Shown: piece after piece, positions 1 to 64,000 of the stretch | How positions within the stretch are numbered: position 1 is the first letter of the stretch | Layout of the letters: each line of letters begins with the position of its first letter | Assembly: GCF_001458355.1 (NCBI RefSeq) | Contig: NZ_CYSA01000015.1 | Coordinates: 563,001-627,000 of the forward strand | Direction: 5' to 3' | Origin: Thalassovita gelatinovora | GTDB taxonomy: Bacteria > Pseudomonadota > Alphaproteobacteria > Rhodobacterales > Rhodobacteraceae | Length of the DNA stretch: 64,000 nucleotides | Notes under the pieces: model-generated | Seen by the model: the letters and a program-made list of their open reading frames with translations, nothing else | What the model was told of the DNA's origin: nothing | The model's database searches: none | Position numbers and translations under genes: made by a program

Positions 1-295
1 CCGGTTTTTCCACCAGACAATGCAACCCGGCTTTGAAACAGGTCAGCGCGATACCTTTATGAAAATCTGGTGGCGTCAGGATATGCACTGCATCACAAAC
101 CTTAGCCGCGATCATATCGTCAACTGATCCGAAAGCCTGCACACCATAGCCGTTGGCCATATCCTGCGCCGTTGTCAGCGAAACATCGCAGATACAAGCC
201 AGTTCTGCATCTTTCGCCGCGCGGATCGCATCGGCGTGCCAACTGGCAATGTAACCGGCACCGATAATGCCTACTCGGATCGGGGGATTGGTCAC
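1..295 (-). CDS. Gfo/Idh/MocA-family oxidoreductase, N-terminal part (runs off window)
   Basis: Only the first 98 or so codons lie in the window. The N-terminus carries a Rossmann dinucleotide-binding motif (VGIIGAGYIASWHAD) and, at the cut edge, the VEKP motif, whose Lys is part of the active site in this NAD(P)-dependent sugar or inositol dehydrogenase family. The chosen start is GTG at 293-295, preceded by GAGGA about six bases upstream. It follows the GT2 gene by only 8 bases, so it is probably the next gene of the same exopolysaccharide operon. The substrate cannot be told; oxidation of a sugar or sugar nucleotide for the polysaccharide is the likely role. Confidence 0.85.
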   Translation of the reverse strand, partial: MTNPPIRVGIIGAGYIASWHADAIRAAKDAELACICDVSLTTAQDMANGYGVQAFGSVDDMIAAKVCDAVHILTPPDFHKGIALTCFKAGLHCLVEKP

Positions 296-303
296 GAATG
301 TCC

Positions 304-1278
304 TCACTTATACTCAATGATGCGCATGGCGCTGCCGCGAATTTTCCGCAGGTGATAGCGGGCCATGCCGATCAGATTAGGAAACTTGGATATACTCAGG
401 TAAACCGACTGGTGCAGCGCCATGGAACTGTTCAGCCCTTCGCGTTGCAATCCGCGCACGGTTCGAAGATAGGACAAGGCATAGATCGCCAGCACCGCGA
501 TCAAAACAAGCGGTATGGTGAAGGCCAGAGACAACAGCGCAACTAGTGGCAAAACGCCACCATAAAGAACGACCCGCCGCCGTTCCTTGACGAAATAGTC
601 GGGATGCAGATCACCGACTTGGGCAAATCCATGACCGCTGCGCACTGCGCGCTGCCACCATTGCGAAAACCGGGTCATCGCCGCATCGTGCCGGGTCATC
701 GACAATGGCAGCCGGGTCAGCCGGAAACCGGCCTTGCGTACGCGGGTACAAAATTCATCGTCTTCGGCGGCGATAACCGTTGGATTGAACCCATCCAGCG
801 CGTCGAACATGTTGCTGCGGACCATCATATCGCCACCACAAGCCCGGATTTCTCCGGCTGGGCGATGCCATTCAAAATCTGCCAAAGCATTGTAAATGCT
901 AGAACTGGGATAGATTTCTGACCGCCAACCGGTGACGACACCCAAATCCGGTCGATCCTTGAATTCGGTCAGGGCCGACTCGATCCAACCCGGTTCGACA
1001 CCGCAATCCCCATCGACGAATTGAACAAAATCGGGCAATCCACCCGGTTTTAACACCTCGAACCCGGCGTTGCGCGCCCGCGCGGCGGTGAAGGGCACCG
1101 TAGTATCCAGTTCGACAACCTCAATCCCCAGATCGCGCGCCGCTTGCACCGACCCGTCCGACGACCCGCTGTCGACATACACGATGCGGTCCAACTGATC
1201 CTTCAATGTGGTCAGGCAACGGATCAGCCGATCCCCTTCGTTGCGGCCAATCGCAACCGCAGCAACCGTCACGGTCAT
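304..1278 (-). CDS. Glycosyltransferase family 2 with C-terminal membrane segments
   Basis: 324 aa. This is a GT-A fold enzyme that would add a sugar from a nucleotide-sugar donor during polysaccharide assembly at the cytoplasmic membrane. Visible motifs in order are AIGRNEGD, YVDSGSSDGS, the metal-binding DGD (FVDGDCGVE), GGDMMVR and AAEDDEF, the usual GT2 set. Two hydrophobic helices follow near residues 225-275, so the protein is membrane-anchored. A longer reading frame to 1350 exists, but ATG at 1276-1278 overlaps the stop of the upstream GT4 gene as ATGA, which points to translational coupling and fixes this start. Acceptor and donor sugars are unknown. Confidence 0.9.
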   Translation of the reverse strand: MTVTVAAVAIGRNEGDRLIRCLTTLKDQLDRIVYVDSGSSDGSVQAARDLGIEVVELDTTVPFTAARARNAGFEVLKPGGLPDFVQFVDGDCGVEPGWIESALTEFKDRPDLGVVTGWRSEIYPSSSIYNALADFEWHRPAGEIRACGGDMMVRSNMFDALDGFNPTVIAAEDDEFCTRVRKAGFRLTRLPLSMTRHDAAMTRFSQWWQRAVRSGHGFAQVGDLHPDYFVKERRRVVLYGGVLPLVALLSLAFTIPLVLIAVLAIYALSYLRTVRGLQREGLNSSMALHQSVYLSISKFPNLIGMARYHLRKIRGSAMRIIEYK

Positions 1279-2528
1279 TCCTGCCCCTCCGGTCGTTTTC
1301 GTTGCGGCGGAGTGCCATTCAGATAGCCACGGATCAATTTCCCCAACCATGCCGCTTCGTTGGTGATGTTGAAATCCGTTTTCACCTTCGCCCGGCCAGT
1401 TTGACCCATTGCATTCGCCTTGCCCGAATCGGACAGTATTTGCGAAATGGCCCGTTGCAACGCCGGTGCATCGCCCGGCGGCACCAGAATGCCGCTTTTC
1501 CCCTGTTCGACCAGTTCGGGAATACCGGCGATTTGGGTAGTCACCACCGGCAATCCCGCCGCCATCGCCTCCATCAGAACGACGGGCACACCTTCGGCAA
1601 AGCTGGGCAGGATCAGCGCATCGATTTGTTGCAGCATCCCGGCCACTTCGGATTGTGATTTATAGCCAAGAAATTCGACCCTATCGGCAAGCCCGGCCTT
1701 GACCGCCTCTGCCTCCAGTGCTGCCCGTTCGGGCCCGTCGCCAATCAAAGTCAGACGCAGATCGGGATGGTGTTCTAACGCACCGGTCATGGCTTCGAAC
1801 AAAACCGGTAACCCCTTCACCGCAGCCAGTCGCCCGACGAAAAGAAGGTGATTGCCTGCGCGGTCGCCCTGCCCCGCATAGCGTTCGGGATCGACTCCGC
1901 AATGCACGATATGCATCCGGTCCCAATGTCCCCGATCGGCAAAGCTCATCCCCTGCGACCGGCAAAAATCGCTGATGCAGGCGGTGAAGCTGGCCCGCGC
2001 GATCTTTTCATCCAGACGCCAGCGTATGGGTTCAAAGAAAATATCCGGCCCGTGCAGCGTAAAACTGTAGGGAATGCCGCTGATTTCATGACACAGCATC
2101 GCCACGGTGCAGCTGGCCTTGGCAATGTGGTTGTGCAGATGCTGCACACCCTTGTCCTGCAAATGCGCTGCCAGAACCACGGCTTCGGCGAAATAGAAAA
2201 GTTGATACAGCGTGGCTTTCAACCCGCCCGGCGATGTTTTCAACGCCAGACGCAACGCCCGGAAATAAGCCGCAGGTCGGCGCAACGCCCGCAGATGCGC
2301 CCGCAAGCTGACCATCGGTTTGGCGGCGGCGTTGATCACATAGAAGGTGTTTGCCGCTTCTTCGCGCTGTTCCGGCCCGACCAGATGTTCCACACTCGTG
2401 CGCCGGATCGACGTGGTTTCGACCGTGAACCCCTGCTTGCGCAACTCGGCCACTTCGCGCTGAATGAAAGTATCGGTGGCGCGGGGGTATTCCCCGGTCA
2501 GATAGGCAATATGTGTCGGTTCAGTCAT
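1275..2528 (-). CDS. Glycosyltransferase family 4
   Basis: 417 aa, normal length for a retaining GT-B transferase of polysaccharide clusters. The N-terminal domain starts with IAYLTGEYPRATDTFIQREV, typical of colanic-acid or exopolysaccharide GT4 enzymes. The C-terminal donor domain has LLFVGRLAAVKGLPVL, LIGDGPER and the E-x7-E region EGVPVVLMEAMAAGLPVV. It overlaps the upstream epimerase gene by 8 bases and the downstream GT2 gene by 4, so the three are co-translated. The sugar it transfers is not predictable from sequence. Confidence 0.9.
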   Translation of the reverse strand: MTEPTHIAYLTGEYPRATDTFIQREVAELRKQGFTVETTSIRRTSVEHLVGPEQREEAANTFYVINAAAKPMVSLRAHLRALRRPAAYFRALRLALKTSPGGLKATLYQLFYFAEAVVLAAHLQDKGVQHLHNHIAKASCTVAMLCHEISGIPYSFTLHGPDIFFEPIRWRLDEKIARASFTACISDFCRSQGMSFADRGHWDRMHIVHCGVDPERYAGQGDRAGNHLLFVGRLAAVKGLPVLFEAMTGALEHHPDLRLTLIGDGPERAALEAEAVKAGLADRVEFLGYKSQSEVAGMLQQIDALILPSFAEGVPVVLMEAMAAGLPVVTTQIAGIPELVEQGKSGILVPPGDAPALQRAISQILSDSGKANAMGQTGRAKVKTDFNITNEAAWLGKLIRGYLNGTPPQRKRPEGQE

Positions 2529-3486
2529 GACCGTCCTCCATTGCCTTTTGCATCAACATTTCAAAGTCGGCTTCGGGCTGCCACCCCATGTCCTGCAAGC
2601 GCTGATTGCTGTAACGTAGCGGCATCATCCGCGCCCGCAATACCGGCAGGCGCAAAAGCCCCGGTCGACCGTTCCATCGCCCGAGATACCGCGCTGTAGC
2701 TTCTAGCATACGCCAAGGTATGGTTGCGGACAGTTTGGGCCAGCCACCGCGTTTCAACACCGATACAAAGCGGTTCCGGTCCGGCAAATCGCTGTCTACC
2801 ACATTCACCACAGACGACACGCCTTGCGCCGCCTGTTCGGCCGCCAAAACCAACGCTTGCGCGGCATGGCCCACATGGCAAAGCGGGATTTCACCACTGT
2901 TCCCGATCCGCAGCAAAACCGGCCCCAGTCCAACGCCAATATGTGCATTCCAGACCCGCCCGGGTCCATAAATCGCGCCGATCCGCAGGATTTGCAGCGG
3001 CAACCCGGCATCCGCCGCGACGGTGGCGCAAAGCATTTCTTGCGCGATCTTTGCCCGGCAATAGGCATCGCGTTGATCCGCCCTGTCATCAAGCGGGCTA
3101 TTTTCATCAATCACATCGTTTTCTTGCACCAGAACACCGGAATAGACCGATAAGGAACTGGCCAAGACCAATGCGGGCGGAGTGTGTGCCGACAGGCAGG
3201 CCGTCAGCAGCGCCTTGGTTGCGCCCACAGTATCATGTTGTTGCGCGGTATCGTCGCCGTCCATCGACGCCGCCAGATGCAAGACAACGTCCACGTTTTT
3301 CGGAAAAGCCGTCAAGGAATTCAAATCAGTGGTGATGAATTCAACGGAATTTGGCCAATCTTGCAAAACCGCTGTTCGGTCCCGGATAACGGCAATCACC
3401 TCGTGACCGGCCGCTGTGGCCCGGGCGACCGTTTGCCGGCCCAGATATCCGGACGCCCCGGTGATCAAAAGCTTCAACGTGCCCAT
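2521..3486 (-). CDS. NAD-dependent epimerase/dehydratase (extended SDR)
   Basis: 321 aa. The N-terminal Rossmann motif is GASGYLGRQT and the catalytic YxxxK is in YCRAKIAQE, so this is an extended SDR of the nucleotide-sugar epimerase, dehydratase or reductase type. An upstream in-frame ATG at 3510 exists, but ATG 3484-3486 gives the normal family N-terminus (MGTLKLLITGASG) and has TGGAG just upstream. The gene starts inside the end of the upstream Gfo/Idh gene and ends overlapping the GT4 gene. It likely makes or modifies a sugar for the local polysaccharide. Substrate unknown. Confidence 0.88.
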   Translation of the reverse strand: MGTLKLLITGASGYLGRQTVARATAAGHEVIAVIRDRTAVLQDWPNSVEFITTDLNSLTAFPKNVDVVLHLAASMDGDDTAQQHDTVGATKALLTACLSAHTPPALVLASSLSVYSGVLVQENDVIDENSPLDDRADQRDAYCRAKIAQEMLCATVAADAGLPLQILRIGAIYGPGRVWNAHIGVGLGPVLLRIGNSGEIPLCHVGHAAQALVLAAEQAAQGVSSVVNVVDSDLPDRNRFVSVLKRGGWPKLSATIPWRMLEATARYLGRWNGRPGLLRLPVLRARMMPLRYSNQRLQDMGWQPEADFEMLMQKAMEDGHD

Positions 3487-4619
3487 TGCATTGGCTCCAT
3501 CGGGTCGCAACGGGTGGTCATGACCTGCGCGCCGGCTTGATCGCCCGCATTCTGGATCGCCAACGTCACCTCGTTCAGGTGCAGCGCGAAATCCGCCGAC
3601 AACCGGCAGGGACGGTTTTCAGCAATCGCGCCCAGCATCTCGACCGGGCCCAGCGCGAAATTCATCGAAGCCGCCCCCCAACGGCCCACCATCGGGTGGC
3701 TTGGCCCGTGCAGTGACACGCGTTTGCCCAGCGGGCTGTCAATCAGGCGTCGCCGGATACGGAATCGTTTGTGAAACTTCACCGGCGCCCCGTTGGCCCA
3801 AGCCTTTTTCACCTGCAACACGCCTTTGTCACCGATCACCCGGATCCGGTGGTCATGCGGGGCTACGATGGAGCAGGTCAACCGCACCATCGGGCCAGTT
3901 TCGAAAAACAACGTGGCAACAGAAAAATCCGGTGCCGTGTCGGTGATGCCTTTCTTGTCCGGAATCGTCTGACCCGAAGCGGCGACAACCCGGCGCACGG
4001 TCCCGAACATAGCGATCAGCCAGCCAAGGTAATAGCCAGCATGTTCCAAGGTACAGCCGACCCGGAATTCATCTTCATACGGCCAGGGCGCGCCGCTTTC
4101 GCTGATCCAGGATTCGACCGGGGCCTGCGGAATAAACCCATCATCCAGTTCGGCATAGATCAGGCGCGGTGTCCCGGCGACCCCGTTACGCACAGCATGG
4201 GCCAACGTCTGCGCCGCTTGTCCCAACACGCTGCAAGGGGCCGAAGCCAGAAGCAGCCCCTTTTCAGACGCCAGTTGGTGCAAATCGCGCGCCTGATCCA
4301 TCCGCATCGCCAGCGGCTTTTCCGAATAGGTATGAAACCCGGCCTGCAAACAGGCACGGTTCACTTCGAAATGCGCATCGGGATTGGTCAGGTTCAACAC
4401 GACGCCATCGCGCGGCAATGCTGCGAACAAATCTTCCAGAACGGCAAAGCGCGTCACCCCCCAATGGGCACTGAATGCCCCTGCCCGTTCAACATCTATG
4501 TCGAAAGCACCGACAACCTGCACATGCGGCACGCTTTGCAGCGACCGCATATAGAGATCCGCGACAAAGCCGCAGCCAATCAGCGCCACCGCCGGGCCTT
4601 GTATTTTCTTACTGCTCAT
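3474..4619 (-). CDS. Gfo/Idh/MocA-family oxidoreductase
   Basis: 381 aa. The NAD(P)-binding N-terminal domain has ALIGCGFVADLYMRSL, and YSEKPLAMR carries the EKP motif of the family. The C-terminal half is the usual beta-sheet substrate domain. It is the first gene of a five-gene minus-strand run (this gene, epimerase, GT4, GT2, second Gfo/Idh) in which all neighbours overlap or nearly touch. It lies divergent from the WecG-type gene, with a 170-base promoter gap. Oxidation or reduction of a sugar or sugar nucleotide is likely; the substrate is not known. Confidence 0.87.
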   Translation of the reverse strand: MSSKKIQGPAVALIGCGFVADLYMRSLQSVPHVQVVGAFDIDVERAGAFSAHWGVTRFAVLEDLFAALPRDGVVLNLTNPDAHFEVNRACLQAGFHTYSEKPLAMRMDQARDLHQLASEKGLLLASAPCSVLGQAAQTLAHAVRNGVAGTPRLIYAELDDGFIPQAPVESWISESGAPWPYEDEFRVGCTLEHAGYYLGWLIAMFGTVRRVVAASGQTIPDKKGITDTAPDFSVATLFFETGPMVRLTCSIVAPHDHRIRVIGDKGVLQVKKAWANGAPVKFHKRFRIRRRLIDSPLGKRVSLHGPSHPMVGRWGAASMNFALGPVEMLGAIAENRPCRLSADFALHLNEVTLAIQNAGDQAGAQVMTTRCDPMEPMQWAR

Positions 4620-4789
4620 CCTGCACGTCTGCCTGTCATCTTGCGGCCTTTCTGATCATAGGATCGTGTCAACAGTTTGTCCCGCTTATAGCGCTGACGG
4701 GGAAATGCTGTCTGTGCAAAACCGCAATTGCCTGCTAGCCAGTTCAATAAGCCATTCGGGCAATTCCAGTTATTTTTTAGGAAATCGGC

Positions 4790-5545
4790 ATGAAATTCTG
4801 GGTTGGAGCCTATGAAATCGACATCAACATCGCCAACCGGGCAGCGTTGGAAGATGCGGTCAAGGATCGGTTCAAAGACCAAAAGGGATTTGCCCTTGCC
4901 ACGCTCAACATGGATCATTTGGACAAACTGCGCCACGACAGCGCTTTTCGTGCCGCCTATGGCGCGCAGGATCTGGTGGTGGCGGATGGCAATCCGATCG
5001 TCTGGATGTCGAAACTGGCGGGCCGTCCGGTTGATCTGATGCCCGGCTCCGATCTGGTTATCCCGCTGGCGCAACTGTGTGCAGCCTGCGATGTGCCGAT
5101 GGCGTTGGTGGGCAGCACGCAGGACAGTCTGGAACGAGCAGCCAATGTGTTGCGCCAACAAACGCCCGGGCTTCGGATCGTTGCCTCTATCGCGCCGGCC
5201 TTCGGGTTCGATCCTGAAGGAGAACAGGCGCGGGATATCCTGCAACAGATTGCGGCATCCGGGGCGCGGTTCTGTTTTCTGGCCCTTGGTGCCCCCAAAC
5301 AGGAACGATTTGCCGCGCTTGGGCGTGAATTGACCCCCGAAATCGGATTTGCATCGGTCGGGGCCGGTTTGGATTTTCTGGCCGGATCGCAGACCCGTGC
5401 GCCATTGTGGGTGCGAAAACTGGCGCTAGAATGGTTGTGGCGCTTGCTGTCCAGCCCAAGCCGTTTGGCCGGGCGCTATGCCCGAAGTTTCACCATCCTG
5501 CCGGGGCATGTGCTGCGTTCGCTGTTTCGCAAACAGACCTTATAG
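4790..5545 (+). CDS. WecG/TagA/CpsF-family glycosyltransferase
   Basis: 251 aa, the normal length of this GT26 family, which transfers N-acetylmannosamine-type or related sugars to lipid-linked intermediates (TagA, WecG). Motifs seen are NMDHL, VADGNPIVWMSKL, MPGSDL, LVGSTQ and FLALGAPKQE followed by VGAGLDFLAG. The acidic residue in the VVADGNP motif is the likely catalytic aspartate of the family. The gene is transcribed opposite to its neighbours and overlaps the 3-prime end of the convergent SDR gene by six bases. It is part of the exopolysaccharide locus; donor sugar unknown. Confidence 0.9.
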   Translation: MKFWVGAYEIDINIANRAALEDAVKDRFKDQKGFALATLNMDHLDKLRHDSAFRAAYGAQDLVVADGNPIVWMSKLAGRPVDLMPGSDLVIPLAQLCAACDVPMALVGSTQDSLERAANVLRQQTPGLRIVASIAPAFGFDPEGEQARDILQQIAASGARFCFLALGAPKQERFAALGRELTPEIGFASVGAGLDFLAGSQTRAPLWVRKLALEWLWRLLSSPSRLAGRYARSFTILPGHVLRSLFRKQTL

Positions 5546-6313
5546 ATGCCGCACTGGCCCGGCCCGGCGCAACAGCAACGCATCCTTGATCCGCCCCTTC
5601 AATCCACGGGACGGCGGAATTTCATGATCCCGTTCGAACACCGTGCCGTTTAACGACCGATCATGCCAGAGTGCCATTTCGACCCCCCAAACTGCGGATT
5701 GAGCGGGGTCCAGACCGTCGGGGATACCGATCTTTGTGGCCAGCATGCCCGGCATCCAATCATTGATGACGATATCGGGAAACCGGTCTCCCAGATCAGC
5801 CAGCGCCGCACGGGTGTAAATTCGCGCTGCCCCCTTGGAAACGGTATAGGCCGCGCTGGCCGGAAGGGGGAACATATCCGCAAATGTCGATACATTTACA
5901 ATCCGACCGAAACCGGTCTGAACCATGCCTCTCAACGCCGCTTGGGTGCAGGCTACGACACCGCCCAGATTGATCCCGACCGTCGCCATGAAGCTTTCAG
6001 CGGTTTCATCCAGCAAGTCACAGCGGGGATAGACTGCGGCATTGTTGATCAACAGCACCGGATCACCCAGATCATTAGCCAGCTTCAAAAATGCTGCATC
6101 GACGGCTTCATAATCGGACACATCGACGTGCAACGGGTGAAACGCGGGTCCGGCCAATTCGGCGGTTTGTTTCAGCCCGTCTTCGCCGCGCCCGACCCCT
6201 GCGACGGTCACACCGCGCCGGGTCAGTTCGACGCTCAACGCCCGACCCAGACCCGCCCCGGCCCCGGTAACCACGGCAACGCCTTGCTGCAATCTGGGAT
6301 CATTCCGCGGCAT
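5540..6313 (-). CDS. Short-chain dehydrogenase/reductase (SDR)
   Basis: 257 aa. A classical SDR: cofactor motif VTGAGAGLGRAL, structural NNAA and catalytic YTVSKGA (YxxxK), with the serine region at IVNVSTFADM. A reading frame opens with TTG at 6340, but ATG 6311-6313 is preceded by AAAGGA at good distance and is preferred. That start lies inside the end of the upstream GMC oxidoreductase gene, which implies coupling. Pairing a GMC enzyme with an SDR in a glycan locus suggests sequential redox changes on a sugar or polyol, but this is inference. Confidence 0.88.
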   Translation of the reverse strand: MPRNDPRLQQGVAVVTGAGAGLGRALSVELTRRGVTVAGVGRGEDGLKQTAELAGPAFHPLHVDVSDYEAVDAAFLKLANDLGDPVLLINNAAVYPRCDLLDETAESFMATVGINLGGVVACTQAALRGMVQTGFGRIVNVSTFADMFPLPASAAYTVSKGAARIYTRAALADLGDRFPDIVINDWMPGMLATKIGIPDGLDPAQSAVWGVEMALWHDRSLNGTVFERDHEIPPSRGLKGRIKDALLLRRAGPVRHL

Positions 6314-7880
6314 CGGTTTTCCTTTCGAATTGGTCGGCAATCTGATCGGCCACCCGCAGCGCGTTGGCCGCTATGGTCAGGCTGGGATTGACCCCCATCG
6401 AGGTCGGGAAGATCGACGCATCAGCGACGTAAAGATTTTCCAGCTCATGCGCCCGGCAATCGGGATCAAGCACACTGGTTTCTGGGTCAGCCCCAAATCG
6501 CAACGTCCCGCAGGGATGGCCGAAATTCAACTCGGGCTGAAATCCCAAAAACATGCGCCGATGGCCTGTGAATGCCTGCCGGATCAAGCGGCGGAATTTC
6601 CGCCGCCGAGTCAGCAGTTCCTTGGAAATCGTATAGTCAAAGCGGATCGCATCGGGATCATGCGGGTCCAGTAGAACCCGGTTTTCGGCATAGGGCAGAT
6701 CTTCCATCAACCCGACGAAAACCTGTGCATTGCCAAACAGCTTGGCCGCGATCAGCGCCGGAATACGCGTCAGTTCCTTCAGCAGCCGGAACCGGTGCAG
6801 GGAAGACTTCTCGATCAGCTGCTTGAGATAGTGGACGATTTCCCCGTAAGACACCTCGATTCCCATTGCCTGAACCATGCCCAGCCGCGTCCCATCGACA
6901 TGGTACAGATCCCGAAACCCCAGCGATTTGCTGGGTCCGTCGGCGGCAACGGATTTACCCGGCCAGACCGCGATCATTTCGTTAAGATGAAACATCAGAT
7001 TGCACCCAACCATGCCATTGCGATTGGCCAACCCACCCGGTTGCGATGCCAGCAGCAACCGCGGCGACCCAAAAGCACCCGCCGCCAGAATGACGATCCC
7101 GGCCGAAAGCGTCACCACGTCGCCGTCCCGTTCCGCGACAACGCCGGTAATGCGGCCGTTTTTGGCTTTCAGGCGCCGTACCGCACAACGATCCAGCAGC
7201 GCCGCACGCCCGGTTTCCAGCGCCGGTTCCACCCCGGCCGAGCGGCCATCCATTTTGCAGGTCTTCGGGCATTTGAAGCCAAGGCACGATTTGCAGCCTT
7301 TGATCCGGCGTAGCGCAGCATGCAGTTGGTAGGGATGCAACCCTCGCGCGCTCAAACGCTGTTTCATCGCTTGATCAGACTGCGACATCGGGGCCGGATC
7401 ACGCAATGCGGTGCTGGCAAAGGCAGCCAGCGGATCGGGGTCACCACCGACGCTGAACAGGTCTTCGGCCTGATCGAAATAGGGGCGCATCTGCGCATGC
7501 GTCACCGGCCAGCCTTGGATCGGGTGCGGTTTGTCCGCGCTGTCGTCCAAATCATGCGGTTCGGGCCGTTCCAATGTCGCGGCATAAAACACCGAAGATC
7601 CACCGACACCGCCACCAATCGGGCCAAAGAATTGGCTGTCACGGCCATTGATCCGCGCCTGCATCGGCGTAGGCCAGAACCCTCGGATCTGCCGCGCGAC
7701 CGGGTCGAACATATCGGAGTTCAGTGCGGCTTCTTCGGTCCGGTATCCGGCTGGCCCCTGTTCCACGAACAACACCCGCAGCCCGCGTTCGGCCAACCGC
7801 CGTCCTGCCATTCCGCCACCGATTCCGGTGCCGATGATGATCGCGTCCCAAGTTTCGCCAAGGGCGTCGTTCAGGTTCAT
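6300..7880 (-). CDS. GMC-family FAD oxidoreductase
   Basis: 526 aa. The FAD-binding start is IIIGTGIGGGMAGRRLAERG. The C-terminal GMC signature region is HPCGTLRFG, then NLYVADASIFPTSMGVNPS. Members oxidise sugars, alcohols or polyols using FAD. The start overlaps the stop of the acyltransferase gene as ATGA, and the end overlaps the SDR start, so the three genes are one unit. A GMC enzyme inside an exopolysaccharide locus is less usual than nucleotide-sugar dehydrogenases and hints at an oxidised sugar component. Substrate unknown. Confidence 0.88.
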   Translation of the reverse strand: MNLNDALGETWDAIIIGTGIGGGMAGRRLAERGLRVLFVEQGPAGYRTEEAALNSDMFDPVARQIRGFWPTPMQARINGRDSQFFGPIGGGVGGSSVFYAATLERPEPHDLDDSADKPHPIQGWPVTHAQMRPYFDQAEDLFSVGGDPDPLAAFASTALRDPAPMSQSDQAMKQRLSARGLHPYQLHAALRRIKGCKSCLGFKCPKTCKMDGRSAGVEPALETGRAALLDRCAVRRLKAKNGRITGVVAERDGDVVTLSAGIVILAAGAFGSPRLLLASQPGGLANRNGMVGCNLMFHLNEMIAVWPGKSVAADGPSKSLGFRDLYHVDGTRLGMVQAMGIEVSYGEIVHYLKQLIEKSSLHRFRLLKELTRIPALIAAKLFGNAQVFVGLMEDLPYAENRVLLDPHDPDAIRFDYTISKELLTRRRKFRRLIRQAFTGHRRMFLGFQPELNFGHPCGTLRFGADPETSVLDPDCRAHELENLYVADASIFPTSMGVNPSLTIAANALRVADQIADQFERKTDAAE

Positions 7881-9853
7881 TCCGCCGCTCCATTGAAAAC
7901 CGATGCAAACACCGGCGCGACTCGCGCCGCACCTGTGTTCGTCAGGTGGTTATTGTCGAAATAGACCACTTCTTCCCCGGCCCAGATCGAACACCGCAAA
8001 GCGTTGCACAAATAGGGTCGCGGATCGAGAAGCGTCGCGTTTTCAGCCCCGGCAATTTCGGCAATCATCACGTCCGAACGCGCCTGTCGTGCATCGACCT
8101 CGCTCAACGGTACCGAAAAAACTTCGCTCAACCCGTCAGATCGTCCATGCGCCAAACGGCGCGCAGTAATCCGGGAATCGTAAAACGGAATTTCCGGGAT
8201 TTGCCGAAGGATATGAACCTTTGCATAGGTCCCGACCTCGTCAACCGTCCGAGACAGCAGGTCGCGCAGCCTGTCCGCTTGTGACCCGGTTTCGGGCAGC
8301 AGGATGATCTTGTTTTCAGCATCAACGCCCACGCCGGTGCCGTCAACGTAATAGCTCCAGCGGCCGATCAGAACGATATCGCGCAGGCCCATATCTGGCA
8401 ATGCGGCACGAATACTTGCGTTCGCTGTGGTGCAAGCCAAATCCTGTACCGGGGTGGCGGAATTTTCCCGCTTTTCCACGCCGAAGACCGGCGGGCAGCC
8501 AGCATGCCAGATGATCAGACCGGGAACCTGACGCTGGTCGGCCATGGCACCGATCCCATCCATCAGCGCCCGGAGATGGCTATCCCCCCAGAACAGAACC
8601 TGCGGATCGCCCGCCGGTCCGATGGCGCAGGTTTCAACCCCAGCAAGGGGACCAGACTCAGCCACGTTACAGCGGCTCCAATCCTGTAGAAAATCGGCCG
8701 ACGCATCGATATGGCTGCGAATGTCGGCAGGGAACCGGCCCGGAAATCCATCCGCTTTGAACGCCGCGCCACCAATGCCCAACGTGACCAGAGATAGCAA
8801 ACCAACCCCCATTATCGTGGTGGGAAACCCTAACCGTGCGGCATGACGCGTGGGCCGTTCGACGAACCGCCATGACACCACCGCCAGCAGCAGCGACAAA
8901 GCCATCCATGCCGCCGACTCTGCCGGTCCGGCATAGGTTTCGCGGACATATTTGGACAACACCGCAACCGGCCAGTGCCAAAGGTAGAGCGAATAGGAAA
9001 TCAACCCGACAAACACCACCGGCCCGGATCGTAGCAGACGGTTGACCACATTGTCATCTTGCCCGTTCAACAGGATCAGCACAGTGCCCAAGGTAGGGAT
9101 CAGCGCCCAAGCCCCGGGAAACCCCGGCCCGGATTGAACGAAGACCACCGCATAGACAAGCAACGCCATCCCGGCAAAAGACAACAAAGGATGCAGCGCC
9201 CAATCGCTGCGCGTCTTATACCCCCAGATCGCCAGCAATACTCCGGCCAGCAATTCCCACGCCCGAAACGGAAACAGGAAAAACGTGGCAGTGGGATTGG
9301 TCGGGGTGAATGATACGCAGGCCAGAAGCGACAGAACAAAGACGCCTTGCAATATGGGCGACAACCAGCGCCGTCGACCAATCAGCAGGATCAGCAGCGG
9401 CAAGAACAGGTAAAACTGTTCTTCGACTGCCAAAGACCATGTGTGCAACATCGGTTTTTCTTCGGCAGCGGCGTCGAAATATCCCGCCTCGCGATAAAAC
9501 TGCACATTGGATAAATACACCGTCGCCGCGATCAGACTTTTACCAAATTCACGATATTCAAACGGCAGTAACACTTGCCAAGCCACGGCAGACACCACCA
9601 ACGCCATGGTGAAAAACGCCGGTGCCAAGCGTTTGAACCGGCGCAGATAGAACCGGCGCAGCGACACGCGGCCGGTTTGATCCAGTTCCGACCACAGCAA
9701 ACCGCCGATCAGAAAGCCGGAAATGACAAAGAAAATGTCGACCCCGACAAACCCGCCGCCGATGCCTGCGACATCAAAATGGTAAAACACCACCGACAGC
9801 ACGGCAATCGCGCGCAACCCGTCGATTTCTGGCCTGTATCCGTTTGAAACCAT
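7877..9853 (-). CDS. OafA/YrhL-type acyltransferase with SGNH domain
   Basis: 658 aa, typical of two-part O-acyltransferases that acetylate cell-surface glycans. The N-terminal Acyltransferase_3 domain begins YRPEIDGLRAIAVLSVVFYH, and roughly ten membrane helices follow to about residue 370. The C-terminal periplasmic SGNH part has FWGDSHLRAL (block I) and YFDNNHLTNTGA, where the catalytic Asp/His pair would sit. It is the first gene of a minus-strand unit with the GMC oxidoreductase and SDR, and diverges from phnC across about 257 bases. It probably decorates the polysaccharide made by this locus. Confidence 0.92.
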   Translation of the reverse strand: MVSNGYRPEIDGLRAIAVLSVVFYHFDVAGIGGGFVGVDIFFVISGFLIGGLLWSELDQTGRVSLRRFYLRRFKRLAPAFFTMALVVSAVAWQVLLPFEYREFGKSLIAATVYLSNVQFYREAGYFDAAAEEKPMLHTWSLAVEEQFYLFLPLLILLIGRRRWLSPILQGVFVLSLLACVSFTPTNPTATFFLFPFRAWELLAGVLLAIWGYKTRSDWALHPLLSFAGMALLVYAVVFVQSGPGFPGAWALIPTLGTVLILLNGQDDNVVNRLLRSGPVVFVGLISYSLYLWHWPVAVLSKYVRETYAGPAESAAWMALSLLLAVVSWRFVERPTRHAARLGFPTTIMGVGLLSLVTLGIGGAAFKADGFPGRFPADIRSHIDASADFLQDWSRCNVAESGPLAGVETCAIGPAGDPQVLFWGDSHLRALMDGIGAMADQRQVPGLIIWHAGCPPVFGVEKRENSATPVQDLACTTANASIRAALPDMGLRDIVLIGRWSYYVDGTGVGVDAENKIILLPETGSQADRLRDLLSRTVDEVGTYAKVHILRQIPEIPFYDSRITARRLAHGRSDGLSEVFSVPLSEVDARQARSDVMIAEIAGAENATLLDPRPYLCNALRCSIWAGEEVVYFDNNHLTNTGAARVAPVFASVFNGAAE

Positions 9854-9930
9854 TCGCTGTTACTTTAGTCCTCGACACACCGCACGGCGTTGACTGATTT
9901 TAATTCACCGCGATCACAATCCGACGCACA

Positions 9931-9940
9931 GTCTACAGAC
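9931..9940. promoter_or_regulatory. Possible secondary PhnF site upstream of phnC
   Basis: A perfect short palindrome GTCTACAGAC lies in the gap before phnC. Reading outward on the minus strand it gives TTGTCTGTAGAC, resembling the TTGTCTA half-sites of the strong operator at 17122-17155. It is short and could be chance. It would make sense if PhnF also controlled the transporter genes. Confidence 0.25.
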
Positions 9941-10030
9941 AATTACGTCAGAAATCCGATGACATTCGGAAATTAACAAGAGTTTTCCTAATCTTCGTTG
10001 TATTTCTTTGCACCAGTCCTCGGCCGGCGC

Positions 10031-10057
10031 CGTCACAAAAGATTAATAAAATCGTCA
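10031..10057 (+). promoter_or_regulatory. Degenerate Pho-box-like repeat upstream of phnC
   Basis: Two CGTCA elements, at 10031-10035 and 10053-10057, are spaced exactly 22 bases (two 11-base units) with AT-rich sequence between (AAAAG, ATTAATAAAAT). PhoB binds TGTCA-type elements repeated at 11 bases, so this could be a weak Pho box for the phosphonate transporter operon. Only the spacing and partial sequence support it. Confidence 0.3.
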
Positions 10058-10110
10058 AATTTCCGAAGTGCATCCGACCTATGTCGGGCCCTACAGGAAT
10101 GGGGCGATAC

Positions 10111-10914
10111 ATGCTGAAAATCGAAAATCTGACCAAGGCCTTCGGGGCGGTGAATGCGGTGGACAATGTAACCATCGAAGTAGACCGTCCGATGATGATC
10201 GGTGTAATCGGCGCTTCGGGGGCTGGGAAATCCACCCTGCTGCGAATGCTGAACCGGTTGGAAACCGCCACCAGCGGAACAATCACCGTAGAAGGTCAGG
10301 AAATCACCGGCCTGAAAAGCGCCGACAAGCGACGCTGGCAGCGCGATTGCGCGATGATTTTCCAACAATTCAATCTGGTGCCCAGAATGGATGTGGTTTC
10401 GAACGTGCTGCATGGCACATTGAATCAGCGGTCGACGCTGGCGACCATGTTCAATCTTTACCCCACTGCCGATATTCACCGCGCCATCGACATCCTGGAC
10501 CGGCTCGGCATTGCCGCCCATGCAGCCAAACGCGCCGAGGCGCTTTCGGGTGGCCAGCAGCAGCGCGTCGCGATTGCCCGGGCTGTGATGCAAGATCCGA
10601 AAATCGTTCTGGCCGACGAACCGATTGCGTCGCTCGACCCGATGAACGCCCAGATCGTGATGGACGATCTGCGCCGCATTCATGACGAAGACGGTCGCAT
10701 GGTCATCGCCAACCTGCACACGCTCGATACCGCGCGGCGCTATTGCGACCGGGTGATCGGCATGCGCCAGGGCCGCGTCGTATTCGACGGCAGCCCCGAA
10801 CAACTGACCACTGGTGTCGCGCGTGACATCTATGGTGCCGATGCCAGCTTCAGCGAAGCCGCGACAAGCACCAGCATCGACGCTTTGGAACAAAAAATAC
10901 CGCAACGCGCCTGA
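10111..10914 (+). CDS. phnC: Phosphonate ABC transporter, ATP-binding subunit
   Basis: 267 aa. The ATPase of the PhnCDE importer that brings phosphonates into the cytoplasm. Walker A is GASGAGKST, the ABC signature is [15 protein letters not shown], and Walker B is [12 protein letters not shown], followed by the His-loop at LHTLD. The reading frame opens earlier, but ATG 10111 ([11 protein letters not shown]) gives the normal family N-terminus. It is first in a plus-strand unit followed by phnD and two phnE genes, which leaves little doubt about identity. Confidence 0.95.
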
Positions 10915-10972
10915 ACCCTCACCATCGCCCGCAGCGGTGAAGCCGCGGGTTTCATCAAACCGGAGAGAAACG

Positions 10973-11872
10973 ATGAAAAAACTGATTGCAGCCGTATTGG
11001 CAACCACCGCCCTAACCGCCCCGGCCATGGCCGAAGACTTCAAAGAATTCCGCATCGGCATTTTGGGCGGCGAAAACGCCCAAGACCGTATGACCTCGAA
11101 CGAGTGCTATCGCGCCAAAGCCGAAGAGCTGCTGGGCGTTCCAGTCAAACTGTTCACCCCGGCCGACTATGACGGCGTGATCCAGGGCCTGCTGGGCGGC
11201 ACCATCGACATGGCATGGCTGGGCGCCTCTGGCTATGCCAAGACCTATCTGACCAACCCCGACGCGGTTGAACCGATCATGGTCAAAACCAACGTGGACG
11301 GCTCTTATGGCTATCACTCGATCGGTTTTGCCCGCAAGGACAGCGGCATCACTTCGCTGGGAGACATGAAAGGCAAGCTGTTCGGTTTCGGCGATCCGAA
11401 CTCGACCTCGGGCTACCTGATCCCGTCGATCGAAATCCCCGAAACCACCGGTGCGACGATGGCATCGGGGGATTACTTTGGCGAAGTGAAGTTCACCGGC
11501 GGCCATGAACAGACCATCGTTGCCGTGAACAATGGCGACGTCGATGCTGGCGTGACCTGGGCCGATGGCATGGGCAACTGGGAAGACGGCTACAACTCTG
11601 GCGCCCTGCGCAAAGCCGTGGATGCCGGCCTGATCGACATGAACGATCTGGTCGAAATCTGGAAATCCAAGCCGATCCCCGAAGGCCCCGTCGTGCTGCG
11701 CAAATCGCTGCCCGAGCGTGTCAAGATCGATATCACGACCCTGACCGCGTCGCTGCCCTACATGGATCCTGATTGCGCCTATAACTTCATGGCAGGCGAA
11801 GCCCTGGGCTTCCAGCCGATTGCACATGAGGACTATCTGTCGATTATCGAAGCCCGCAAATCCAAGATGTAA
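10973..11872 (+). CDS. phnD: Phosphonate ABC transporter, periplasmic binding protein
   Basis: 299 aa. The N-terminus is a classic Sec signal peptide (MKKLIAAVLATTALTAPAMA, cut before EDFKEF). The mature part begins FRIGILGGENAQDR and contains GLLGGTIDMAWLGASGYAK, the PhnD/SsuA-like ligand-binding core. The start ATG 10973 has GGAGAG upstream; a longer frame to 10814 runs into phnC and is rejected. It sits 58 bases after phnC and is followed by a strong stem-loop before the permease genes, a common arrangement that gives more binding protein than permease. Confidence 0.95.
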   Translation: MKKLIAAVLATTALTAPAMAEDFKEFRIGILGGENAQDRMTSNECYRAKAEELLGVPVKLFTPADYDGVIQGLLGGTIDMAWLGASGYAKTYLTNPDAVEPIMVKTNVDGSYGYHSIGFARKDSGITSLGDMKGKLFGFGDPNSTSGYLIPSIEIPETTGATMASGDYFGEVKFTGGHEQTIVAVNNGDVDAGVTWADGMGNWEDGYNSGALRKAVDAGLIDMNDLVEIWKSKPIPEGPVVLRKSLPERVKIDITTLTASLPYMDPDCAYNFMAGEALGFQPIAHEDYLSIIEARKSKM

Positions 11873-11889
11873 GCTTGTGCTTTATCTTT

Positions 11890-11919
11890 GGCCGGTCCTG
11901 TGAAGGGCCGGCCATTTTT
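11890..11919 (+). terminator. Intra-operon stem-loop with T-run between phnD and phnE
   Basis: GGCCGGTCC at 11890-11898 pairs with GGGCCGGCC at 11905-11913 (nine pairs with one G-T), loop TGTGAA, followed by ATTTTTC. It has the form of a Rho-independent terminator, but sits inside an operon. It probably acts as a partial terminator or 3-prime stabiliser that raises phnD message over phnE. Confidence 0.8.
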
Positions 11920-11956
11920 CTTAGTTAACCCAGACACTTTTTCAGGAGCAAGCCCA

Positions 11957-12832
11957 ATGACGGAAAAAGCTCTCGGTCCCGACATAGAGAACCCGAGGCT
12001 GCGCGAGGTACGCGAAGCCTATGCGGCGATGACCCGTACCAAACAGATGTACGGCGGGATTGTTATGGTCGTCTTCGTGGCCCTGATGGCTTCGGGCTTC
12101 ATGCTGGCCGATAGCCGCAATGCGGGTGGTTTCTGGGATGGAATCCTGAATATCTTCATCTTCCCCGGCGAGGTGTTGTCAGAAGCCGCCGGAAAAGCGA
12201 CGCTGCTGCCCGGGCTGATGGTGAAGTTCTTTCCTTCGTTGATTGAAACGATCAACATCGCCGCGGCGTCAACACTCGTCGGGGCACTGCTGGCAATCGT
12301 TCTATCGCTGCTGTCAACCCGCGGGCTGGCCCGGTTCCCGCGGCTGATCCCGGTGTTTCGCCGGATGATGGATATTTCGCGCGCAGTTCCTGAAATCGTT
12401 ATCGCATTGGTTCTGATCTTCATTCTGGGGTCCGGCCCCGTGCCTGCAATGATCGCCATCGCGTTCCACACCTCTGGAGCATTGGGCAAGCTGTTCTCCG
12501 AGGTAAATGAAAATGCGTCGATGAAACCGATCGAAGGATTGCAATCCGTTGGCGCGAACTGGACCCAACGCATGCTTCTGGGCGTGATCCCGCAGGTGGC
12601 ACCGAACTGGTTGAGTTATGCATTGCTGCGGTTCGAGATCAATATCCGCGCTTCGGCCATCCTCGGTTTTGTCGGGGCAGGTGGCATCGGCTACGACCTC
12701 AAGAACGCCTTCAGTTGGGGGCTGGGCCGTTATGACGAAGTGGCCGCAATCTTCATCCTTCTATTCCTGACCATTGTGTTTTTCGACCAACTGTCGAGCC
12801 ACTATCGCAACAAACTTGTCGGAAAGACCTGA
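11957..12832 (+). CDS. phnE: Phosphonate ABC transporter permease
   Basis: 291 aa. A PhnE-type inner-membrane permease with about six helices. The transporter coupling region is near residues 190-235 (GALGKLFSEVNEN then EGLQSVGANWTQRM), and the C-terminal end ASAILGFVGAGGIGYDLK is characteristic of PhnE. ATG 11957 follows AGGAGCAAGCCCA and is chosen over the upstream in-frame start at 11888, which lies inside the terminator. The second permease gene begins two bases after its stop, so the importer likely works as a PhnE1-PhnE2 heterodimer. Confidence 0.94.
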   Translation: MTEKALGPDIENPRLREVREAYAAMTRTKQMYGGIVMVVFVALMASGFMLADSRNAGGFWDGILNIFIFPGEVLSEAAGKATLLPGLMVKFFPSLIETINIAAASTLVGALLAIVLSLLSTRGLARFPRLIPVFRRMMDISRAVPEIVIALVLIFILGSGPVPAMIAIAFHTSGALGKLFSEVNENASMKPIEGLQSVGANWTQRMLLGVIPQVAPNWLSYALLRFEINIRASAILGFVGAGGIGYDLKNAFSWGLGRYDEVAAIFILLFLTIVFFDQLSSHYRNKLVGKT

Positions 12833-12834
12833 TC

Positions 12835-14172
12835 ATGACCGCGATTGCAGATATCCCCGCACAGTCTGACTGGAAGGACACGGCCACCGCGCGGATCACC
12901 CGCAAGCGGTTGATCGCATTTTCGGCGCCTCTCGTGATCCTGACCTATTTCGTTTACCTGTTCTTCGCCTTCGATATCTCTGGGCTGGCCGGGCGTGCGC
13001 GCATGGACAATGCTGCGGTGCTCGTTGCCGATAGTTACAGCTACAAGACGCACGTCACTCACGACAACCGCCGTGGTGATCTGAGCATCGCCATAGAAGG
13101 TGAAAACAAAGGCACCTATCCCGACGGCATGACCCCGGACTTCGTGACCTTGACGGGTGAAAGCACCGCGCGGATTGCCTTGACCGCCGGGGAAAGCGCC
13201 AAGATCGACGGAGCGACGTTACGGTATAGCGTACCGGGCTATGGCACGGTCACTGTGACGGTCGAGGGTCGCAAAATTTCGCTTGTGACCCCCGATGATA
13301 CAGTGCCGGACTGGATCAGTTCCAGTTCTTCGCGCGTAACCATCACCGGCAAAGGTGGTCGCGCCAGCGTCACCCGTGCCCGCACCGAGGTATTCCGCTA
13401 CTCCTACGGGTGGGAACTGTTCTGGTTCACGCTCGACAGCCCGTTCTATGGCAAGTCGCCGGTCGAATTGCTGGGGTTGGCCCTGTCCGGCGACCGCGTG
13501 GTCGCGGACAAGAGCAACTTTGCCGCCATGGTTGACGGTGTCTGGAACAATGCCATGTGGCGGCACAAGGATGTTTTATGGGCGATCTTTGAAACCATAT
13601 TGATGGCGTTTCTCGGAACCATGGGCGCGGCCATCATTGCCTTGCCGCTGGCGTTCCTGGCGGCGCGAAACTTTTCCCCGTTTATCGCCGTGCGGTTCGG
13701 GTTCCGTCGACTGTTCGATTTCGTGCGTGGGGTGGATGGGCTAATCTGGACGATCATCCTGTCACGTGCGTTCGGCCCCGGCCCACTGACGGGTGCGCTG
13801 GCTATTTTGCTTACCGACACCGGCAGCTTCGGCAAAATGTTTTCCGAAGCCCTGGAAAATGTCGACGACAAGCAGATCGAGGGTATTCAATCCACCGGCG
13901 CCAAGCCGCTGCAACGCTACCGCTTCGGCGTGATCCCGCAGATCACCCCGGTGCTGCTGAGCCAAGTGCTGTACTATCTGGAATCCAACACCCGCTCGGC
14001 CACCATCATCGGCGCGATCACCGGCGGCGGTATCGGTTTGCTGCTGACCCAGGCGATTATCACCCAGAAAGATTGGGAAGAAGTGTCTTATTACATCGTG
14101 CTGATCATCTTGATGGTGATGCTGATGGACTGGATTTCGGGCATGTTGCGGCGCAAGCTGATCAAGGGATGA
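12835..14172 (+). CDS. phnE: Phosphonate ABC transporter permease, long paralogue
   Basis: 445 aa, clearly longer than the first PhnE. An N-terminal helix (RLIAFSAPLVILTYFVYLFF) is followed by about 180 residues of mostly non-hydrophobic sequence that would lie outside the membrane. The PhnE permease core then runs from about residue 240 to the end (ETILMAFLGTMGAAIIALPL, FGKMFSEALENVDDKQIEG, SATIIGAITGGGIG). It probably pairs with the shorter permease just upstream. The extra domain may contact the binding protein; that is inference. Confidence 0.93.
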   Translation: MTAIADIPAQSDWKDTATARITRKRLIAFSAPLVILTYFVYLFFAFDISGLAGRARMDNAAVLVADSYSYKTHVTHDNRRGDLSIAIEGENKGTYPDGMTPDFVTLTGESTARIALTAGESAKIDGATLRYSVPGYGTVTVTVEGRKISLVTPDDTVPDWISSSSSRVTITGKGGRASVTRARTEVFRYSYGWELFWFTLDSPFYGKSPVELLGLALSGDRVVADKSNFAAMVDGVWNNAMWRHKDVLWAIFETILMAFLGTMGAAIIALPLAFLAARNFSPFIAVRFGFRRLFDFVRGVDGLIWTIILSRAFGPGPLTGALAILLTDTGSFGKMFSEALENVDDKQIEGIQSTGAKPLQRYRFGVIPQITPVLLSQVLYYLESNTRSATIIGAITGGGIGLLLTQAIITQKDWEEVSYYIVLIILMVMLMDWISGMLRRKLIKG

Positions 14173-14255
14173 CCGGACCCAACTTGCGTGGGCGGCCACT
14201 GTGGGACGCCTGCGGCGAGCGAGTATTTTTTTCGGAACGATGAAAGGATGAGCGC

Positions 14256-14870
14256 ATGATGAAACTGCGCGCGGACGCCCCCGTGATCCATGAAGATGTG
14301 AGCCTGACCGAGGTCACTTTTGGGCGCTATTGCGAAATCGGCAAGGGAAGCCGAATCGGCCACAGTGATATCGGCGATTATTCCTATTGCGACCGCTATG
14401 CCGACATTGCCAATGCGGAAATCGGCAAGTTCGCCAATATCGCCAGCTTCGTGCGGATCGGGGCGACCGATCACCCGATGGAGCGCGCCAGCCTGCACCA
14501 TTTCCTGTATCGCAGCGCCGATTATTGGGACGATGCCGGGCATGACGAAGACTTCTTTGTCCATCGCCACAGCCGCCAGGCAGTGATTGGCCATGACACA
14601 TGGATCGGGCATAACGCACAGGTGAAACCCGACGTAACCATAGGCCACGGTGCCATCGTTGCTTCGGGTGCAGTGGTGACCCGCGATGTAGCCCCTTACA
14701 TGGTTGTCGCCGGCATCCCGGCCCAACCGATTCGGGACCGCTTTCCCGCCGCAATAGCGGACCGGTTGATGGCGCTGGCATGGTGGGATTGGTCACATGA
14801 AACCCTGCGCGCCGCGTTGATGGATTTCCGCCAGTTGAGCATCGAAGCGTTTTTGGAAAAATACGAATAA
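14256..14870 (+). CDS. Hexapeptide-repeat acyltransferase of phosphonate clusters
   Basis: 204 aa. Left-handed beta-helix repeats run through much of the chain (IGKGSRIGHSDIG, IGKFANIASFVRIG, then IGHNAQVKPDVTIGHGAIVA), with a DapH/CAT-like acetyltransferase ending (YMVVAGIPAQPIR). This matches the hexapeptide transferase often found in phosphonate operons. It may acetylate aminophosphonates as PhnO does in other bacteria, but it is unrelated in fold to PhnO and the substrate is not shown. ATG 14256 or 14259 could start it, after AAAGGATG. It lies 83 bases after phnE. Confidence 0.85.
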   Translation: MMKLRADAPVIHEDVSLTEVTFGRYCEIGKGSRIGHSDIGDYSYCDRYADIANAEIGKFANIASFVRIGATDHPMERASLHHFLYRSADYWDDAGHDEDFFVHRHSRQAVIGHDTWIGHNAQVKPDVTIGHGAIVASGAVVTRDVAPYMVVAGIPAQPIRDRFPAAIADRLMALAWWDWSHETLRAALMDFRQLSIEAFLEKYE

Positions 14871-14891
14871 TCCCTGCGGTTTCATTCCCTT

Positions 14892-14920
14892 AAAAAAATG
14901 CGGCCCCCAAAGGGACCGCA
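14892..14920 (-). terminator. Rho-independent terminator for the minus-strand PhnM-like gene
   Basis: Read on the minus strand, TGCGG-T-CCC pairs with GGG-G-CCGCA around the loop TTTG (one internal mismatch), and seven T follow directly. It lies about 180 bases beyond the stop of the PhnM-like gene. In the plus direction there is no T-run, so it serves the minus strand. Confidence 0.75.
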
Positions 14921-15097
14921 ATTGGTACTGAAAACGAAATCGGGGGAAATGGACCTTGTGGCCGGGCCACGTTTGAAATTCCAAATTCCAGCGCAACAAG
15001 ACATTTGGGGACGTCATATCCGGTTGCACGCTACGCCGTTACTTTGAACGCGAAACCTGACACTGGAATGAAGGCTGGGTAACAAACACGTGAAAAT

Positions 15098-16279
15098 TCA
15101 TTCCGCCGCCATCGAAAGCGCACCGGGTTGTGTCAGGAACCGATGCGCAGCTTCCCCGGCCAAAAAGGCCAAGCGCCCGTTGCTGATCGTCGCCTCGATC
15201 GCCCGGGTCTGTTTGTGGATCACCACCAGATCGGCCCGCTTGCCGTAATCGATCACGCCCCGGTCAGCCAGGCGCAGAATCTGCGCCGGGCGTTCGGAAA
15301 TCAGGGCCCAAGCCTGTGGCAGCGACAAGGTCCCCATATCGGTCAAGCGAAACGCCGCCTGCGACAGTGCGGGATAGAAATAGTCAGACACCAAGGCATC
15401 GCAAAGACCTTCGCGCACCAGCTGAACCGCCGGAATATTGCCCGACTGCGATCCGCCACGCACAACGTTGGGTGCCCCCATCAGCACCGGGTCACCCATC
15501 GCCGCTGCGGCGGCTGCCGGGCCGCGTTTGGTAGGAAATTCACAGATTCTTGCGCCGATCATGGCATAATGTTCGCGCGCTTCGGCGGAACCGTCATCAT
15601 GCGATCCATAGCTTACGCCCAGAGTATCGAAAGCTTCTGCCAGACGGCACAGGTGGCGCGGCACCTCATGGTGACGGGCAGCGACCCGATGCACGATATC
15701 CATATGTTCCTTGGATGTACGGCCATTACGCGCGGCCCAATGTGCAATCAATCCCGGATTGTTTTGTGCGGATTCGACCGCTTCGTCCAGATGATTGTTG
15801 AACACCACATAATCGACACCATGCCGACGCACCGCACCCAGCAAGCGGTCTTCGTCTTCGATCATATGGGTTTCATAGCGCAACTGAAGCCGAAGGTCGG
15901 TCAAGGCGTGGGGCCGGAATTGATCCAGTGCCCGCATCACGTCTTCGGCGAAATCCGGGCCGCGCATGCCGCCTTCCCAGGACCAGCATTGGGCCAGCCA
16001 GGCGGTTGTCACACCATTGGCCGCAGCTTCGCGGTCAGTCGCGCGCAACCCGGTTTCAATCGGAAAAGGTGCGCTGGGACGTGGTGCAATATGACGTTCG
16101 AACGCGTCACCATGAAGATCGATAATTCCCGGCAGGATATAGTAGCCCGACAGGTCGACCGCTGGCTGTGGACCCTTGGAAATCCGCCCTTGATCGATCA
16201 CCACGGACCGGTCCTGCATCTGGCCGTCGCGCAGCACGGTTGCACCGGTCAGGCGCAAAGGGGGTAAGATCCGACACAT
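15098..16279 (-). CDS. PhnM-like amidohydrolase, first of two paralogues
   Basis: 393 aa. Belongs to the alpha-D-ribose 1-methylphosphonate 5-triphosphate diphosphatase (PhnM) family of the amidohydrolase superfamily. The metal region is LPGIIDLHGDAFERHIAPRP, with later motifs YGSHDDGS and LMGAPNVVRGGSQSGN followed by ALVSDYFYP. Compared with the phnM at 22913-24055 (IELHTDNLERH) the metal-site context differs, and the chain holds an insert rich in Trp (AWLAQCWSWEGG). Start ATG 16277-16279 is preferred over an upstream ATG at 16345. It is transcribed away from phnF. It may serve a variant substrate or be a back-up enzyme; which one is unknown. Confidence 0.88.
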   Translation of the reverse strand: MCRILPPLRLTGATVLRDGQMQDRSVVIDQGRISKGPQPAVDLSGYYILPGIIDLHGDAFERHIAPRPSAPFPIETGLRATDREAAANGVTTAWLAQCWSWEGGMRGPDFAEDVMRALDQFRPHALTDLRLQLRYETHMIEDEDRLLGAVRRHGVDYVVFNNHLDEAVESAQNNPGLIAHWAARNGRTSKEHMDIVHRVAARHHEVPRHLCRLAEAFDTLGVSYGSHDDGSAEAREHYAMIGARICEFPTKRGPAAAAAAMGDPVLMGAPNVVRGGSQSGNIPAVQLVREGLCDALVSDYFYPALSQAAFRLTDMGTLSLPQAWALISERPAQILRLADRGVIDYGKRADLVVIHKQTRAIEATISNGRLAFLAGEAAHRFLTQPGALSMAAE

Positions 16280-16357
16280 GGTTCTGCTCTGGCTGTAACA
16301 ATGTTTCTGGGTTTCTAAGGCCGATCTGTATCGGGCGTATGACAAACCGACATATTT

Positions 16358-17065
16358 CTAGCCTTCTACGACCAAGGTAATGCGATCCCCGACAAACCAA
16401 GTATGACCATATTCCACCGGACAGCCATCCGGATCGACATTGATCCCCACGGTGCGCAGAATCGGCGCCCCTTCGGCAACATTGAGATGGAGCGCCTGCG
16501 TCGCAGTCGCCAATTTGGCAGTCAGTCGAGTCGAAGCACGGGTGTAGTCCTTGACCCCTGCTGCGGCCAAAGCCCGTGTCACCGATTTCATATGATCAAG
16601 GTCGCCCAGAAGACCAGGAAACCGTTCGGCGGAAAACACCGAACGGAATATGGCAATGGCAATGTTATCGGCCAGTGACAGACCTTCATAGACATGCACC
16701 GGAGTACCCGCAGCGATCTGCAACGCACCGGCCTCTTCCTTGTCGCAGGGCCGGGTTTGCAGGGTCAGAATGCGCTTGGCTGGCATCCGCCCGGCGGCCT
16801 CAAGGTTTTGGTGAAACCGGACCCGTTTACCGATGGGGTAATCGGTGGGTTCGGCCAACACGAACACACCTGCGCCGCGTCTGGCATGGGTTAACCCCTG
16901 TTCCTGCATATCCTGCAACGCGCGGCGCACCGTGTGGCGGTTCACCCCGAACCGGGAAGCCAGTTCAGCCTCGGTCGGAAGCTTATCGCCAGGCCGGTAA
17001 TGCCCCGCCGCTATTTCCGCAGTCAATGCGTTGGCGATGGATCGCCAAACAGATGTCTTCGCCAT
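16358..17065 (-). CDS. phnF: Phosphonate regulator, GntR/HutC family
   Basis: 235 aa. The N-terminal winged helix-turn-helix reads YRPGDKLPTEAELASRFGVN, then RHTVRRALQDMQEQG. The remainder is a UTRA effector domain (from about residue 90, ending VEYGHTWFVGDRITLVVE), the PhnF architecture. It is divergent from phnG and separated from it by 104 bases that hold a 34-bp palindrome, its obvious operator. It likely represses the phn genes until a phosphonate or a pathway intermediate binds the UTRA domain. Confidence 0.93.
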   Translation of the reverse strand: MAKTSVWRSIANALTAEIAAGHYRPGDKLPTEAELASRFGVNRHTVRRALQDMQEQGLTHARRGAGVFVLAEPTDYPIGKRVRFHQNLEAAGRMPAKRILTLQTRPCDKEEAGALQIAAGTPVHVYEGLSLADNIAIAIFRSVFSAERFPGLLGDLDHMKSVTRALAAAGVKDYTRASTRLTAKLATATQALHLNVAEGAPILRTVGINVDPDGCPVEYGHTWFVGDRITLVVEG

Positions 17066-17066
17066 T

Positions 17067-17084
17067 CTGTCACCAATGTTTCAC
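17067..17084 (+). promoter_or_regulatory. Pho-box-like direct repeat in the phnF-phnG gap
   Basis: CTGTCACCAATGTTTCAC shows two 7-base elements, CTGTCAC and GTTTCAC, spaced 11 bases, with an AT-rich 4-base spacer and AATTT after the second. This fits the known PhoB consensus of CTGTCAT repeated at 11 bases. It lies next to the phnF start codon and about 85 bases before phnG. That position fits phosphate-starvation control of either gene. Confidence 0.45.
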
Positions 17085-17121
17085 AATTTTGAGTCTTCAA
17101 ATTCGAGCGGTCCGAGCATAT

Positions 17122-17155
17122 GATTTGTCTAGTTGTATAGAACAATAGACAAATC
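17122..17155. promoter_or_regulatory. PhnF operator between phnF and phnG
   Basis: A perfect 10-base inverted repeat, GATTTGTCTA (17122-17131) and TAGACAAATC (17146-17155), surrounds an inner partly symmetric core with TTGT and ACAA arms. The core contains TATAGA (17136-17141), a possible -10 element for phnG, so a bound regulator would block the promoter. A further TGTCTAG lies just before the phnG start. Dyad structure, position and the adjacent GntR gene make this the likely PhnF site. Confidence 0.75.
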
Positions 17156-17169
17156 GACAAGGTGTCTAG

Positions 17170-17613
17170 ATGCACAAGATAGAAGAAAGAAAAGGCTGGA
17201 TCGGACTGCTGGCCAAAGCGCCCGCAGATCGATTGACAGCCTTGTGGGACAAGGTGACCGACAGGCCCGGTTTCACCTTTCTGCGCGCGCCGGAAATCGG
17301 TGGCGCAATGGTGCGGGGACGCATGGGGGGCACCGGGGGTGCCTTTAACTTGGGCGAAATGACGGTAACCCGCTGTTCGGTCCAGATCGATAGCGGCGAG
17401 GTCGGCCATGCCTATGTGCAGGGCCGCGACAAAGCCAAGGCGGAAGCCGCGGCGTTGATCGACGCGCTGATGCAGACCAAGGCAGCCGATGGTATCCGCG
17501 AAGCGGTTCTGGTGCCGCTGGAATTGGAAATGACATCCTCCAAGGTCGCCCGCGCCGCCAAGGCCGCCGCGACCAAGGTCGATTTTTTCACCATGGTACG
17601 GGGGGAAGACTGA
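17170..17613 (+). CDS. phnG: C-P lyase core complex subunit PhnG
   Basis: 147 aa, the usual PhnG length. It opens with RKGWIGLLAKAPADRL and contains MVRGRMGGTGGAFNLGEMTVTRC, strongly PhnG-like, followed by a helix that contacts partner subunits. PhnG is part of the PhnGHIJ core that handles the ribose-phosphonate intermediate. ATG 17170 follows AAGG seven bases upstream and lies 14 bases beyond the palindromic operator. The stop overlaps the phnH start as TGATG, the first of a chain of tight junctions through phnK. Confidence 0.95.
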   Translation: MHKIEERKGWIGLLAKAPADRLTALWDKVTDRPGFTFLRAPEIGGAMVRGRMGGTGGAFNLGEMTVTRCSVQIDSGEVGHAYVQGRDKAKAEAAALIDALMQTKAADGIREAVLVPLELEMTSSKVARAAKAAATKVDFFTMVRGED

Positions 17614-18182
17614 TGCAGAGTACAGCATTGACCGGTGGTTTCGCCAAAGCACCGCAGGATGCCGCCCGCGCCTTTCGCGCGGTGATGAATGTGATGGCTC
17701 GTCCGGGGCTGATCGAAACACTGACCGGTGCGAAACCACCCGCGCCACTGTCTGACGCCGCCGGAACGTTGGCGTTGACCTTGCTTGATGGCTCCACCCC
17801 GGTTCACCTGGCCGGGGCGCTGGACTGCAAAGATGTGCGCGACTGGATCACCTTCCATACCGGCGCACCCTTCACCGGGCGCGAACATTGCGCCTTTGCC
17901 TTCGGTCTATGGAGTGATCTGCTGCCATTGGCCGGCTATCCGATCGGCAACCCCGAATACCCTGATCGTGGCGCGACTCTGGTGGTTGAAATGCCTGCGC
18001 TAACCGCCTCTGGCGTCACGCTCAGCGGTCCGGGGATCAAGGATGCCGCGGCGCTGAACCTTCCCGACCGGGCGGCGTTCCGGGCCAACGCAATGCAATT
18101 TCCGCTGGGGCTGGATTTCTTCTTTACCAGCGAGAACCGTATCGCGGCCCTGCCGCGCAGCACGAAAGTGGAGGCAGCCTGA
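17613..18182 (+). CDS. phnH: C-P lyase core complex subunit PhnH
   Basis: 189 aa. Opens with the PhnH-like stretch FAKAPQDAARAFRAVMNVMA then RPG, and holds GTLALTLLDGSTPVHL in the PLP-transferase-like fold of the family, although PhnH has no PLP lysine function. It supports PhnI in forming the phosphonate-ribose triphosphate. It overlaps phnG by one base and phnI by one base (both TGATG), so equal expression is expected. Confidence 0.95.
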   Translation: MQSTALTGGFAKAPQDAARAFRAVMNVMARPGLIETLTGAKPPAPLSDAAGTLALTLLDGSTPVHLAGALDCKDVRDWITFHTGAPFTGREHCAFAFGLWSDLLPLAGYPIGNPEYPDRGATLVVEMPALTASGVTLSGPGIKDAAALNLPDRAAFRANAMQFPLGLDFFFTSENRIAALPRSTKVEAA

Positions 18183-19270
18183 TGTATGTTGCAGTTAAAG
18201 GCGGCGAAAAGGCGATTGATGCGGCCCATGCATGGCTGGCAGAGGAACGGCGCGGTGATGTCACCGTGCCGGAATTGTCGGTTGCGCAGATCCGCGAACA
18301 GATGGCGCTGGCCGTCAACCGGGTGATGGCCGAAGGATCGCTTTACGATCCCGATCTGGCGGCGCTGGCGATCAAGCAGGCGCGCGGCGACCTGATCGAG
18401 GCGATTTTCCTGATCCGTGCCTATCGTACTACCCTGCCGCGTTTCGGCTACAGCAATCCGGTAGATACCGAAAAAATGGCCTGCGACCGGAGGATCAGCG
18501 CCACCTTCAAGGACGCGCCGGGAGGTCAGGTGCTGGGCCCGACATTTGATTACACCCACCGTTTGCTGGATTTCAAATTGGCCGCCGATGGCGAGGTTCC
18601 CGAGGCCCCGACGCGCGAAACGCAAACCGGCCCGGTGCCCCATATCACTGATTTCCTGAATCAGGAGGGGCTGATCCAGACCGAACCGACAAGCGATGAA
18701 GCACCGCGCGACCTGACCCGCGAACCGCTGGAACTGCCCGCCGACCGGGCGCTGCGGCTGCAATCGCTGACCCGCGGCGACGAAGGCTTCATCCTTGGCA
18801 TGGCCTATTCGACGCAGCGCGGTTACGCCCGCAACCACGCCTTTGTCGGCGAATTGCGCATCGGCACCTGCGCCGTGGAAATGGACATCCCCGAACTGGG
18901 CTTCGCGGTCGAGATCGGTGAAATCGAATTGACTGAATGCGAAACCGTGAACCAATTCGCCGGATCGAAAACCGAACCGCCGCAATTCACCCGTGGTTAT
19001 GGCCTGGTCTTTGGTCAAACCGAACGCAAGGCGATTTCCATGGCCCTGGTCGACCGCGCGCTGCGCTGGCAGGAAATGGGCGAAGACAATCTGGGGGCTG
19101 CGGCGCAGGACGCGGAATTCGTGCTGTACCATGCCGACAATATTCAGGCGACCGGGTTCCTGGAACATATCAAACTGCCCCATTACGTCGATTTCCAATC
19201 GGAATTGGAACTGGTGCGCAAAATGCGGGCCGACGCACAGGCCCAGACAATGCCGGAGGCCGCGGAATGA
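18182..19270 (+). CDS. phnI: C-P lyase core complex subunit PhnI (nucleosidase/transferase)
   Basis: 362 aa, full length. It begins MYVAVKGGEKAIDAAHAWLA and includes QIREQMALAVNRVMAEGSLY, both strongly conserved in PhnI. PhnI displaces adenine from ATP and attaches the phosphonate to ribose-triphosphate, with PhnG, PhnH and PhnL. The end overlaps the phnJ start as ATGA. A long antisense reading frame covers nearly all of this gene but has no protein-like motifs and is a codon-bias shadow. Confidence 0.96.
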   Translation: MYVAVKGGEKAIDAAHAWLAEERRGDVTVPELSVAQIREQMALAVNRVMAEGSLYDPDLAALAIKQARGDLIEAIFLIRAYRTTLPRFGYSNPVDTEKMACDRRISATFKDAPGGQVLGPTFDYTHRLLDFKLAADGEVPEAPTRETQTGPVPHITDFLNQEGLIQTEPTSDEAPRDLTREPLELPADRALRLQSLTRGDEGFILGMAYSTQRGYARNHAFVGELRIGTCAVEMDIPELGFAVEIGEIELTECETVNQFAGSKTEPPQFTRGYGLVFGQTERKAISMALVDRALRWQEMGEDNLGAAAQDAEFVLYHADNIQATGFLEHIKLPHYVDFQSELELVRKMRADAQAQTMPEAAE

Positions 19271-20139
19271 CCCAAGACTACAACTTCGCCTATCTGGATG
19301 AACAGACCAAGCGGATGATCCGCCGCGCCATCCTCAAGGGGCTGGCGGTGCCAGGTTATCAAGTGCCTTTCGCCTCGCGCGAAATGCCGATGCCTTACGG
19401 CTGGGGCACCGGCGGGGTGCAGGTCAGCGCATCGATATTGACCCCCGAAGACACCATGAAGGTGATCGATCAGGGCGCTGACGACACCACCAACGCGGTA
19501 TCGATCCGCAAGTTCTTTGAAAAGACCGCAGGCGTGGCCACCAGTGAGGAAACATCGAAAGCAGATGTAATCCAGACCCGCCACCGGATTCCCGAACAGG
19601 ATCTGCGTGAGGATCAGATCCTCGTCTATCAAGTGCCAATCCCAGAACCGCTGCGGTTCCTGGAACCGCGTGAAACTGAAACCCGCAAGATGCATGCTTT
19701 GGAGGAATACGGGCTGATGCATGTAAAACTGTACGAAGATATTTCCAAGAACGGCGCGATTTCGACCTCCTACGCCTATCCGGTCAAGGTCGAGGGGCGT
19801 TACGTGATGGACCCCTCGCCGATCCCGAAATTCGACAATCCCAAGCTGGAAATGGCCGCCGTGCAGCTGTTCGGTGCAGGTCGTGAGCAGCGGATCTATG
19901 CGCTGCCGCCCTATACACGGGTCGTCAGTCTTGATTTCGAAGATTATCCGTTCGAGCCCAGCAAGGCCGATCATGCCTGCGATCTTTGCGGGTCGGACAC
20001 GTCTTATCTGGACGAGGTGATCATGGACGATGCGGGCGGGCGGATGTTCGTCTGTTCCGACACCGATTTCTGTCGGTCGCGCCGTGCTGCGGGCCATGTC
20101 GGCGCGCAGGGCGTCCCGTTTGAGGAGGATGCGGCATGA
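19267..20139 (+). CDS. phnJ: C-P lyase, radical-SAM-type subunit PhnJ
   Basis: 290 aa. PhnJ cleaves the carbon-phosphorus bond using a 4Fe-4S cluster and S-adenosylmethionine. Four cysteines near the C-terminus, at about residues 238, 241, 263 and 269 (ACDLCGSD and FVCSDTDFC), reproduce the known C-x2-C-x21-C-x5-C spacing of PhnJ. The start MTQDYNFAYLDEQTKRMIRR is the family N-terminus; the in-frame extension to 18937 is a shadow inside phnI. ATGA overlaps join it to phnI and phnK. All key residues appear present, so the cluster should be functional. Confidence 0.97.
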   Translation: MTQDYNFAYLDEQTKRMIRRAILKGLAVPGYQVPFASREMPMPYGWGTGGVQVSASILTPEDTMKVIDQGADDTTNAVSIRKFFEKTAGVATSEETSKADVIQTRHRIPEQDLREDQILVYQVPIPEPLRFLEPRETETRKMHALEEYGLMHVKLYEDISKNGAISTSYAYPVKVEGRYVMDPSPIPKFDNPKLEMAAVQLFGAGREQRIYALPPYTRVVSLDFEDYPFEPSKADHACDLCGSDTSYLDEVIMDDAGGRMFVCSDTDFCRSRRAAGHVGAQGVPFEEDAA

Positions 20140-20906
20140 CCCCGCTGTTTCAGGTCAAGGATCTGTCGAAATTCTATGGCAACCGGATCGGGTGCAAGGA
20201 CGTGTCCTTCGATCTTTACCCCGGCGAAGTGATGGGTATTGTCGGTGAATCCGGGTCGGGCAAATCGACCCTGCTGAACTGTCTGGCCGGACATTTGCCC
20301 CCGGATCGCGGTGAGGTCCTGTTCGACACCCGTACCGACGGGATGCGCGACACGATACAGATGAGCGAACCGGAACGCCGCATGCTGGGGCGGACCGATT
20401 GGGCCTTCGTGCATCAGCACGCCCGCGACGGGTTGCGCATGGGAGTTTCTGCGGGTGGCAATGTCGGTGAACGGCTGATGGCCGTCGGGGCGCGCCATTA
20501 TGGCGATATTCGCGAACAGGCGATCGATTGGCTGGGCCGGGTCGAAATCAACGCCGACCGCGTAGATGACAGGCCAAGTGCCTTTTCCGGTGGCATGCAG
20601 CAGCGGCTGCAAATCGCCCGCAATCTGGTGACCGGCCCGCGCCTGGTGTTCATGGATGAACCCACCGGCGGCTTGGATGTGTCAGTGCAGGCGCGGCTGC
20701 TGGACCTGCTGCGCGGATTGGTGCGTGAAATGGGGCTGAGCGCCATTATCGTCACCCATGACCTGGCCGTGGTGCGGCTGTTGGCGGACCGGCTAATGGT
20801 GATGAAGGACGGACACGCGGTGGAAACCGGCCTGACCGATCAGGTGCTGGACGATCCGCAACATGGCTATACGCAGTTGCTGGTCAGTTCGGTGCTGCAA
20901 GTTTGA
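20136..20906 (+). CDS. phnK: C-P lyase ABC-type subunit PhnK
   Basis: 256 aa. An ABC ATPase without a membrane partner: Walker [10 protein letters not shown], signature FSGGMQQRLQIARN, Walker B RLVFMDEPTGGLD, H-loop VTHDLAVV. In characterised systems PhnK docks on the PhnGHIJ core rather than on a transporter. It overlaps phnJ by four bases. After it comes a 59-base gap carrying two hairpins before phnL, the first real break in the phnGHIJK chain. Confidence 0.95.
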   Translation: MTPLFQVKDLSKFYGNRIGCKDVSFDLYPGEVMGIVGESGSGKSTLLNCLAGHLPPDRGEVLFDTRTDGMRDTIQMSEPERRMLGRTDWAFVHQHARDGLRMGVSAGGNVGERLMAVGARHYGDIREQAIDWLGRVEINADRVDDRPSAFSGGMQQRLQIARNLVTGPRLVFMDEPTGGLDVSVQARLLDLLRGLVREMGLSAIIVTHDLAVVRLLADRLMVMKDGHAVETGLTDQVLDDPQHGYTQLLVSSVLQV

Positions 20907-20910
20907 AAGA

Positions 20911-20945
20911 GTGGGGCTCTGCCCCACACCCCGAAGTATTTCGGG
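20911..20945. repeat. Double palindromic intergenic element between phnK and phnL
   Basis: Two perfect hairpins lie side by side: GTGGGGC-TCT-GCCCCAC (20911-20927) and CCCGAA-GTAT-TTCGGG (20930-20945). The tail TATTTCGGGAACAATGAAAG resembles the sequence before the hexapeptide gene near 14223-14247 (GTATTTTTTTCGGAACGATG), which suggests one family of small intergenic elements. It may stabilise the phnGHIJK message. Confidence 0.6.
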
Positions 20946-20965
20946 AACAATGAAAGTCTGAAGAA

Positions 20966-21649
20966 ATGATTGAGATCAGCGGTGTTTCGAAAAGCTTCGT
21001 GCTGCATAATCAGGGATCAGCGGTAATCCCGGTGATGAAAGACGCGGACTTGCACGTGGAACCCGGCGAATGTGTTGCGCTGGTGGGGGCATCGGGGGCG
21101 GGGAAATCCACCCTGATGCGGATGATCTATGGCAACTATCTTGCCAATGCCGGGCGGATTGTCGTCGGCGGTGTTGATGTTGCCCGCGCCGAACCGCGAG
21201 ATGTGCTGGCGCTGCGGCGCGAGGTGTTGGGCTATGTCAGCCAGTTCCTGCGGGTGGTGCCACGGGTACCGACATTGGATGTGGTAGCCGAACCTTTGCT
21301 GAACTTGGGTGTTGATCGCGCAGAGGCCCGCGGCCGGGCCGAAGATCTACTGGGCCGGTTGAACATCCCAGAACGGCTATGGGCGCTGTCGCCGACGACG
21401 TTTTCGGGCGGCGAGCAGCAGCGGGTAAATATCGCCCGCGGTTTTGCCCATACCTTTCCGGCATTATTGCTGGATGAACCTACTGCAAGCCTGGATGTCA
21501 AAAATCGCGACGTGGTACTGAACCTGATCAAAGAGGCTAAGGCACGCGGTGCGGCGATTGTCGGGATTTTCCACGATGAAGCCGCGCGCGACCACGTTTG
21601 CGACCGCGAAGTCGATGTCACCGGCTTCACCCCGAAGGCCGCCGCGTGA
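20966..21649 (+). CDS. phnL: C-P lyase ABC-type subunit PhnL
   Basis: 227 aa. An ABC ATPase with Walker [10 protein letters not shown], signature FSGGEQQRVNIARGF and Walker B ALLLDEPTASLD. The start MIEISGVSKSFVLHNQGSAV is typical of PhnL. It is needed with PhnG, H and I for forming the ribose-linked phosphonate. It ends GTGA, with the phnN start inside its stop, so PhnL and PhnN are co-translated. Confidence 0.94.
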   Translation: MIEISGVSKSFVLHNQGSAVIPVMKDADLHVEPGECVALVGASGAGKSTLMRMIYGNYLANAGRIVVGGVDVARAEPRDVLALRREVLGYVSQFLRVVPRVPTLDVVAEPLLNLGVDRAEARGRAEDLLGRLNIPERLWALSPTTFSGGEQQRVNIARGFAHTFPALLLDEPTASLDVKNRDVVLNLIKEAKARGAAIVGIFHDEAARDHVCDREVDVTGFTPKAAA

Positions 21650-22191
21650 AACCGGGACGGTTCATAGCCATTGTCGGCCCTTCGGGGGTCGGCAAGGACA
21701 CGGTGATGGAAGCAATCTGTGCCCGCAATTGTGATATCCTGAGGGTACGCAGGGTGATCACTCGCAACGCAGACGCGGGCGGCGAAGATGCCGAAGCGGT
21801 CACGCCAGAGGTATTCGAGGCCCGGGTCCAGCGCGGCGATTTCGCGCTGCATTGGCAGGCTCATGGGCTGCGCTATGGCATTCCGGCTTCGGTCGACGCG
21901 GCCCTCAAGGCCGGACGCGATGTGCTGGCCAATCTGTCCCGCGCGGTTCTGCCGGAATTGGCGACGCGGTTCGACCGGCCCGTGATCGTATTGTTAACGG
22001 CGACGCCGCAAGTTTTGGCAGCGCGCCTGTCAACGCGTGGACGCGAGTCGGCCGAGGAGCAAGTCAACCGCCTGAAACGCGCCGATTTCAAACTGGCCGA
22101 GGGGCTGAATCCGATCGTGATCCGCAATGATGGCACATTGGACAGCACCGTCGACGCCTTTACCGCGGCACTTCAGCCGGAAAGGGCGTAG
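21646..22191 (+). CDS. phnN: Ribose 1,5-bisphosphate phosphokinase
   Basis: 181 aa, normal PhnN length. It begins VKPGRFIAIVGPSGVGKDTV, a guanylate-kinase-like P-loop, and continues with RRVITRNAD. The enzyme phosphorylates ribose 1,5-bisphosphate to PRPP, the salvage step of the C-P lyase pathway. The start is GTG 21646-21648, overlapping the phnL stop; a longer frame from 21598 lies inside phnL. Its 3-prime end overlaps the convergent DUF1045 gene by 19 bases. Confidence 0.93.
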   Translation: MKPGRFIAIVGPSGVGKDTVMEAICARNCDILRVRRVITRNADAGGEDAEAVTPEVFEARVQRGDFALHWQAHGLRYGIPASVDAALKAGRDVLANLSRAVLPELATRFDRPVIVLLTATPQVLAARLSTRGRESAEEQVNRLKRADFKLAEGLNPIVIRNDGTLDSTVDAFTAALQPERA

Positions 22192-22856
22192 CGATGGATC
22201 AGATGGAACATCCCGGCCTGATCCTCGCCCACCAGACAGAGGTCGTTGATGATAAAAGGTGTGGGCAAAAGCGGGGTGACAATCGGGGCCAGACGATCAC
22301 GAACGGTTTCGGCCTCGGTCTTGATCAACCGCCCGGTGAGCGTGATGTGGAAGCGGAATTCCTCCATCACGTAAGGATAGCCCCATTGCGTCAGCAGCGC
22401 CTCTTGCCGATCAGACAGATTGGCTTTGCGGCGACGGATCAGGTCTGCGTCGGTTGGGGCGGCGCGGAAATCGTCCAACCCGCGCACCAAGGTCGCGGCC
22501 AAAGCGCCGAGCGGCGTGGTATCGCCGGTCACGGTCAACGCCAAAAAGCCGCCCAGCCGGGTCAGGGCCAGTCCTTCCAGCCGCACAGGGGGCTGCGCTG
22601 CGCAGAGCGTTTGCGCCGCTGCAGACAACGCTTTGAAATCCGTACCTTCAGCCAACCGGAACGGCGGTTTCACCGTCGCGTGCAACCCGTATTTGCGAGG
22701 TGTCGCGGTCAGGGCCGCGATATCCAGACCATCGATCTGCGGATGGGTGCCGGGCCGCCCGGCCGTCAGATCCCAACCCAGCCAAGCCGCGCCGAAATCA
22801 GCCAAGGCTCCGGCTTCGGGCGCGTAATAAATGGCGAAACGTTTGAAGTCGGTCAT
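22173..22856 (-). CDS. DUF1045 phosphonate-operon protein, 2H phosphoesterase-like
   Basis: 227 aa. Two HxT motifs, HATVKPPF and HITLTGRL, about 115 residues apart, are the hallmark of the 2H phosphoesterase (LigT-like) superfamily. The start MTDFKRFAIYYAPEAGALAD is the DUF1045 N-terminus; an upstream ATG at 22919 is less likely. It is transcribed opposite to phnN and phnM and overlaps the end of phnN. No PhnP-type cyclic phosphodiesterase is visible in the cluster. A role in opening ribose 1,2-cyclic phosphate 5-phosphate is therefore a reasonable inference, not a demonstrated one. Confidence 0.88.
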   Translation of the reverse strand: MTDFKRFAIYYAPEAGALADFGAAWLGWDLTAGRPGTHPQIDGLDIAALTATPRKYGLHATVKPPFRLAEGTDFKALSAAAQTLCAAQPPVRLEGLALTRLGGFLALTVTGDTTPLGALAATLVRGLDDFRAAPTDADLIRRRKANLSDRQEALLTQWGYPYVMEEFRFHITLTGRLIKTEAETVRDRLAPIVTPLLPTPFIINDLCLVGEDQAGMFHLIHRYALSG

Positions 22857-22912
22857 CTGATGGCCTTTGATATTTTCTGCAGGGCGGCATGACGCCAAAA
22901 GGTAACAGGACA

Positions 22913-24055
22913 ATGACAAAACAGCTTATCCTTGCGAACGCAAATGTGGTTCTGGAAAACGAGGTCATCCGTGGCGCGGTCACCGTGACTGATGGTGTGA
23001 TTACCGCCATCGATCCGGGCATGTCGGTCCCGTCAGGGGCCGAGGATTTGGAAGGTGATCTGTTGTGCCCAGGATTGATCGAATTGCATACTGACAATCT
23101 GGAACGTCACATTCAGCCGCGCCCCAAGGTGGACTGGCCCCATGCGGCCGCCATCGTGGCCCATGATGCGGAACTGGCCGGGGTCGGGATTACCACCGTG
23201 TTCGACGCGATGCGGGTCGGGTCGATTCCAACCGGAAAGGGGCGTTACCTGAAATATGCGCGGTCCTTGTCGAAAGAACTGTGGGGGCTGCGCGAAGCCG
23301 GGGCGCTGCGGATCAGCCATTACCTGCATTTGCGGGCCGAGGTCTGTTCGGAAACGTTGGAAGAGGAAATGGCAGAATTCGGCCCCGAGGATCGCGTCGG
23401 TATCGTCAGCCTGATGGACCATACGCCGGGTCAGCGCCAATTCCGCGATATCAGCAAGTTGAAGGCCTATGTCATGGGCAAGAACAACATGACCGAGGAT
23501 GATTTCGCCGATCACGTTTCAAATCTGAAGGACATGCGTGACCGTAACGGTGCGCGCCACGAATCAGTGGCCGTATCCGAGGCCAATCGCTATGGCGCGG
23601 TTTTGGCCAGCCATGACGACACCACCCCCGACCACGTGACGGTATCGGCCCGTCATGGCATCCGGTTGGCCGAATTCCCCACCACCGTCGAAGCGGCGCG
23701 GGCCTGTCATGACCATGGCATCGCGGTAATGATGGGGGCGCCGAACCTGATCCGGGGCGGATCGCATTCCGGCAATGTCGCGGCCGGGGAATTGGCCGAA
23801 CTGGACCTGCTGGATATCGTTTCATCGGATTACGTGCCTGCGGCGCTGCTGTCATCGGCGCTGTTGCTGGGCGATATGTGGGGCAACACGGCGCGCGGCA
23901 TCGCCACGGTGACCAAGGCACCGGCAGAGGCCTCTGGCCTGACCGACCGGGGTCGGATCGCCACGGGTGAACGCGCAGATATGATACGGGTTGCCCGGAT
24001 TGCCGGTGCACCGGTCGTGCGGTCGACATGGGTGCAGGGCAATCGCGTGGCTTGA
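22913..24055 (+). CDS. phnM: Alpha-D-ribose 1-methylphosphonate 5-triphosphate diphosphatase
   Basis: 380 aa. An amidohydrolase-fold enzyme that removes pyrophosphate from the ribose-phosphonate triphosphate before PhnJ acts. The metal-binding opening is CPGLIELHTDNLERHIQPRP; further conserved parts are SLMDHTPGQRQF, LASHDDTTPDHV and MMGAPNLIRGGSHSGN then DIVSSDYVP. ATG 22913 has AGGA upstream and is preferred over the earlier ATG at 22889. It is the canonical PhnM of the cluster; a divergent paralogue lies at 15098-16279. Confidence 0.95.
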   Translation: MTKQLILANANVVLENEVIRGAVTVTDGVITAIDPGMSVPSGAEDLEGDLLCPGLIELHTDNLERHIQPRPKVDWPHAAAIVAHDAELAGVGITTVFDAMRVGSIPTGKGRYLKYARSLSKELWGLREAGALRISHYLHLRAEVCSETLEEEMAEFGPEDRVGIVSLMDHTPGQRQFRDISKLKAYVMGKNNMTEDDFADHVSNLKDMRDRNGARHESVAVSEANRYGAVLASHDDTTPDHVTVSARHGIRLAEFPTTVEAARACHDHGIAVMMGAPNLIRGGSHSGNVAAGELAELDLLDIVSSDYVPAALLSSALLLGDMWGNTARGIATVTKAPAEASGLTDRGRIATGERADMIRVARIAGAPVVRSTWVQGNRVA

Positions 24056-24130
24056 CGATCCTTGGTTGCCGTTGCGGGGCAAAGCGTCTAGCGTCCGCCG
24101 GATTTTTGCGGAAAACGGAACCTGGACACC

Positions 24131-24994
24131 ATGCAAAGCCCGCCGGAGGAACTGGTCGCGCTGCTGACGCAAAGATCAGCCGTGCCGGCACCGGCAGGGT
24201 GGACCCCGCTGACCGGTGGGAAAACCAACCGGTCTTGGCATGTGCAACTGGATGGTGTGTCTTGGGTGGTAAAGCTTTATGCGGGTGAAACCGGCAATCC
24301 GTTGTTTCCGAATTCAGCCCGGCACGAAGCGGCACTGTTGCGGCTTTTGGCCCCTACAGGATTAGCGCCGCAACTGATCGACATGGTATCGACCGCGCGC
24401 GGTACTGGTTTGATCTATACTTACCAGAACGGAATGCCATGGCGCGAGGACCCGGCTTTGGTCGCGCGCGCGCTATCGTTGCTGCATCGGCAAGACCCGA
24501 CGAATTTGGCAGCCGGGTTGCGGCCGTTGGAGGGCGGTTCGGATCGTCTGATCACGCAGACCGAAACGATCATCGCCCGTTTGCCGGAGACCGCGCAACA
24601 CCGCCTGCGCACTTTGCAGCCGAAAGGATCGGTTCCTGCGGCGGATCGCGCGGTTTTGCTTCATGGTGATCTGGTGCCGGGAAACGTGATCGTCGACCGA
24701 TCACACGTGACCCTGATCGATTGGCAATGCCCGGCAATCGGTGATCCGGTGGAAGATCTAGCCGTTTTCTTATCGCCCGCAATGCAGCAGATTTATCGCG
24801 GCAGGCCGCTTTCGGCGTCGGAAAAGTCCGCCTTTATCGCGGGCTATGACCGGTCAAACTTACGAAAACGTATTGACCTAATGGCGCCTTGGTATCACTG
24901 GCGCATGGCAGCTTATTGCGCCTGGAAATCCGCGCAGGGCCAGCGGGAATATGAACGCGCCGGGGCATTGGAAATTGCTGCGCTGACGGCTTAG
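24131..24994 (+). CDS. APH/choline-kinase-family phosphotransferase
   Basis: 287 aa. Kinase-like fold: N-terminal LTGGKTNRSWHV and the VVKLYAG lysine, then the catalytic and metal motifs LLHGDLVPGNVIVD and LIDWQCPAIGDPVEDLAVF. These are the Brenner HxD and DxD-type motifs of aminoglycoside, choline and thiamine kinases. It lies 75 bases after phnM on the same strand and may be read through from it, but a phosphonate role is not supported. A choline- or thiamine-type substrate is more likely. It converges with ubiB. Confidence 0.82.
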   Translation: MQSPPEELVALLTQRSAVPAPAGWTPLTGGKTNRSWHVQLDGVSWVVKLYAGETGNPLFPNSARHEAALLRLLAPTGLAPQLIDMVSTARGTGLIYTYQNGMPWREDPALVARALSLLHRQDPTNLAAGLRPLEGGSDRLITQTETIIARLPETAQHRLRTLQPKGSVPAADRAVLLHGDLVPGNVIVDRSHVTLIDWQCPAIGDPVEDLAVFLSPAMQQIYRGRPLSASEKSAFIAGYDRSNLRKRIDLMAPWYHWRMAAYCAWKSAQGQREYERAGALEIAALTA

Positions 24995-25073
24995 GCTGAA
25001 ACACCGTTCAGTCTAAGGATTTACTTGAAGAATGACCGGTCCAAATCAGGTAGTCTGGTTTCTGACTGGCGTT

Positions 25074-26606
25074 TCAGCCAAACATCACCACCAAGACCGT
25101 TCCAGCCACGCCAAGCCCTGCCCCGGTCAGCCCCCAAACGACCCGTCCCACCCAACCGTTTCCGGCAGGTTCCACGAGCTCTTGAGCCTGACGGACCAGA
25201 ATCGATTCGACCAGCCCCGGCAACCGCGGACCGAACCGGCCCAGTACTGCGGCGGTTTTTGCCAGATCGCCCAGTACAGCCTTCGGCCCGATGCTTTGCT
25301 TTATGTAGTCTTCGACCACCGGTTTGGCGACTTCCCAGATATTGATCTGCGGATGCAACGACCGCGCAACGCCTTCGACCACGACCATGGTCCGTTGCAG
25401 CAAAATCAGTTCGGTTCGGGTTTCCATGCCAAACCGGTCGGTTACTTCGAACAGGTAGTTCAGCAACCGCCCCATTGATATATGGCTGGCATCCATACCG
25501 AAAATCGGTTCACCCACCGCACGCAAAGCACGGGCGAATTCATCGACATCCATTGAAGCGGGGACATAGCCAGCTTCGAAATGCACTTCGGCCACGCGTT
25601 TGTAATCGCGCCTGATGAACCCGAACAAAATCTCGGCGTAAACCCGACGAGTATATTCGTCGATATAGCCCATGATGCCGAAATCATAGGCGATGATATC
25701 GCCATTGGCAGCGACCTTCAGATTGCCCTGATGCATATCGGCATGGAAAAACCCGTCGCGCAACGCGTGATTGAGGAACAGTTGCAGCACCCGTTCACCC
25801 AGTTCCCGGCGGTCATGGCCCGCAGCATCCAGCGCTGCATTGTTCCCCAAAGGCGCACCATCGGCCCACCCCATGGTCATGACCCGACGCCCCGACAGGC
25901 CCCATTTGATCTGAGGCAGTTGGAAGCCGACGTCATTCACCGTGTTCGCGGCGAATTCCGAGGCCGAGGCACTTTCCAGCCTCAAATCCAATTCGCCCTT
26001 AACCACCCCTTCGAAATGTTCGATCACATCGCGCGGACGTAACCGGCGCGACGCGGGGGACAGGATTTCAATCACGTCGGCGGCAAAATAGAACGCGTCG
26101 ATATCCCGGCGAAAGGCCCGTTCGATGCCGGGGCGAAGTACCTTGACCGCCGCCAATTCACCGGTATCGCGCAACCGTACCCGATGCACTTGTGCGATGG
26201 ATGCCGCCGCGACCGGTTCACTGAATTCCGAAAACAGTTCGTCGACCGGCAAGCCCAGCTCAGCCTCGATGCTCGCCTTGGCCACTGCGACCGAAAACGG
26301 TGGCAGCTGGTCCTGCAAGACCCGCAGATGCAGCGCCATGTCTTCACCGACCACATCCGGGCGGGTCGAAAGTATTTGACCGAACTTGATATAGGCGGGG
26401 CCCAGCGCAGTCAGCGCCCGCGTCACGGGCGGCATCGTTGGGTCGCCCTTGTAGCCCAAGAATCGGAACGGCCAAGCCAGAACCCGTGCAGCAATACGGA
26501 TGCTGCGCGGTGCCTCCATCCCATCAAGGATTTCGCGCATCGCGCCGCTGCGCTCAAACGTCGCCCCGGTGCGGATCAGCCGCCAGATGTTGTGTGGTCC
26601 GCGCAT
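25074..26606 (-). CDS. ubiB: Ubiquinone biosynthesis kinase-like protein UbiB
   Basis: 510 aa. Member of the UbiB/ADCK family with the KxGQ motif ([13 protein letters not shown]), a nucleotide-site [10 protein letters not shown], the lysine in [10 protein letters not shown] and [11 protein letters not shown] then AYDFGIMG. Two C-terminal hydrophobic helices ([24 protein letters not shown]) anchor it in the inner membrane. It supports ubiquinone biosynthesis by extracting or presenting lipid intermediates. It begins one base after the ubiE stop, so both are one operon. Confidence 0.95.
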
Positions 26607-26607
26607 A

Positions 26608-27360
26608 TCAGATTTTCCATCCCGAATGCAGGCAGGCGATACCCATGGTCAGATTGCGGTATTTCGCATTCTCGAACCCGGCCTGCCGCACCATGTTCAG
26701 GAACGTGTCCTGATCGGGAAATTTGCGGATCGATTCCACCAGATACTGATAAGAATCGCGATCATTGGCGATCACCTGACCCAGTCTTGGGATGATATTG
26801 AAGGAATAGAGGTCATACACCTTCTGCATCATGTCATTCGGAATCTGGCTGAATTCCAGAACCATCAGACGACCACCCGGTTTCAACACCCGGCAGGCCT
26901 CGTTCAGCGCCTCCTGCGGACGGGTCACGTTCCGAATCCCGAAGCTGATCGTGTAAACGTCGAAGGTGTTGTCCGCGAAAGGCAGGTTCATCGCGTCGCC
27001 CGTTACCCAATCCAAGCTGCTGGCCATCGCCGCCGCTTCGGCCCGTTTGCGGCCTTCGATCAGCATCGGTTCGGTCAGATCCAGCACAGTGGCATGGGCG
27101 TGCCCGGCGCGTATCAGATAACGGAAGGAAATATCGCCGGTACCCCCGGCCACATCCAGAAGCTTGGTATTCGGACGCGGTGCCAGCCAATCCATCATCG
27201 CGTCTTTCCAGATGCGGTGGATGCCCATACTCATCGCGTCGTTCATCACGTCGTATTTCGACGCGACGGACCCGAACACCCCCTGTACGCGCCCGGCCTT
27301 TTCAGACTCGGGTACGGTTTCAAATCCGAAATGGGTGGTTTTTTGATCTGTCTCGGTCAT
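26608..27360 (-). CDS. ubiE: Ubiquinone/menaquinone C-methyltransferase UbiE
   Basis: 250 aa. SAM-dependent methyltransferase with motif [15 protein letters not shown] and the UbiE signature [19 protein letters not shown]. The N-terminal part ([20 protein letters not shown] then [18 protein letters not shown]) is diagnostic. It methylates the benzoquinol ring in ubiquinone synthesis. Divergent from mutM across 84 bases and followed immediately by ubiB; this arrangement is common in Rhodobacterales and elsewhere in alphaproteobacteria. Confidence 0.96.
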
Positions 27361-27444
27361 GGGTCTTGCCAGTCCGTTGTTCTAGACCTTCTTATAGGGC
27401 GCTGGCCATGCGCTGCAATGCGCTGTTCTGTCAAAGGAAGACTT

Positions 27445-28296
27445 ATGCCTGAACTCCCCGAAGTTGAAACCGTTCGCCGCGGCCTAGTCCCGTCCATGGA
27501 AGGCGCCGTGATTGCGCGCGCGCAGGTGAACCGCCCCGATCTGCGTTGGCCTTTCCCGGACCGGATGGCGGAACGGTTACAGGGCCGCCGCGTTCTGTCC
27601 CTCAGGCGGCGGTCGAAATACATCCTCGCCGATCTTGATTCGGGGGAAACGCTGTTGATTCATCTGGGGATGAGCGGCCGAATGCTGGTGTCGGGCGATC
27701 CGCTGGGACAGTTCGCGCATGTTCACCCCGCGCCGGAAAAGCATGATCATGTGGTGTTCAACATGGATAACGGCGCGCGCATCACCTTCAACGATCCGCG
27801 CCGGTTTGGCGCGATGGACCTGCTGGAAACCGCGACGGCAGAGAATCACAAGCTGCTGTCGGTACTGGGACCCGAACCCTTGGGTAACGAATTTTCCGAA
27901 TCCTACCTGGTGGCAGCGCTGAAGGGCAAAAACACACCGATCAAATCAGCGCTGCTGGACCAGGGAATCATTGCCGGTCTTGGCAACATCTATGTCTGTG
28001 AAACGCTGTACCGGGCGGGGATACATCCCAAACGCAAGGCGGGGCAGATCGCTGACGCAAGGGCAGCCGCATTAGTCGCGATCATCCGCGACGTTCTGAA
28101 AGAAGCCATCGAAGCAGGCGGGTCCAGCCTGAAGGATTTCCGTCGGGCGGATGGGGAGTTAGGTTATTTTCAACACCGTTTCGATGTCTATGACCGCGAA
28201 GGCCAGCCCTGTCATGGCGATGGCTGCAAAACGGCGATTCGGCGCATCGTTCAATCGGGTCGGTCGACTTTTTACTGCCCGACCTGTCAAAGATAA
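27445..28296 (+). CDS. mutM: Formamidopyrimidine-DNA glycosylase
   Basis: 283 aa. Base-excision repair enzyme for 8-oxoguanine. The catalytic N-terminus [13 protein letters not shown] is intact, the helix-two-turn-helix region includes [17 protein letters not shown], and the C-terminal zinc finger has all four cysteines (CHGDGC and YCPTC). ATG 27445 follows AAAGGAAG. A much longer frame extends upstream through ubiE and is a shadow. Pro2 and Glu3, needed for catalysis, are present after Met removal. Confidence 0.97.
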
Positions 28297-28360
28297 CTTG
28301 ATCCGGACGCCCGGATTGGCCATCAATCGGCACTGACCGGAACAATGGAAAGCTGAATTC

Positions 28361-29137
28361 ATGGCCTATGAGACGATCATCGTCGAAGTAGAAGACCACA
28401 TCGCACTGGTAAAACTGAACCGTCCAGATGCGATGAATGCACTGAACGGCCAGTTACTGACGGAACTGGCCGACGCAATGAAAGCGGCGCAAGCGAACGA
28501 CAAGGTGCGCTGTATCGTTCTGACTGGTTCGGAAAAGGCATTTGCCGCCGGGGCAGATATCAAGATGATGAGCGACAAAACCTATACAGAGGTTTTGACC
28601 GAAGATCTTTTCGGCCCGGAAATCGACGAAGTCAAACGTGTGCGCAAACCAATCATCGCGGCTGTTGCAGGCTATGCTTTGGGCGGCGGTTGCGAATTGG
28701 CGATGCTGTGCGACTTCATCATTGCGGCCGACAACGCGAAGTTCGGCCAGCCCGAAGTCAATCTGGGCGTCATGGCTGGTATCGGCGGCACCCAGCGACT
28801 GACGCGAGCCATTGGCAAGGCCAAGGCAATGGATATGAACCTGACCGGACGCTTCATGGATGCCGAAGAGGCCGAACGCTCGGGTCTGGTCAGCCGGATC
28901 GTGCCTGCCAAGAAGTTGATGGAAGAAGCTATGGGCGCGGCCGCCAAGATCGCAGAGAAATCGATGATTTCTGTCATGCTGATCAAGGAAGCTGTAGATA
29001 AAAGCTTCGAAGTGCCGCTTTCCGAAGGTCTGCTGATCGAACGCCGGATGTTCCATTCGCTGTTCGCGACCGAGGACCAGAAAGAAGGCATGGCCGCCTT
29101 CATCGACAAGCGCACACCGCAGTTCCGCGACAAATAG
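28361..29137 (+). CDS. Enoyl-CoA hydratase/crotonase
   Basis: 258 aa, the normal short-chain enoyl-CoA hydratase length. Crotonase motifs: oxyanion hole [10 protein letters not shown] and [14 protein letters not shown], catalytic Glu region [17 protein letters not shown]. It would hydrate trans-2-enoyl-CoA in beta-oxidation. It stands alone between mutM and rpsT and ends in a clear stem-loop. Confidence 0.93.
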
Positions 29138-29160
29138 AAGGAACAAGGCAAAGCAAAACG

Positions 29161-29186
29161 AAACGGGCCGGTTTTCCGCCCGTTTT
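29161..29186 (+). terminator. Terminator after enoyl-CoA hydratase
   Basis: AAACGGGC (29161-29168) pairs with GCCCGTTT (29178-29185) around a 9-base loop, followed by a short T stretch. It begins 24 bases after the stop codon, as expected for a Rho-independent terminator. Confidence 0.75.
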
Positions 29187-29330
29187 CAGTTGCAATTCCG
29201 CGAATCTTGGCTAGAAGGGCGCGATACATGCGCGTGAAGCCCGCCTAGGCAAGAATCGTTCCCGACAGAATGACTGTCCGGTGGGGCCGCGTTATACATA
29301 TGCAACCCCGAACCTAAGGGAAGATCTAAA

Positions 29331-29594
29331 ATGGCAAATTCGCCCCAGTCCAAGAAACGCGCCCGTCAGAACGAAGCACGTTTTGCAGTCAACAAAGCCC
29401 GTCGTTCGCGCATCCGTACTTTCCTGCGCAAAGTTGAAGAAGCAATCGAATCGGGCGACAAAGACGTCGCAGCAGCAGCCCTGCGGGCCGCTCAGCCCGA
29501 ACTGATGCGCGGCGTCACCAAAGGCGTCTTCCACAAGAACACAGCGTCGCGCAAAATGTCGCGCCTGTCTGCCCGCGTCAAAGCACTGGGCTGA
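29331..29594 (+). CDS. rpsT: 30S ribosomal protein S20
   Basis: 87 aa, very basic. The opening [20 protein letters not shown] then [19 protein letters not shown] is standard S20, and the C-terminus has [20 protein letters not shown]. It binds 16S rRNA in the small subunit body. ATG 29331 follows AAGGGAAGATCTAAA. Its position before dnaA is typical of Rhodobacteraceae. The downstream hairpin probably ends its transcript. Confidence 0.97.
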
Positions 29595-29640
29595 TCTTAG
29601 GCCAAGGCAAAGGCCGCTCAAGACAATCAAATTATGTACA

Positions 29641-29666
29641 CAGGGCGTCACAGTTGTGGCGCCCTG
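29641..29666 (+). terminator. Stem-loop after rpsT
   Basis: CAGGGCGTCAC pairs with GTGGCGCCCTG (11 pairs, one G-T) with loop AGTT. The sequence after it (TTGCAATTC) is only weakly T-rich, so efficiency is uncertain. It is 46 bases past the rpsT stop. Confidence 0.6.
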
Positions 29667-30183
29667 TTGCAATTCAAGGCTGTACGACGGGCACATGTGT
29701 TGCACAAAAATTCTGCCCGAGAGATTCTTTTTCGGATTCTCCGAGTCAAGGCCGAAGAACAGTTGCTCAGGTCACAAGCGACTTGCTAGCTTCTGGTTAG
29801 CGATTCACTTCGCCTTGGGGGGACAGGCTCGCCGGAACGTTTTCGCTACACAACGTATCGGCATTATCGAAGGTCCAGTACGGATGCATTCTTGTAGTGA
29901 ATGTATGCCGCACGGGTTCTGTGGGTATTTACCCACGCCAGTCCAACAAGTTTTATGCGCCTGATCGCGCAACCTTCGGCAGGGCTTCTGTTGCAGAAGC
30001 GCCACGTCAAGGTGATATCGATTCGGGGTAGGGTTCGGTCCGGTTCAGGACGGCACAACTGTTGCATGGCTTTGCAACGGTAAGGAATGTTTTGTGCCGC
30101 CAATACAGATGAATAATCGCGCGGCAAATGTGCAAATGCCGCATATAAAATGTTAAGGTCGATGACAGGCTGGAATGGGGAAC
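29667..30183. other. Repeat-rich intergenic region upstream of dnaA (possible origin/control region)
   Basis: About 517 bases without a convincing gene. It holds TGTTGCA at 29698 and in CTGTTGCA at 29664 (overlapping the edge), 29988 and 30059; five GANTC sites at 29723, 29735, 29743, 29802 and 30020; and perfect dyads GTGGGTA-TT-TACCCAC (29921-29936) and GCTTCTG-TTG-CAGAAGC (29984-30000). There are also CGGCACAA/TTGTGCCG (30051-30058, 30092-30099) and GCGGCA/TGCCGC (30121-30126, 30137-30142). No perfect TTATCCACA box is present; TTACCCACG at 29929 is a two-mismatch relative. This may be the dnaA control region or part of oriC. Confidence 0.5.
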
Positions 30184-31569
30184 ATGACGCAAGAACAGTG
30201 GGGCAAGCTTCAACAAAATCTTCTCACTACGGTGGGCAAGAATAACTATGCGACTTGGATCGAGCCGCTGGAATTTTTGGAAATCGCCGAAGATGTCGCC
30301 GTCTTCGAGGTGCCGACTTCGTTTCTGGGAAATTACGTTTCGCAGAATTTCGGTGATCTGATATTACATCAACTCAGTGAAGTTGTTGAAAACGTGCGCC
30401 GTATCAACTTCCGTGTCGCAGCCAACTCTTCTCAGCGCCCGACCCGGAAAGCCGAAATCGTAGACATGCCGAAAGAAGTGCAAAAAGACGCCCCTGCCGT
30501 AGTCCCGCAGGCCGCGCGGGAAGACCTTGTTCCTGGTGCCCCGCTTGATGCGCGCTTTACCTTTGACACATTCGTTGTCGGCAAACCGAACGAATTGGCC
30601 CATGCTGCTGCACGGCGCGTCGCCGAAGGCGGTCCCGTGACCTTCAACCCTTTATTCCTGTATGGCGGCGTCGGATTGGGCAAAACCCACCTGATGCACG
30701 CCATTGCATGGGAATTGCAAACCCAGCGCCCCGACCTGAACGTAGTCTACCTCTCAGCGGAACAATTCATGTATCGCTTTGTTCAGGCGTTGCGTGACCG
30801 CAAGATGATGGATTTCAAACAACTGTTCCGGTCGGTTGATGTGTTGATGGTCGACGATGTGCAATTCATCGCCGGCAAGGACAGCACCCAAGAAGAATTT
30901 TTCCACACCTTTAACGCGCTGGTCGATCAGAACAAACAGATCATCATTTCGGCTGACCGTGCACCGGGTGAAATCAAGGATCTGGAAGACCGGATCAAGT
31001 CGCGCCTGCAATGCGGTCTGGTGGTCGACCTGCATCCTACGGACTACGAATTGCGTCTGGGAATTTTGCAATCTAAGGTTGAATTGCACAAAATGCAATA
31101 TCCCGGCTTGGAACTGGCTCCGGGGGTTTTGGAATTCCTCGCCCATCGGATCAGCACCAATGTCCGTGTTTTGGAAGGGGCGCTGACCCGGCTGTTCGCT
31201 TTTGCATCACTGGTTGGTCGGCCGATCACAATGGATCTGACCCAGGATTGTCTTGCCGACGTCTTGCGCGCCAGTGAACGCAAGATCACGGTCGAAGAAA
31301 TTCAGCGCAAAGTGTCGGAACATTATAATATCCGTCTGTCCGACATGATCGGTCCGAAACGGGTGCGGTCCTATGCGCGTCCGCGTCAAGTCGCGATGTA
31401 TCTGTGCAAACAGCTGACCAGCCGGTCGCTGCCTGAAATCGGGCGTCGTTTCGGTGGCCGCGACCACACCACCGTCATGCACGGGGTCAAGCGGATCGAA
31501 GAACTGCGCGTACAGGACGGACAGATCGCTGAAGACTTGGAAATGCTGCGCCGGGCGCTCGAAGCGTAA
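30184..31569 (+). CDS. dnaA: Chromosomal replication initiator DnaA
   Basis: 461 aa. Domain I is at the N-terminus (MTQEQWGKLQQNLLTTVGKN), AAA+ Walker A is GGVGLGKTHLMHAI, Walker B is VLMVDDVQFIAGKD, and the C-terminal DNA-binding signature is GRRFGGRDHTTVMHGVKRIE. ATG 30184 gives the family N-terminus; ATG 30175 (three residues longer) is the alternative. DnaA opens the origin and is controlled by ATP state. The preceding region is rich in dyads and GANTC sites, which suggests tight cell-cycle control. Confidence 0.97.
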   Translation: MTQEQWGKLQQNLLTTVGKNNYATWIEPLEFLEIAEDVAVFEVPTSFLGNYVSQNFGDLILHQLSEVVENVRRINFRVAANSSQRPTRKAEIVDMPKEVQKDAPAVVPQAAREDLVPGAPLDARFTFDTFVVGKPNELAHAAARRVAEGGPVTFNPLFLYGGVGLGKTHLMHAIAWELQTQRPDLNVVYLSAEQFMYRFVQALRDRKMMDFKQLFRSVDVLMVDDVQFIAGKDSTQEEFFHTFNALVDQNKQIIISADRAPGEIKDLEDRIKSRLQCGLVVDLHPTDYELRLGILQSKVELHKMQYPGLELAPGVLEFLAHRISTNVRVLEGALTRLFAFASLVGRPITMDLTQDCLADVLRASERKITVEEIQRKVSEHYNIRLSDMIGPKRVRSYARPRQVAMYLCKQLTSRSLPEIGRRFGGRDHTTVMHGVKRIEELRVQDGQIAEDLEMLRRALEA

Positions 31570-31589
31570 CCAGAAACGCACACATCTGT

Positions 31590-31611
31590 ACCGCACCGGT
31601 CCCGGTGCGGT
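31590..31611. terminator. Perfect hairpin between dnaA and dnaN
   Basis: ACCGCACCGG and CCGGTGCGGT form a perfect 10-base inverted repeat separated by TC. It starts 20 bases after the dnaA stop. No T-run follows, so it may be a weak terminator, a message stabiliser or a protein-binding dyad. The two-base loop would open by at least one pair in RNA. Confidence 0.5.
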
Positions 31612-31734
31612 CGTCATGCTCTTGACGGCCTTCCCAATCCAGAAGACAAACCAATAAAAGGCTTGAGCCGGTTGGGGATTACGCTACCTTGCACCCCCCG
31701 GGCTATGGGTCGGTACAGGGATAGGAGCGATGGA

Positions 31735-32853
31735 ATGAAATTCAGCATCGAACGCGGGGCGCTTCTTAAAGCCGTTTCGCAGGCGCAGTCGGTCGTCGAA
31801 CGGCGTAACACGATCCCGATCCTTGCCAATGTTCTGATCGAAGCCGAAGGTGACACCGTTTCGTTCCGGGCCACCGATCTGGATATCGAAGTCGTCGACA
31901 AGGCCCCGGCCCAAGTCGAAAAGGCCGGCGCCACCACGGTTTCCGCCGTCACCTTGCATGAAATCGTCCGCAAACTGCCCGATGGCGCGCTGGTTACGCT
32001 CAGCGATGATGGCGTCGCCGGTCGCCTAACCGTCGAAGCGGGCCGATCGAATTTCAACCTGGCAACTCTGCCGCGGGAAGATTTCCCGGTCATGGCAAGT
32101 TCCGAGTACCAATCCAATTTCAGCGCCCCGGCACCGGTTTTGCGCCGCCTGTTCGATAAATCGAAATTCGCCATTTCGACCGAAGAAACCCGTTACTATC
32201 TGAACGGTGTTTATCTGCACGTATCCGATTCAGATGGCGGCAAGGTTCTACGCGCTGTCGCAACCGATGGTCACCGACTGGCCCGGATCGATGCCGATCT
32301 GCCTTCGGGGGCCGAAGACATGCCGGGCGTGATCGTACCGCGCAAGACCGTGGGTGAATTGCGCAAGTTGCTAGATGATGACGAGATGAAAATCGCGGTA
32401 TCGGTCAGCGAAACCAAAATCCGCTTCGCCACCCCGAACATTACCCTGACCTCCAAGGTGATCGATGGCACCTTCCCCGATTACAGCCGAGTGATCCCGG
32501 TCGGTAATACCCGCAAGATGGAAGTCGATGCCGGTGATTTCGCCGCTGCGGTCGATCGGGTTGCAACAGTGTCTTCGGAACGCTCCCGCGCGGTCAAGAT
32601 GGCGCTGGACCAGGACAAACTGGTCCTGTCGGTCAACGCCCCCGATAGTGGTGCCGCCGAAGAAGAGCTGGCCGTGGCCTATAATGATGAACGGTTGGAA
32701 ATCGGATTTAACGCGAAGTATCTACTTGAAATCGCAAGCCAGGTTGACCGCGAAAATGCCGTTTTCTTGTTCAATTCGGCCGGTGATCCGACCCTGATGC
32801 GCGAAGGCAATGACGCTTCGGCAGTTTATGTGGTCATGCCCATGCGCGTCTGA
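31735..32853 (+). CDS. dnaN: DNA polymerase III beta sliding clamp
   Basis: 372 aa, standard length for the ring-shaped processivity clamp with three repeated domains. It starts MKFSIERGALLKAVSQAQSV and ends with the conserved PTLMREGNDASAVYVVMPMR. ATG 31735 follows ATAGGAGCGATGGA; the longer frame to 31663 is not needed. It lies 165 bases after dnaA and 62 before recF, the classical replication order. Confidence 0.97.
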   Translation: MKFSIERGALLKAVSQAQSVVERRNTIPILANVLIEAEGDTVSFRATDLDIEVVDKAPAQVEKAGATTVSAVTLHEIVRKLPDGALVTLSDDGVAGRLTVEAGRSNFNLATLPREDFPVMASSEYQSNFSAPAPVLRRLFDKSKFAISTEETRYYLNGVYLHVSDSDGGKVLRAVATDGHRLARIDADLPSGAEDMPGVIVPRKTVGELRKLLDDDEMKIAVSVSETKIRFATPNITLTSKVIDGTFPDYSRVIPVGNTRKMEVDAGDFAAAVDRVATVSSERSRAVKMALDQDKLVLSVNAPDSGAAEEELAVAYNDERLEIGFNAKYLLEIASQVDRENAVFLFNSAGDPTLMREGNDASAVYVVMPMRV

Positions 32854-32865
32854 GGTGCTGCGGAG

Positions 32866-32874
32866 TTTTCCACA
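32866..32874 (+). promoter_or_regulatory. DnaA-box-like 9-mer between dnaN and recF
   Basis: TTTTCCACA differs from the consensus TTATCCACA at one position. It is followed at 32889-32901 by the dyad TTCTGA-A-TCAGAA. It could be a DnaA titration or autoregulatory site, or chance in this short gap. Confidence 0.4.
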
Positions 32875-32915
32875 AATTCCGGGACGGGTTCTGAATCAGA
32901 AACCGTTGCTGCCTC

Positions 32916-34025
32916 ATGGCTGATCTTGCGCTCAAGCACCTGACTTTGTCACATTTTCGATCCCATAAAACGGGCCGGATCGATTGTGACAAGCGTCCGG
33001 TCGCTATCTATGGGCGCAATGGGTCGGGCAAAACCAATATCCTTGAGGCGGTTTCGCTGTTTTCCCCCGGTCGCGGCTTGCGTCGTGCTTCGGCCGAAGA
33101 CATGATGCGACGCCCCGAAACGCTGGGCTGGAAAGTCACCGGCCTGTTGCAAGCAGGACCGCGCCTACACGAGATCGAAATATGGTCTGAAAACGGGGCC
33201 GCGCGACAGTTGCGCATTGACGGAAAATCCGCGGCGCAACTCGAGTTGGCGCGGTTGTCGCGGGTGCTGTGGCTGATTCCGTCAATGGACCGGCTTTGGA
33301 TTGAAGGCGCCGAAGGACGACGGCGATTTCTGGACCGGATGACCCTGTCTTTCTTTCCCGAACATGCCGATGCAACGCTGGCCTATGAAAAAGCGATGCG
33401 CGAACGCAACCGGTTGCTCAAGGATCAAGTCCGCGATCCCCATTGGTATGGTGCGCTTGAGGCGCAGATGGCGGTGAATGGCGCGAAGATTCACGCCCAT
33501 CGCCGCGCCACGTTGGAATTTCTGGAACAAGCGCAGGCACAGACCGAAACCGCCTTCCCCACCGCGACGCTGGAACTGATGCAAAGCGAAGGCGCGATGC
33601 CAGACACCGAAACCGATCTGCGCGATGCGCTAACGGAAAGTCGGTTCCGCGACCTGGCTGCCGGACGCAGCCTTGTTGGACCGCACCGAACCGATCTTTA
33701 TGGTGTCTTTGCGGCCAAGGGTGTGCCTGCCAAAGACTGTTCCACCGGCGAACAGAAGGCGCTGCTGGTATCGCTGATCCTAGCCAATGCGCGGGCGTTG
33801 TCAGACTTGATCGGCATGCCGCCGATCCTGCTGCTGGACGAAATCGCGGCCCATCTCGATGCCGGGCGCTTGGCTGCGCTTTATGACGAAATCATAGGCT
33901 TTGGCGCACAAGCCTGGATGACAGGCACCGGGCCCGAACTGTTCGACGCTTTAGGCGACCGCGCGCAATACTTAGAAATTCAGGAAACAGGCGGTGTATC
34001 CGAGATCGTTATGAAATCATCATAA
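32916..34025 (+). CDS. recF: DNA replication and repair protein RecF
   Basis: 369 aa. SMC-like ATPase with Walker A IYGRNGSGKTNILEAV, the signature-like STGEQKALLVSLILA and Walker B ILLLDEIAAHLD. RecF helps load RecA at gapped DNA. It follows dnaN by 62 bases. In many relatives gyrB comes next; here four unrelated genes follow before gyrB. Confidence 0.96.
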   Translation: MADLALKHLTLSHFRSHKTGRIDCDKRPVAIYGRNGSGKTNILEAVSLFSPGRGLRRASAEDMMRRPETLGWKVTGLLQAGPRLHEIEIWSENGAARQLRIDGKSAAQLELARLSRVLWLIPSMDRLWIEGAEGRRRFLDRMTLSFFPEHADATLAYEKAMRERNRLLKDQVRDPHWYGALEAQMAVNGAKIHAHRRATLEFLEQAQAQTETAFPTATLELMQSEGAMPDTETDLRDALTESRFRDLAAGRSLVGPHRTDLYGVFAAKGVPAKDCSTGEQKALLVSLILANARALSDLIGMPPILLLDEIAAHLDAGRLAALYDEIIGFGAQAWMTGTGPELFDALGDRAQYLEIQETGGVSEIVMKSS

Positions 34026-34098
34026 AACCGCAAAGCAGAACTTGATTCCGCATCTCGAACAATGAATAGTGCGCTCAACCACGCGAAGGAGGACGCGC

Positions 34099-35655
34099 AT
34101 GGGCCTAATCACCCCCCCAAATCCGGAAACCATGCCGGAACTGAACGTAATCGATGGCATCCGCGCACGGGCCAAGGAAACCCCGGAGAAAGAAGCGATC
34201 GTCTGCGGCGATATCCGCCAAAGCTGGGCCGAATTCGATCAACGCAGCAATCGCTGCGCCAATGCACTGATCGAACTGGGCATCGACAAAGGCGACCGCG
34301 TTGCGATCCTGTCGCCGAATTCCGCACCCTATGCCGAGATCTTCATCGGCACGCTCAAGGCCGGAGCCTGCATCGTGCCGCTTTCGACCATGGCCTCGAG
34401 CGAGGCGCTGGAAAAAATGGTCGTCGATAGCGGGTCCAAAGTTCTGTTTCTTGCGGATCACTATCGTGATTTGGTGGCACCATTTCTTGAAAACCTGAAT
34501 GCTCGTCTTGTGGCGCTGGATTTCGACGCTGCCGGATTTACCGGTTACGAAGATTTGTTAGCGCGGCAGCCAGAAACCGATCCAGTGATCGCTGTCGATT
34601 GGGACGACCCGTTCAACATCATCTATTCCTCTGGAACCACCGGCACCCCAAAGGGTATTTTGCATAGTAACTGGATGCGGGCGGTACAGATGGAACGCGC
34701 GGAACCCAGCGGCTATTGCGACAATGCCCGCACCTTGTTGTCGACGCCGCTTTATTCCAACACAACGATCGTATCATTTTTACCGACCCTGTTCGGCGGA
34801 TCGACCGTGCACCTGATGGGAAAATTCGACGCCCGTCGGTATCTGGAAATCGCCGAGGAGGAACAAATCACCCATACGATGCTGGTGCCAGTTCAGTACA
34901 AACGCATCATGGATATTCCCGAATTTGACGACTTTGACCTGACATCCATGCGCGTGAAGTTTTCCACCTCTGCGCCGCTTCGGGCCGATGTGAAGGCGGA
35001 TGTTCTGGCCCGATTCCCCGGCAAACTGATCGAATATTACGGTCTGACCGAAGGTGGCGGCGTTACCATTCTTGTCGCCGATGAAACGCCGGACAAGTTG
35101 CACACGGTTGGGGCTCCTGGGCCAGGAACCGAAATCAAGCTGATCGATGTAGATGGAAACGAAGTTCCGAAAGGTCAAGTCGGTGAAATCTGTGGCCGCA
35201 GCCCGGCAATGATGGCGGGTTATTTCGGGCGCGACGACTTGACCAACGATTACATCTGGCACGACGGCGACGGGCGCTTGTTCTTCCGCACGGGCGATAT
35301 GGGCCATTTTGACGAAGACGGGTTCCTGATCCTATCAGATCGCAAGAAGGACATGATCATTTCCGGCGGATTGAACATTTACGCCAACGATCTGGAACTG
35401 ATCCTGCTGCGCGACCCGACTGTGATCGATGCCGCGGTGATCGGTGTTCCGTCTGAACAATGGGGGGAAACGCCTTTGGGGTTGGTGGTGCGTAAACCGG
35501 GATCTGACAAAACGGTCGAAGACATTCTGACCGACGCCAACGCGCTACTGGGTAAAAGCCACCGACTGTCGGGGATAGAGTTGCGCGATACGCTGCCTCG
35601 GTCTTCGATCGGCAAGATCCTGAAACGGGAATTGCGCACGCCTTATTGGCAGTGA
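34099..35655 (+). CDS. AMP-dependent acyl-CoA synthetase/ligase
   Basis: 518 aa, class I adenylate-forming enzyme. The P-loop motif is IIYSSGTTGTPKGILHSN; further motifs are YYGLTEGGG, FRTGDMGHFDEDGFLILSDR and KKDMIISGGLNIYANDLE; the catalytic lysine is near the C-terminus in PRSSIGKILKREL. It activates a carboxylic acid to its acyl-AMP and then the CoA ester. The start ATG 34099 follows a near-perfect GAAGGAGGA. Its substrate is not clear, and neighbours do not help. Confidence 0.92.
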   Translation: MGLITPPNPETMPELNVIDGIRARAKETPEKEAIVCGDIRQSWAEFDQRSNRCANALIELGIDKGDRVAILSPNSAPYAEIFIGTLKAGACIVPLSTMASSEALEKMVVDSGSKVLFLADHYRDLVAPFLENLNARLVALDFDAAGFTGYEDLLARQPETDPVIAVDWDDPFNIIYSSGTTGTPKGILHSNWMRAVQMERAEPSGYCDNARTLLSTPLYSNTTIVSFLPTLFGGSTVHLMGKFDARRYLEIAEEEQITHTMLVPVQYKRIMDIPEFDDFDLTSMRVKFSTSAPLRADVKADVLARFPGKLIEYYGLTEGGGVTILVADETPDKLHTVGAPGPGTEIKLIDVDGNEVPKGQVGEICGRSPAMMAGYFGRDDLTNDYIWHDGDGRLFFRTGDMGHFDEDGFLILSDRKKDMIISGGLNIYANDLELILLRDPTVIDAAVIGVPSEQWGETPLGLVVRKPGSDKTVEDILTDANALLGKSHRLSGIELRDTLPRSSIGKILKRELRTPYWQ

Positions 35656-35727
35656 TCGGGCCTGTTCACATCCCGGCGTGGGTGATACCAAGACCGTAAG
35701 AAAATTGCGGCAAAGGTATCACCGCCG

Positions 35728-36597
35728 GTGACAGGGCAACGCACGAAAACACTTCTGGTTCTGGGGGCGTCCGGCAAGGTCGGGCGCCTTTTGCACGCCA
35801 TCTGGTCAGCACATCCGCCTTCCGGGTTGCGGGTGTTGTATCAATTTCGCAATGCGACATCGGATGATGCGGACTGTGTTCAATTTTCCCTTGGTGATCC
35901 TGTCGGGCGGATCGGTCCTGTCGACGCGGTGCTGTCCCTTTGGGGGGTGACTTCGGGTGACAACAACACGTTGGCTATGAACAGTGAATTGGCAAACGAG
36001 GCGATGCGGATTGCCCGCGCTACCGGTGCCGACCGTGTGCTGCACAGTTCGTCCATCGCCGTCTATGCGCCATCGGACAGGCCATTGAACGAAACTGATC
36101 CGGTCGCCGCGCCGAATGCTTACGGTGTGGCCAAATCCGCGATGGAAAATGCCGTGCGTTCCGTGACCGGACCGCGCAGTTGTGCCTTGCGCATAGGGTC
36201 TGTGGCAGGGGCGGAAAGCTTGGCGACATCGGTCGATGCTTACCTGGCAGCCTCAGCAAAAGCGCCGCTGAGCCTGCACCGCTTTCGTTCGGGTCACGGA
36301 CCTGCGCGCAGCTATATCGCGCCATCCGATTTGGCGCAGGTGGTCGAGGCGCTGACCTTGTGCCCCATCGGTGACTTGCCCGGCATTTTGAATGTCGGAT
36401 CTGCCAAGCCGGTCACCATGGATGCATTGCTGACTGCGGCTGATATTCCCTTTGACTGGCAACCGGCTCCGATCGGAGCCCGCGAATATGCCGTACTGAA
36501 CACCGACCGGCTGCACGATCTGGTGCCGCTGCCAAAAGCCGACAGCGATCCCGCTCGGATCACCCGCGACTGGCTGAAATGGAGGGCGCTTTCATGA
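35728..36597 (+). CDS. NAD-dependent epimerase/dehydratase (extended SDR)
   Basis: 289 aa. Rossmann motif LVLGASGKVGRLL and catalytic YGVAK (YxxxK in NAYGVAKSAME), with a serine region LHSSSIAVYAPS. The start appears to be GTG 35728. It overlaps the following sugar transferase gene as ATGA, so both work in one glycan pathway, probably by modifying a nucleotide sugar or lipid-linked sugar. The exact reaction is unknown. It is shorter than typical epimerases, closer to the WbpV/ElyC-neighbour reductase type. Confidence 0.85.
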   Translation: MTGQRTKTLLVLGASGKVGRLLHAIWSAHPPSGLRVLYQFRNATSDDADCVQFSLGDPVGRIGPVDAVLSLWGVTSGDNNTLAMNSELANEAMRIARATGADRVLHSSSIAVYAPSDRPLNETDPVAAPNAYGVAKSAMENAVRSVTGPRSCALRIGSVAGAESLATSVDAYLAASAKAPLSLHRFRSGHGPARSYIAPSDLAQVVEALTLCPIGDLPGILNVGSAKPVTMDALLTAADIPFDWQPAPIGAREYAVLNTDRLHDLVPLPKADSDPARITRDWLKWRALS

Positions 36598-37205
36598 CAT
36601 GGTCAAAACGCCTGTTCGACCTCGCCGCGGCCTTGTTTCTGACGGTCCTGCTATTTCCCCTGATCGTCATCCTGACGCTTGTCATTTTGATCCGCGAAGG
36701 TCGCCCGGTGCTTTATATTTCTGAGCGGATGAAGACAGCAGACGACCCCTTCCAGCTGTGGAAATATCGGACGATGACCGTGGCAGAGCAGGACAGCGGC
36801 GTTTCGGGCGGCGACAAGGCAGCGAGGATAACTCCGACCGGGGCGTTTCTGCGCCGCTACCGGCTAGATGAAATCCCGCAATTGTGGAATATTCTGCGTG
36901 GCGACATTTCCTTCGTCGGGCCAAGACCACCGCTGCGCCGTTACGTCGAAATGTTCCCCGACCTGTACCGGAAGGTATTGCATTCGCGCCCCGGCATCAC
37001 CGGTTTGGCGACCATCCTGTTTCACCGCCACGAAGAAAACATTCTGGCCGATTGCCAAACCCCGAAAGAAACCGAATCCGCCTATGTCAGACGCTGCGTA
37101 CCGCGAAAAGCCGCGCTGGATCTGATTTATCAATCCCGCCGCAACCTGTGCCTTGATATTGCGTTGATGATTAAAACAGTTTTCCGAAAATTCCCGTTGA
37201 AGTAG
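36594..37205 (+). CDS. Bacterial sugar transferase (initiating phosphoglycosyltransferase)
   Basis: 203 aa, the short monotopic form. One N-terminal membrane helix (LFDLAAALFLTVLLFPLIVI) is followed by the PF02397 catalytic part: LWKYRTM, RYRLDEIPQLWNILRGDISF, VGPRPP and SRPGITG. It transfers a sugar-phosphate to undecaprenyl phosphate, the first step of glycan assembly. ATG 36594 overlaps the upstream stop, with GGAGG before it. Its partners are the epimerase before it and the CapD-like gene after it. Confidence 0.94.
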   Translation: MTWSKRLFDLAAALFLTVLLFPLIVILTLVILIREGRPVLYISERMKTADDPFQLWKYRTMTVAEQDSGVSGGDKAARITPTGAFLRRYRLDEIPQLWNILRGDISFVGPRPPLRRYVEMFPDLYRKVLHSRPGITGLATILFHRHEENILADCQTPKETESAYVRRCVPRKAALDLIYQSRRNLCLDIALMIKTVFRKFPLK

Positions 37206-37383
37206 GTAAAAAAGGCGATTTTCCGCCAAAAAACATCTGGATAGCTGTTTCTACTCTTGCACAATAATGGGGCAAAAAATAAAGTCACAGCAGATTGATA
37301 GGCAATCGACGCAGCGTATTTTTTTTGCCCGGTTTTTTCCAGCCGCCTCGCTTCAAATACCCCGGCCACGTTGGAGGCTGACA

Positions 37384-39267
37384 ATGACAATTTATAATTT
37401 TGCCATCAATCTTAAAGATCAGCAAAAGCATCTAATTTTTCTGTTCATTGACATGATGTTGGTGCCAATTTCCTTGGTCCTCGCCATGATGTTGAGCCCG
37501 GCATCCGGTCCAGGCGAACAAATTGCGCTGAAGTTGCCGGTACTGGTGGGCATTCTAACTCTGCTGGGTCCGGGGATTGCGCAAATTCTGGGTCTGCCGC
37601 GAATCCGCCTCAACGCCTTCGAATCAGGTGGCATCCACCGCACGGCTATTCTGGCCGGTATTCTGGCGATGGCCGGGTTGGCGATGAATATCGTGTTGGA
37701 TACGCCGCTTCCTGCCGCGACGCTGGCAATTTTTGCAATGGTTTACCTCATTATCGTTGTGTCCACCCGCATGCTGCTGCGCGAAATCGTCCGATCGATT
37801 TATCGACGGGGCAGAAAGCCGACCCGCGTCATCGTCTATGGAGCAGGCCAGACCGGTCAGCAGTTAGCCGCTGCGCTGCGAACCGATGATCAGGTCGAAT
37901 TGGTCGCCTTTGTCGACGACAATCCTCGGCTGCAAAGCTTGACGCTGACAGGGGTTCCGGTTCACGCGCCCAGCCGCATGAAGGAACTGATCGCCCGGAA
38001 AGAAGTCAACCGCGTGGTTCTGGCCATGCCCACCGCGGCCCCTTCGGTTCAGGCACGCATTGCACTCCGGCTGCGCAGCATGGGTTGCGAAGTCCATTCG
38101 CTGCCATCTTTTGCCGAACTCATCACCGACCGCGATATTTCAAAGCGCAGCACACCGGTATCCATTAGCGATTTGCTGGGACGTAATGGGCTGGATGGCG
38201 AATTGCCCGCAGTCGCCCATACCTATCAGGCTCAAAGCATTTTGGTCACCGGTGCAGGTGGATCGATCGGGTCCGAACTGTGCCGACAACTGGTTGCCTG
38301 CGAACCGGCTAACCTGATCCTGCTCGATCACAGCGAATTGGCGCTGTATTTGATCGAAAAAGAACTTAATGAACTCGCTCCAAATGTGCGGGTGACGGCG
38401 ATACTGGGATCTGTCTGTGATCCAATTCTGCTGAGAAAGATCTTTAGCGAATTTTCAACAGACATCGTTCTGCACGCCGCCGCCTATAAACATGTGCCCA
38501 TGGTGGAAAAGAACGTGATCGCCGGGCTTAGAAACAACGTTATCGGCACCCGAATCATCGCCGAAGCGGCAGGACATGCCGAAGTCGCCCGGTTCATTCT
38601 GGTCTCCTCGGACAAGGCGGTGCGACCAACCAACATAATGGGTGCGTCCAAGCGGCTGGCCGAACTGGTGGTTCAAGATTTGGCGACGCGGTCGAGCAAA
38701 ACGCTGTATTCGATGGTCCGCTTCGGCAACGTTCTGGGGTCATCTGGGTCTGTCATCCCGCTGTTTGAGGAACAAATCGCGCGGGGGGGGCCAGTGACGC
38801 TGACTCATAACGATGTCGCCCGTTACTTCATGACCATTTCCGAAGCCGCGCGATTGGTATTGTTGGCCGGTCCCTTCGCCCGGGGCGGAGATTTGTTCGT
38901 GCTGGACATGGGCGATCTGGTACCGATCCGCAAACTAGCGCGGCAAATGATCGAAGGGGCGGGGTTCACCGTACTGGACGATGAAAATCCAGATGGAGAC
39001 ATCGAAATCAAGGTCACCGGTTTGCGTCCCGGTGAAAAGCTGATCGAAGAATTGCTGATCAGCCCCGACATGTTGACCACGCCACACCCAAAGATTCTGC
39101 GTGCGCAGGAAGGGTTCCTGTCGGAAATCGAAATGGCCACCGCCCTGAAGGATCTGCGCAACGCCGTGGACACCAGCGATGTCGAAGCGGCCCGTGCCGT
39201 CGTGACCCGGTGGGTCGAAAAACATTCAACGATGATGTCCGAACCGGCCAACATCACCGAAGCCTGA
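37384..39267 (+). CDS. Membrane polysaccharide biosynthesis protein, CapD/FlaA1-type NDP-sugar dehydratase
   Basis: 627 aa. Four membrane helices occupy about residues 15-130, a first Rossmann domain follows (RVIVYGAGQTGQQLAAAL), then the SDR domain begins ILVTGAGGSIGSELCRQL. The active-site stretch is VSSDKAVRPTNIMGASKR, where Met replaces the Tyr of YxxxK as usual in the long membrane-bound CapD forms. It is expected to be a UDP-GlcNAc 4,6-dehydratase or C4 epimerase. ATG 37384 follows GGAGG; the longer frame to 37267 is rejected. Confidence 0.93.
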   Translation: MTIYNFAINLKDQQKHLIFLFIDMMLVPISLVLAMMLSPASGPGEQIALKLPVLVGILTLLGPGIAQILGLPRIRLNAFESGGIHRTAILAGILAMAGLAMNIVLDTPLPAATLAIFAMVYLIIVVSTRMLLREIVRSIYRRGRKPTRVIVYGAGQTGQQLAAALRTDDQVELVAFVDDNPRLQSLTLTGVPVHAPSRMKELIARKEVNRVVLAMPTAAPSVQARIALRLRSMGCEVHSLPSFAELITDRDISKRSTPVSISDLLGRNGLDGELPAVAHTYQAQSILVTGAGGSIGSELCRQLVACEPANLILLDHSELALYLIEKELNELAPNVRVTAILGSVCDPILLRKIFSEFSTDIVLHAAAYKHVPMVEKNVIAGLRNNVIGTRIIAEAAGHAEVARFILVSSDKAVRPTNIMGASKRLAELVVQDLATRSSKTLYSMVRFGNVLGSSGSVIPLFEEQIARGGPVTLTHNDVARYFMTISEAARLVLLAGPFARGGDLFVLDMGDLVPIRKLARQMIEGAGFTVLDDENPDGDIEIKVTGLRPGEKLIEELLISPDMLTTPHPKILRAQEGFLSEIEMATALKDLRNAVDTSDVEAARAVVTRWVEKHSTMMSEPANITEA

Positions 39268-39375
39268 AAAAGCAGTGGCAAACCGCTTTTCCGCGCCGCG
39301 CTAAATCATGTGTGGGACGTGACATTCCCCGTAGGGTTTCGTATATGTTCCTGACAATAATTGAGGAAGGGCGGA

Positions 39376-41793
39376 ATGTCCGAGACCGAGCAAAATTCGC
39401 AAGAATACGGCGCAGATTCTATTAAAGTTCTCAGGGGCTTGGAGGCGGTTCGCAAACGTCCTGGCATGTATATCGGCGATACCGATGACGGCTCTGGGCT
39501 GCATCATATGGTCTATGAGGTCGTCGACAACGGCATCGACGAAGCACTGGCAGGTCACGCGGATTCCGTGCGGGTGAAAATTCACGCCGACAACAGTGTT
39601 TCAGTGCGCGACAACGGGCGCGGTATTCCGGTCGATATCCACGAAGAAGAAGGCGTGTCAGCAGCCGAGGTCATCATGACCCAGTTGCATGCAGGTGGTA
39701 AATTCGACAGCAATTCTTACAAGGTGTCGGGTGGTTTGCACGGCGTCGGCGTGTCGGTGGTGAACGCGCTGTCCGTGTGGTTGGAATTGCGCATCTGGCG
39801 CAATGGCAAAGAACATTATGCCAAATTCGAACATGGCGACTGTACCGAACATCTGCGCGTGGTTGGTGACGCAAATGGTGAAAAAGGCACCGAAGTTCGC
39901 TTTCTTGCCTCTACTGATACATTTTCGAACCTCGAGTACTCCTTCGAAACACTGGAAAAACGGTTGCGAGAACTGGCTTTCTTGAATTCAGGCGTCCGCA
40001 TCATTCTGGAAGACGAACGCCCTGCCGAACCGCTGAAAACGGAACTCTATTACGACGGCGGCGTGAAAGAATTCGTCAAATATCTTGATCGTTCAAAACA
40101 GTCGCTGATGGCCGAACCGATCTATGTCATCGGTGAACGCGACGATATCGTGGTTGAAATGTCGATGTGGTGGAATGACAGTTATCACGAAACCGTGCTG
40201 CCCTTTACCAACAACATTCCCCAGCGCGATGGTGGAACGCACCTTGCCGGCTTCCGTGGGGCCTTGACCCGGACTCTGGGTAAATACGCCCAGGACAGCG
40301 GCATTGCGAAAAAGGAAAAGATTAACTTCACCGGTGATGACGCCCGCGAAGGGCTGACATGTGTCTTGTCGGTCAAAGTGCCCGATCCCAAGTTCAGTTC
40401 CCAAACCAAAGACAAACTAGTTAGTTCCGAAGTACGCCCAGCCGTCGAAAACCTGATGAATGAAAAGCTTTCCGAGTGGTTGGAAGAAAACCCGAACGAA
40501 GCCAAGGTCATCGTCAGCAAGATCGTCGAAGCCGCGCTGGCCCGTGAAGCCGCCCGCAAGGCCCGCGACCTGACCCGCCGCAAAAATCCGATGGACATGA
40601 ACTTTCTCAGCTCCAAGCTCAAGGATTGTTCCGACAAGGATCCGGTCAATACCGAAATTTTCCTGGTCGAGGGTGACAGCGCTGGTGGGTCCGCCCAAAC
40701 CGGACGTGATCGCAAGACACAGGCGATTCTGCCGCTCAAAGGTAAGATCCTGAACGTCGAACGCGCCCGGTTTGACCGAATGCTCGGCAGTCAGGAAATC
40801 GGCAACATGGTGATGGCGCTGGGCACCGGGATTGGGCGCGACGAATTCAATATCGCGAAATTGCGCTACCACAAGATCGTCATCATGACCGATGCTGACG
40901 TCGACGGGGCCCATATCCGTACTTTGCTTCTGACCTTCTTTTACCGTCAGATGCCCGAACTGATAGAGGGCGGCTATCTCTATATCGCGCAGCCACCGCT
41001 ATATAAGGTCAGCCGTGGCAAATCCGAGGTTTATCTCAAGGATCAGGCCGAAATGGACGAATATCTGATCGAACAGGGCATTCAGGACACCGTTCTGAAG
41101 CTTGGATCGGGTATGGAAATGGCCGGGGCCGACCTGAAACGTGTGGTCGAAGAGGCCCGCAGTCTGAAACGCCTGCTCGATGCCTTCCCGACACATTACC
41201 CGCGTCATATTTTGGAACAGGCCGCCATCGCCGGGGCCTTCGTGCCCGGCGCGGTCGATGCCGACCTGCAAGGCGTCGCTGATAAAGTGGCCAAGCGGCT
41301 GGATCATATCGCGCTTGAATATGAACGTGGCTGGCAGGGTCGGATCACCCAGGATCACGGTATTCGCCTCGCCCGCATCCTGCGTGGGGTGGAAGAGGTC
41401 CGCACGCTTGATGGCCCGATGCTGCGTTCGGGCGAAGCCCGCAAAACCGGCAGCTTCACCAAATCCTTGCAGGAAGTTTACGATCTACCGGCAACGCTGA
41501 CGCGCAAGGATCGCAGCATTTTGATCCACGGGCCTTTGGGTTTGCTTTCGGCGATCCTGAGCGAAGGTGAAAAAGGTCTGTCGCTTCAGCGCTACAAGGG
41601 TCTGGGCGAAATGAACCCCGATCAGTTGTGGGAAACCACGCTCGATCCCGAAGCCCGCACTCTGTTGCAGGTTCGGGTCGAAGACATGACCGAAGCTGAT
41701 GATCTGTTCACCAAGCTGATGGGTGACGTGGTTGAACCACGACGCGAATTCATCCAGAAAAACGCGCTGAGCGTTGAGAACCTCGATTTCTGA
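39376..41793 (+). CDS. gyrB: DNA gyrase subunit B
   Basis: 805 aa. GHKL ATPase start (LRGLEAVRKRPGMYIGDTDD), ATP-lid VSGGLHGVGVSVVNALS, TOPRIM motifs EGDSAGGSA and DADVDGAHIRTLLLTFFYR, and the C-terminal GyrA-binding RYKGLGEMNPDQLW. ATG 39376 follows GAGGAAGGGCGGA; an earlier TTG is not needed. It supplies the ATPase half of gyrase. It is separated from recF by about 5.3 kb of unrelated genes. Confidence 0.97.
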   Translation: MSETEQNSQEYGADSIKVLRGLEAVRKRPGMYIGDTDDGSGLHHMVYEVVDNGIDEALAGHADSVRVKIHADNSVSVRDNGRGIPVDIHEEEGVSAAEVIMTQLHAGGKFDSNSYKVSGGLHGVGVSVVNALSVWLELRIWRNGKEHYAKFEHGDCTEHLRVVGDANGEKGTEVRFLASTDTFSNLEYSFETLEKRLRELAFLNSGVRIILEDERPAEPLKTELYYDGGVKEFVKYLDRSKQSLMAEPIYVIGERDDIVVEMSMWWNDSYHETVLPFTNNIPQRDGGTHLAGFRGALTRTLGKYAQDSGIAKKEKINFTGDDAREGLTCVLSVKVPDPKFSSQTKDKLVSSEVRPAVENLMNEKLSEWLEENPNEAKVIVSKIVEAALAREAARKARDLTRRKNPMDMNFLSSKLKDCSDKDPVNTEIFLVEGDSAGGSAQTGRDRKTQAILPLKGKILNVERARFDRMLGSQEIGNMVMALGTGIGRDEFNIAKLRYHKIVIMTDADVDGAHIRTLLLTFFYRQMPELIEGGYLYIAQPPLYKVSRGKSEVYLKDQAEMDEYLIEQGIQDTVLKLGSGMEMAGADLKRVVEEARSLKRLLDAFPTHYPRHILEQAAIAGAFVPGAVDADLQGVADKVAKRLDHIALEYERGWQGRITQDHGIRLARILRGVEEVRTLDGPMLRSGEARKTGSFTKSLQEVYDLPATLTRKDRSILIHGPLGLLSAILSEGEKGLSLQRYKGLGEMNPDQLWETTLDPEARTLLQVRVEDMTEADDLFTKLMGDVVEPRREFIQKNALSVENLDF

Positions 41794-41821
41794 TCCGGTG
41801 TGGGGACGCATAGAATTCCAC

Positions 41822-41843
41822 GGCGCGCATAATTTTGCGCGCC
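41822..41843 (+). terminator. Hairpin after gyrB
   Basis: GGCGCGCA and TGCGCGCC form a perfect 8-base stem around TAATTT, 28 bases after the gyrB stop. There is no T-run downstream, so it may need Rho or may act as a stabiliser. Confidence 0.5.
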
Positions 41844-42404
41844 CTCATTGACTGGACACACGGATATGTCCAAGAATTTCCAAAGCTCTTTGCGGGGTCG
41901 GCGCACCACCCCATCGAACTTGGAGACTCGCAACGACATGAGGCACAGCGGTTCTTCAATTCGGTGATCACCACCCAACGGTTGGCCGCTCTCCATCCAA
42001 GAAAGACGTTGGATAGCGCCCTGCGGATTCGATTGGTTGCCAAACAGCAGCCAGCACCCGTAGCCCAAAGGTTAGCTCCCCGGCTTATCCCCCCACCTGT
42101 TTCACAGCGCACCTCAAGCTAGCTATACTGTGAGGGTAGACGACAAGCGGATCTTCAAAGCCGAAGTTTCTTGACGGTCCGGGTGATGCCCTTTTCCTTC
42201 GCGATCATCTGGAATAGATGAAACAGGTTCCAGTTCAGGTCTGGTTGTTAAATGGTGCCCATAAAGTAGGAATCGGCTGCAATTCAGTCATTTGCCGCAT
42301 TGCGTCACCCCTATTTCCGGCATTCTTTCTGCCTTTGCATCCAACCTGTGCGAAACGAACAGCCTCTGAAAACGTGGCAAATTATTAATCAGAAAGCGAG
42401 AAAC
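41844..42404. other. Gene-poor stretch after gyrB with a possible decayed coding fragment
   Basis: About 560 bases with no gene I can support. On the minus strand, 42243-42157 reads PDLNWNLFHLFQMIAKEKG then ITRTVKKLRL and a stop, preceded closely by an in-frame stop; it looks like the tail of a lost gene of unknown family. Further minus-strand frames at 42112-41750 are open, but have no recognisable motif. A decayed insertion is possible, but no terminal repeats were found. Confidence 0.35.
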
Positions 42405-42749
42405 ATGAGCATCACCCGTCTGCACCCCGGCCCGCGCATGAGTCAGGCCGTCATTCACAACAACACCGTCTATCTTGCCGGGCAGGTCGGCACAGCTGGT
42501 GCCGATGTCACCACCCAGACCAAGGATTGCCTGAAAGCTGTCGACGCGCGTCTGGCAGAGGCCGGCAGCGACAAGTCCAAGCTTTTACAGGTGATCATCT
42601 GGCTGGCTGACATGTCTGACTTTGCCGAAATGAATGCGGTCTACGATGACTGGATTGACCCGGCAAACCCGGCAGCACGCGCTTGCGGCGAAGCCAAACT
42701 GGCAACGCCCGAGTACAAGGTCGAATTCATCGTCACGGCCGCGATCTGA
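42405..42749 (+). CDS. RidA/YjgF-family protein
   Basis: 114 aa, the normal size of the trimeric RidA fold. It begins RLHPGPRMSQAVIHNNTVYL and keeps the arginine of the deaminase site in NPAARACGEAKLA, the residue that holds the enamine or imine carboxylate in active RidA proteins. RidA removes reactive 2-aminoacrylate-type intermediates formed by PLP enzymes. ATG 42405 is the family start; an upstream frame to 42300 is rejected. Its closeness to the catabolic island with a PLP enzyme and an amino-acid oxidase suggests a partner role. Confidence 0.88.
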   Translation: MSITRLHPGPRMSQAVIHNNTVYLAGQVGTAGADVTTQTKDCLKAVDARLAEAGSDKSKLLQVIIWLADMSDFAEMNAVYDDWIDPANPAARACGEAKLATPEYKVEFIVTAAI

Positions 42750-42759
42750 TCGCCGCCTC

Positions 42760-42791
42760 AGCCGGGGCCAAACCTGACACGTGCCCCGGCT
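42760..42791 (+). terminator. Stem-loop after ridA
   Basis: AGCCGGGGC and GCCCCGGCT form a perfect 9-base stem with a 14-base loop, beginning 10 bases after the stop codon. No T-run follows. It probably marks the end of the ridA transcript. Confidence 0.55.
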
Positions 42792-42901
42792 ACTTGCGCC
42801 AGCAAAATCGAAACCGCGACACCGGAACATGATCCGGCAAAAGATGTGAAAGGTTTCTTGGCAACCCTGTGTCCATTTTCGCAAAAGTCGGAGAATGGTG
42901 G

Positions 42902-43629
42902 TTAGATATACGCACTAACCCCCCGAATACCGGATGCCACTGCCGTCAACGCCAAAAGCGCTATAGCGGCTTTGCGATAGCCGCTTTCTCCGAGCCTTGA
43001 GAAGACCTGCCCGCCAGCCCAAGTGCCAACCAAAAGTGCGGGCAGCGCGGTGACCGCAAGCAGCGCAATGTCCCGGTCCAACTGATCAGCAACAATGAGC
43101 CCGGGTAGCGCCATCAGCGACGTGATGAAGAAAAACACCATAAGCGAAGCGCGCGTGATTACCGCCGCCTGGGAGCGCCCAAGAAAATAAGCGATCGCGG
43201 GCGGTCCGGGCATGGCTGCCAGGCCGGAAAACACCCCCGACAACAGGCCGGCGGCTATCGCGGGATTCCGTCCTGGCGGCAATTCGATTTTTGCCAGCAA
43301 AGCGGTCAACCCGGCAATCACCACCAGCGCCAAAACGATCCGCATCGCGTCTGGTGATAGTTGCGTCAGCCCCCAGATCCCGACCGGAGTTCCCAAGATT
43401 GCCCCAAGCGAAAGCAGCGAACAGCATTGCGATCCAGCAACGCGCGCATCGACACCACATCACGCAGTCCGACAAGGCATTGCAGCATAATGGCAAGCGA
43501 AACGGCACTGGCCGGGGGCATGATAATGCTCATTGCCGGCACAGCGGCCAGAGCAAAACCAAATCCCGTCATTCCCCTCAGAACTGCCGCAGCAAAAACC
43601 GCCGCACTTACGGTCAACGCTAGCGTCAT
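42902..43629 (-). pseudogene. TauE/SafE-type exporter, broken by a frameshift
   Basis: The first part (43629 to about 43420) reads MTLALTVSAAVFAAAVLRGM then TGFGFALAAVPAMSI, and the second part (to 42902) reads LLSLGAILGTPVGIWGLTQL in another frame. Joined, they give an uninterrupted eight-helix protein of about 242 aa, full length for the sulfite/organosulfonate exporter family PF01925. A one-base loss within GTTCGCTG near 43414-43421 explains the break. It could be a true recent mutation or a sequencing error. It lies downstream of the Lrp gene on the same strand, beside a sulfur-flavoured gene set. Confidence 0.8.
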
Positions 43630-43834
43630 GCTTCAAACGACTTTACAATTGTTTCATTGATGTCCAACATTCGCCTCAAATAACGCTGCTTTGCCACGCA
43701 GTGGTATTTAAATCTGCCGCGATAGTCGTCATCCTGACTGCCGCAACAAGTCCGAAACGGCTGTCCTGTGCACAGACGATGACGGGGCGATACTTAACTT
43801 GTCGCTGGACCACCACGATTTCCCTTCGCCCCCC

Positions 43835-44347
43835 TCAGAGATAGGTTGTCGGGATCGCGGTGGTAAACTTCAGTTCTTCCATCGAGATCATCGAGTTCAC
43901 CTGGCTGAATTCCAAACGCCGGATCATTTGTTTGTAAACTGCGTCATAGGAATCCATATCCGGCACCACGACCTTCAGGATGTAATCGACCGTGCCGGTC
44001 AGGCGATAAGCTTCGACCACTTCGGGGATTTCGTCGATCAATTCGCGAAACCGATGCAGCCATTCAATCTCATGGCGCGACGTGCTGATCCCGATAAAGA
44101 CGGTCAGGGGAACATTGGCTCGGGTTTGATCGACCAAGACCACACGCTTCTTGATCACCCCTGCCTCTTCCATCCGTTTGATCCGCCGCCAACAGGGGTT
44201 GGTCGACAGACCCACAGCTTCGGAAATCGCTTGAATCGGAGTGTCGCTGTCATGTTGCAGAATTTCGAGAATCCGCTGATCGGTTTCATCGAAAGTCATG
44301 GTTGCGATCGGTTTGGAACCGGTTTTTCGAGGACGTGGTTCCGTCAT
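43835..44347 (-). CDS. Lrp/AsnC-family transcriptional regulator
   Basis: 170 aa. The N-terminal helix-turn-helix lies in FDETDQRILEILQHDSDTPI and QAISEAVGLSTNPCWRRIKR, the C-terminal RAM ligand domain in PLTVFIGISTSRHEIEWLHR. The opening codons add a basic tail (MTEPRPRKTGSKPIATM); the alternative start is the second Met, at 44299. ATG 44347 overlaps the stop of the VOC gene, so it is co-transcribed with it. Lrp-type proteins sense amino acids and usually control the adjacent operon, here the divergent transporter unit. Confidence 0.92.
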   Translation of the reverse strand: MTEPRPRKTGSKPIATMTFDETDQRILEILQHDSDTPIQAISEAVGLSTNPCWRRIKRMEEAGVIKKRVVLVDQTRANVPLTVFIGISTSRHEIEWLHRFRELIDEIPEVVEAYRLTGTVDYILKVVVPDMDSYDAVYKQMIRRLEFSQVNSMISMEELKFTTAIPTTYL

Positions 44348-45204
44348 GCGAGAACAAACTCCATAAGAACACCTGCTGCAAATTCTGGTCCCACGGTAAG
44401 ACCATCAGATGTTTCGGAAAAAGCCACATTCGAATTCACAAGGCAATCCTTTGCCGCCTCAAGATCGCGCGTCTTTATCCGCAACACGGTAAAAGCGCCA
44501 TTCGCGGTGGCGGAAAGATCAATCCCCGGATAACGCTTGGCCATTGTTGACGGGTCGCACAGGATCAGCGGAGCCGAATTCAGTCCGGTGTGGACCGTGA
44601 AACAATCATCCTCTTGTGTCACATGGCCCTCGGCCCAAAGCCGGGCAAAGCCATTGGCGTCTTTCTCAGGGCGATCCGAAATGGCCAGAATCGCATCGAT
44701 TCCACAGGCCGTGTTGCGATGCTCCAACAATTCAGGAATCCACACCGTCTCGCGGGTTTTGTGCTGACACATGAACACCATTCCAAGTGGCATGTCTGCC
44801 GGGGTAAAGGAGACGGTTGAGAAGGCCGCGACTCCCTCCGACCCATCCGGCAAGGGCACCGGACGGGAAAAGTCGCCAAGCCCCTGCGTCGCCAAGCCCA
44901 GTTCAGACAAGGCGTCGGCCGCAGCTTCGGCATTCTCGATCCGGCAGGCTATGGCATGGAGCCCCTGCCCCATTGTGGCCAAGGTTTCCCGCCGCGCTGC
45001 GTTGAGATCGGTCGGCGCCAGAATACCCAGAAGTTCGAAATAATCTGTCGGGAACATGATGGTATAATTGGCCGATCCTTTGGCAGCAGAATGGGTACCA
45101 CGTGGGGATAAGGTAAAACCAAGCGCATCGTATTGTGCGGCGGCACTGTCGAGATCGTCGACGAGAGCAAAGCAATGGTCGATGCCTTTGACGGGATGGG
45201 GCAT
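44344..45204 (-). CDS. VOC/glyoxalase-like domain protein
   Basis: 286 aa. Looks like a Glyoxalase_3-type protein: HPVKGIDHCFALVDDLDSAA at the start, then MFPTDYFELLG, and a second similar half with HTGLNSAPLILCD. Metal-binding residues may be His10 and Glu residues in YFELLG and near the C-terminus (LMEFVLA), but the exact set is unclear. It is encoded between an SDR and the Lrp regulator in one minus-strand unit. Function unknown; a lyase or dioxygenase-like step on an intermediate is possible. Confidence 0.8.
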   Translation of the reverse strand: MPHPVKGIDHCFALVDDLDSAAAQYDALGFTLSPRGTHSAAKGSANYTIMFPTDYFELLGILAPTDLNAARRETLATMGQGLHAIACRIENAEAAADALSELGLATQGLGDFSRPVPLPDGSEGVAAFSTVSFTPADMPLGMVFMCQHKTRETVWIPELLEHRNTACGIDAILAISDRPEKDANGFARLWAEGHVTQEDDCFTVHTGLNSAPLILCDPSTMAKRYPGIDLSATANGAFTVLRIKTRDLEAAKDCLVNSNVAFSETSDGLTVGPEFAAGVLMEFVLA

Positions 45205-45231
45205 GAATGAAGTCTCCTGTAGAAAGAAAGA

Positions 45232-45942
45232 TCAGCGACGCACAGGCGCCAGAACGATTTCGGGTAGCGAAATACCCGACTGCATCTGCGCGACGAACAA
45301 CGCGGTTTTCGCCATATCCTCGGGCTGAATCATCGTGGCCAACGTTGCGGCATCGAATCCCGGGCGCTGCGCCAACAAGGGCGTAGCGACTTCTGCGGGG
45401 CAAAGTGCCGTCGAACGAATGCCGTTTTTGCCCTCTTCGTCATTGAGGCTCAGTGACATATCAGAAAGCGCGTGCTTGGAAGCCCCATAGACAACACCGC
45501 TGACCGGGGAATGGAATCGGCCTGCCCAACTTGAAGTATGGATCATCACCCCGTCCTGTTGCGCCCGCATGATCGGCAGACAGGCTGCGATTACATTGAG
45601 CGCACCGGTGATATTGACGTCGATCACCTGATCCCAGCTTTTCCAATCGAGATCGGCCCAGGTGCGGTTCGGGATGTTGAGCCCAGCGTTGTTGCACAGC
45701 ACCGAAAGATCTCCGCCCCAAGAGGCAATTTCTTGTGCGGCTCCGGCCATGCCTTCGCGGTCGGTCACATCACCACGTTTTACATAGACGTTTTCAGGGA
45801 TCGGCAGCGTGGCTGCCACAGATTCGAGCGCATCTTGGTTTCGAGCCGTCAGCGCGACGCGATAACCCGCTTCGGCAAAAGATTTCGCCATCGCCGCGCC
45901 GATTCCCGACCCAGCGCCTGTGATCCATGCAGTTTTTGACAT
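45232..45942 (-). CDS. Short-chain dehydrogenase/reductase (SDR)
   Basis: 236 aa classical SDR. Cofactor motif ITGAGSGIGAAMAK, NNAG at the expected place and the catalytic triad Ser (HTSSWAG), YGASK. It is the first gene of the minus-strand unit SDR-VOC-Lrp, divergent from the ABC transporter operon. It probably reduces or oxidises a carbonyl or alcohol formed in the same pathway. Confidence 0.9.
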   Translation of the reverse strand: MSKTAWITGAGSGIGAAMAKSFAEAGYRVALTARNQDALESVAATLPIPENVYVKRGDVTDREGMAGAAQEIASWGGDLSVLCNNAGLNIPNRTWADLDWKSWDQVIDVNITGALNVIAACLPIMRAQQDGVMIHTSSWAGRFHSPVSGVVYGASKHALSDMSLSLNDEEGKNGIRSTALCPAEVATPLLAQRPGFDAATLATMIQPEDMAKTALFVAQMQSGISLPEIVLAPVRR

Positions 45943-46011
45943 GTGTTTCCCACTATTTCGATATTTTGAAGATCATGTTACCAATTTTTAATCATAGTGC
46001 AGTGTATTTTT

Positions 46012-46033
46012 CCAAATTAAAAGTATAATTTGG
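46012..46033. promoter_or_regulatory. AT-rich palindrome in the divergent promoter region
   Basis: CCAAATTA (46012-46019) and TAATTTGG (46026-46033) form a perfect inverted repeat with a 6-base spacer, flanked by T-rich sequence. It lies between the divergent SDR and substrate-binding protein genes. Lrp/AsnC proteins favour AT-rich dyads, so this is a candidate site for the regulator encoded at 43835-44347. Confidence 0.45.
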
Positions 46034-46134
46034 TTTTACATGTTGACTGACATCGCGAGACGCGGTTCACGTAAACCGGCAACAGCACCAAAAGGCCCAA
46101 CGAGGCCAACCAACCGACAGGGAGAACCTGAAAA

Positions 46135-47730
46135 ATGACTTTGCAGATTAAAAAAGCGGGACTAGCGCTCGCCATGACCGGGGCTCTGAGCTCTGTGGCC
46201 TTCACGGCCACGGCACAAGAAGAAGTCCAAAAGGGCGGCACTGCAGTCGTTCATATGATTTCTGAACAGCGCATCCTGAACCCCGGGCTACGCGCCTCTA
46301 CCGGGGTGTACAACATCACCGGTAAAATCATGGAACCGCTGATCGACAAAAGCTATGAAGGTTACGAGCCTGTGCTTGCGACCGAATGGTCCGGCTCCGA
46401 AGACGGTCTGACCATCACTCTCAAGCTGCGCGAAGGCGTGAACTGGCATGATGGTGAACCCTTCACCTGTGATGACGTCGCCTTTTCTGCCATCGAGCTT
46501 TGGAAAAATCTGCTGAACTATTCCTCAGCGCTGCAGGCCAATCTTGAAAGCGTCGATTGCCCTGACCCGCACACCGCCGTGTTCAATTACTCAAAACCGA
46601 TGCCGTTGCCGCTTTTCGTCGCCGCCATGCCCGATCTGGGCCACCCGGTACCGAAACACCTTTATGAAGGCACGGAGATCCTCAAGAACAAGTATAACAC
46701 CGCCCCCGTGGGCACGGGCCCGTTCAAGTTCGTCGAATATGAGCGCGGTCAATATGTGTTGGCCGAAAAGAACGAGGATTACTGGCGCGAAGGATTCCCC
46801 TATCTAGACCGCATTGTTTGGCGGTTCATCAAAGATAAATCCGCTGCTGCTGCCGCGCTTGAGGCTGGCGAGGTGCACGAATCCGGGTTCATCGGAGTGT
46901 CTATGGCTGACGTCGAACGTCTGGGCAAAGACGACCGGTTTGACGTGGGCACACAAGGTTACGAAAACAACGTGGCCCATTCCACCGTCGAATTCAATCA
47001 CCGCAACCCGATCCTCGCGGATGTGAAGGTGCGCCAAGCGATGTATCACGGGCTTGATATTGAGTACGCGATCAAAACCATCATGCATGGCTATGCAAAG
47101 GCAGGTCGCGGTCCTGTTCCGACTGCGGGTGGTCTCAATTACACAGACGATGTTCCGACTTATGCCTATGACACGGAATTGGCCAAGAAATTGCTCGACG
47201 ACGCAGGTTATCCGGTCAAAGACGATGGCTACCGGTTCCATTTGAAGCACCGTCCGGCTCCTTGGGGTGAATACACCCAGCTTTGGGCCGAATATTACGC
47301 TCAGGCGATGAAAGAGATCGGTATCAATGTCGAAATCCTAACCAACGACGCGCCGGGTTTCCTCAACGGTGTTTATCGCGACCATGATTTCGACACCGCC
47401 AATGGCTGGCACCAGTTCCGTTCTGACCCGGCCGTGTCCACCATGGTCTGGTTGCGCTCCGGTCAGCCGGAAGGCACCCCTTGGACCAACCAGTTTGGTT
47501 GGAAAAGCGACGAAATCGATCAAATGATCGACGCCGCCGCCTCTGAGCTCGATGTCGAAAAACGTTCCGAGATGTATCACGAAATCCAAGCCCGCTCGAT
47601 GGAAGAACTGCCCGTGTTCTTTGCCATTGAGCACCCGTTCATCTCTGTGACATCGACCAAGCTCCACAACCACCACAACACCCCCCGGTGGAATTCGTCG
47701 AGCTGGTACGATCTCTGGATCGAACAGTAA
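46135..47730 (+). CDS. ABC transporter substrate-binding protein, peptide/opine (SBP_bac_5) type
   Basis: 531 aa. A Sec signal peptide ends near Ala27 (AFTATA/QEEV). The mature protein has the family pattern LATEWSGSEDGLTITLKLRE, GVNWHDGEPFTCDDV and later DDAGYPVKDDGYRF. Such proteins bind di/oligopeptides or amino-acid conjugates in the periplasm. It opens the eight-gene plus-strand unit and is followed by a strong stem-loop. SD AGGGAGAACC precedes ATG 46135. Confidence 0.93.
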   Translation: MTLQIKKAGLALAMTGALSSVAFTATAQEEVQKGGTAVVHMISEQRILNPGLRASTGVYNITGKIMEPLIDKSYEGYEPVLATEWSGSEDGLTITLKLREGVNWHDGEPFTCDDVAFSAIELWKNLLNYSSALQANLESVDCPDPHTAVFNYSKPMPLPLFVAAMPDLGHPVPKHLYEGTEILKNKYNTAPVGTGPFKFVEYERGQYVLAEKNEDYWREGFPYLDRIVWRFIKDKSAAAAALEAGEVHESGFIGVSMADVERLGKDDRFDVGTQGYENNVAHSTVEFNHRNPILADVKVRQAMYHGLDIEYAIKTIMHGYAKAGRGPVPTAGGLNYTDDVPTYAYDTELAKKLLDDAGYPVKDDGYRFHLKHRPAPWGEYTQLWAEYYAQAMKEIGINVEILTNDAPGFLNGVYRDHDFDTANGWHQFRSDPAVSTMVWLRSGQPEGTPWTNQFGWKSDEIDQMIDAAASELDVEKRSEMYHEIQARSMEELPVFFAIEHPFISVTSTKLHNHHNTPRWNSSSWYDLWIEQ

Positions 47731-47739
47731 AACTTGCCG

Positions 47740-47766
47740 GGACGGGCGCATCAAACGCGCCCGTCC
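47740..47766 (+). terminator. Stem-loop between binding protein and permease genes
   Basis: GGACGGGCGC and GCGCCCGTCC form a perfect 10-base stem with a 7-base loop, starting 10 bases after the binding-protein stop. No T-run follows. It mirrors the phnD-phnE stem-loop and likely raises binding-protein message relative to the permeases. Confidence 0.65.
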
Positions 47767-47810
47767 TCCCCTGACTAACTCCTTCGACTGGTCCTAAGGA
47801 TCCCAAGATA

Positions 47811-48800
47811 ATGACACTGCACATGCCCCCGGTCTTGACCTATGCCCTGCGCCGCCTTGTTCAGGCGGTGCCCGTGGTCATCCTGATCATGATCGGCACG
47901 TTTCTTTTGCTCAAACTCGCTCCCGGTGACACGGTTGATGCGCTTGTGGGCGACATGGGCGGCGCTGATGCCGCCTTTATCGAGCGACTGCGGATCGAAT
48001 ACGGGCTCGATCAACCCGTTTGGGTCCAGCTTTGGCGCTATATGGTCAAACTCGCCTCTTTCGATTTCGGTTGGTCTTTCGTCTATGAACAACCCGTTTC
48101 AACCGTCCTCATGGAACGGCTTGGTACGACGCTGATGCTGATGGCGACTTCCTTGAGTATCGCCTTTGTCGCGGGCATCGGGCTGGGTGCAATCGCCGCA
48201 CGCCGCGCCTATTCCACGACTGACAATCTGATCTCGGTTTTGGGCCTGGTCTTTTACGCCACCCCGTCCTTCTTCCTCTCGCTGATGCTGATGCTGCTCT
48301 TCTCCGTCAAACTCGGCTGGTTGCCGGTAGGCGGGATCACAACCATCGCCGCCTTCTATTCCGGCTGGGATCATGTCTGGGACGTGGTGCGCCACCTGAT
48401 CATGCCGACCGCTGCACTGTCGCTAATCTATCTGGCCTTTTACCTGCGGCTGATGCGGGCCTCCGTGATGGAGGTCGCCGATCTCGATTACGTCCGCACC
48501 GCGCGTGCGAAAGGCGCAAAAGAAACCCGTCTCATGGTGCATCACATCATGCGCAACGCGCTTTTGCCGGTGGTCACGCTTTTGGGCTTACAGTTCTCTA
48601 CCGTTCTGGGCGGCTCCATCGTAGTCGAAACCATCTTCACCCTGCCGGGACTGGGGCAGCTTGCTTACCAGTCCGTCGTGCAACGCGACATGAACACGCT
48701 GATGGGGATCATTTTCCTCTGCTCCATCATCGTCATCGTCGTGAATTTTCTCACTGACCTGCTTTATGCACGTCTCGACAGCAGGATCGAACTCGCATGA
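47811..48800 (+). CDS. ABC transporter permease, DppB type
   Basis: 329 aa. Inner-membrane permease with about six helices. The DppB N-terminal helix reads YALRRLVQAVPVVILIMIGT, and the EAA-loop equivalent is DYVRTARAKGAKETRLMVHH. The end VETIFTLPGLGQLAYQSVVQ then RDMNTLMGIIF is characteristic. It pairs with the DppC-type gene, which it overlaps by four bases (ATGA). Confidence 0.94.
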   Translation: MTLHMPPVLTYALRRLVQAVPVVILIMIGTFLLLKLAPGDTVDALVGDMGGADAAFIERLRIEYGLDQPVWVQLWRYMVKLASFDFGWSFVYEQPVSTVLMERLGTTLMLMATSLSIAFVAGIGLGAIAARRAYSTTDNLISVLGLVFYATPSFFLSLMLMLLFSVKLGWLPVGGITTIAAFYSGWDHVWDVVRHLIMPTAALSLIYLAFYLRLMRASVMEVADLDYVRTARAKGAKETRLMVHHIMRNALLPVVTLLGLQFSTVLGGSIVVETIFTLPGLGQLAYQSVVQRDMNTLMGIIFLCSIIVIVVNFLTDLLYARLDSRIELA

Positions 48801-49672
48801 CTCTCGCTGATACTGATATCGCCCCACCCGAACCCCCGCGCTATGTCATGTTCTGGCGCCGTTACCGCCGGAACCGCGCGGCTGTTCTGGGACTGTTCCT
48901 CTTTGCCATCGTCATCATCATGGCGCTCACCGCCGGAATCATCGACCCCGGCGATCCTCTCCGGCGTGCGGGCGAACCGCTCACCCCGCCCTTCGTCAAC
49001 TGGGATACGCCTTTGGGCACGGATCAGTTGGGTCGGGATGTGCTTTCCGGTGTTTTCTACGGCGCGCGGATTTCGCTTCTGATCGGGGTGGCGGCGACGC
49101 TTGTCGCAATTCTCATCGGGGTCGTCATAGGAGCGCTTTCGGGCTATTTCGGCGGCTGGGTCGATGACGTCCTGATGCGCTTCACCGAAGCCTTCCAGAC
49201 CATCCCGAACTTTGTTCTTCTGCTGACGCTTGTCGCCATCATGGGATCCAAGATCGAATGGATCACCATCGCCATCGGTATCGTCAGCTGGACCGCCCCT
49301 GCCCGCATGGTACGCGCTGAATTCATGTCTCTCAGAGGTCGTGAATTCGTCGATGCCGCACGCAATCTGGGCGTTTCGAACAGCGCAATCATCTTTCGCG
49401 AAATCTTGCCCAACGCTTTGCCACCGATCGTTGTCTACGCCTCGGTCATCATGGCGCTCTCGATCCTGATGGAAAGCGCTCTGGCCTTTCTTTCTCTGGG
49501 CGATCCCAACTACGCAAGTTGGGGCAACATGATCGGTCAAGGCCGCGCCGTTCTGCGCTCTGCTCCCTACTGCGCCGTGATCCCCGGCATCGCGATCATC
49601 CTCACCGTCCTGTCCTTTTCGCTGCTCGGCGAAGGTCTCAACGATGCGCTCAATCCGAGGCAGAAGAAATGA
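48797..49672 (+). CDS. ABC transporter permease, DppC type
   Basis: 291 aa. N-terminal helix after RYRRNRAAVLGLFLFAIVII, the conserved PFVNWDTPLGTDQLGRDVLS of DppC/OppC, and the coupling loop EFVDAARNLGVSNSAIIFRE. Ends near LSFSLLGEGLNDALNPRQ. It overlaps the DppB gene before it and the ATPase gene after it, so the transporter is made as a set. Confidence 0.94.
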   Translation: MTLADTDIAPPEPPRYVMFWRRYRRNRAAVLGLFLFAIVIIMALTAGIIDPGDPLRRAGEPLTPPFVNWDTPLGTDQLGRDVLSGVFYGARISLLIGVAATLVAILIGVVIGALSGYFGGWVDDVLMRFTEAFQTIPNFVLLLTLVAIMGSKIEWITIAIGIVSWTAPARMVRAEFMSLRGREFVDAARNLGVSNSAIIFREILPNALPPIVVYASVIMALSILMESALAFLSLGDPNYASWGNMIGQGRAVLRSAPYCAVIPGIAIILTVLSFSLLGEGLNDALNPRQKK

Positions 49673-51315
49673 CGAAGAAAAATCCACCTGTTCTCGCACT
49701 CCGCAAACTGGAAATTTCTCTGCCTAAGGGGGCGGATCGCCCCTATGCCCTCGAAGGACTGGACCTGACCATAGAATCCGGTGAAATCGTCTGTCTCGTG
49801 GGCGAAAGCGGGTCTGGTAAATCGCTTTGCGCGGGGGCCATCATGGGGCTCTTGCCCGAACCACATGTGCGGGTCACGGGCGGCGCGATCCGCTTCATGG
49901 GGGAAGAGCTTCGGGGCAAAACAGATGCGGAAATGCGCAAACTGCGCGGCGCCGATATTTCGATGATCTTCCAAGAGCCGATGACCGCGCTCAACCCGCA
50001 AAAGACCGTCGGCTGGCAGATCGACGAAATGCTGCGCCTTCACACGAAGATGAATAAATCCGAACGCAAGGCCCGTGCAATCGAGATGCTCGAACGGGTC
50101 CACATCCCCGAACCGCCATCGGCCTATAATGCCTATCCGCATCAGATTTCAGGGGGACAGCGTCAACGGGTGATGATTGCCATGGCCTTGACCCTGTCGC
50201 CCAAATTGATCATCGCAGATGAACCCACCACCGCGCTGGATGTGACCACGCAATTGCAAATCCTCAAACTCATCCGCGAATTGCAGAAGGATGAAGGCGC
50301 GGGCGTTCTTTTCATCACTCACGACTTTGGCGTTGTGGCTGAAATCGCGGACAAGGTCGCTGTGCTCTGCCGTGGTGAACTGGTTGAAAGCGGTACGACC
50401 GACGCGGTTCTCAACCATCCACAACACCCTTACACTCGGGCGCTGATCAGTGCCGTTCCCGCGCTCACGCCGCCGCCCGTGAAACCAGTGATCAATGGGC
50501 CTGTAGTACTCAAAGGCACGGGACTGAAAAAAACCTTTGCCGCGCGTGGTGGGCTGTTGTCAGGCAAACGTACCGCCGTGACTGCGGTCAAGGATCTGAC
50601 CTTTCAACTGCATCAAGGCGAAACCCTGGGTGTCGTGGGCGAAAGCGGGTCGGGGAAAACGACCGTTTCGCGGATCGTCACCCGGCTTTTGGAATGCGAC
50701 CAAGGATCGGTGGAATTGGATGGCAAGGATTTGCTCGCTTGCTCTCCGCGGGAACTGCGCGCGATGCGTAAACATATCCAGATGGTGTTCCAGGACCCGA
50801 TGGCGTCACTCAATCCGCGCAAACGCGTGGTCGATCTGATCGCCCAAGGCCCCATCGTGCACGGAACCAACCCGGCACAGGCCCGCGATGCGGCAAAGAA
50901 GCTACTGGAACTGGTAGAACTGTCGCCCGCCGCCGCAAACAGATTCCCGCACGAATTTTCCGGCGGCCAGCGACAGCGCATCGGCATCGCCCGCGCCTTG
51001 GCAATGGAACCCAAGGTGATCGTAGCCGACGAACCGGTTTCCGCGCTCGACGTGTCGGTTCAAGCGCAAGTGTTGAAATTGCTGGCCGACCTTCGCGATC
51101 GGCTGAACCTGTCGCTACTGTTCGTCACCCATGACCTCCGTGTTGCAGCACAGCTTTGTGACCGCATCATCGTCATGCAAAAAGGCGAAATCGTCGAATC
51201 TGGCCTGACCGCAGAGGTCTTTGCCAACCCGCAACACCCCTACACGCAGAATCTGCTTTCTTCCATCCCCGGCCGCGATTGGACCCCTCCGTCGCTGCAG
51301 GCGGATGTCGCCTAA
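49669..51315 (+). CDS. ABC transporter ATPase, fused DppD-DppF type
   Basis: 548 aa with two full nucleotide-binding domains in one chain. First half: [39 protein letters not shown]. Second half from about residue 280: [42 protein letters not shown] hydrolysis drives uptake through the two permeases. ATG 49669 lies within the stop of the DppC gene (ATGA); a longer upstream frame is rejected. Confidence 0.95.
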
Positions 51316-51325
51316 GGACTAACCC

Positions 51326-52954
51326 ATGTCATTGGAATTTCGAGACATTCGCAACTCTATCATCGGTGAGGGTTGCGCCATACCGGGGCCTTTCGGACCA
51401 CGCGCCCTGCTCTATGCCGATTACGTCGCTTCGGGTCGTGCGCTTGCATTCATCGAGGATGCGATCCGCACCCATGTCCTGCCCTATTATGGTAATACGC
51501 ATACCGAAACCTCCTATACCGGACGCCGCACCACGCAATTGCGCGAAATGGCGCGCAAGGCCGTGCGCGACGCCGTCAACGCGGATGAAAACCACGCGGT
51601 GATCTTTACCGGATCGGGTGCCACCGGTGCGGTAGACAAGCTTGTGCGGGCATTCGCGATGAAAGGGTTGGGTGAGGGCGCGGTGGTCTTTGTCGGGCCT
51701 TACGAGCATCATTCCAATGATTTGCCTTGGCGTGAAAGTGGGGCCACACTGGTGCGTGTCCCCTTGAATACGGCGGGCAGCATTTGTCTCGAAACCTTGG
51801 AACGGGAACTGCAGGCGCATTCTGACGCTTCGCTCAAGCTCGGGGCGTTTTCGGCGGCGTCAAATGTGACCGGCGTGCGCACCGACCTGAGCGCCGTCTC
51901 CCGGCTGCTGCATGATCATGGGGCATTTTGCATCGTGGATTTCGCCGCCGCCGCGCCCTATATGCCCATTCAGCTGTCCGAAACACATCCCGGTGCCGGG
52001 GACCGCATCGACGCGGCGATGATTTCGCCCCATAAATTCGCCGGTGGTCCCAGCGCTTCGGGCCTCTTGATCGCCGACCGCAGCTTCTTGGACACCGAAC
52101 GCCCGACTTTAACCGGGGGCGGCACCGTCAGCTATGTCACTGCCGAAGGTCACAGTTATGTAACTGATCCGGAACACCGCGAAGAAGGCGGGACTCCTGC
52201 CATCGTCGACAACATCCGCACCGGCATGGTGATGCAGTTGAAACGCGATATGGATGAATCCCGGATCGAGGTGCGCGAAGCCACGCTTACGCGGCGGATG
52301 GAGGAAGCGCTGCGCGCGATTCCCGGAGTCGAACTTCTGGGTCCGCGCAACGTGCCGCGACTGGGGATTTTTTCCTTCAACATTCGCGTCGGAGAGAAGC
52401 TGTTGCATCACAGCTACGTCGTCGCTTTGCTCAACGACCTGTTCGGGATTCAGGCCAGAGGTGGTTGTTCTTGCGCTGGGCCCTATGGCCATGCGCTCTT
52501 GGACATCGACACAGTGACCAGTGGCCAACATGAACAGGCAGTCCATCAGGGCAACAGCGTTTTCCGCCCTGGTTGGGTGCGTTTGGGTGTCAATTGGTTC
52601 TTCGAAGACGAAGATATCGATCGTATGGTCGCCGCGATCCAGTTCATCGCGGACCATGGGATGGAGATGCTACCGCATTACCGGCTTGATGCCGCCGCAG
52701 GCAACTGGAATGCCACCACTGTTTTTGACGACCCCCTGCCCGCCACCCTGTCCGAGCTTTGGACCGGGGCGTCCCGATTTGAAACAGTTACCCCCGATTT
52801 CCAAACCTGCTTGTCAGAGGCCGGGGTTCTTGCCCATGCCGCCAAAGACCTGCCCACGCCAGAGACCGTAGTTTTCACTTCGAACGAAGACGCGCTGCGC
52901 TGGTTCTGGTTGCCGCATGAGGCAGTACAGATGACGCAACAAGGAGCGCTTTGA
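51326..52954 (+). CDS. Class V aminotransferase/cysteine-desulfurase-like PLP enzyme
   Basis: 542 aa, longer than usual SufS/NifS proteins (about 400). The PLP lysine is Lys237 in MISPHKFAGGPSA, and RGGCSCAGPYG (Cys381 and Cys383) lies where SufS-type enzymes place their active cysteine. The substrate part FTGSGATGAVDKLVRAF is family-typical. The last 100 or so residues form an extra region with no clear counterpart. It could release sulfur from a cysteine-like substrate or act as a C-S lyase or epimerase. It lies between the transporter and flavoenzyme genes, 10 bases after the ATPase gene. Confidence 0.85.
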   Translation: MSLEFRDIRNSIIGEGCAIPGPFGPRALLYADYVASGRALAFIEDAIRTHVLPYYGNTHTETSYTGRRTTQLREMARKAVRDAVNADENHAVIFTGSGATGAVDKLVRAFAMKGLGEGAVVFVGPYEHHSNDLPWRESGATLVRVPLNTAGSICLETLERELQAHSDASLKLGAFSAASNVTGVRTDLSAVSRLLHDHGAFCIVDFAAAAPYMPIQLSETHPGAGDRIDAAMISPHKFAGGPSASGLLIADRSFLDTERPTLTGGGTVSYVTAEGHSYVTDPEHREEGGTPAIVDNIRTGMVMQLKRDMDESRIEVREATLTRRMEEALRAIPGVELLGPRNVPRLGIFSFNIRVGEKLLHHSYVVALLNDLFGIQARGGCSCAGPYGHALLDIDTVTSGQHEQAVHQGNSVFRPGWVRLGVNWFFEDEDIDRMVAAIQFIADHGMEMLPHYRLDAAAGNWNATTVFDDPLPATLSELWTGASRFETVTPDFQTCLSEAGVLAHAAKDLPTPETVVFTSNEDALRWFWLPHEAVQMTQQGAL

Positions 52955-52955
52955 A

Positions 52956-54254
52956 ATGCCCGTCGATTTTCCAAATTCGCTTTGGGCCAACACTGCGCCC
53001 GAACGGACCCCGTCCGCACCGCTTTCTGGCACCGAAGAGACCGATGTCGCGGTAATCGGGGCAGGTTTCACCGGGTTGTCCGCCGCAATCGAGGTGCGTC
53101 GTCGCGGCCACGCCGTAACCTTGCTTGAAGGCAAGGCGGCGGGCTGGGGTGCCTCGGGGCGCAACAACGGACAGGTCATCCCAATCCTGACCTCCGCCGA
53201 ACCCGACACCTGGGTTTCACGCTATGGCGACGCGGGCAAACGCATGGTTCACCTCATCGGCAACTCGGGTGATGTGCTGTTTGATCTCGTGCGCGAATTC
53301 GACATGCAAGCCGAAGCCGAACAAACCGGTTGGTTCCAACCTGTGCATTCTCCGGGGCGGATCAAACTGGCGCAAAAACGCGTCGAAGCCTGGCAACGTT
53401 TCGGCTTTCCAGCAGAGTTAAAAACACCAGAGGAATGCGCCACGATTCTCGGCACCGATTTTTGGCATGGTGGCATGCTCAATCCCACGGGCGGACATAT
53501 CAACCCTCTGGCTCTGGCACGAGAAATGGCGCGTATAGCGGAACATCTGGGCGCGGTGATCCACGAAGAAAGCCCGGCGATGTCGTTCGAACGCATCGGC
53601 CATGAATGGGTCATCACAACCCCCAAGGGCAAGCTAAAAGCCCGCGCGCTGATCCTTGCAAGCAACGCCTATACCGGTGAATTGGCCCCGCGTCTTGCGC
53701 CACGCATCGCGCGCTCTGTCGTGCCTGTTCTGAGCTGGCAGATGGCGACGGAACCAGTGGGTGACAATCTGAGCCAGAAAATTCTGCCAGGCCGCCAGGC
53801 GGTTTCGGACACACGCGGCGATCTGCGGTTTTTCCGCTATGACGCGCGCAACCGCTTGATCACCGGAGGTGCGGTGATCGGGTCTTTCGATGTCGCCAAC
53901 CGCGTGCGCAAAAAGGCCGCGCAACGTCTGGGCGAAGCTTTCCCCGATCTGGGTGTGCCAGAGATGACCCATGTCTGGTCGGGCTATATTGGTATGAACT
54001 GGGACCGGTTCCCCCGGGTACACAAGCTTGGCCCCGACGCGTGGGCCTGGATCGGGTGTAACGGCCGCGGCGTGGCGCTTGGCACGTCTTTGGGCCGCGA
54101 ACTCGCCCGTGCCGTGACAGGTCAGCCGGAGGACGAACTGGCCTTGCCGGTGACGGACCCAACCCCCTTTCCAATGCACGGGATCGTCCGCCGCGTGGCC
54201 CCCACCTATCTGGCCTGGCTCAAACGCCAAGACCACAAGGAGATCAACTTATGA
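52956..54254 (+). CDS. FAD-dependent oxidoreductase, DAO/PuuB type
   Basis: 432 aa. FAD-binding DVAVIGAGFTGLSAAIEV, then LLEGKAAGWGASGRNNGQVI, the pattern of D-amino-acid oxidase, glycine oxidase and gamma-glutamylputrescine oxidase. The C-terminal FAD part is WSGYIGMNWDRFPRVHKLG then AWIGCNGRGVALGTSLG. It likely oxidises the amine group of the imported or processed amino acid to an imine. It begins one base after the class V gene and ends overlapping the next gene. Confidence 0.9.
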   Translation: MPVDFPNSLWANTAPERTPSAPLSGTEETDVAVIGAGFTGLSAAIEVRRRGHAVTLLEGKAAGWGASGRNNGQVIPILTSAEPDTWVSRYGDAGKRMVHLIGNSGDVLFDLVREFDMQAEAEQTGWFQPVHSPGRIKLAQKRVEAWQRFGFPAELKTPEECATILGTDFWHGGMLNPTGGHINPLALAREMARIAEHLGAVIHEESPAMSFERIGHEWVITTPKGKLKARALILASNAYTGELAPRLAPRIARSVVPVLSWQMATEPVGDNLSQKILPGRQAVSDTRGDLRFFRYDARNRLITGGAVIGSFDVANRVRKKAAQRLGEAFPDLGVPEMTHVWSGYIGMNWDRFPRVHKLGPDAWAWIGCNGRGVALGTSLGRELARAVTGQPEDELALPVTDPTPFPMHGIVRRVAPTYLAWLKRQDHKEINL

Positions 54255-54745
54255 CAGACACAAAACCCATGGATTTGAACGACATCCCGATTTTGATGCA
54301 CCGCAAGATCGAAGCGATGATCCTCAAGCATGTGCTTGACGTGATTACGGAACGGTCAGGCCGCGACGAAGCCGAGGCCGTGATCGGTGCGGCTTGTTCG
54401 AAATCCGCAATCGAGCAAGGCCAGATGCTGGCCGAAGAGTTGGGCCACGCCCCGGACCTGACCGATTTCGCCGCGATCCAACCCAATTGGACCCGCGAGG
54501 ATGCGCTGCGCATCGAAACGGTAGAAATGTCCGAAGAAAAGATGGACTTCAACGTCGTCAAATGCCGCTACGCCGAGATGTATAAGGACATGGGGCTGGG
54601 CGATATCGGGCACCTTCTGTCCTGTAACCGCGATGGGGATTTCTGCATCGGCTACAACCCCGACATTGAAATGACCCGAACCCAGACAATCATGAAAGGC
54701 GCGAGTCACTGCGACTTTCGCTACCGTATGAAAAAGGAGGCCTGA
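54251..54745 (+). CDS. L-2-amino-thiazoline-4-carboxylate hydrolase-family protein
   Basis: 164 aa. The overall pattern, ending IEMTRTQTIMKGASHCDFRY, with SCNRDGDFCIGYNP before it, matches the small ATC-hydrolase family (PF14196), as far as can be judged by eye. Cysteines and acidic residues cluster in the last 60 residues. Characterised members open the thiazoline ring of 2-amino-thiazoline-4-carboxylate to N-carbamoylcysteine, but most members have unknown substrates. It overlaps the FAD gene by four bases and lies five bases before the M20 gene. Confidence 0.75.
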   Translation: MTDTKPMDLNDIPILMHRKIEAMILKHVLDVITERSGRDEAEAVIGAACSKSAIEQGQMLAEELGHAPDLTDFAAIQPNWTREDALRIETVEMSEEKMDFNVVKCRYAEMYKDMGLGDIGHLLSCNRDGDFCIGYNPDIEMTRTQTIMKGASHCDFRYRMKKEA

Positions 54746-54749
54746 AAAG

Positions 54750-55919
54750 ATGGCTGTTGAAAACTGGGTCGCCAAAGAGGTCGCAGATCTCACGGAGTTT
54801 CGCCGCGATCTGCATATGAACCCGGAACTGCTTTATGATGTCGAACGCACGGCACAAAAGGTGGCTGAGGCGCTGCGCGCGGCGGGTGTTGATGAGGTTT
54901 ATGAAGGCATCGGGCGCACCGGCGTCGTCGGTGTGATCAAAGGCCAAAGTAATACATCGGGCCGCAGCATCGGGCTTCGTTCCGACATGGATGCTTTGCC
55001 GATCGAAGAAGAAACCGGCAAAGCCTACGCCTCCAAAATTCCCGGCAAAATGCACGCCTGTGGCCATGATGGACACACCACGATGCTTTTGGGTGCAGCG
55101 CGACATATGGCGGAAAGCCGGGCATTCGACGGGACGGTGATCGTGATTTTCCAACCCGCCGAAGAAGGTGGCGCAGGAGCACGTGCGATGATCGAGGATG
55201 GGCTGTTCACCCGCTGGCCCTGCAACGAGGTCTATGGGATGCACAACCGCCCCAATCTTCCACTTGGACAATTCACCATCAATTCCGGTCCGATCATGGG
55301 CTCCGTCGACGAGGTGAAGATCACCATCACCGGACGCGGCGGACATGCGGCACGGCCTGAACAGACCCTCGATCCCCTTCCGATTGCAGGCGCGTTGTTG
55401 CAAGCGGTGCAGACCATCACCTCGCGCAACATGGACCCAATCGATTCAGCGGTGATTTCCCTCTGCACGATTCAGGCCGGCAATGCGTTTAACGTCATCC
55501 CGCAGGACGTTGTAATGACCGGCACAGTCCGGACGCTGCGTGAAGAAGTGCGCGACATGGTCGAAGAGCGCCTTGGCACCATGGTCGGGAACATCGCGGC
55601 AGCTTTCGGTGCCGTCGGCACGCTCGATTATATCCGCCACTATCCGGTGACGGTGAACCACGACCGCGAAACGGAACTTGCGGCGAAGGCCGCACAAGAG
55701 GTTGCGGGTATTGAAAATGTACATCTCGACATGCCGCAAACATTGGGCGGTGAGGATTTTTCTTTCATGCTCAATGAAGTACCTGGTGCGATGATCAATG
55801 TCGGCAACGGACCGTCCGCATCGCTGCATCACCCGAAATACGATTTCAACGATGACGTGATCGCGTGGGGCAGTTCTTACTGGACCACTTTGGTGCGCCA
55901 GCGGCTGCCACTTGGTTAG
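54750..55919 (+). CDS. M20 family amidohydrolase (hippurate hydrolase/aminoacylase type)
   Basis: 389 aa. Metal and catalytic motifs: GLRSDMDALPI, MHACGHDGHTTMLLGAARHM, FQPAEEGGAGARAM and GGEDFSFML, with HHPKYDFND near the end. This is the M20D N-acyl-amino-acid hydrolase pattern and not the hydantoinase/carbamoylase one. It would remove an acyl group from an N-acyl amino acid. It is the last gene of the plus-strand unit, after which transcription turns convergent with the GT-C gene. Confidence 0.92.
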   Translation: MAVENWVAKEVADLTEFRRDLHMNPELLYDVERTAQKVAEALRAAGVDEVYEGIGRTGVVGVIKGQSNTSGRSIGLRSDMDALPIEEETGKAYASKIPGKMHACGHDGHTTMLLGAARHMAESRAFDGTVIVIFQPAEEGGAGARAMIEDGLFTRWPCNEVYGMHNRPNLPLGQFTINSGPIMGSVDEVKITITGRGGHAARPEQTLDPLPIAGALLQAVQTITSRNMDPIDSAVISLCTIQAGNAFNVIPQDVVMTGTVRTLREEVRDMVEERLGTMVGNIAAAFGAVGTLDYIRHYPVTVNHDRETELAAKAAQEVAGIENVHLDMPQTLGGEDFSFMLNEVPGAMINVGNGPSASLHHPKYDFNDDVIAWGSSYWTTLVRQRLPLG

Positions 55920-56024
55920 GCGTCCGATGCGCCACCCGTCCAAGCCTCAATCGGGGGGCTTGGACGGGCAGCAATGGGATCAAGCGATTGCTATTGGCCC
56001 GGCCAAGTGGCGGGGCTGCCCCCG

Positions 56025-57851
56025 TCAGTCGCTTTCCAGAAACGACCTCAATTCAGCGCTCTGCACGCGCAGCAATCGGACCGGGCCAGCGCCAAGATCG
56101 ACCGGTTGCAACCAACGCGGAACCTGCCCTTTCGCCAACCGCGATCCGATACTGTCCGCATTTCGGTAGACTTCATCCTCGCAGACCAGAACATAGTCGG
56201 CCCGCGTCTGCTCGAGCCGCTGCGCCATATCCGCATCCGACCCCATGAAGGCCTGAGTACCGTTCCAATACCCTTCGGGCGCGCGGTGATACGGAGCCGC
56301 GAAAATGGAATGCCCGGTATAAAGAAGAATCTTGGTGCCCATGTTCAGCGGTGCTAAAATGCCAGCTGGATCGATACCGTTTAAACCGGACAGAACATCC
56401 CGGTGGCTGCAATTCAGATCGACATGAGAAATCTTTCTTTCCACCGATGGTGGTAGCCCCGCCAAATTCAGCATCGAATTGAAGACCGGACTTTGCGCAA
56501 AGAACTGGGGATATAGCGTCAGAAATGCCACCCCCATCAAAACCACCGGCTTCGACCATCGCAACACTTTCCAATCGCTGGTCACCGCCCAGAACATGGC
56601 GACACCGAATGCCATCGGCATAACCGCCACCCCCCAAATCACCGCCCGGGCCTGATAAAACGATCCCGCCAGCCCCATCAACACAAACACCAACAGCACC
56701 ACGGCAGCGGATCGTTGCCCGGTAGGGCTGCGGAAAACAAGCCAAGCCAGCAACAGGGCCACCAACGCCTGTGGCAACACCAGCGCGGTTGCGATTTTCG
56801 GATCGCGAAGGAACAGGTTTACCGCCGTCAAGGATTCGGTGATGTTATTCAGGATCAGGTCGCGCAAGTCAGGCGGCAGCATGGAAAACGGGCCTTCACG
56901 GCAGGCACTCAGGAACGGCCAAAGCGCAATCATTGTCCCTGCCCCCATGACCGCCACCAAAATCATACGACCGGTTTTCGTCTGCACGGAGTCGCGGCTG
57001 AGATATGTGATAATAGCAAAGGCCATGGCCGCCGATGTAATCATCAATATCGGCCGCGACAGCTGATCACATCGCGAAACAGCCCAAGCCGCCGGATCAG
57101 TCTGAATCAAAAACAGCAACGGTGCCGCGCCGCCCAGCGCAATGCCGTATCCCATCAACCGGTCGGTGCTACCGGGGTGATCCAACACATGTTGCACCGT
57201 CAATACGATCCCGGCCACGGCCAGAACGACGATCGCTTCCAACCCCACTGCCAACGACAGTGCGGCGGCCAAGCCGGCAGTGACGCCCCGCCTGACCCCC
57301 GGTCCCGGTAGGATTATCGATGAAATCACCACCAACATACAGATCACCTGCACGTTATGATGATCGACCCGGCCCAGAGGAAACAGGCTATTGCCGAATG
57401 TCGGCGTCACCGCGGCGGCAATCAATGCGAAACTGGCCGCGGCATAGCCGAACACTTTCGATGTCACTCGCCCCACGATCACCAGGTAAAGGATGAACAA
57501 CAGCACCGGCCAAATCGCGGCAGTCAAGGCCATCGCCATGTCATCGCCCACAAATAGCGAAAAGAACTTCTGTAACCCCGCCAGTGGCAGATCGATCAAC
57601 CGTGACCAATGCAATGACAAACCTTCTGGCGGCATCGCGCGATGCTGTACCGTATCGTACCAACCCTGCCCGTTCAGGAAGTCGCGCACCGATACCAGAC
57701 GCATTTCATCGTCATTGTCAGGCAATTTCAGGCCGGTAAGGAGATCGCCGAGACGCTGTGATTGCAAATTCAGATACAGCAGCAAACTGACCGCAAACGC
57801 CACGAAATATCCCGCGCGCCTGCCGAAAAACATCTTTTCGCCCGATTGCAT
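56025..57851 (-). CDS. GT-C-type membrane glycosyltransferase
   Basis: 608 aa from ATG 57849-57851. About a dozen membrane helices. The first loop carries DNDDEMRLVSVRDFLNG and then PPEGLSLHWSRLIDLPLA, typical of bacterial GT-C and mannosyltransferase-like proteins, whose acidic pair in this loop binds the lipid-linked sugar. The long hydrophilic C-terminal domain (from about residue 480) would face the periplasm. GTG codons at 57869, 57866 and 57863 following AGGGGG are good alternative starts. It lies 32 bases after the FAD gene, in the same unit. Confidence 0.82.
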   Translation of the reverse strand: MQSGEKMFFGRRAGYFVAFAVSLLLYLNLQSQRLGDLLTGLKLPDNDDEMRLVSVRDFLNGQGWYDTVQHRAMPPEGLSLHWSRLIDLPLAGLQKFFSLFVGDDMAMALTAAIWPVLLFILYLVIVGRVTSKVFGYAAASFALIAAAVTPTFGNSLFPLGRVDHHNVQVICMLVVISSIILPGPGVRRGVTAGLAAALSLAVGLEAIVVLAVAGIVLTVQHVLDHPGSTDRLMGYGIALGGAAPLLFLIQTDPAAWAVSRCDQLSRPILMITSAAMAFAIITYLSRDSVQTKTGRMILVAVMGAGTMIALWPFLSACREGPFSMLPPDLRDLILNNITESLTAVNLFLRDPKIATALVLPQALVALLLAWLVFRSPTGQRSAAVVLLVFVLMGLAGSFYQARAVIWGVAVMPMAFGVAMFWAVTSDWKVLRWSKPVVLMGVAFLTLYPQFFAQSPVFNSMLNLAGLPPSVERKISHVDLNCSHRDVLSGLNGIDPAGILAPLNMGTKILLYTGHSIFAAPYHRAPEGYWNGTQAFMGSDADMAQRLEQTRADYVLVCEDEVYRNADSIGSRLAKGQVPRWLQPVDLGAGPVRLLRVQSAELRSFLESD

Positions 57852-57882
57852 CGCCGCATCCACCACCACGATTCCCCCTGCC

Positions 57883-59463
57883 CTATTTGCTTTCGTGGTA
57901 TTCTTCTTCGGTGTTGATATCCCACAACTCGTTGCGCACATCCCGGCCTTCGACAATACCGTCGACGGCAATCATCGCTGTCAACATCGAATGATCCTGA
58001 TTGTTGTAGCGATGCATACCATTGCGCCCGACACAGAACAGGTTTTCAAACTGGCGAGTATAGGTTTCGATTTCCTTGAACCGGCCATAGGTGCCGAAAT
58101 AAGCCGGGTAAGCCTTTTGGGTGCGCACCACCACCGCATCCAGCACATCGGCCGGATCGGCCACACCAAGTTTTTCCAGTTCCGACGCACCGAATTGTTT
58201 CAGCGCCGCATCATCCATGGTCCAGAATTCATCGCCTTCATTGACGAAATATTCCAAACCCACCCAAATCGTATCGGGATCGGCGACCAGATAGGGACTC
58301 CAATTGTTGAAGATCTGCAACCGCCCGACCTTCACATCGTTGTCCTGAATGTAGATCCAGTTATCCGGTACCTTTTCGGCCAGCGTGCTTGCATCGGTAC
58401 CGCAGCCCAGTTTAAGCCGCTTCAGCAACAGGCCTACGGTCATGAAATCGCGGTAGCTCAGTCCATCAGACACTTCGCGCACCGCCGCCGGTGCCGGTGG
58501 GGTCCAGCCCCCGATCAGTTCTGTAATTGGCATCGACGAAAACAGGTAATCGGCTTTCACCTCCCGAATGTCCCCGTCAGGGCCCACCACGGTCGCGCTG
58601 TCAATCTGGCTGCCATCATGGGAAATACCGGTGACGAAATTCTGGTAATGAATCTCGCCGCCTTTTTCCACGACTTCACGCGCCACCACTTCCCATAACT
58701 GACCCGGCCCGTGCTTGGGGTAAAGAAACCGCTCTATCAGGCTGGTTTCGGTATCCTTCTGCGCCAACGACCCGGTCTGCGGTTTCAGTTTGCGCAGCAT
58801 GTTCTTGATCAGCCCGGTAATCGACACCCCCTTGATCCGCTGCGCACCCCAATCGGCAGGTATGTCTTCACAGGGAACCCCCCAGACCTTTTCGGTGTAG
58901 TCGCGGAAGAATGTCGCATAAAGTTCCTGCCCGAAACGGTTGACGATGAAATCACGCAGATTGACCTCGGGTTTGATCGGGTTCAGTCGCGCCTTGCCAT
59001 AGCTAGCCACGATCCTAAGCGTCCGCAGGGCCCCCAGATTGGCAAAGGTTTGTGCGCTGAACTTCAGCGGGTAATCATACATCTTGCGATCATAAAGGAT
59101 ACGCGACACGCGGTTGCGTACCAGCATAACCTCGTCGACCTGATCGGGATCGGGGCCCGGTCCCGCCGCAACTTCGCGCTGGCGGTTGTGATAGGTGATG
59201 GTCAATCCTTCTTCACCGTCCTTCAGTGCCTGCAGCGGCATGACATTGGTCCACCATTCCATCACCCGATCGGATTTGGAAAAAAATCGGTGGCCGCCGA
59301 TATCGATCCGGTTGCCCTTGTAATTCACCGTCTTGGAAATGCCGCCGACCTGACTGTCAGCTTCAAAAAGGATCGGCTTGATATCGGTACGGGTGACAAG
59401 CTCGTAGGCGGCGGTCAATCCGGCAGGTCCGGCGCCAACGATTACTGCTATTTTCTGGGGCAT
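57883..59463 (-). CDS. FAD-dependent amine-oxidase-fold protein (protoporphyrinogen-oxidase/UGM-like)
   Basis: 526 aa. FAD start [19 protein letters not shown], then [20 protein letters not shown] and FFSKSD, the pattern of COG1232-type oxidases and UDP-galactopyranose-mutase relatives. The end has [20 protein letters not shown], a sugar-mutase-like FAD loop. Such genes sit with GtrA and GT-C proteins in glycan loci and may make a furanose or keto sugar. It is flanked here by exactly those genes. ATG 59463 follows AGGGA. The substrate is not shown. Confidence 0.85.
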
Positions 59464-59477
59464 TCTTGGTCCCTGTG

Positions 59478-59912
59478 TCAAAGAAGATAGTTATCAGGAT
59501 TGGCAGGCCGGAAACTGACATGCCGATGCGCAAAAAAGGAATAGAAGGCGGTGAAACCCACCGCCATGATATGAGCCGCAGTTTCGGGTGCGACGGGCAG
59601 GCCCCATTGGCCGGCCACAACCCAGCGCAATCCGGTCAAAAACAGATGTGCCAACAACGTGGTCAGACCCAGACCGACGACAGAGACCAGAAAGAAATCC
59701 CGGACCTCCTCCTTTGGATGGCGACCGGAGGGATCGTAGGTATAGGCGCGGTTTAACACGAAACTCACCGCCATTCCCATCACGAAGGCCAAGGCGACAG
59801 ATCCCGCATATTCCAACGGGCCGTTGAACCCCATCACACCATAGAGAAAATATCCTGTCGTCAGGTTCACGACAGCGGCCAAACCGGAGCAAATCAAAAA
59901 CTTGATAAACAT
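59478..59912 (-). CDS. GtrA-family membrane protein
   Basis: 144 aa with four membrane helices: [40 protein letters not shown] then [25 protein letters not shown], and a last one near the C-terminus. GtrA proteins move lipid-linked sugars across the inner membrane in O-antigen glucosylation systems. It opens the three-gene minus-strand unit GtrA, FAD enzyme, GT-C. A flippase for a polyprenyl-phosphate sugar used by the GT-C enzyme is the likely role. Confidence 0.88.
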
Positions 59913-60208
59913 TCAAACCTTTCCGTTGCCAGTACGAGTACCTGCCTTAGAACAGGTCGATTGAGGGTCCGACCGGGTTTAGTAACGAATAACGACATAA
60001 AACGGCCAAATCCAAGAAAACATTACGAATCGCCAATTGGGAAAACAACGATTATGCGCCTGCAACCTGCACCAGACCCCGCCAACAGGCCATGCAAAGC
60101 CCATAACCGAAGCATTCAGCCGATCAACCGAGTACAATTTCCGCTGTTCCCTCCATATCCATCATGCCATCTAGGAAACATATGACGCCTAGCACCAAGG
60201 ACAGGACA

Positions 60209-60763
60209 ATGACAGATCCGCTTCGCTTCCCTCCGATCCCCGATGGGGCTTGGCCCGATCAGATCGCCGATCTGCGCGATGGATTCGCCGGCAAGCTCAA
60301 TGTCTATCGCACCATGGCACATGATCCCGAACTGTTGAAAGCCTGGGCACCGCTGCGCCAACATGTGGTGATCGACAACGCGCTCGGGCCGCAATTGAGT
60401 GAGGTGACAATCCTGCGCACCGGGCATAATCTCGAATCGTCCTACGAATGGAATCAGCATGTGCATCGCGCCCGCGCCTGCGGCATGTCGGATGCCCAGA
60501 TCGGGTCGATCCGCGGGCCCCTTGCGGCCATGGACGCTGATGATGCCACCATCGCCCGCGCCGTAGACGAATTGTTCGGGGTAAAACGGCTGTCCCCAGA
60601 CACCCAAAAGGCCCTGATCGCGCTGGTCGGCGAAAAGGGCCTTTTCGATGTGATCGCCACGGTGGGGTTCTATTCCACCCTCGGCTATATCCTGAACAGC
60701 TGCGGCACACCTCTGGACGACGACATCTCGGCCGATCTGGCTGACAAACCGTTCACCGGCTGA
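60209..60763 (+). CDS. AhpD/carboxymuconolactone-decarboxylase-family protein
   Basis: 184 aa. The AhpD/CMD-like fold is shown by LRTGHNLESSYEWNQHVHRA, then ARACGMSDAQI, where Glu, His and the following helix form the usual site. The redox CxxC of AhpD is absent, so a decarboxylase-like or isomerase role is more likely than peroxiredoxin reduction. ATG 60209 follows ACAGGACA. It converges with the VOC gene, ending one base apart, and both may act on the same ring-type metabolite. Confidence 0.82.
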   Translation: MTDPLRFPPIPDGAWPDQIADLRDGFAGKLNVYRTMAHDPELLKAWAPLRQHVVIDNALGPQLSEVTILRTGHNLESSYEWNQHVHRARACGMSDAQIGSIRGPLAAMDADDATIARAVDELFGVKRLSPDTQKALIALVGEKGLFDVIATVGFYSTLGYILNSCGTPLDDDISADLADKPFTG

Positions 60764-61306
60764 TCACAGCCCGGTCAATTCCTTCTTGTGCATCCAATCG
60801 GCATGTTTGGGAGCTTTTTTGGTGCGCGACCATTCTTCCAGCATGTCCCATTTCACCGCGTTCAGCTTTTCCAGCATCGCGTCTTCTTCCGGGTCCGGAC
60901 AGGCCAGCTCGACCCGGTGCCCGTTCGGATCGAAGAAATAGATCGAATGAAAGATCGAATGGTCGGTCACGCCCAAAACCTCGACACCTTTCGCCTCAAG
61001 ATGCTCCTTGAATTCGATCAGCGTGTCGCGGTCCTTCACCTTGAAGGCGATATGCTGCACCCAGACCGGCGTGTTGGGATCGCGCCCCATGTCAGGCTTG
61101 GTCGGCAATTCGAAAAACGCCAACACGTTGCCATCCCCGGCATCGATGAAAACATGCATATAGGGATCGGGTTCATGGGTGGACGGAACATGATCCTCGG
61201 CGATCGCCAGGATGAAGTCCATATTCAACATGTCGCGGTACCATTCTACCGTCTCCTTAGCATCCTTGCAGCGATAGGCGACGTGGTGAATCTTCTCGAT
61301 TTTCAT
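60764..61306 (-). CDS. VOC family metalloprotein (glyoxalase/dioxygenase type)
   Basis: 180 aa, one VOC unit with paired motifs. Likely metal ligands are His7 or His8 in KIHHVAYRCKD, His in VQHIAFKVKD and Glu in RVELACPDP. The family includes extradiol dioxygenases and glyoxalases. The ATG is preceded by an AGGAGGG Shine-Dalgarno sequence that lies inside a hairpin. It ends one base from the CMD-family gene. Confidence 0.85.
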   Translation of the reverse strand: MKIEKIHHVAYRCKDAKETVEWYRDMLNMDFILAIAEDHVPSTHEPDPYMHVFIDAGDGNVLAFFELPTKPDMGRDPNTPVWVQHIAFKVKDRDTLIEFKEHLEAKGVEVLGVTDHSIFHSIYFFDPNGHRVELACPDPEEDAMLEKLNAVKWDMLEEWSRTKKAPKHADWMHKKELTGL

Positions 61307-61311
61307 GGCTC

Positions 61312-61335
61312 AGGCCCTCCTTTTAAGAAGGGCCT
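61312..61335 (-). promoter_or_regulatory. Hairpin containing the Shine-Dalgarno site of the VOC gene
   Basis: On the minus strand AGGCCCT (61335-61329) pairs with AGGGCCT (61318-61312). The strand between contains AAAAGGAGG, so the ribosome site for ATG 61306 lies in and beside the stem. Opening or closing of this stem could control translation. Confidence 0.5.
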
Positions 61336-61337
61336 AG

Positions 61338-61355
61338 TGGTTACATTTGTAACCA
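61338..61355. promoter_or_regulatory. Perfect palindrome in the VOC gene promoter region
   Basis: TGGTTAC and GTAACCA form a perfect 7-base dyad with the spacer ATTT, about 30 bases before the VOC start codon. It is a good candidate operator for an unknown dimeric regulator. No regulator gene is nearby in the window. Confidence 0.5.
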
Positions 61356-61470
61356 ACAAGCCTTTTCTAGAGAAGCCGAAGCTTCTTCTGTTCAGAAATA
61401 TCCGGCCTTATGTATCAAGCGCACCAAGAAGCCGGAATCCATAACTGCCAGTTTTCGCTATCCTGTCACC

Positions 61471-61618
61471 ATGCAGGACAAGTCGATAGATGAAGCACTA
61501 GTGGCGTTGATAAAACAGATCATTCGAGGCAACATGGACGGGCTGGAACACGTTGAGGCGCTACGAGTGGGGCGTGGGGTGGGCCCGCCGCGCGTGATGC
61601 CTGCCAAACGCTGGGTGT
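61471..61618 (+). pseudogene. N-terminal fragment of a hypothetical protein
   Basis: The frame MQDKSIDEALVALIKQIIRG, NMDGLEHVEALRVGRGV, then PPRVMPAKR, reads like the start of a small conserved protein of alphaproteobacteria that I recognise only as hypothetical. After about 48 codons the sequence loses coding character, and no continuation in any frame was found. It lies in a decayed region between 61.3 and 62.5 kb. The remaining bases to 61901 hold no gene I can support. Confidence 0.35.
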
Positions 61619-61901
61619 CACTGCCCTCTAGAAGGATTTCAGTGGTTCCATCCGCATCAAAAACTGTAAACTTCAACATCGAGAGCAGCACAAGGTACCT
61701 ATCTAGTAATTTAGCAGCCCATCCTCCGATACAACTTTCAAAGGCTTTGCCTACATGCGACCATTTTGCGCCCTGATTCACCATCTCCGAGCAATCCAAT
61801 AGTTTCCGCACCGAAAAATCTCAATTCGCCACACAGAAACGCAACCAACCGTATAATACTTTCTTTCCGAAAACTGCCCAGACAACAGGCCCAAATTATC
61901 T

Positions 61902-62228
61902 TCAAATTCCACCAAACGACATGAACTTAGCCGCCAGATAATGCGCCAAGGCAAGTGACAAAATCAAGAAAAGTCCGTGAGTGATAGCTTTCGGAAACCA
62001 AGCCCAAATCCGAAAAATGTAAAACAATCCTGCAAAGGCCCCAACTGAAAAACCACCAATTGTCGTAAAAACAACCATAACCTCCCAGTTGAGAAGCCAA
62101 TCTCTAGTCAACCAAACAATATGCTCCTTTTGCATCCGATATGAGTATAACAACGGCACGGCAGTCGAGATTACAAAGCCTGCAAAATATATCCACATAT
62201 TGGCTGGTTGCCTAGAATCATCATTCAT
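61902..62228 (-). CDS. Small membrane protein, possible immunity protein
   Basis: 108 aa with three or four membrane helices (WIYFAGFVISTAVPLLYSY, WEVMVVFTTIGGFSVGAFAG then LFYIF, and HGLFLILSLALAHYLAAKF). No family recognised. Its ATG overlaps, as ATGA, the stop of a truncated upstream frame (62440-62225) that looks like a toxin C-terminus. Small membrane proteins directly after such tails are often immunity proteins, so this is a candidate, by context only. Confidence 0.6.
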   Translation of the reverse strand: MNDDSRQPANMWIYFAGFVISTAVPLLYSYRMQKEHIVWLTRDWLLNWEVMVVFTTIGGFSVGAFAGLFYIFRIWAWFPKAITHGLFLILSLALAHYLAAKFMSFGGI

Positions 62229-62440
62229 CTTACGGGTCTTACCTCATAATAATCATTAACCCGACCAAGACTGTTCCCCATGAAAAATGGGATAACATCA
62301 TGGAACGTGTGTCCAAGCACTGATCCAGGGAAAGACCTATAGTCCGCTGAACCGGCAGAAGGTGGATTGAGCATCAAATTTCCATATCCATCATATATAC
62401 ACTGTGTGGAATGCCCTCCAGGCGTTGTGACCTTAAACCA
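62225..62440 (-). pseudogene. C-terminal remnant of a large protein, possibly a polymorphic toxin tail
   Basis: Seventy-one codons read WFKVTTPGGHSTQCIYDGYG, then NLMLNPPSAGSADYRSFPGS and a His-rich end with a PFFMGNSLGRVNDYYEVRP tail, directly preceded by a stop codon. The GGHSTQCIYDGYGNL style resembles the C-terminal tips of Rhs-like or contact toxins. There is no start codon or ribosome site, so the 5-prime part has been lost. It is joined by ATGA to the small membrane gene. Confidence 0.45.
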
Positions 62441-62503
62441 TCAGATACTCTATCCAGCTTGATCGCCTATTGTTCATGAAATTGTTCAAGTATCTTCGGC
62501 CTC

Positions 62504-62770
62504 TCAAATAGGCACTGGCATCAGACAATTTGTTAAAAAATGATAATCGAAACAAGAGCATGCGACGGTTCCATCACAGAGTGCGAGCAACTTCCACGAG
62601 GGTACGGTCTGATATGAAGTTCCTCTGCCGGCGTCCTTGACGGACCAAATTATTAGCGCATAGTTGAATTTAGGGTTTCGATTTTCGTGCCTGACGGTCC
62701 GATACGAGATGATTTCGCCTATACCAACTTCGGCTTGTTTGACTTTTTTCGGCGCGATTACCGCGTTCAT
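62504..62770 (-). CDS. Hypothetical protein, uncertain
   Basis: 88 aa if it starts at ATG 62768-62770. It includes GIGEIISYRTVRHENRNPKF and WKLLALCDGTVACSCFDYHF, which look protein-like, but no family is recognised and the promoter region would lie in the divergent secreted-protein gene 18 bases away. It may also be a remnant belonging with the decayed tail downstream at 62440-62225. Start uncertain. Confidence 0.35.
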   Translation of the reverse strand: MNAVIAPKKVKQAEVGIGEIISYRTVRHENRNPKFNYALIIWSVKDAGRGTSYQTVPSWKLLALCDGTVACSCFDYHFLTNCLMPVPI

Positions 62771-62788
62771 TTCATTTTCGGAGTTCCC

Positions 62789-63337
62789 ATGTTCCTTTCC
62801 CGCTATCGCAATACCGCCTTGGCTCTGGCATTGTCGCTCATGCCAACATTTTCCGTTGCACAAGACGCCTTTGGCACCCTAACAGCCCGCCTCGACGGCG
62901 TTGAACGGACTTGGTTTCTGACAGCTTTGGAGGAGGAGAGCCAAAGCTTTGGAATGACAGTTACCGCCGCGAGTATGAAGAGTTTCAGCCTTTGGGGACA
63001 GCCGACGGCCGAAACCGTCGCTGAGGTCAAAGACAGCTTGCTGCTCGGCTTTGATGTTATGACTGTTGGCGGTAGCAAGATCCCATTGAATGTCTCCCTG
63101 ACCTATCTCGCCGACGGTTGGAAATCTGGCTGGCTGGCGAATGAGGAGGACCAGATCGTTTTTTCTCTGACAACGCTTGAGGAGGTGGGGGGTGGTCTTT
63201 TCGTTGAGGGAAGTTTCACGGCCGCCGCGCATTACAGCGACACTTTGGTGAGCGGCCAGGTCGATCCGTCGCAAACAATGCAGATCGAGGGAAGCTTCAG
63301 CGCAACCTTGCCGAAGGCCTTATTAAAAGATCAATGA
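62789..63337 (+). CDS. Secreted hypothetical protein
   Basis: 182 aa. A Sec signal peptide (SRYRNTALALALSLMPTFSV, cut before QDAFG) is followed by a beta-rich domain without a recognised family. It begins AFGTLTARLDGVERTWFLTA and ends SFSATLPKALLKDQ. ATG 62789 follows GGAG six bases upstream; the frame opens earlier at 62687, but that part lacks a ribosome site. It is followed after 69 bases by another secreted-protein gene that is broken. Role unknown. Confidence 0.7.
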   Translation: MFLSRYRNTALALALSLMPTFSVAQDAFGTLTARLDGVERTWFLTALEEESQSFGMTVTAASMKSFSLWGQPTAETVAEVKDSLLLGFDVMTVGGSKIPLNVSLTYLADGWKSGWLANEEDQIVFSLTTLEEVGGGLFVEGSFTAAAHYSDTLVSGQVDPSQTMQIEGSFSATLPKALLKDQ

Positions 63338-63406
63338 GGGGTTGAACATCCGGTTGCGTCAGGATCGCGCCATAGACACCTTTGCAATCGAAAAGCAAGT
63401 GAGGCA

Positions 63407-63991
63407 TTGTTCAAGGCTTTTTCATTAACCTGTTGTTTCACGTCAACTTTGTTGACGACATCACCCACCCATGCAGAGCCGAATGTCGCCTGCAACTACG
63501 GTTCACCGCAAGCTTGGGACGAGATCAGCCTTATGTATGTCGGCCCATGGAAAATCTCTCATCATGCGGGGTATGTGATAGCAGGCCCAATGACGATGCC
63601 GTTTCCCGCGAGTGGAGACCTTGAAACGATACAGATTGAAATGTCGCCAAGTGGTGGACTTGTCGGCACACACCCGGACGCGCAGCAGCAGCCCATTATG
63701 TTTGAATGGGCAGACGATCTACCTTGAAGCTTTGAAGCTGATGCAAGTCAAGATGGCGTTCCTGCCCCCATCCTGTCGTCATCCGACGTCGAGATGTTGA
63801 TGGGATGCGGCATCGAGAAACTTGCCCGTCTGATCGGGCGGACGCAGGCCACAATCGACGGCACGATGATGGACATGACAGTGCGGTTGATAGTCGTCTC
63901 TCCGGACCAAATATATGGCATTTTTCACACGTCAGCTGCCGCGAACGGGATCCCTGTCAAAAGCTGGCGTACAGTGACCCTAACGCGCTGA
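63407..63991 (+). pseudogene. Secreted protein interrupted by one in-frame TGA
   Basis: The frame starts at TTG 63407 with a signal peptide (MFKAFSLTCCFTSTLLTTSP then THA), continues as PNVACNYGSPQAWDEISLMY and reaches TGA at 63725-63727. The same frame is open again without a shift to 63991 (SFEADASQDGVPAPILSSSD, MLMGCGIEKLARLIGRTQAT). Bypassing this single stop gives one 194-aa product that looks whole. A nonsense mutation is the simplest reading; a selenocysteine role is not supported. Family not recognised. Confidence 0.6.
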
Positions 63992-64000
63992 TATGGTGCA

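Follow-up and report, generated by a model that had tools for sequence, protein, structure and literature searches.

A putative operon for the salvage of thiazolidine-4-carboxylates in Thalassovita gelatinovora

The locus and its gene families

Which compound is consumed by a gene set that joins a PF14196 protein to a flavoenzyme, an amidohydrolase, a desulfurase-like enzyme and an ABC importer? This question was raised by a stretch of 64,000 nucleotides from Thalassovita gelatinovora (referred to here as the window), in which a sequence-only reading had described a plus-strand unit and, divergent from it, genes for an Lrp-type regulator, a VOC protein and an SDR. This layout was confirmed by the open reading frames and by HMM searches. 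The plus-strand operon consists of eight genes, the first four of which encode an Opp/Dpp-type importer: a periplasmic binding protein of the SBP_bac_5 family (46135..47730; PF00496, 276.3 bits), permease B (47811..48800; its Opp/nickel-type permease models in NCBIfam all scored below their cut-offs), permease C (48797..49672; an open reading frame that keeps its place in relatives with DAO, at 71-95% identity) and a fused double ATPase (49669..51315; 548 aa from the ATG at 49669, its order also conserved). These are followed by the genes of a SufS-like class V PLP enzyme (51326..52954; PF00266, 176.4 bits), a flavoenzyme of the DAO type (52956..54254; PF01266, 197.4 bits), the PF14196 protein (54251..54745) and an M20D amidohydrolase (54750..55919; Peptidase_M20). 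Overlaps were seen between permeases B and C (48797-48800), permease C and the ATPase (49669-49672), DAO and PF14196 (54251-54254, 4 bp) and, on the minus strand, VOC and Lrp (44344-44347).

The divergent minus-strand genes encode an Lrp/AsnC-family regulator (43835..44347; PF01037/PF13404), which is conserved with the unit, a VOC protein (Glyoxalase_3; 44344..45204; PF13468, 108.6 bits) and an SDR oxidoreductase (45232..45942; PF00106, 155 bits). When divergent intergenic regions were aligned, a plus-strand TTGAC (46043..46047 in the window) was invariant in 19 of 19 (53 were collected), and it is likely to be the -35 element of the operon promoter. Beyond the regulator lie a RidA gene (position 42405; PF01042, 87.5 bits by HMM) and a TauE fragment (position 42902; PF01925, profile positions 75-235 of 237). 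The latter is indeed frame-broken, its N-terminal and C-terminal parts being read in different frames.

Conservation and exchange of modules in related loci

The neighbourhoods of PF14196 genes were compared at 80 named loci, the best 80 of 571 matches confirmed in a scan whose patterns favour the PF14196 subfamily of the window. The counts were taken from tblastn, since a simple gene caller picked antisense frames in some high-GC loci. DAO was found alongside PF14196 in 69 of these best 80 of 571, and 20 of the 80 carried the complete set of Opp importer, class V enzyme, DAO, PF14196 and M20D, in the gene order of the window. This grouping exceeds chance. Furthermore, of 295 family genomes, 9 encode a DAO protein of at least 50% identity, and in all 9 it lies beside PF14196, whereas lower-ranking matches reached at most 43%; at 48% or above, all 13 plasmid records among the matches listed (30 of 74) carried PF14196 within 7 kb. 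At one locus, L161, PF14196, VOC and the importer are present while DAO and M20D are missing. No clean empty site was obtained in G076, a genome of the same genus: the gyrB end matched at C7, the RidA stretch matched only weakly on another contig, and the right-hand neighbour had no match.

Full-length Lrp/AsnC matches (about 58-87% identity) lay beside the cluster in Opp-type relatives with that end in view, and identity was 44-46% in Stappia-type loci. A divergent VOC match was present in all Opp-type loci with DAO but L126 (54 of 55). The SDR is an optional member, having no match in many otherwise complete loci, such as L121-L124 and L127-L131. Neither VOC nor SDR has a step in the route proposed below.

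RidA and TauE, which had been counted with the unit, were rejected as members: the window's own genes were unmatched in the 80 named loci (best 80 of 571) at E 1e-8, and also in 15 loci searched at E 1e-3, of which five extend some 6-8 kb past the divergent genes. A different RidA follows Cds1 in 5 of 12 loci of the Cds1 type described below, and also on one plasmid of Azospirillum; at L127, yet another RidA-like gene lies on the far side of Lrp.

The 'peptide' importer likewise proved to be a poor clue to the substrate. In 13 of the 80 named loci (best 80 of 571), the Opp type is replaced by a branched-chain-type importer together with a second PF14196 paralog. The importer type was rejected as a pointer to a peptide because importers swap between loci.

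The last enzyme of the proposed route is exchanged as well. The motif RGGCSCAGP reported for the class V enzyme, with C381 and C383, was verified; in the alignment, C383 corresponds to the Cys of the SufS loop 'AGHHCAQP', C381 to a His, and H236-K237 to the SufS 'HK', so that a catalytic-loop Cys and the PLP lysine stand in SufS positions. H236, K237, R378, C381 and C383 are invariant in 17 of 17 aligned proteins. The SufS model TIGR01979 gave 171 bits, below its cut-off of 475.1. Class V relatives at 42-46% identity are present in many family genomes; neither PF14196 nor a close DAO was found at eight fetched loci of such relatives. Among the 80 named loci (best 80 of 571), 30 have the class V enzyme, and 12 lack it and carry a PALP enzyme of the Cds1 type after M20D; none has both. 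The Cds1 model NF052478 (cut-off 600) gave 562 bits for L122, 514 for L123 and 533 for L191, and the next-best models only 119-154 bits; these proteins are strongly related to Cds1, below the equivalog line. L122 and L123 represent the 12 loci in this test, the other ten being assigned by 70-95% identity to the protein of L122. Mycobacterial Cds1 has been shown to convert cysteine to H2S and pyruvate (PMC8389258). Since a Cds1-type desulfhydrase stands in for the class V enzyme, a putative cysteine desulfurase, and the two never occur together at these 80 loci, the product of the pathway is most likely cysteine.

Within 12 kb, class V and Cds1 are both absent in 27 of 69 DAO loci and M20D in 9 of 69, so that the proposed route is often incomplete at a locus. 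A third cysteine-using enzyme was sought among ten neighbours at eight loci that have neither PLP enzyme, and no PLP enzyme was found.

The flavoenzyme, the PF14196 protein and the amidohydrolase

A PDB profile search with the DAO alignment gave 0 matches at E 1e-20, and a fold search was used for this reason. The DAO model (pLDDT 88.3) matched, along most of the protein, members of the DAO superfamily: heterotetrameric sarcosine oxidase, L-proline dehydrogenase and MSOX, including the SoxB-thioproline complex 9u3b (TMq 0.71 for 1vrq_B, 0.71 for 1y56_B and 0.66-0.67 for 9u3b). The fold is thus shared with the monomeric sarcosine oxidase SoxB, which, according to PMC12582975, accepts L-thioproline as a minor substrate for oxidation, with the carbon between N and S placed 3.7 A from N5 of the flavin. 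Unlike the window enzyme as proposed here, SoxB acts mainly on sarcosine, and the two share about 18% identity in structural alignment. Since SoxB is poor on thioproline, with 0.17% of its sarcosine efficiency (PMC12582975), the shared fold shows no specificity of the DAO enzyme.

The best NCBIfam model for DAO was NF050086, L-pipecolate oxidase (AmaA), at 245.9 bits, below its cut-off of 600. This match would suit a ring without sulfur, such as a serine or threonine oxazolidine, a diaminopropionate ring or a proline or pipecolate analogue. We regard such a substrate as improbable, as two unrelated terminal enzymes indicate cysteine and the activity that gave PF14196 its name is described as acting on a thiazoline (PMC10821248).

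The place of the oxidation in the route was also considered. Since D-amino-acid dehydrogenases and N-methyl-amino-acid oxidases are among the DAO superfamily matches, DAO could act last, on an N-alkyl or D-amino acid freed when a ring or N-acyl compound has been opened and deacylated, as the sequence-only reading had it. This order is distinctly unlikely in our judgement: the terminal SufS-like or Cds1 enzymes already account for a free amino acid, and the pairing of DAO with PF14196 persists where M20D is missing. That reading's single conserved unit for cysteine or thiazoline chemistry was supported, the membership of RidA and TauE was not, and a final oxidation is disfavoured.

Consistent with the earlier description of the M20 enzyme as not carbamoylase-like, it scored 336.5 bits with TIGR01891 (cut-off 153.75) and 28 bits with the carbamoylase-type TIGR01879 (cut-off 204). 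Its best PDB sequence match was YxeP (276.3 bits), an N-acetylcysteine deacetylase (PMC9706529). The partners of PF14196 were then counted at 124 loci, within 1 kb and on the same strand. With DAO, M20D was present in 67 of 82 loci (missing in 15) and a carbamoylase in none of the 82; without DAO, a carbamoylase was adjacent in 8 of 42 and M20D in none. These counts are not independent events, because most DAO loci share a common ancestry. The DAO loci comprise 69 named and 13 others; four pairs in the table are duplicate contigs, identified by their length (L058/L097, L059/L111, L062/L144 and L063/L164), and 79 DAO loci are left when these are removed. L064, which holds no PF14196 gene, had been excluded beforehand. 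Three of the eight carbamoylase loci prompted the idea of a partner split; the other five came from a later phylum sample of 11 neighbourhoods, in which six had no partner and none had DAO. Three carbamoylases tested against NCBIfam scored 396-463 bits with TIGR01879, above the cut-off of 204. With a limit of 9 kb instead of 1 kb, the non-DAO locus L189 gains an M20D and L125 a carbamoylase.

These counts, together with the overlap and the position of DAO ahead of PF14196, suggest that DAO oxidation would come first and make the thiazoline. An alternative, which we consider unlikely, is that a thiazoline is imported ready-made (for example a 2-alkyl- or 2-aryl-thiazoline-4-carboxylate derived from peptides or siderophores), opened by PF14196 and deacylated by M20D, DAO acting later or elsewhere in the molecule. 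In its favour, the carbamoylase pairing at 8 of the 42 non-DAO loci indicates that a route can begin with PF14196 where no oxidase is present, and a larger ligand would suit an Opp-type importer. Against this stand the 4 bp overlap, the pairing of DAO and PF14196 even where neither M20D nor a PLP enzyme is nearby (L067-L069) and the branched-chain-type importers mentioned above.

The PF14196 protein itself matched its family at 122.7 bits (cut-off 28.1; profile positions 2-145 of 145). C105, C125, T146 and C154 are invariant in both alignments (40 of 40 and 93 of 93). Its model (pLDDT 92.6) has a Bet3/V4R-type predicted fold, which resembles ligand-binding V4R/Bet3 domains, unlike a known hydrolase; no PDB sequence relatives were found up to E 1. 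In the PF14196 tree the partner labels are clustered without forming one clade each: the Azospirillum loci L172 and L190, with DAO and M20D, are weakly placed outside the main DAO clade, and L125 falls inside it.

In the Pseudomonas pathway described in PMC10821248, DL-2-amino-thiazoline-4-carboxylate (ATC) is converted to L-cysteine by an ATC racemase, the L-ATC hydrolase after which PF14196 is named and a carbamoyl-cysteine amidohydrolase. The proposed route has the hydrolase, a following amidohydrolase and the cysteine product in common with it, and differs in the oxidase before the hydrolase, the aminoacylase-like M20D, the terminal PLP enzyme and the attached importer and Lrp. That the window simply holds this known route, via carbamoyl-cysteine, in a marine bacterium would fit the shared family and the nearly identical sets of conserved residues in DAO-type and carbamoylase-type PF14196 proteins. 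It is nevertheless very improbable, given that the amidohydrolase is of the wrong type and that the oxidase is not needed there.

The proposed route and related systems

Thiazolidine-4-carboxylates are cyclic adducts of cysteine with formaldehyde (thioproline) and other aldehydes, which cysteine captures spontaneously. An operon for the salvage or catabolism of these compounds is the reading that we favour, with slightly better than even confidence. The adduct would be taken up by the ABC importer, and DAO would oxidise the ring carbon between S and N, giving a 2-thiazoline-4-carboxylate. This would be hydrolysed by the PF14196 enzyme to an N-acylcysteine (N-formylcysteine from the formaldehyde adduct), from which M20D would cleave formate or another acid to give L-cysteine. 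The class V enzyme would then strip the sulfur, with alanine and sulfane sulfur as the expected products; in relatives, the Cds1-type desulfhydrase would instead yield pyruvate, H2S and ammonia, sometimes together with a RidA. The Lrp regulator probably senses cysteine or the adduct. On this reading, the known thiazoline-to-cysteine route would have a new variant that includes an oxidation.

The chemistry proposed for the second and third steps is that by which thioproline is oxidised by proline dehydrogenase, by ProC or by mitochondria (PMC9814826, PMC12899673). These sources attribute the enzymatic fate of the cysteine-aldehyde ring to proline-metabolism enzymes; the window, by contrast, would hold a dedicated operon of unrelated enzymes. 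PMC9814826 states that bacteria and mitochondria convert thioproline to N-formylcysteine. The formation of this compound alone proves no enzyme, because in PMC9814826 it also arose when cysteine and formaldehyde were mixed without cells. The Bacillus subtilis yxe/scm operon for S-(2-succino)cysteine likewise has an ABC importer and recovers cysteine from a spontaneous adduct, but the adduct is different and is acetylated before a monooxygenase or lyase acts (PMC9706529). YxeP, the closest PDB sequence to M20D, belongs to this system. At the level of abstracts, none of the papers listed on PF14196, thiazolines or thioproline described a dedicated bacterial operon.

For the Alphaproteobacteria as a whole, a dedicated and hitherto undescribed oxidative pathway for cysteine-aldehyde adducts, with interchangeable importers and cysteine-degrading enzymes, is a proposal that we hold at an even balance of belief and doubt. 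It can be tested with thioproline, which can be purchased. With such a route, the DAO-linked PF14196 proteins would have a function beyond 2-aminothiazoline, and an orphan clade of flavoenzymes and their importers would gain one as well; it would also explain why two kinds of amidohydrolase are found beside 'thiazoline hydrolase' genes. If true, it would tie damage by formaldehyde and other aldehydes to the turnover of cysteine and sulfur in marine and soil bacteria.

The divergent gene unit and its relatives

The divergent unit spanned positions 43835 to 55919 of the window, with genes for an Lrp regulator, a VOC (Glyoxalase_3) protein and an SDR oxidoreductase on the minus strand, and on the plus strand those for an Opp importer (SBP, two permeases and a fused ATPase), a SufS-like class V PLP enzyme, the flavoenzyme DAO, a PF14196 (ATC_hydrolase-family) protein and an M20D amidohydrolase. 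Several gene junctions overlapped by 4 bp. The gene list, coordinates and motif of the sequence-only reading were all correct on re-examination. RidA (42405) and a TauE-type exporter (42902-43760, minus strand), which it had also included, were left out: both adjoin the unit, but among the relatives examined no match to either gene lay near the cluster. The frame change that breaks the TauE gene may be real decay or a sequencing error.

The same reading had proposed a search of PF14196 neighbourhoods in the family. PF14196 relatives were found in 25 of 295 same-family genomes; nine genomes carried a DAO of at least 50% identity, with PF14196 adjoining in all nine, and the next DAO relatives showed 43% identity or less. 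Among the matches listed on plasmids (30 of 74), DAO was present at 48% or more in 13 records, with PF14196 within 7 kb in 13/13, and one of these, an annotated Pseudosulfitobacter plasmid, carried the full gene order of the window.

A capped scan of one-genome-per-species contigs, with patterns that favour this subfamily, gave at least 571 confirmed matches, and the 80 best of these were named as loci. They came from Celeribacter, Sagittula, Rhodovulum, Paracoccus, Bradyrhizobium, Stappia, Cohaesibacter, Ochrobactrum/Brucella and others. DAO lay within 12 kb in 69 and was absent from 11. The Opp importer and M20D occurred with the class V enzyme in 20 of these 69, with neither PLP enzyme in 20 and with a Cds1-type L-cysteine desulfhydrase in 12; a branched-chain-type importer with a second, distant PF14196 paralog was found in 13 and other mixtures in four, these and the partner counts below being drawn from loci related by descent. 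The divergent gene set is thus a real unit, widely shared among Alphaproteobacteria.

The second paralog (L109:2672-3331 and relatives) adjoined the branched-chain-type importer, besides the main PF14196 protein; it was very distant (about 20% identity) and formed one clade (10 rows of the tree). The DAO and PF14196 matches of genome G206 (L077:8683-10140) were each split into pieces, and this copy looks decayed. At L137, L146 and L148, importer and DAO matches in two or three pieces may reflect decay or assembly error. At E 1e-60 the class V enzyme was matched in 75/295 family genomes, and in six of those the identity was at least 56%. Its relatives at L083-L090 (43-45%) adjoined a divergent Lrp gene in all eight loci fetched, where neither PF14196 nor a close DAO was found.

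Cysteine as the probable product

The class V enzyme was present in 30/80 loci, Cds1 in 12/80 and both in 0/80; the random chance of zero overlap among the 69 DAO loci was 0.0004, for loci that are not independent. In the 12 Cds1 loci, from rhizobia, Bradyrhizobium, Paracoccus and the like, a PALP-family enzyme followed M20D in the absence of the class V enzyme. The two of these that were tested scored 562 and 514 bits against the Cds1 model and one from an Azospirillum plasmid 533 (cut-off 600), the next-best model giving 119-154 bits for the three. A RidA, expected wherever a PLP enzyme releases 2-aminoacrylate, lay beside the Cds1-type enzyme in 5/12 such loci and in the Azospirillum plasmid. 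The class V enzyme aligned with SufS, C383 falling at the SufS loop cysteine and C381 being extra; both were invariant in 17/17 aligned sequences. Mycobacterial Cds1 is reported to convert cysteine to H2S and pyruvate (PMC8389258). Because two unrelated types of cysteine-degrading enzyme serve one pathway, its product is very probably cysteine. The best PDB sequence match of M20D was YxeP, reported to deacetylate N-acetylcysteine (PMC9706529).

Partners of PF14196 and the proposed substrate

In the known Pseudomonas route, as reported, 2-amino-thiazoline-4-carboxylate is converted to carbamoyl-cysteine, which is then cleaved by an amidohydrolase (PMC10821248). On Pantoea, Sinorhizobium and Aminobacter plasmids the gene after PF14196 encoded an M20 enzyme that scored 396-463 bits as a hydantoinase/carbamoylase (cut-off 204), and DAO was absent; these look like pairs of that type. 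The idea of a partner split came from these plasmids, and a phylum sample was drawn only afterwards. PF14196 occurred in 30/398 of its genomes, the window's own counted; among 11 neighbourhoods fetched from the strongest matches, an adjacent carbamoylase was found in five, neither kind of partner in six and DAO in none. Across 124 PF14196 loci, the 82 with DAO had an adjacent M20D in 67 and a carbamoylase in none, whereas the 42 without DAO had a carbamoylase in eight and M20D in none. This split is as chemistry predicts, because 2-aminothiazoline needs no oxidase and yields a carbamoyl group, whereas a thiazoline from an oxidised thiazolidine yields an N-acyl group, removable by an aminoacylase.

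Nearly all conserved residues were common to the PF14196 proteins of both types, which makes a shared hydrolytic reaction probable. From the split and these residues together, thiazolidine-4-carboxylate, a cysteine-aldehyde adduct, is the best single reading of the substrate, and one that we favour slightly. Formaldehyde is the simplest candidate for the aldehyde part, no more; with cysteine it would give thioproline as the substrate. Conversion of thioproline to N-formylcysteine is reported for bacteria and mitochondria, N-formylcysteine being seen in cell-free mixtures too (PMC9814826).

Other PF14196 contexts were also met. At L162:3210-12285, PF14196 lay with a Glyoxalase_3 VOC, DUF3703, a CysK-like enzyme (TIGR01139, 415 bits, over the cut-off), a LigB dioxygenase, a FAD_binding_3 monooxygenase and PrpF; L168 had gene clusters in common with it, and both apparently represent a different, aromatic-ring context. 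An aspartate/glutamate-type racemase clustered with PF14196 at L185:2409-3149 and L066:6800-7654 (the L066 Pfam match being marginal) could provide an ATC-racemase-like step.

A probable oxidative step before ring opening

The predicted structure of DAO (pLDDT 88.3, 38 sequences) matched the folds of heterotetrameric sarcosine oxidase, L-proline dehydrogenase, glycine oxidase and MSOX. Among the matches were structures of SoxB bound to L-proline and to L-thioproline. The carbon flanked by nitrogen and sulfur is reported to lie 3.7 A from flavin N5 in SoxB, for which thioproline is a minor substrate at 0.17% of sarcosine efficiency (PMC12582975). Oxidation of a thiazolidine by DAO is plausible from the modelled fold and this comparison. 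Overall, it is rather likely that oxidation precedes ring opening. In Roseomonas (L174), a 45% DAO relative was accompanied by hydantoinase/oxoprolinase A and B genes and by another importer; there the oxidase family may serve a different pathway.

The proposed route would lead from thiazolidine-4-carboxylate through thiazoline (DAO), N-acylcysteine (PF14196) and cysteine (M20D) to desulfuration (class V enzyme or Cds1). Against it, neither PLP enzyme lay within 12 kb in 27/69 DAO loci, M20D was missing within 12 kb in 9/69 and was not adjacent in 15/82 of the wider set, and the VOC and SDR proteins fit no step; in Humitalea, the VOC occurred with PF14196 and the importer, DAO being absent. 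No description of such an operon was found in the open-licence literature, as judged from listings. The unit is best read as a novel, oxidative version of the known route from thiazoline to cysteine.
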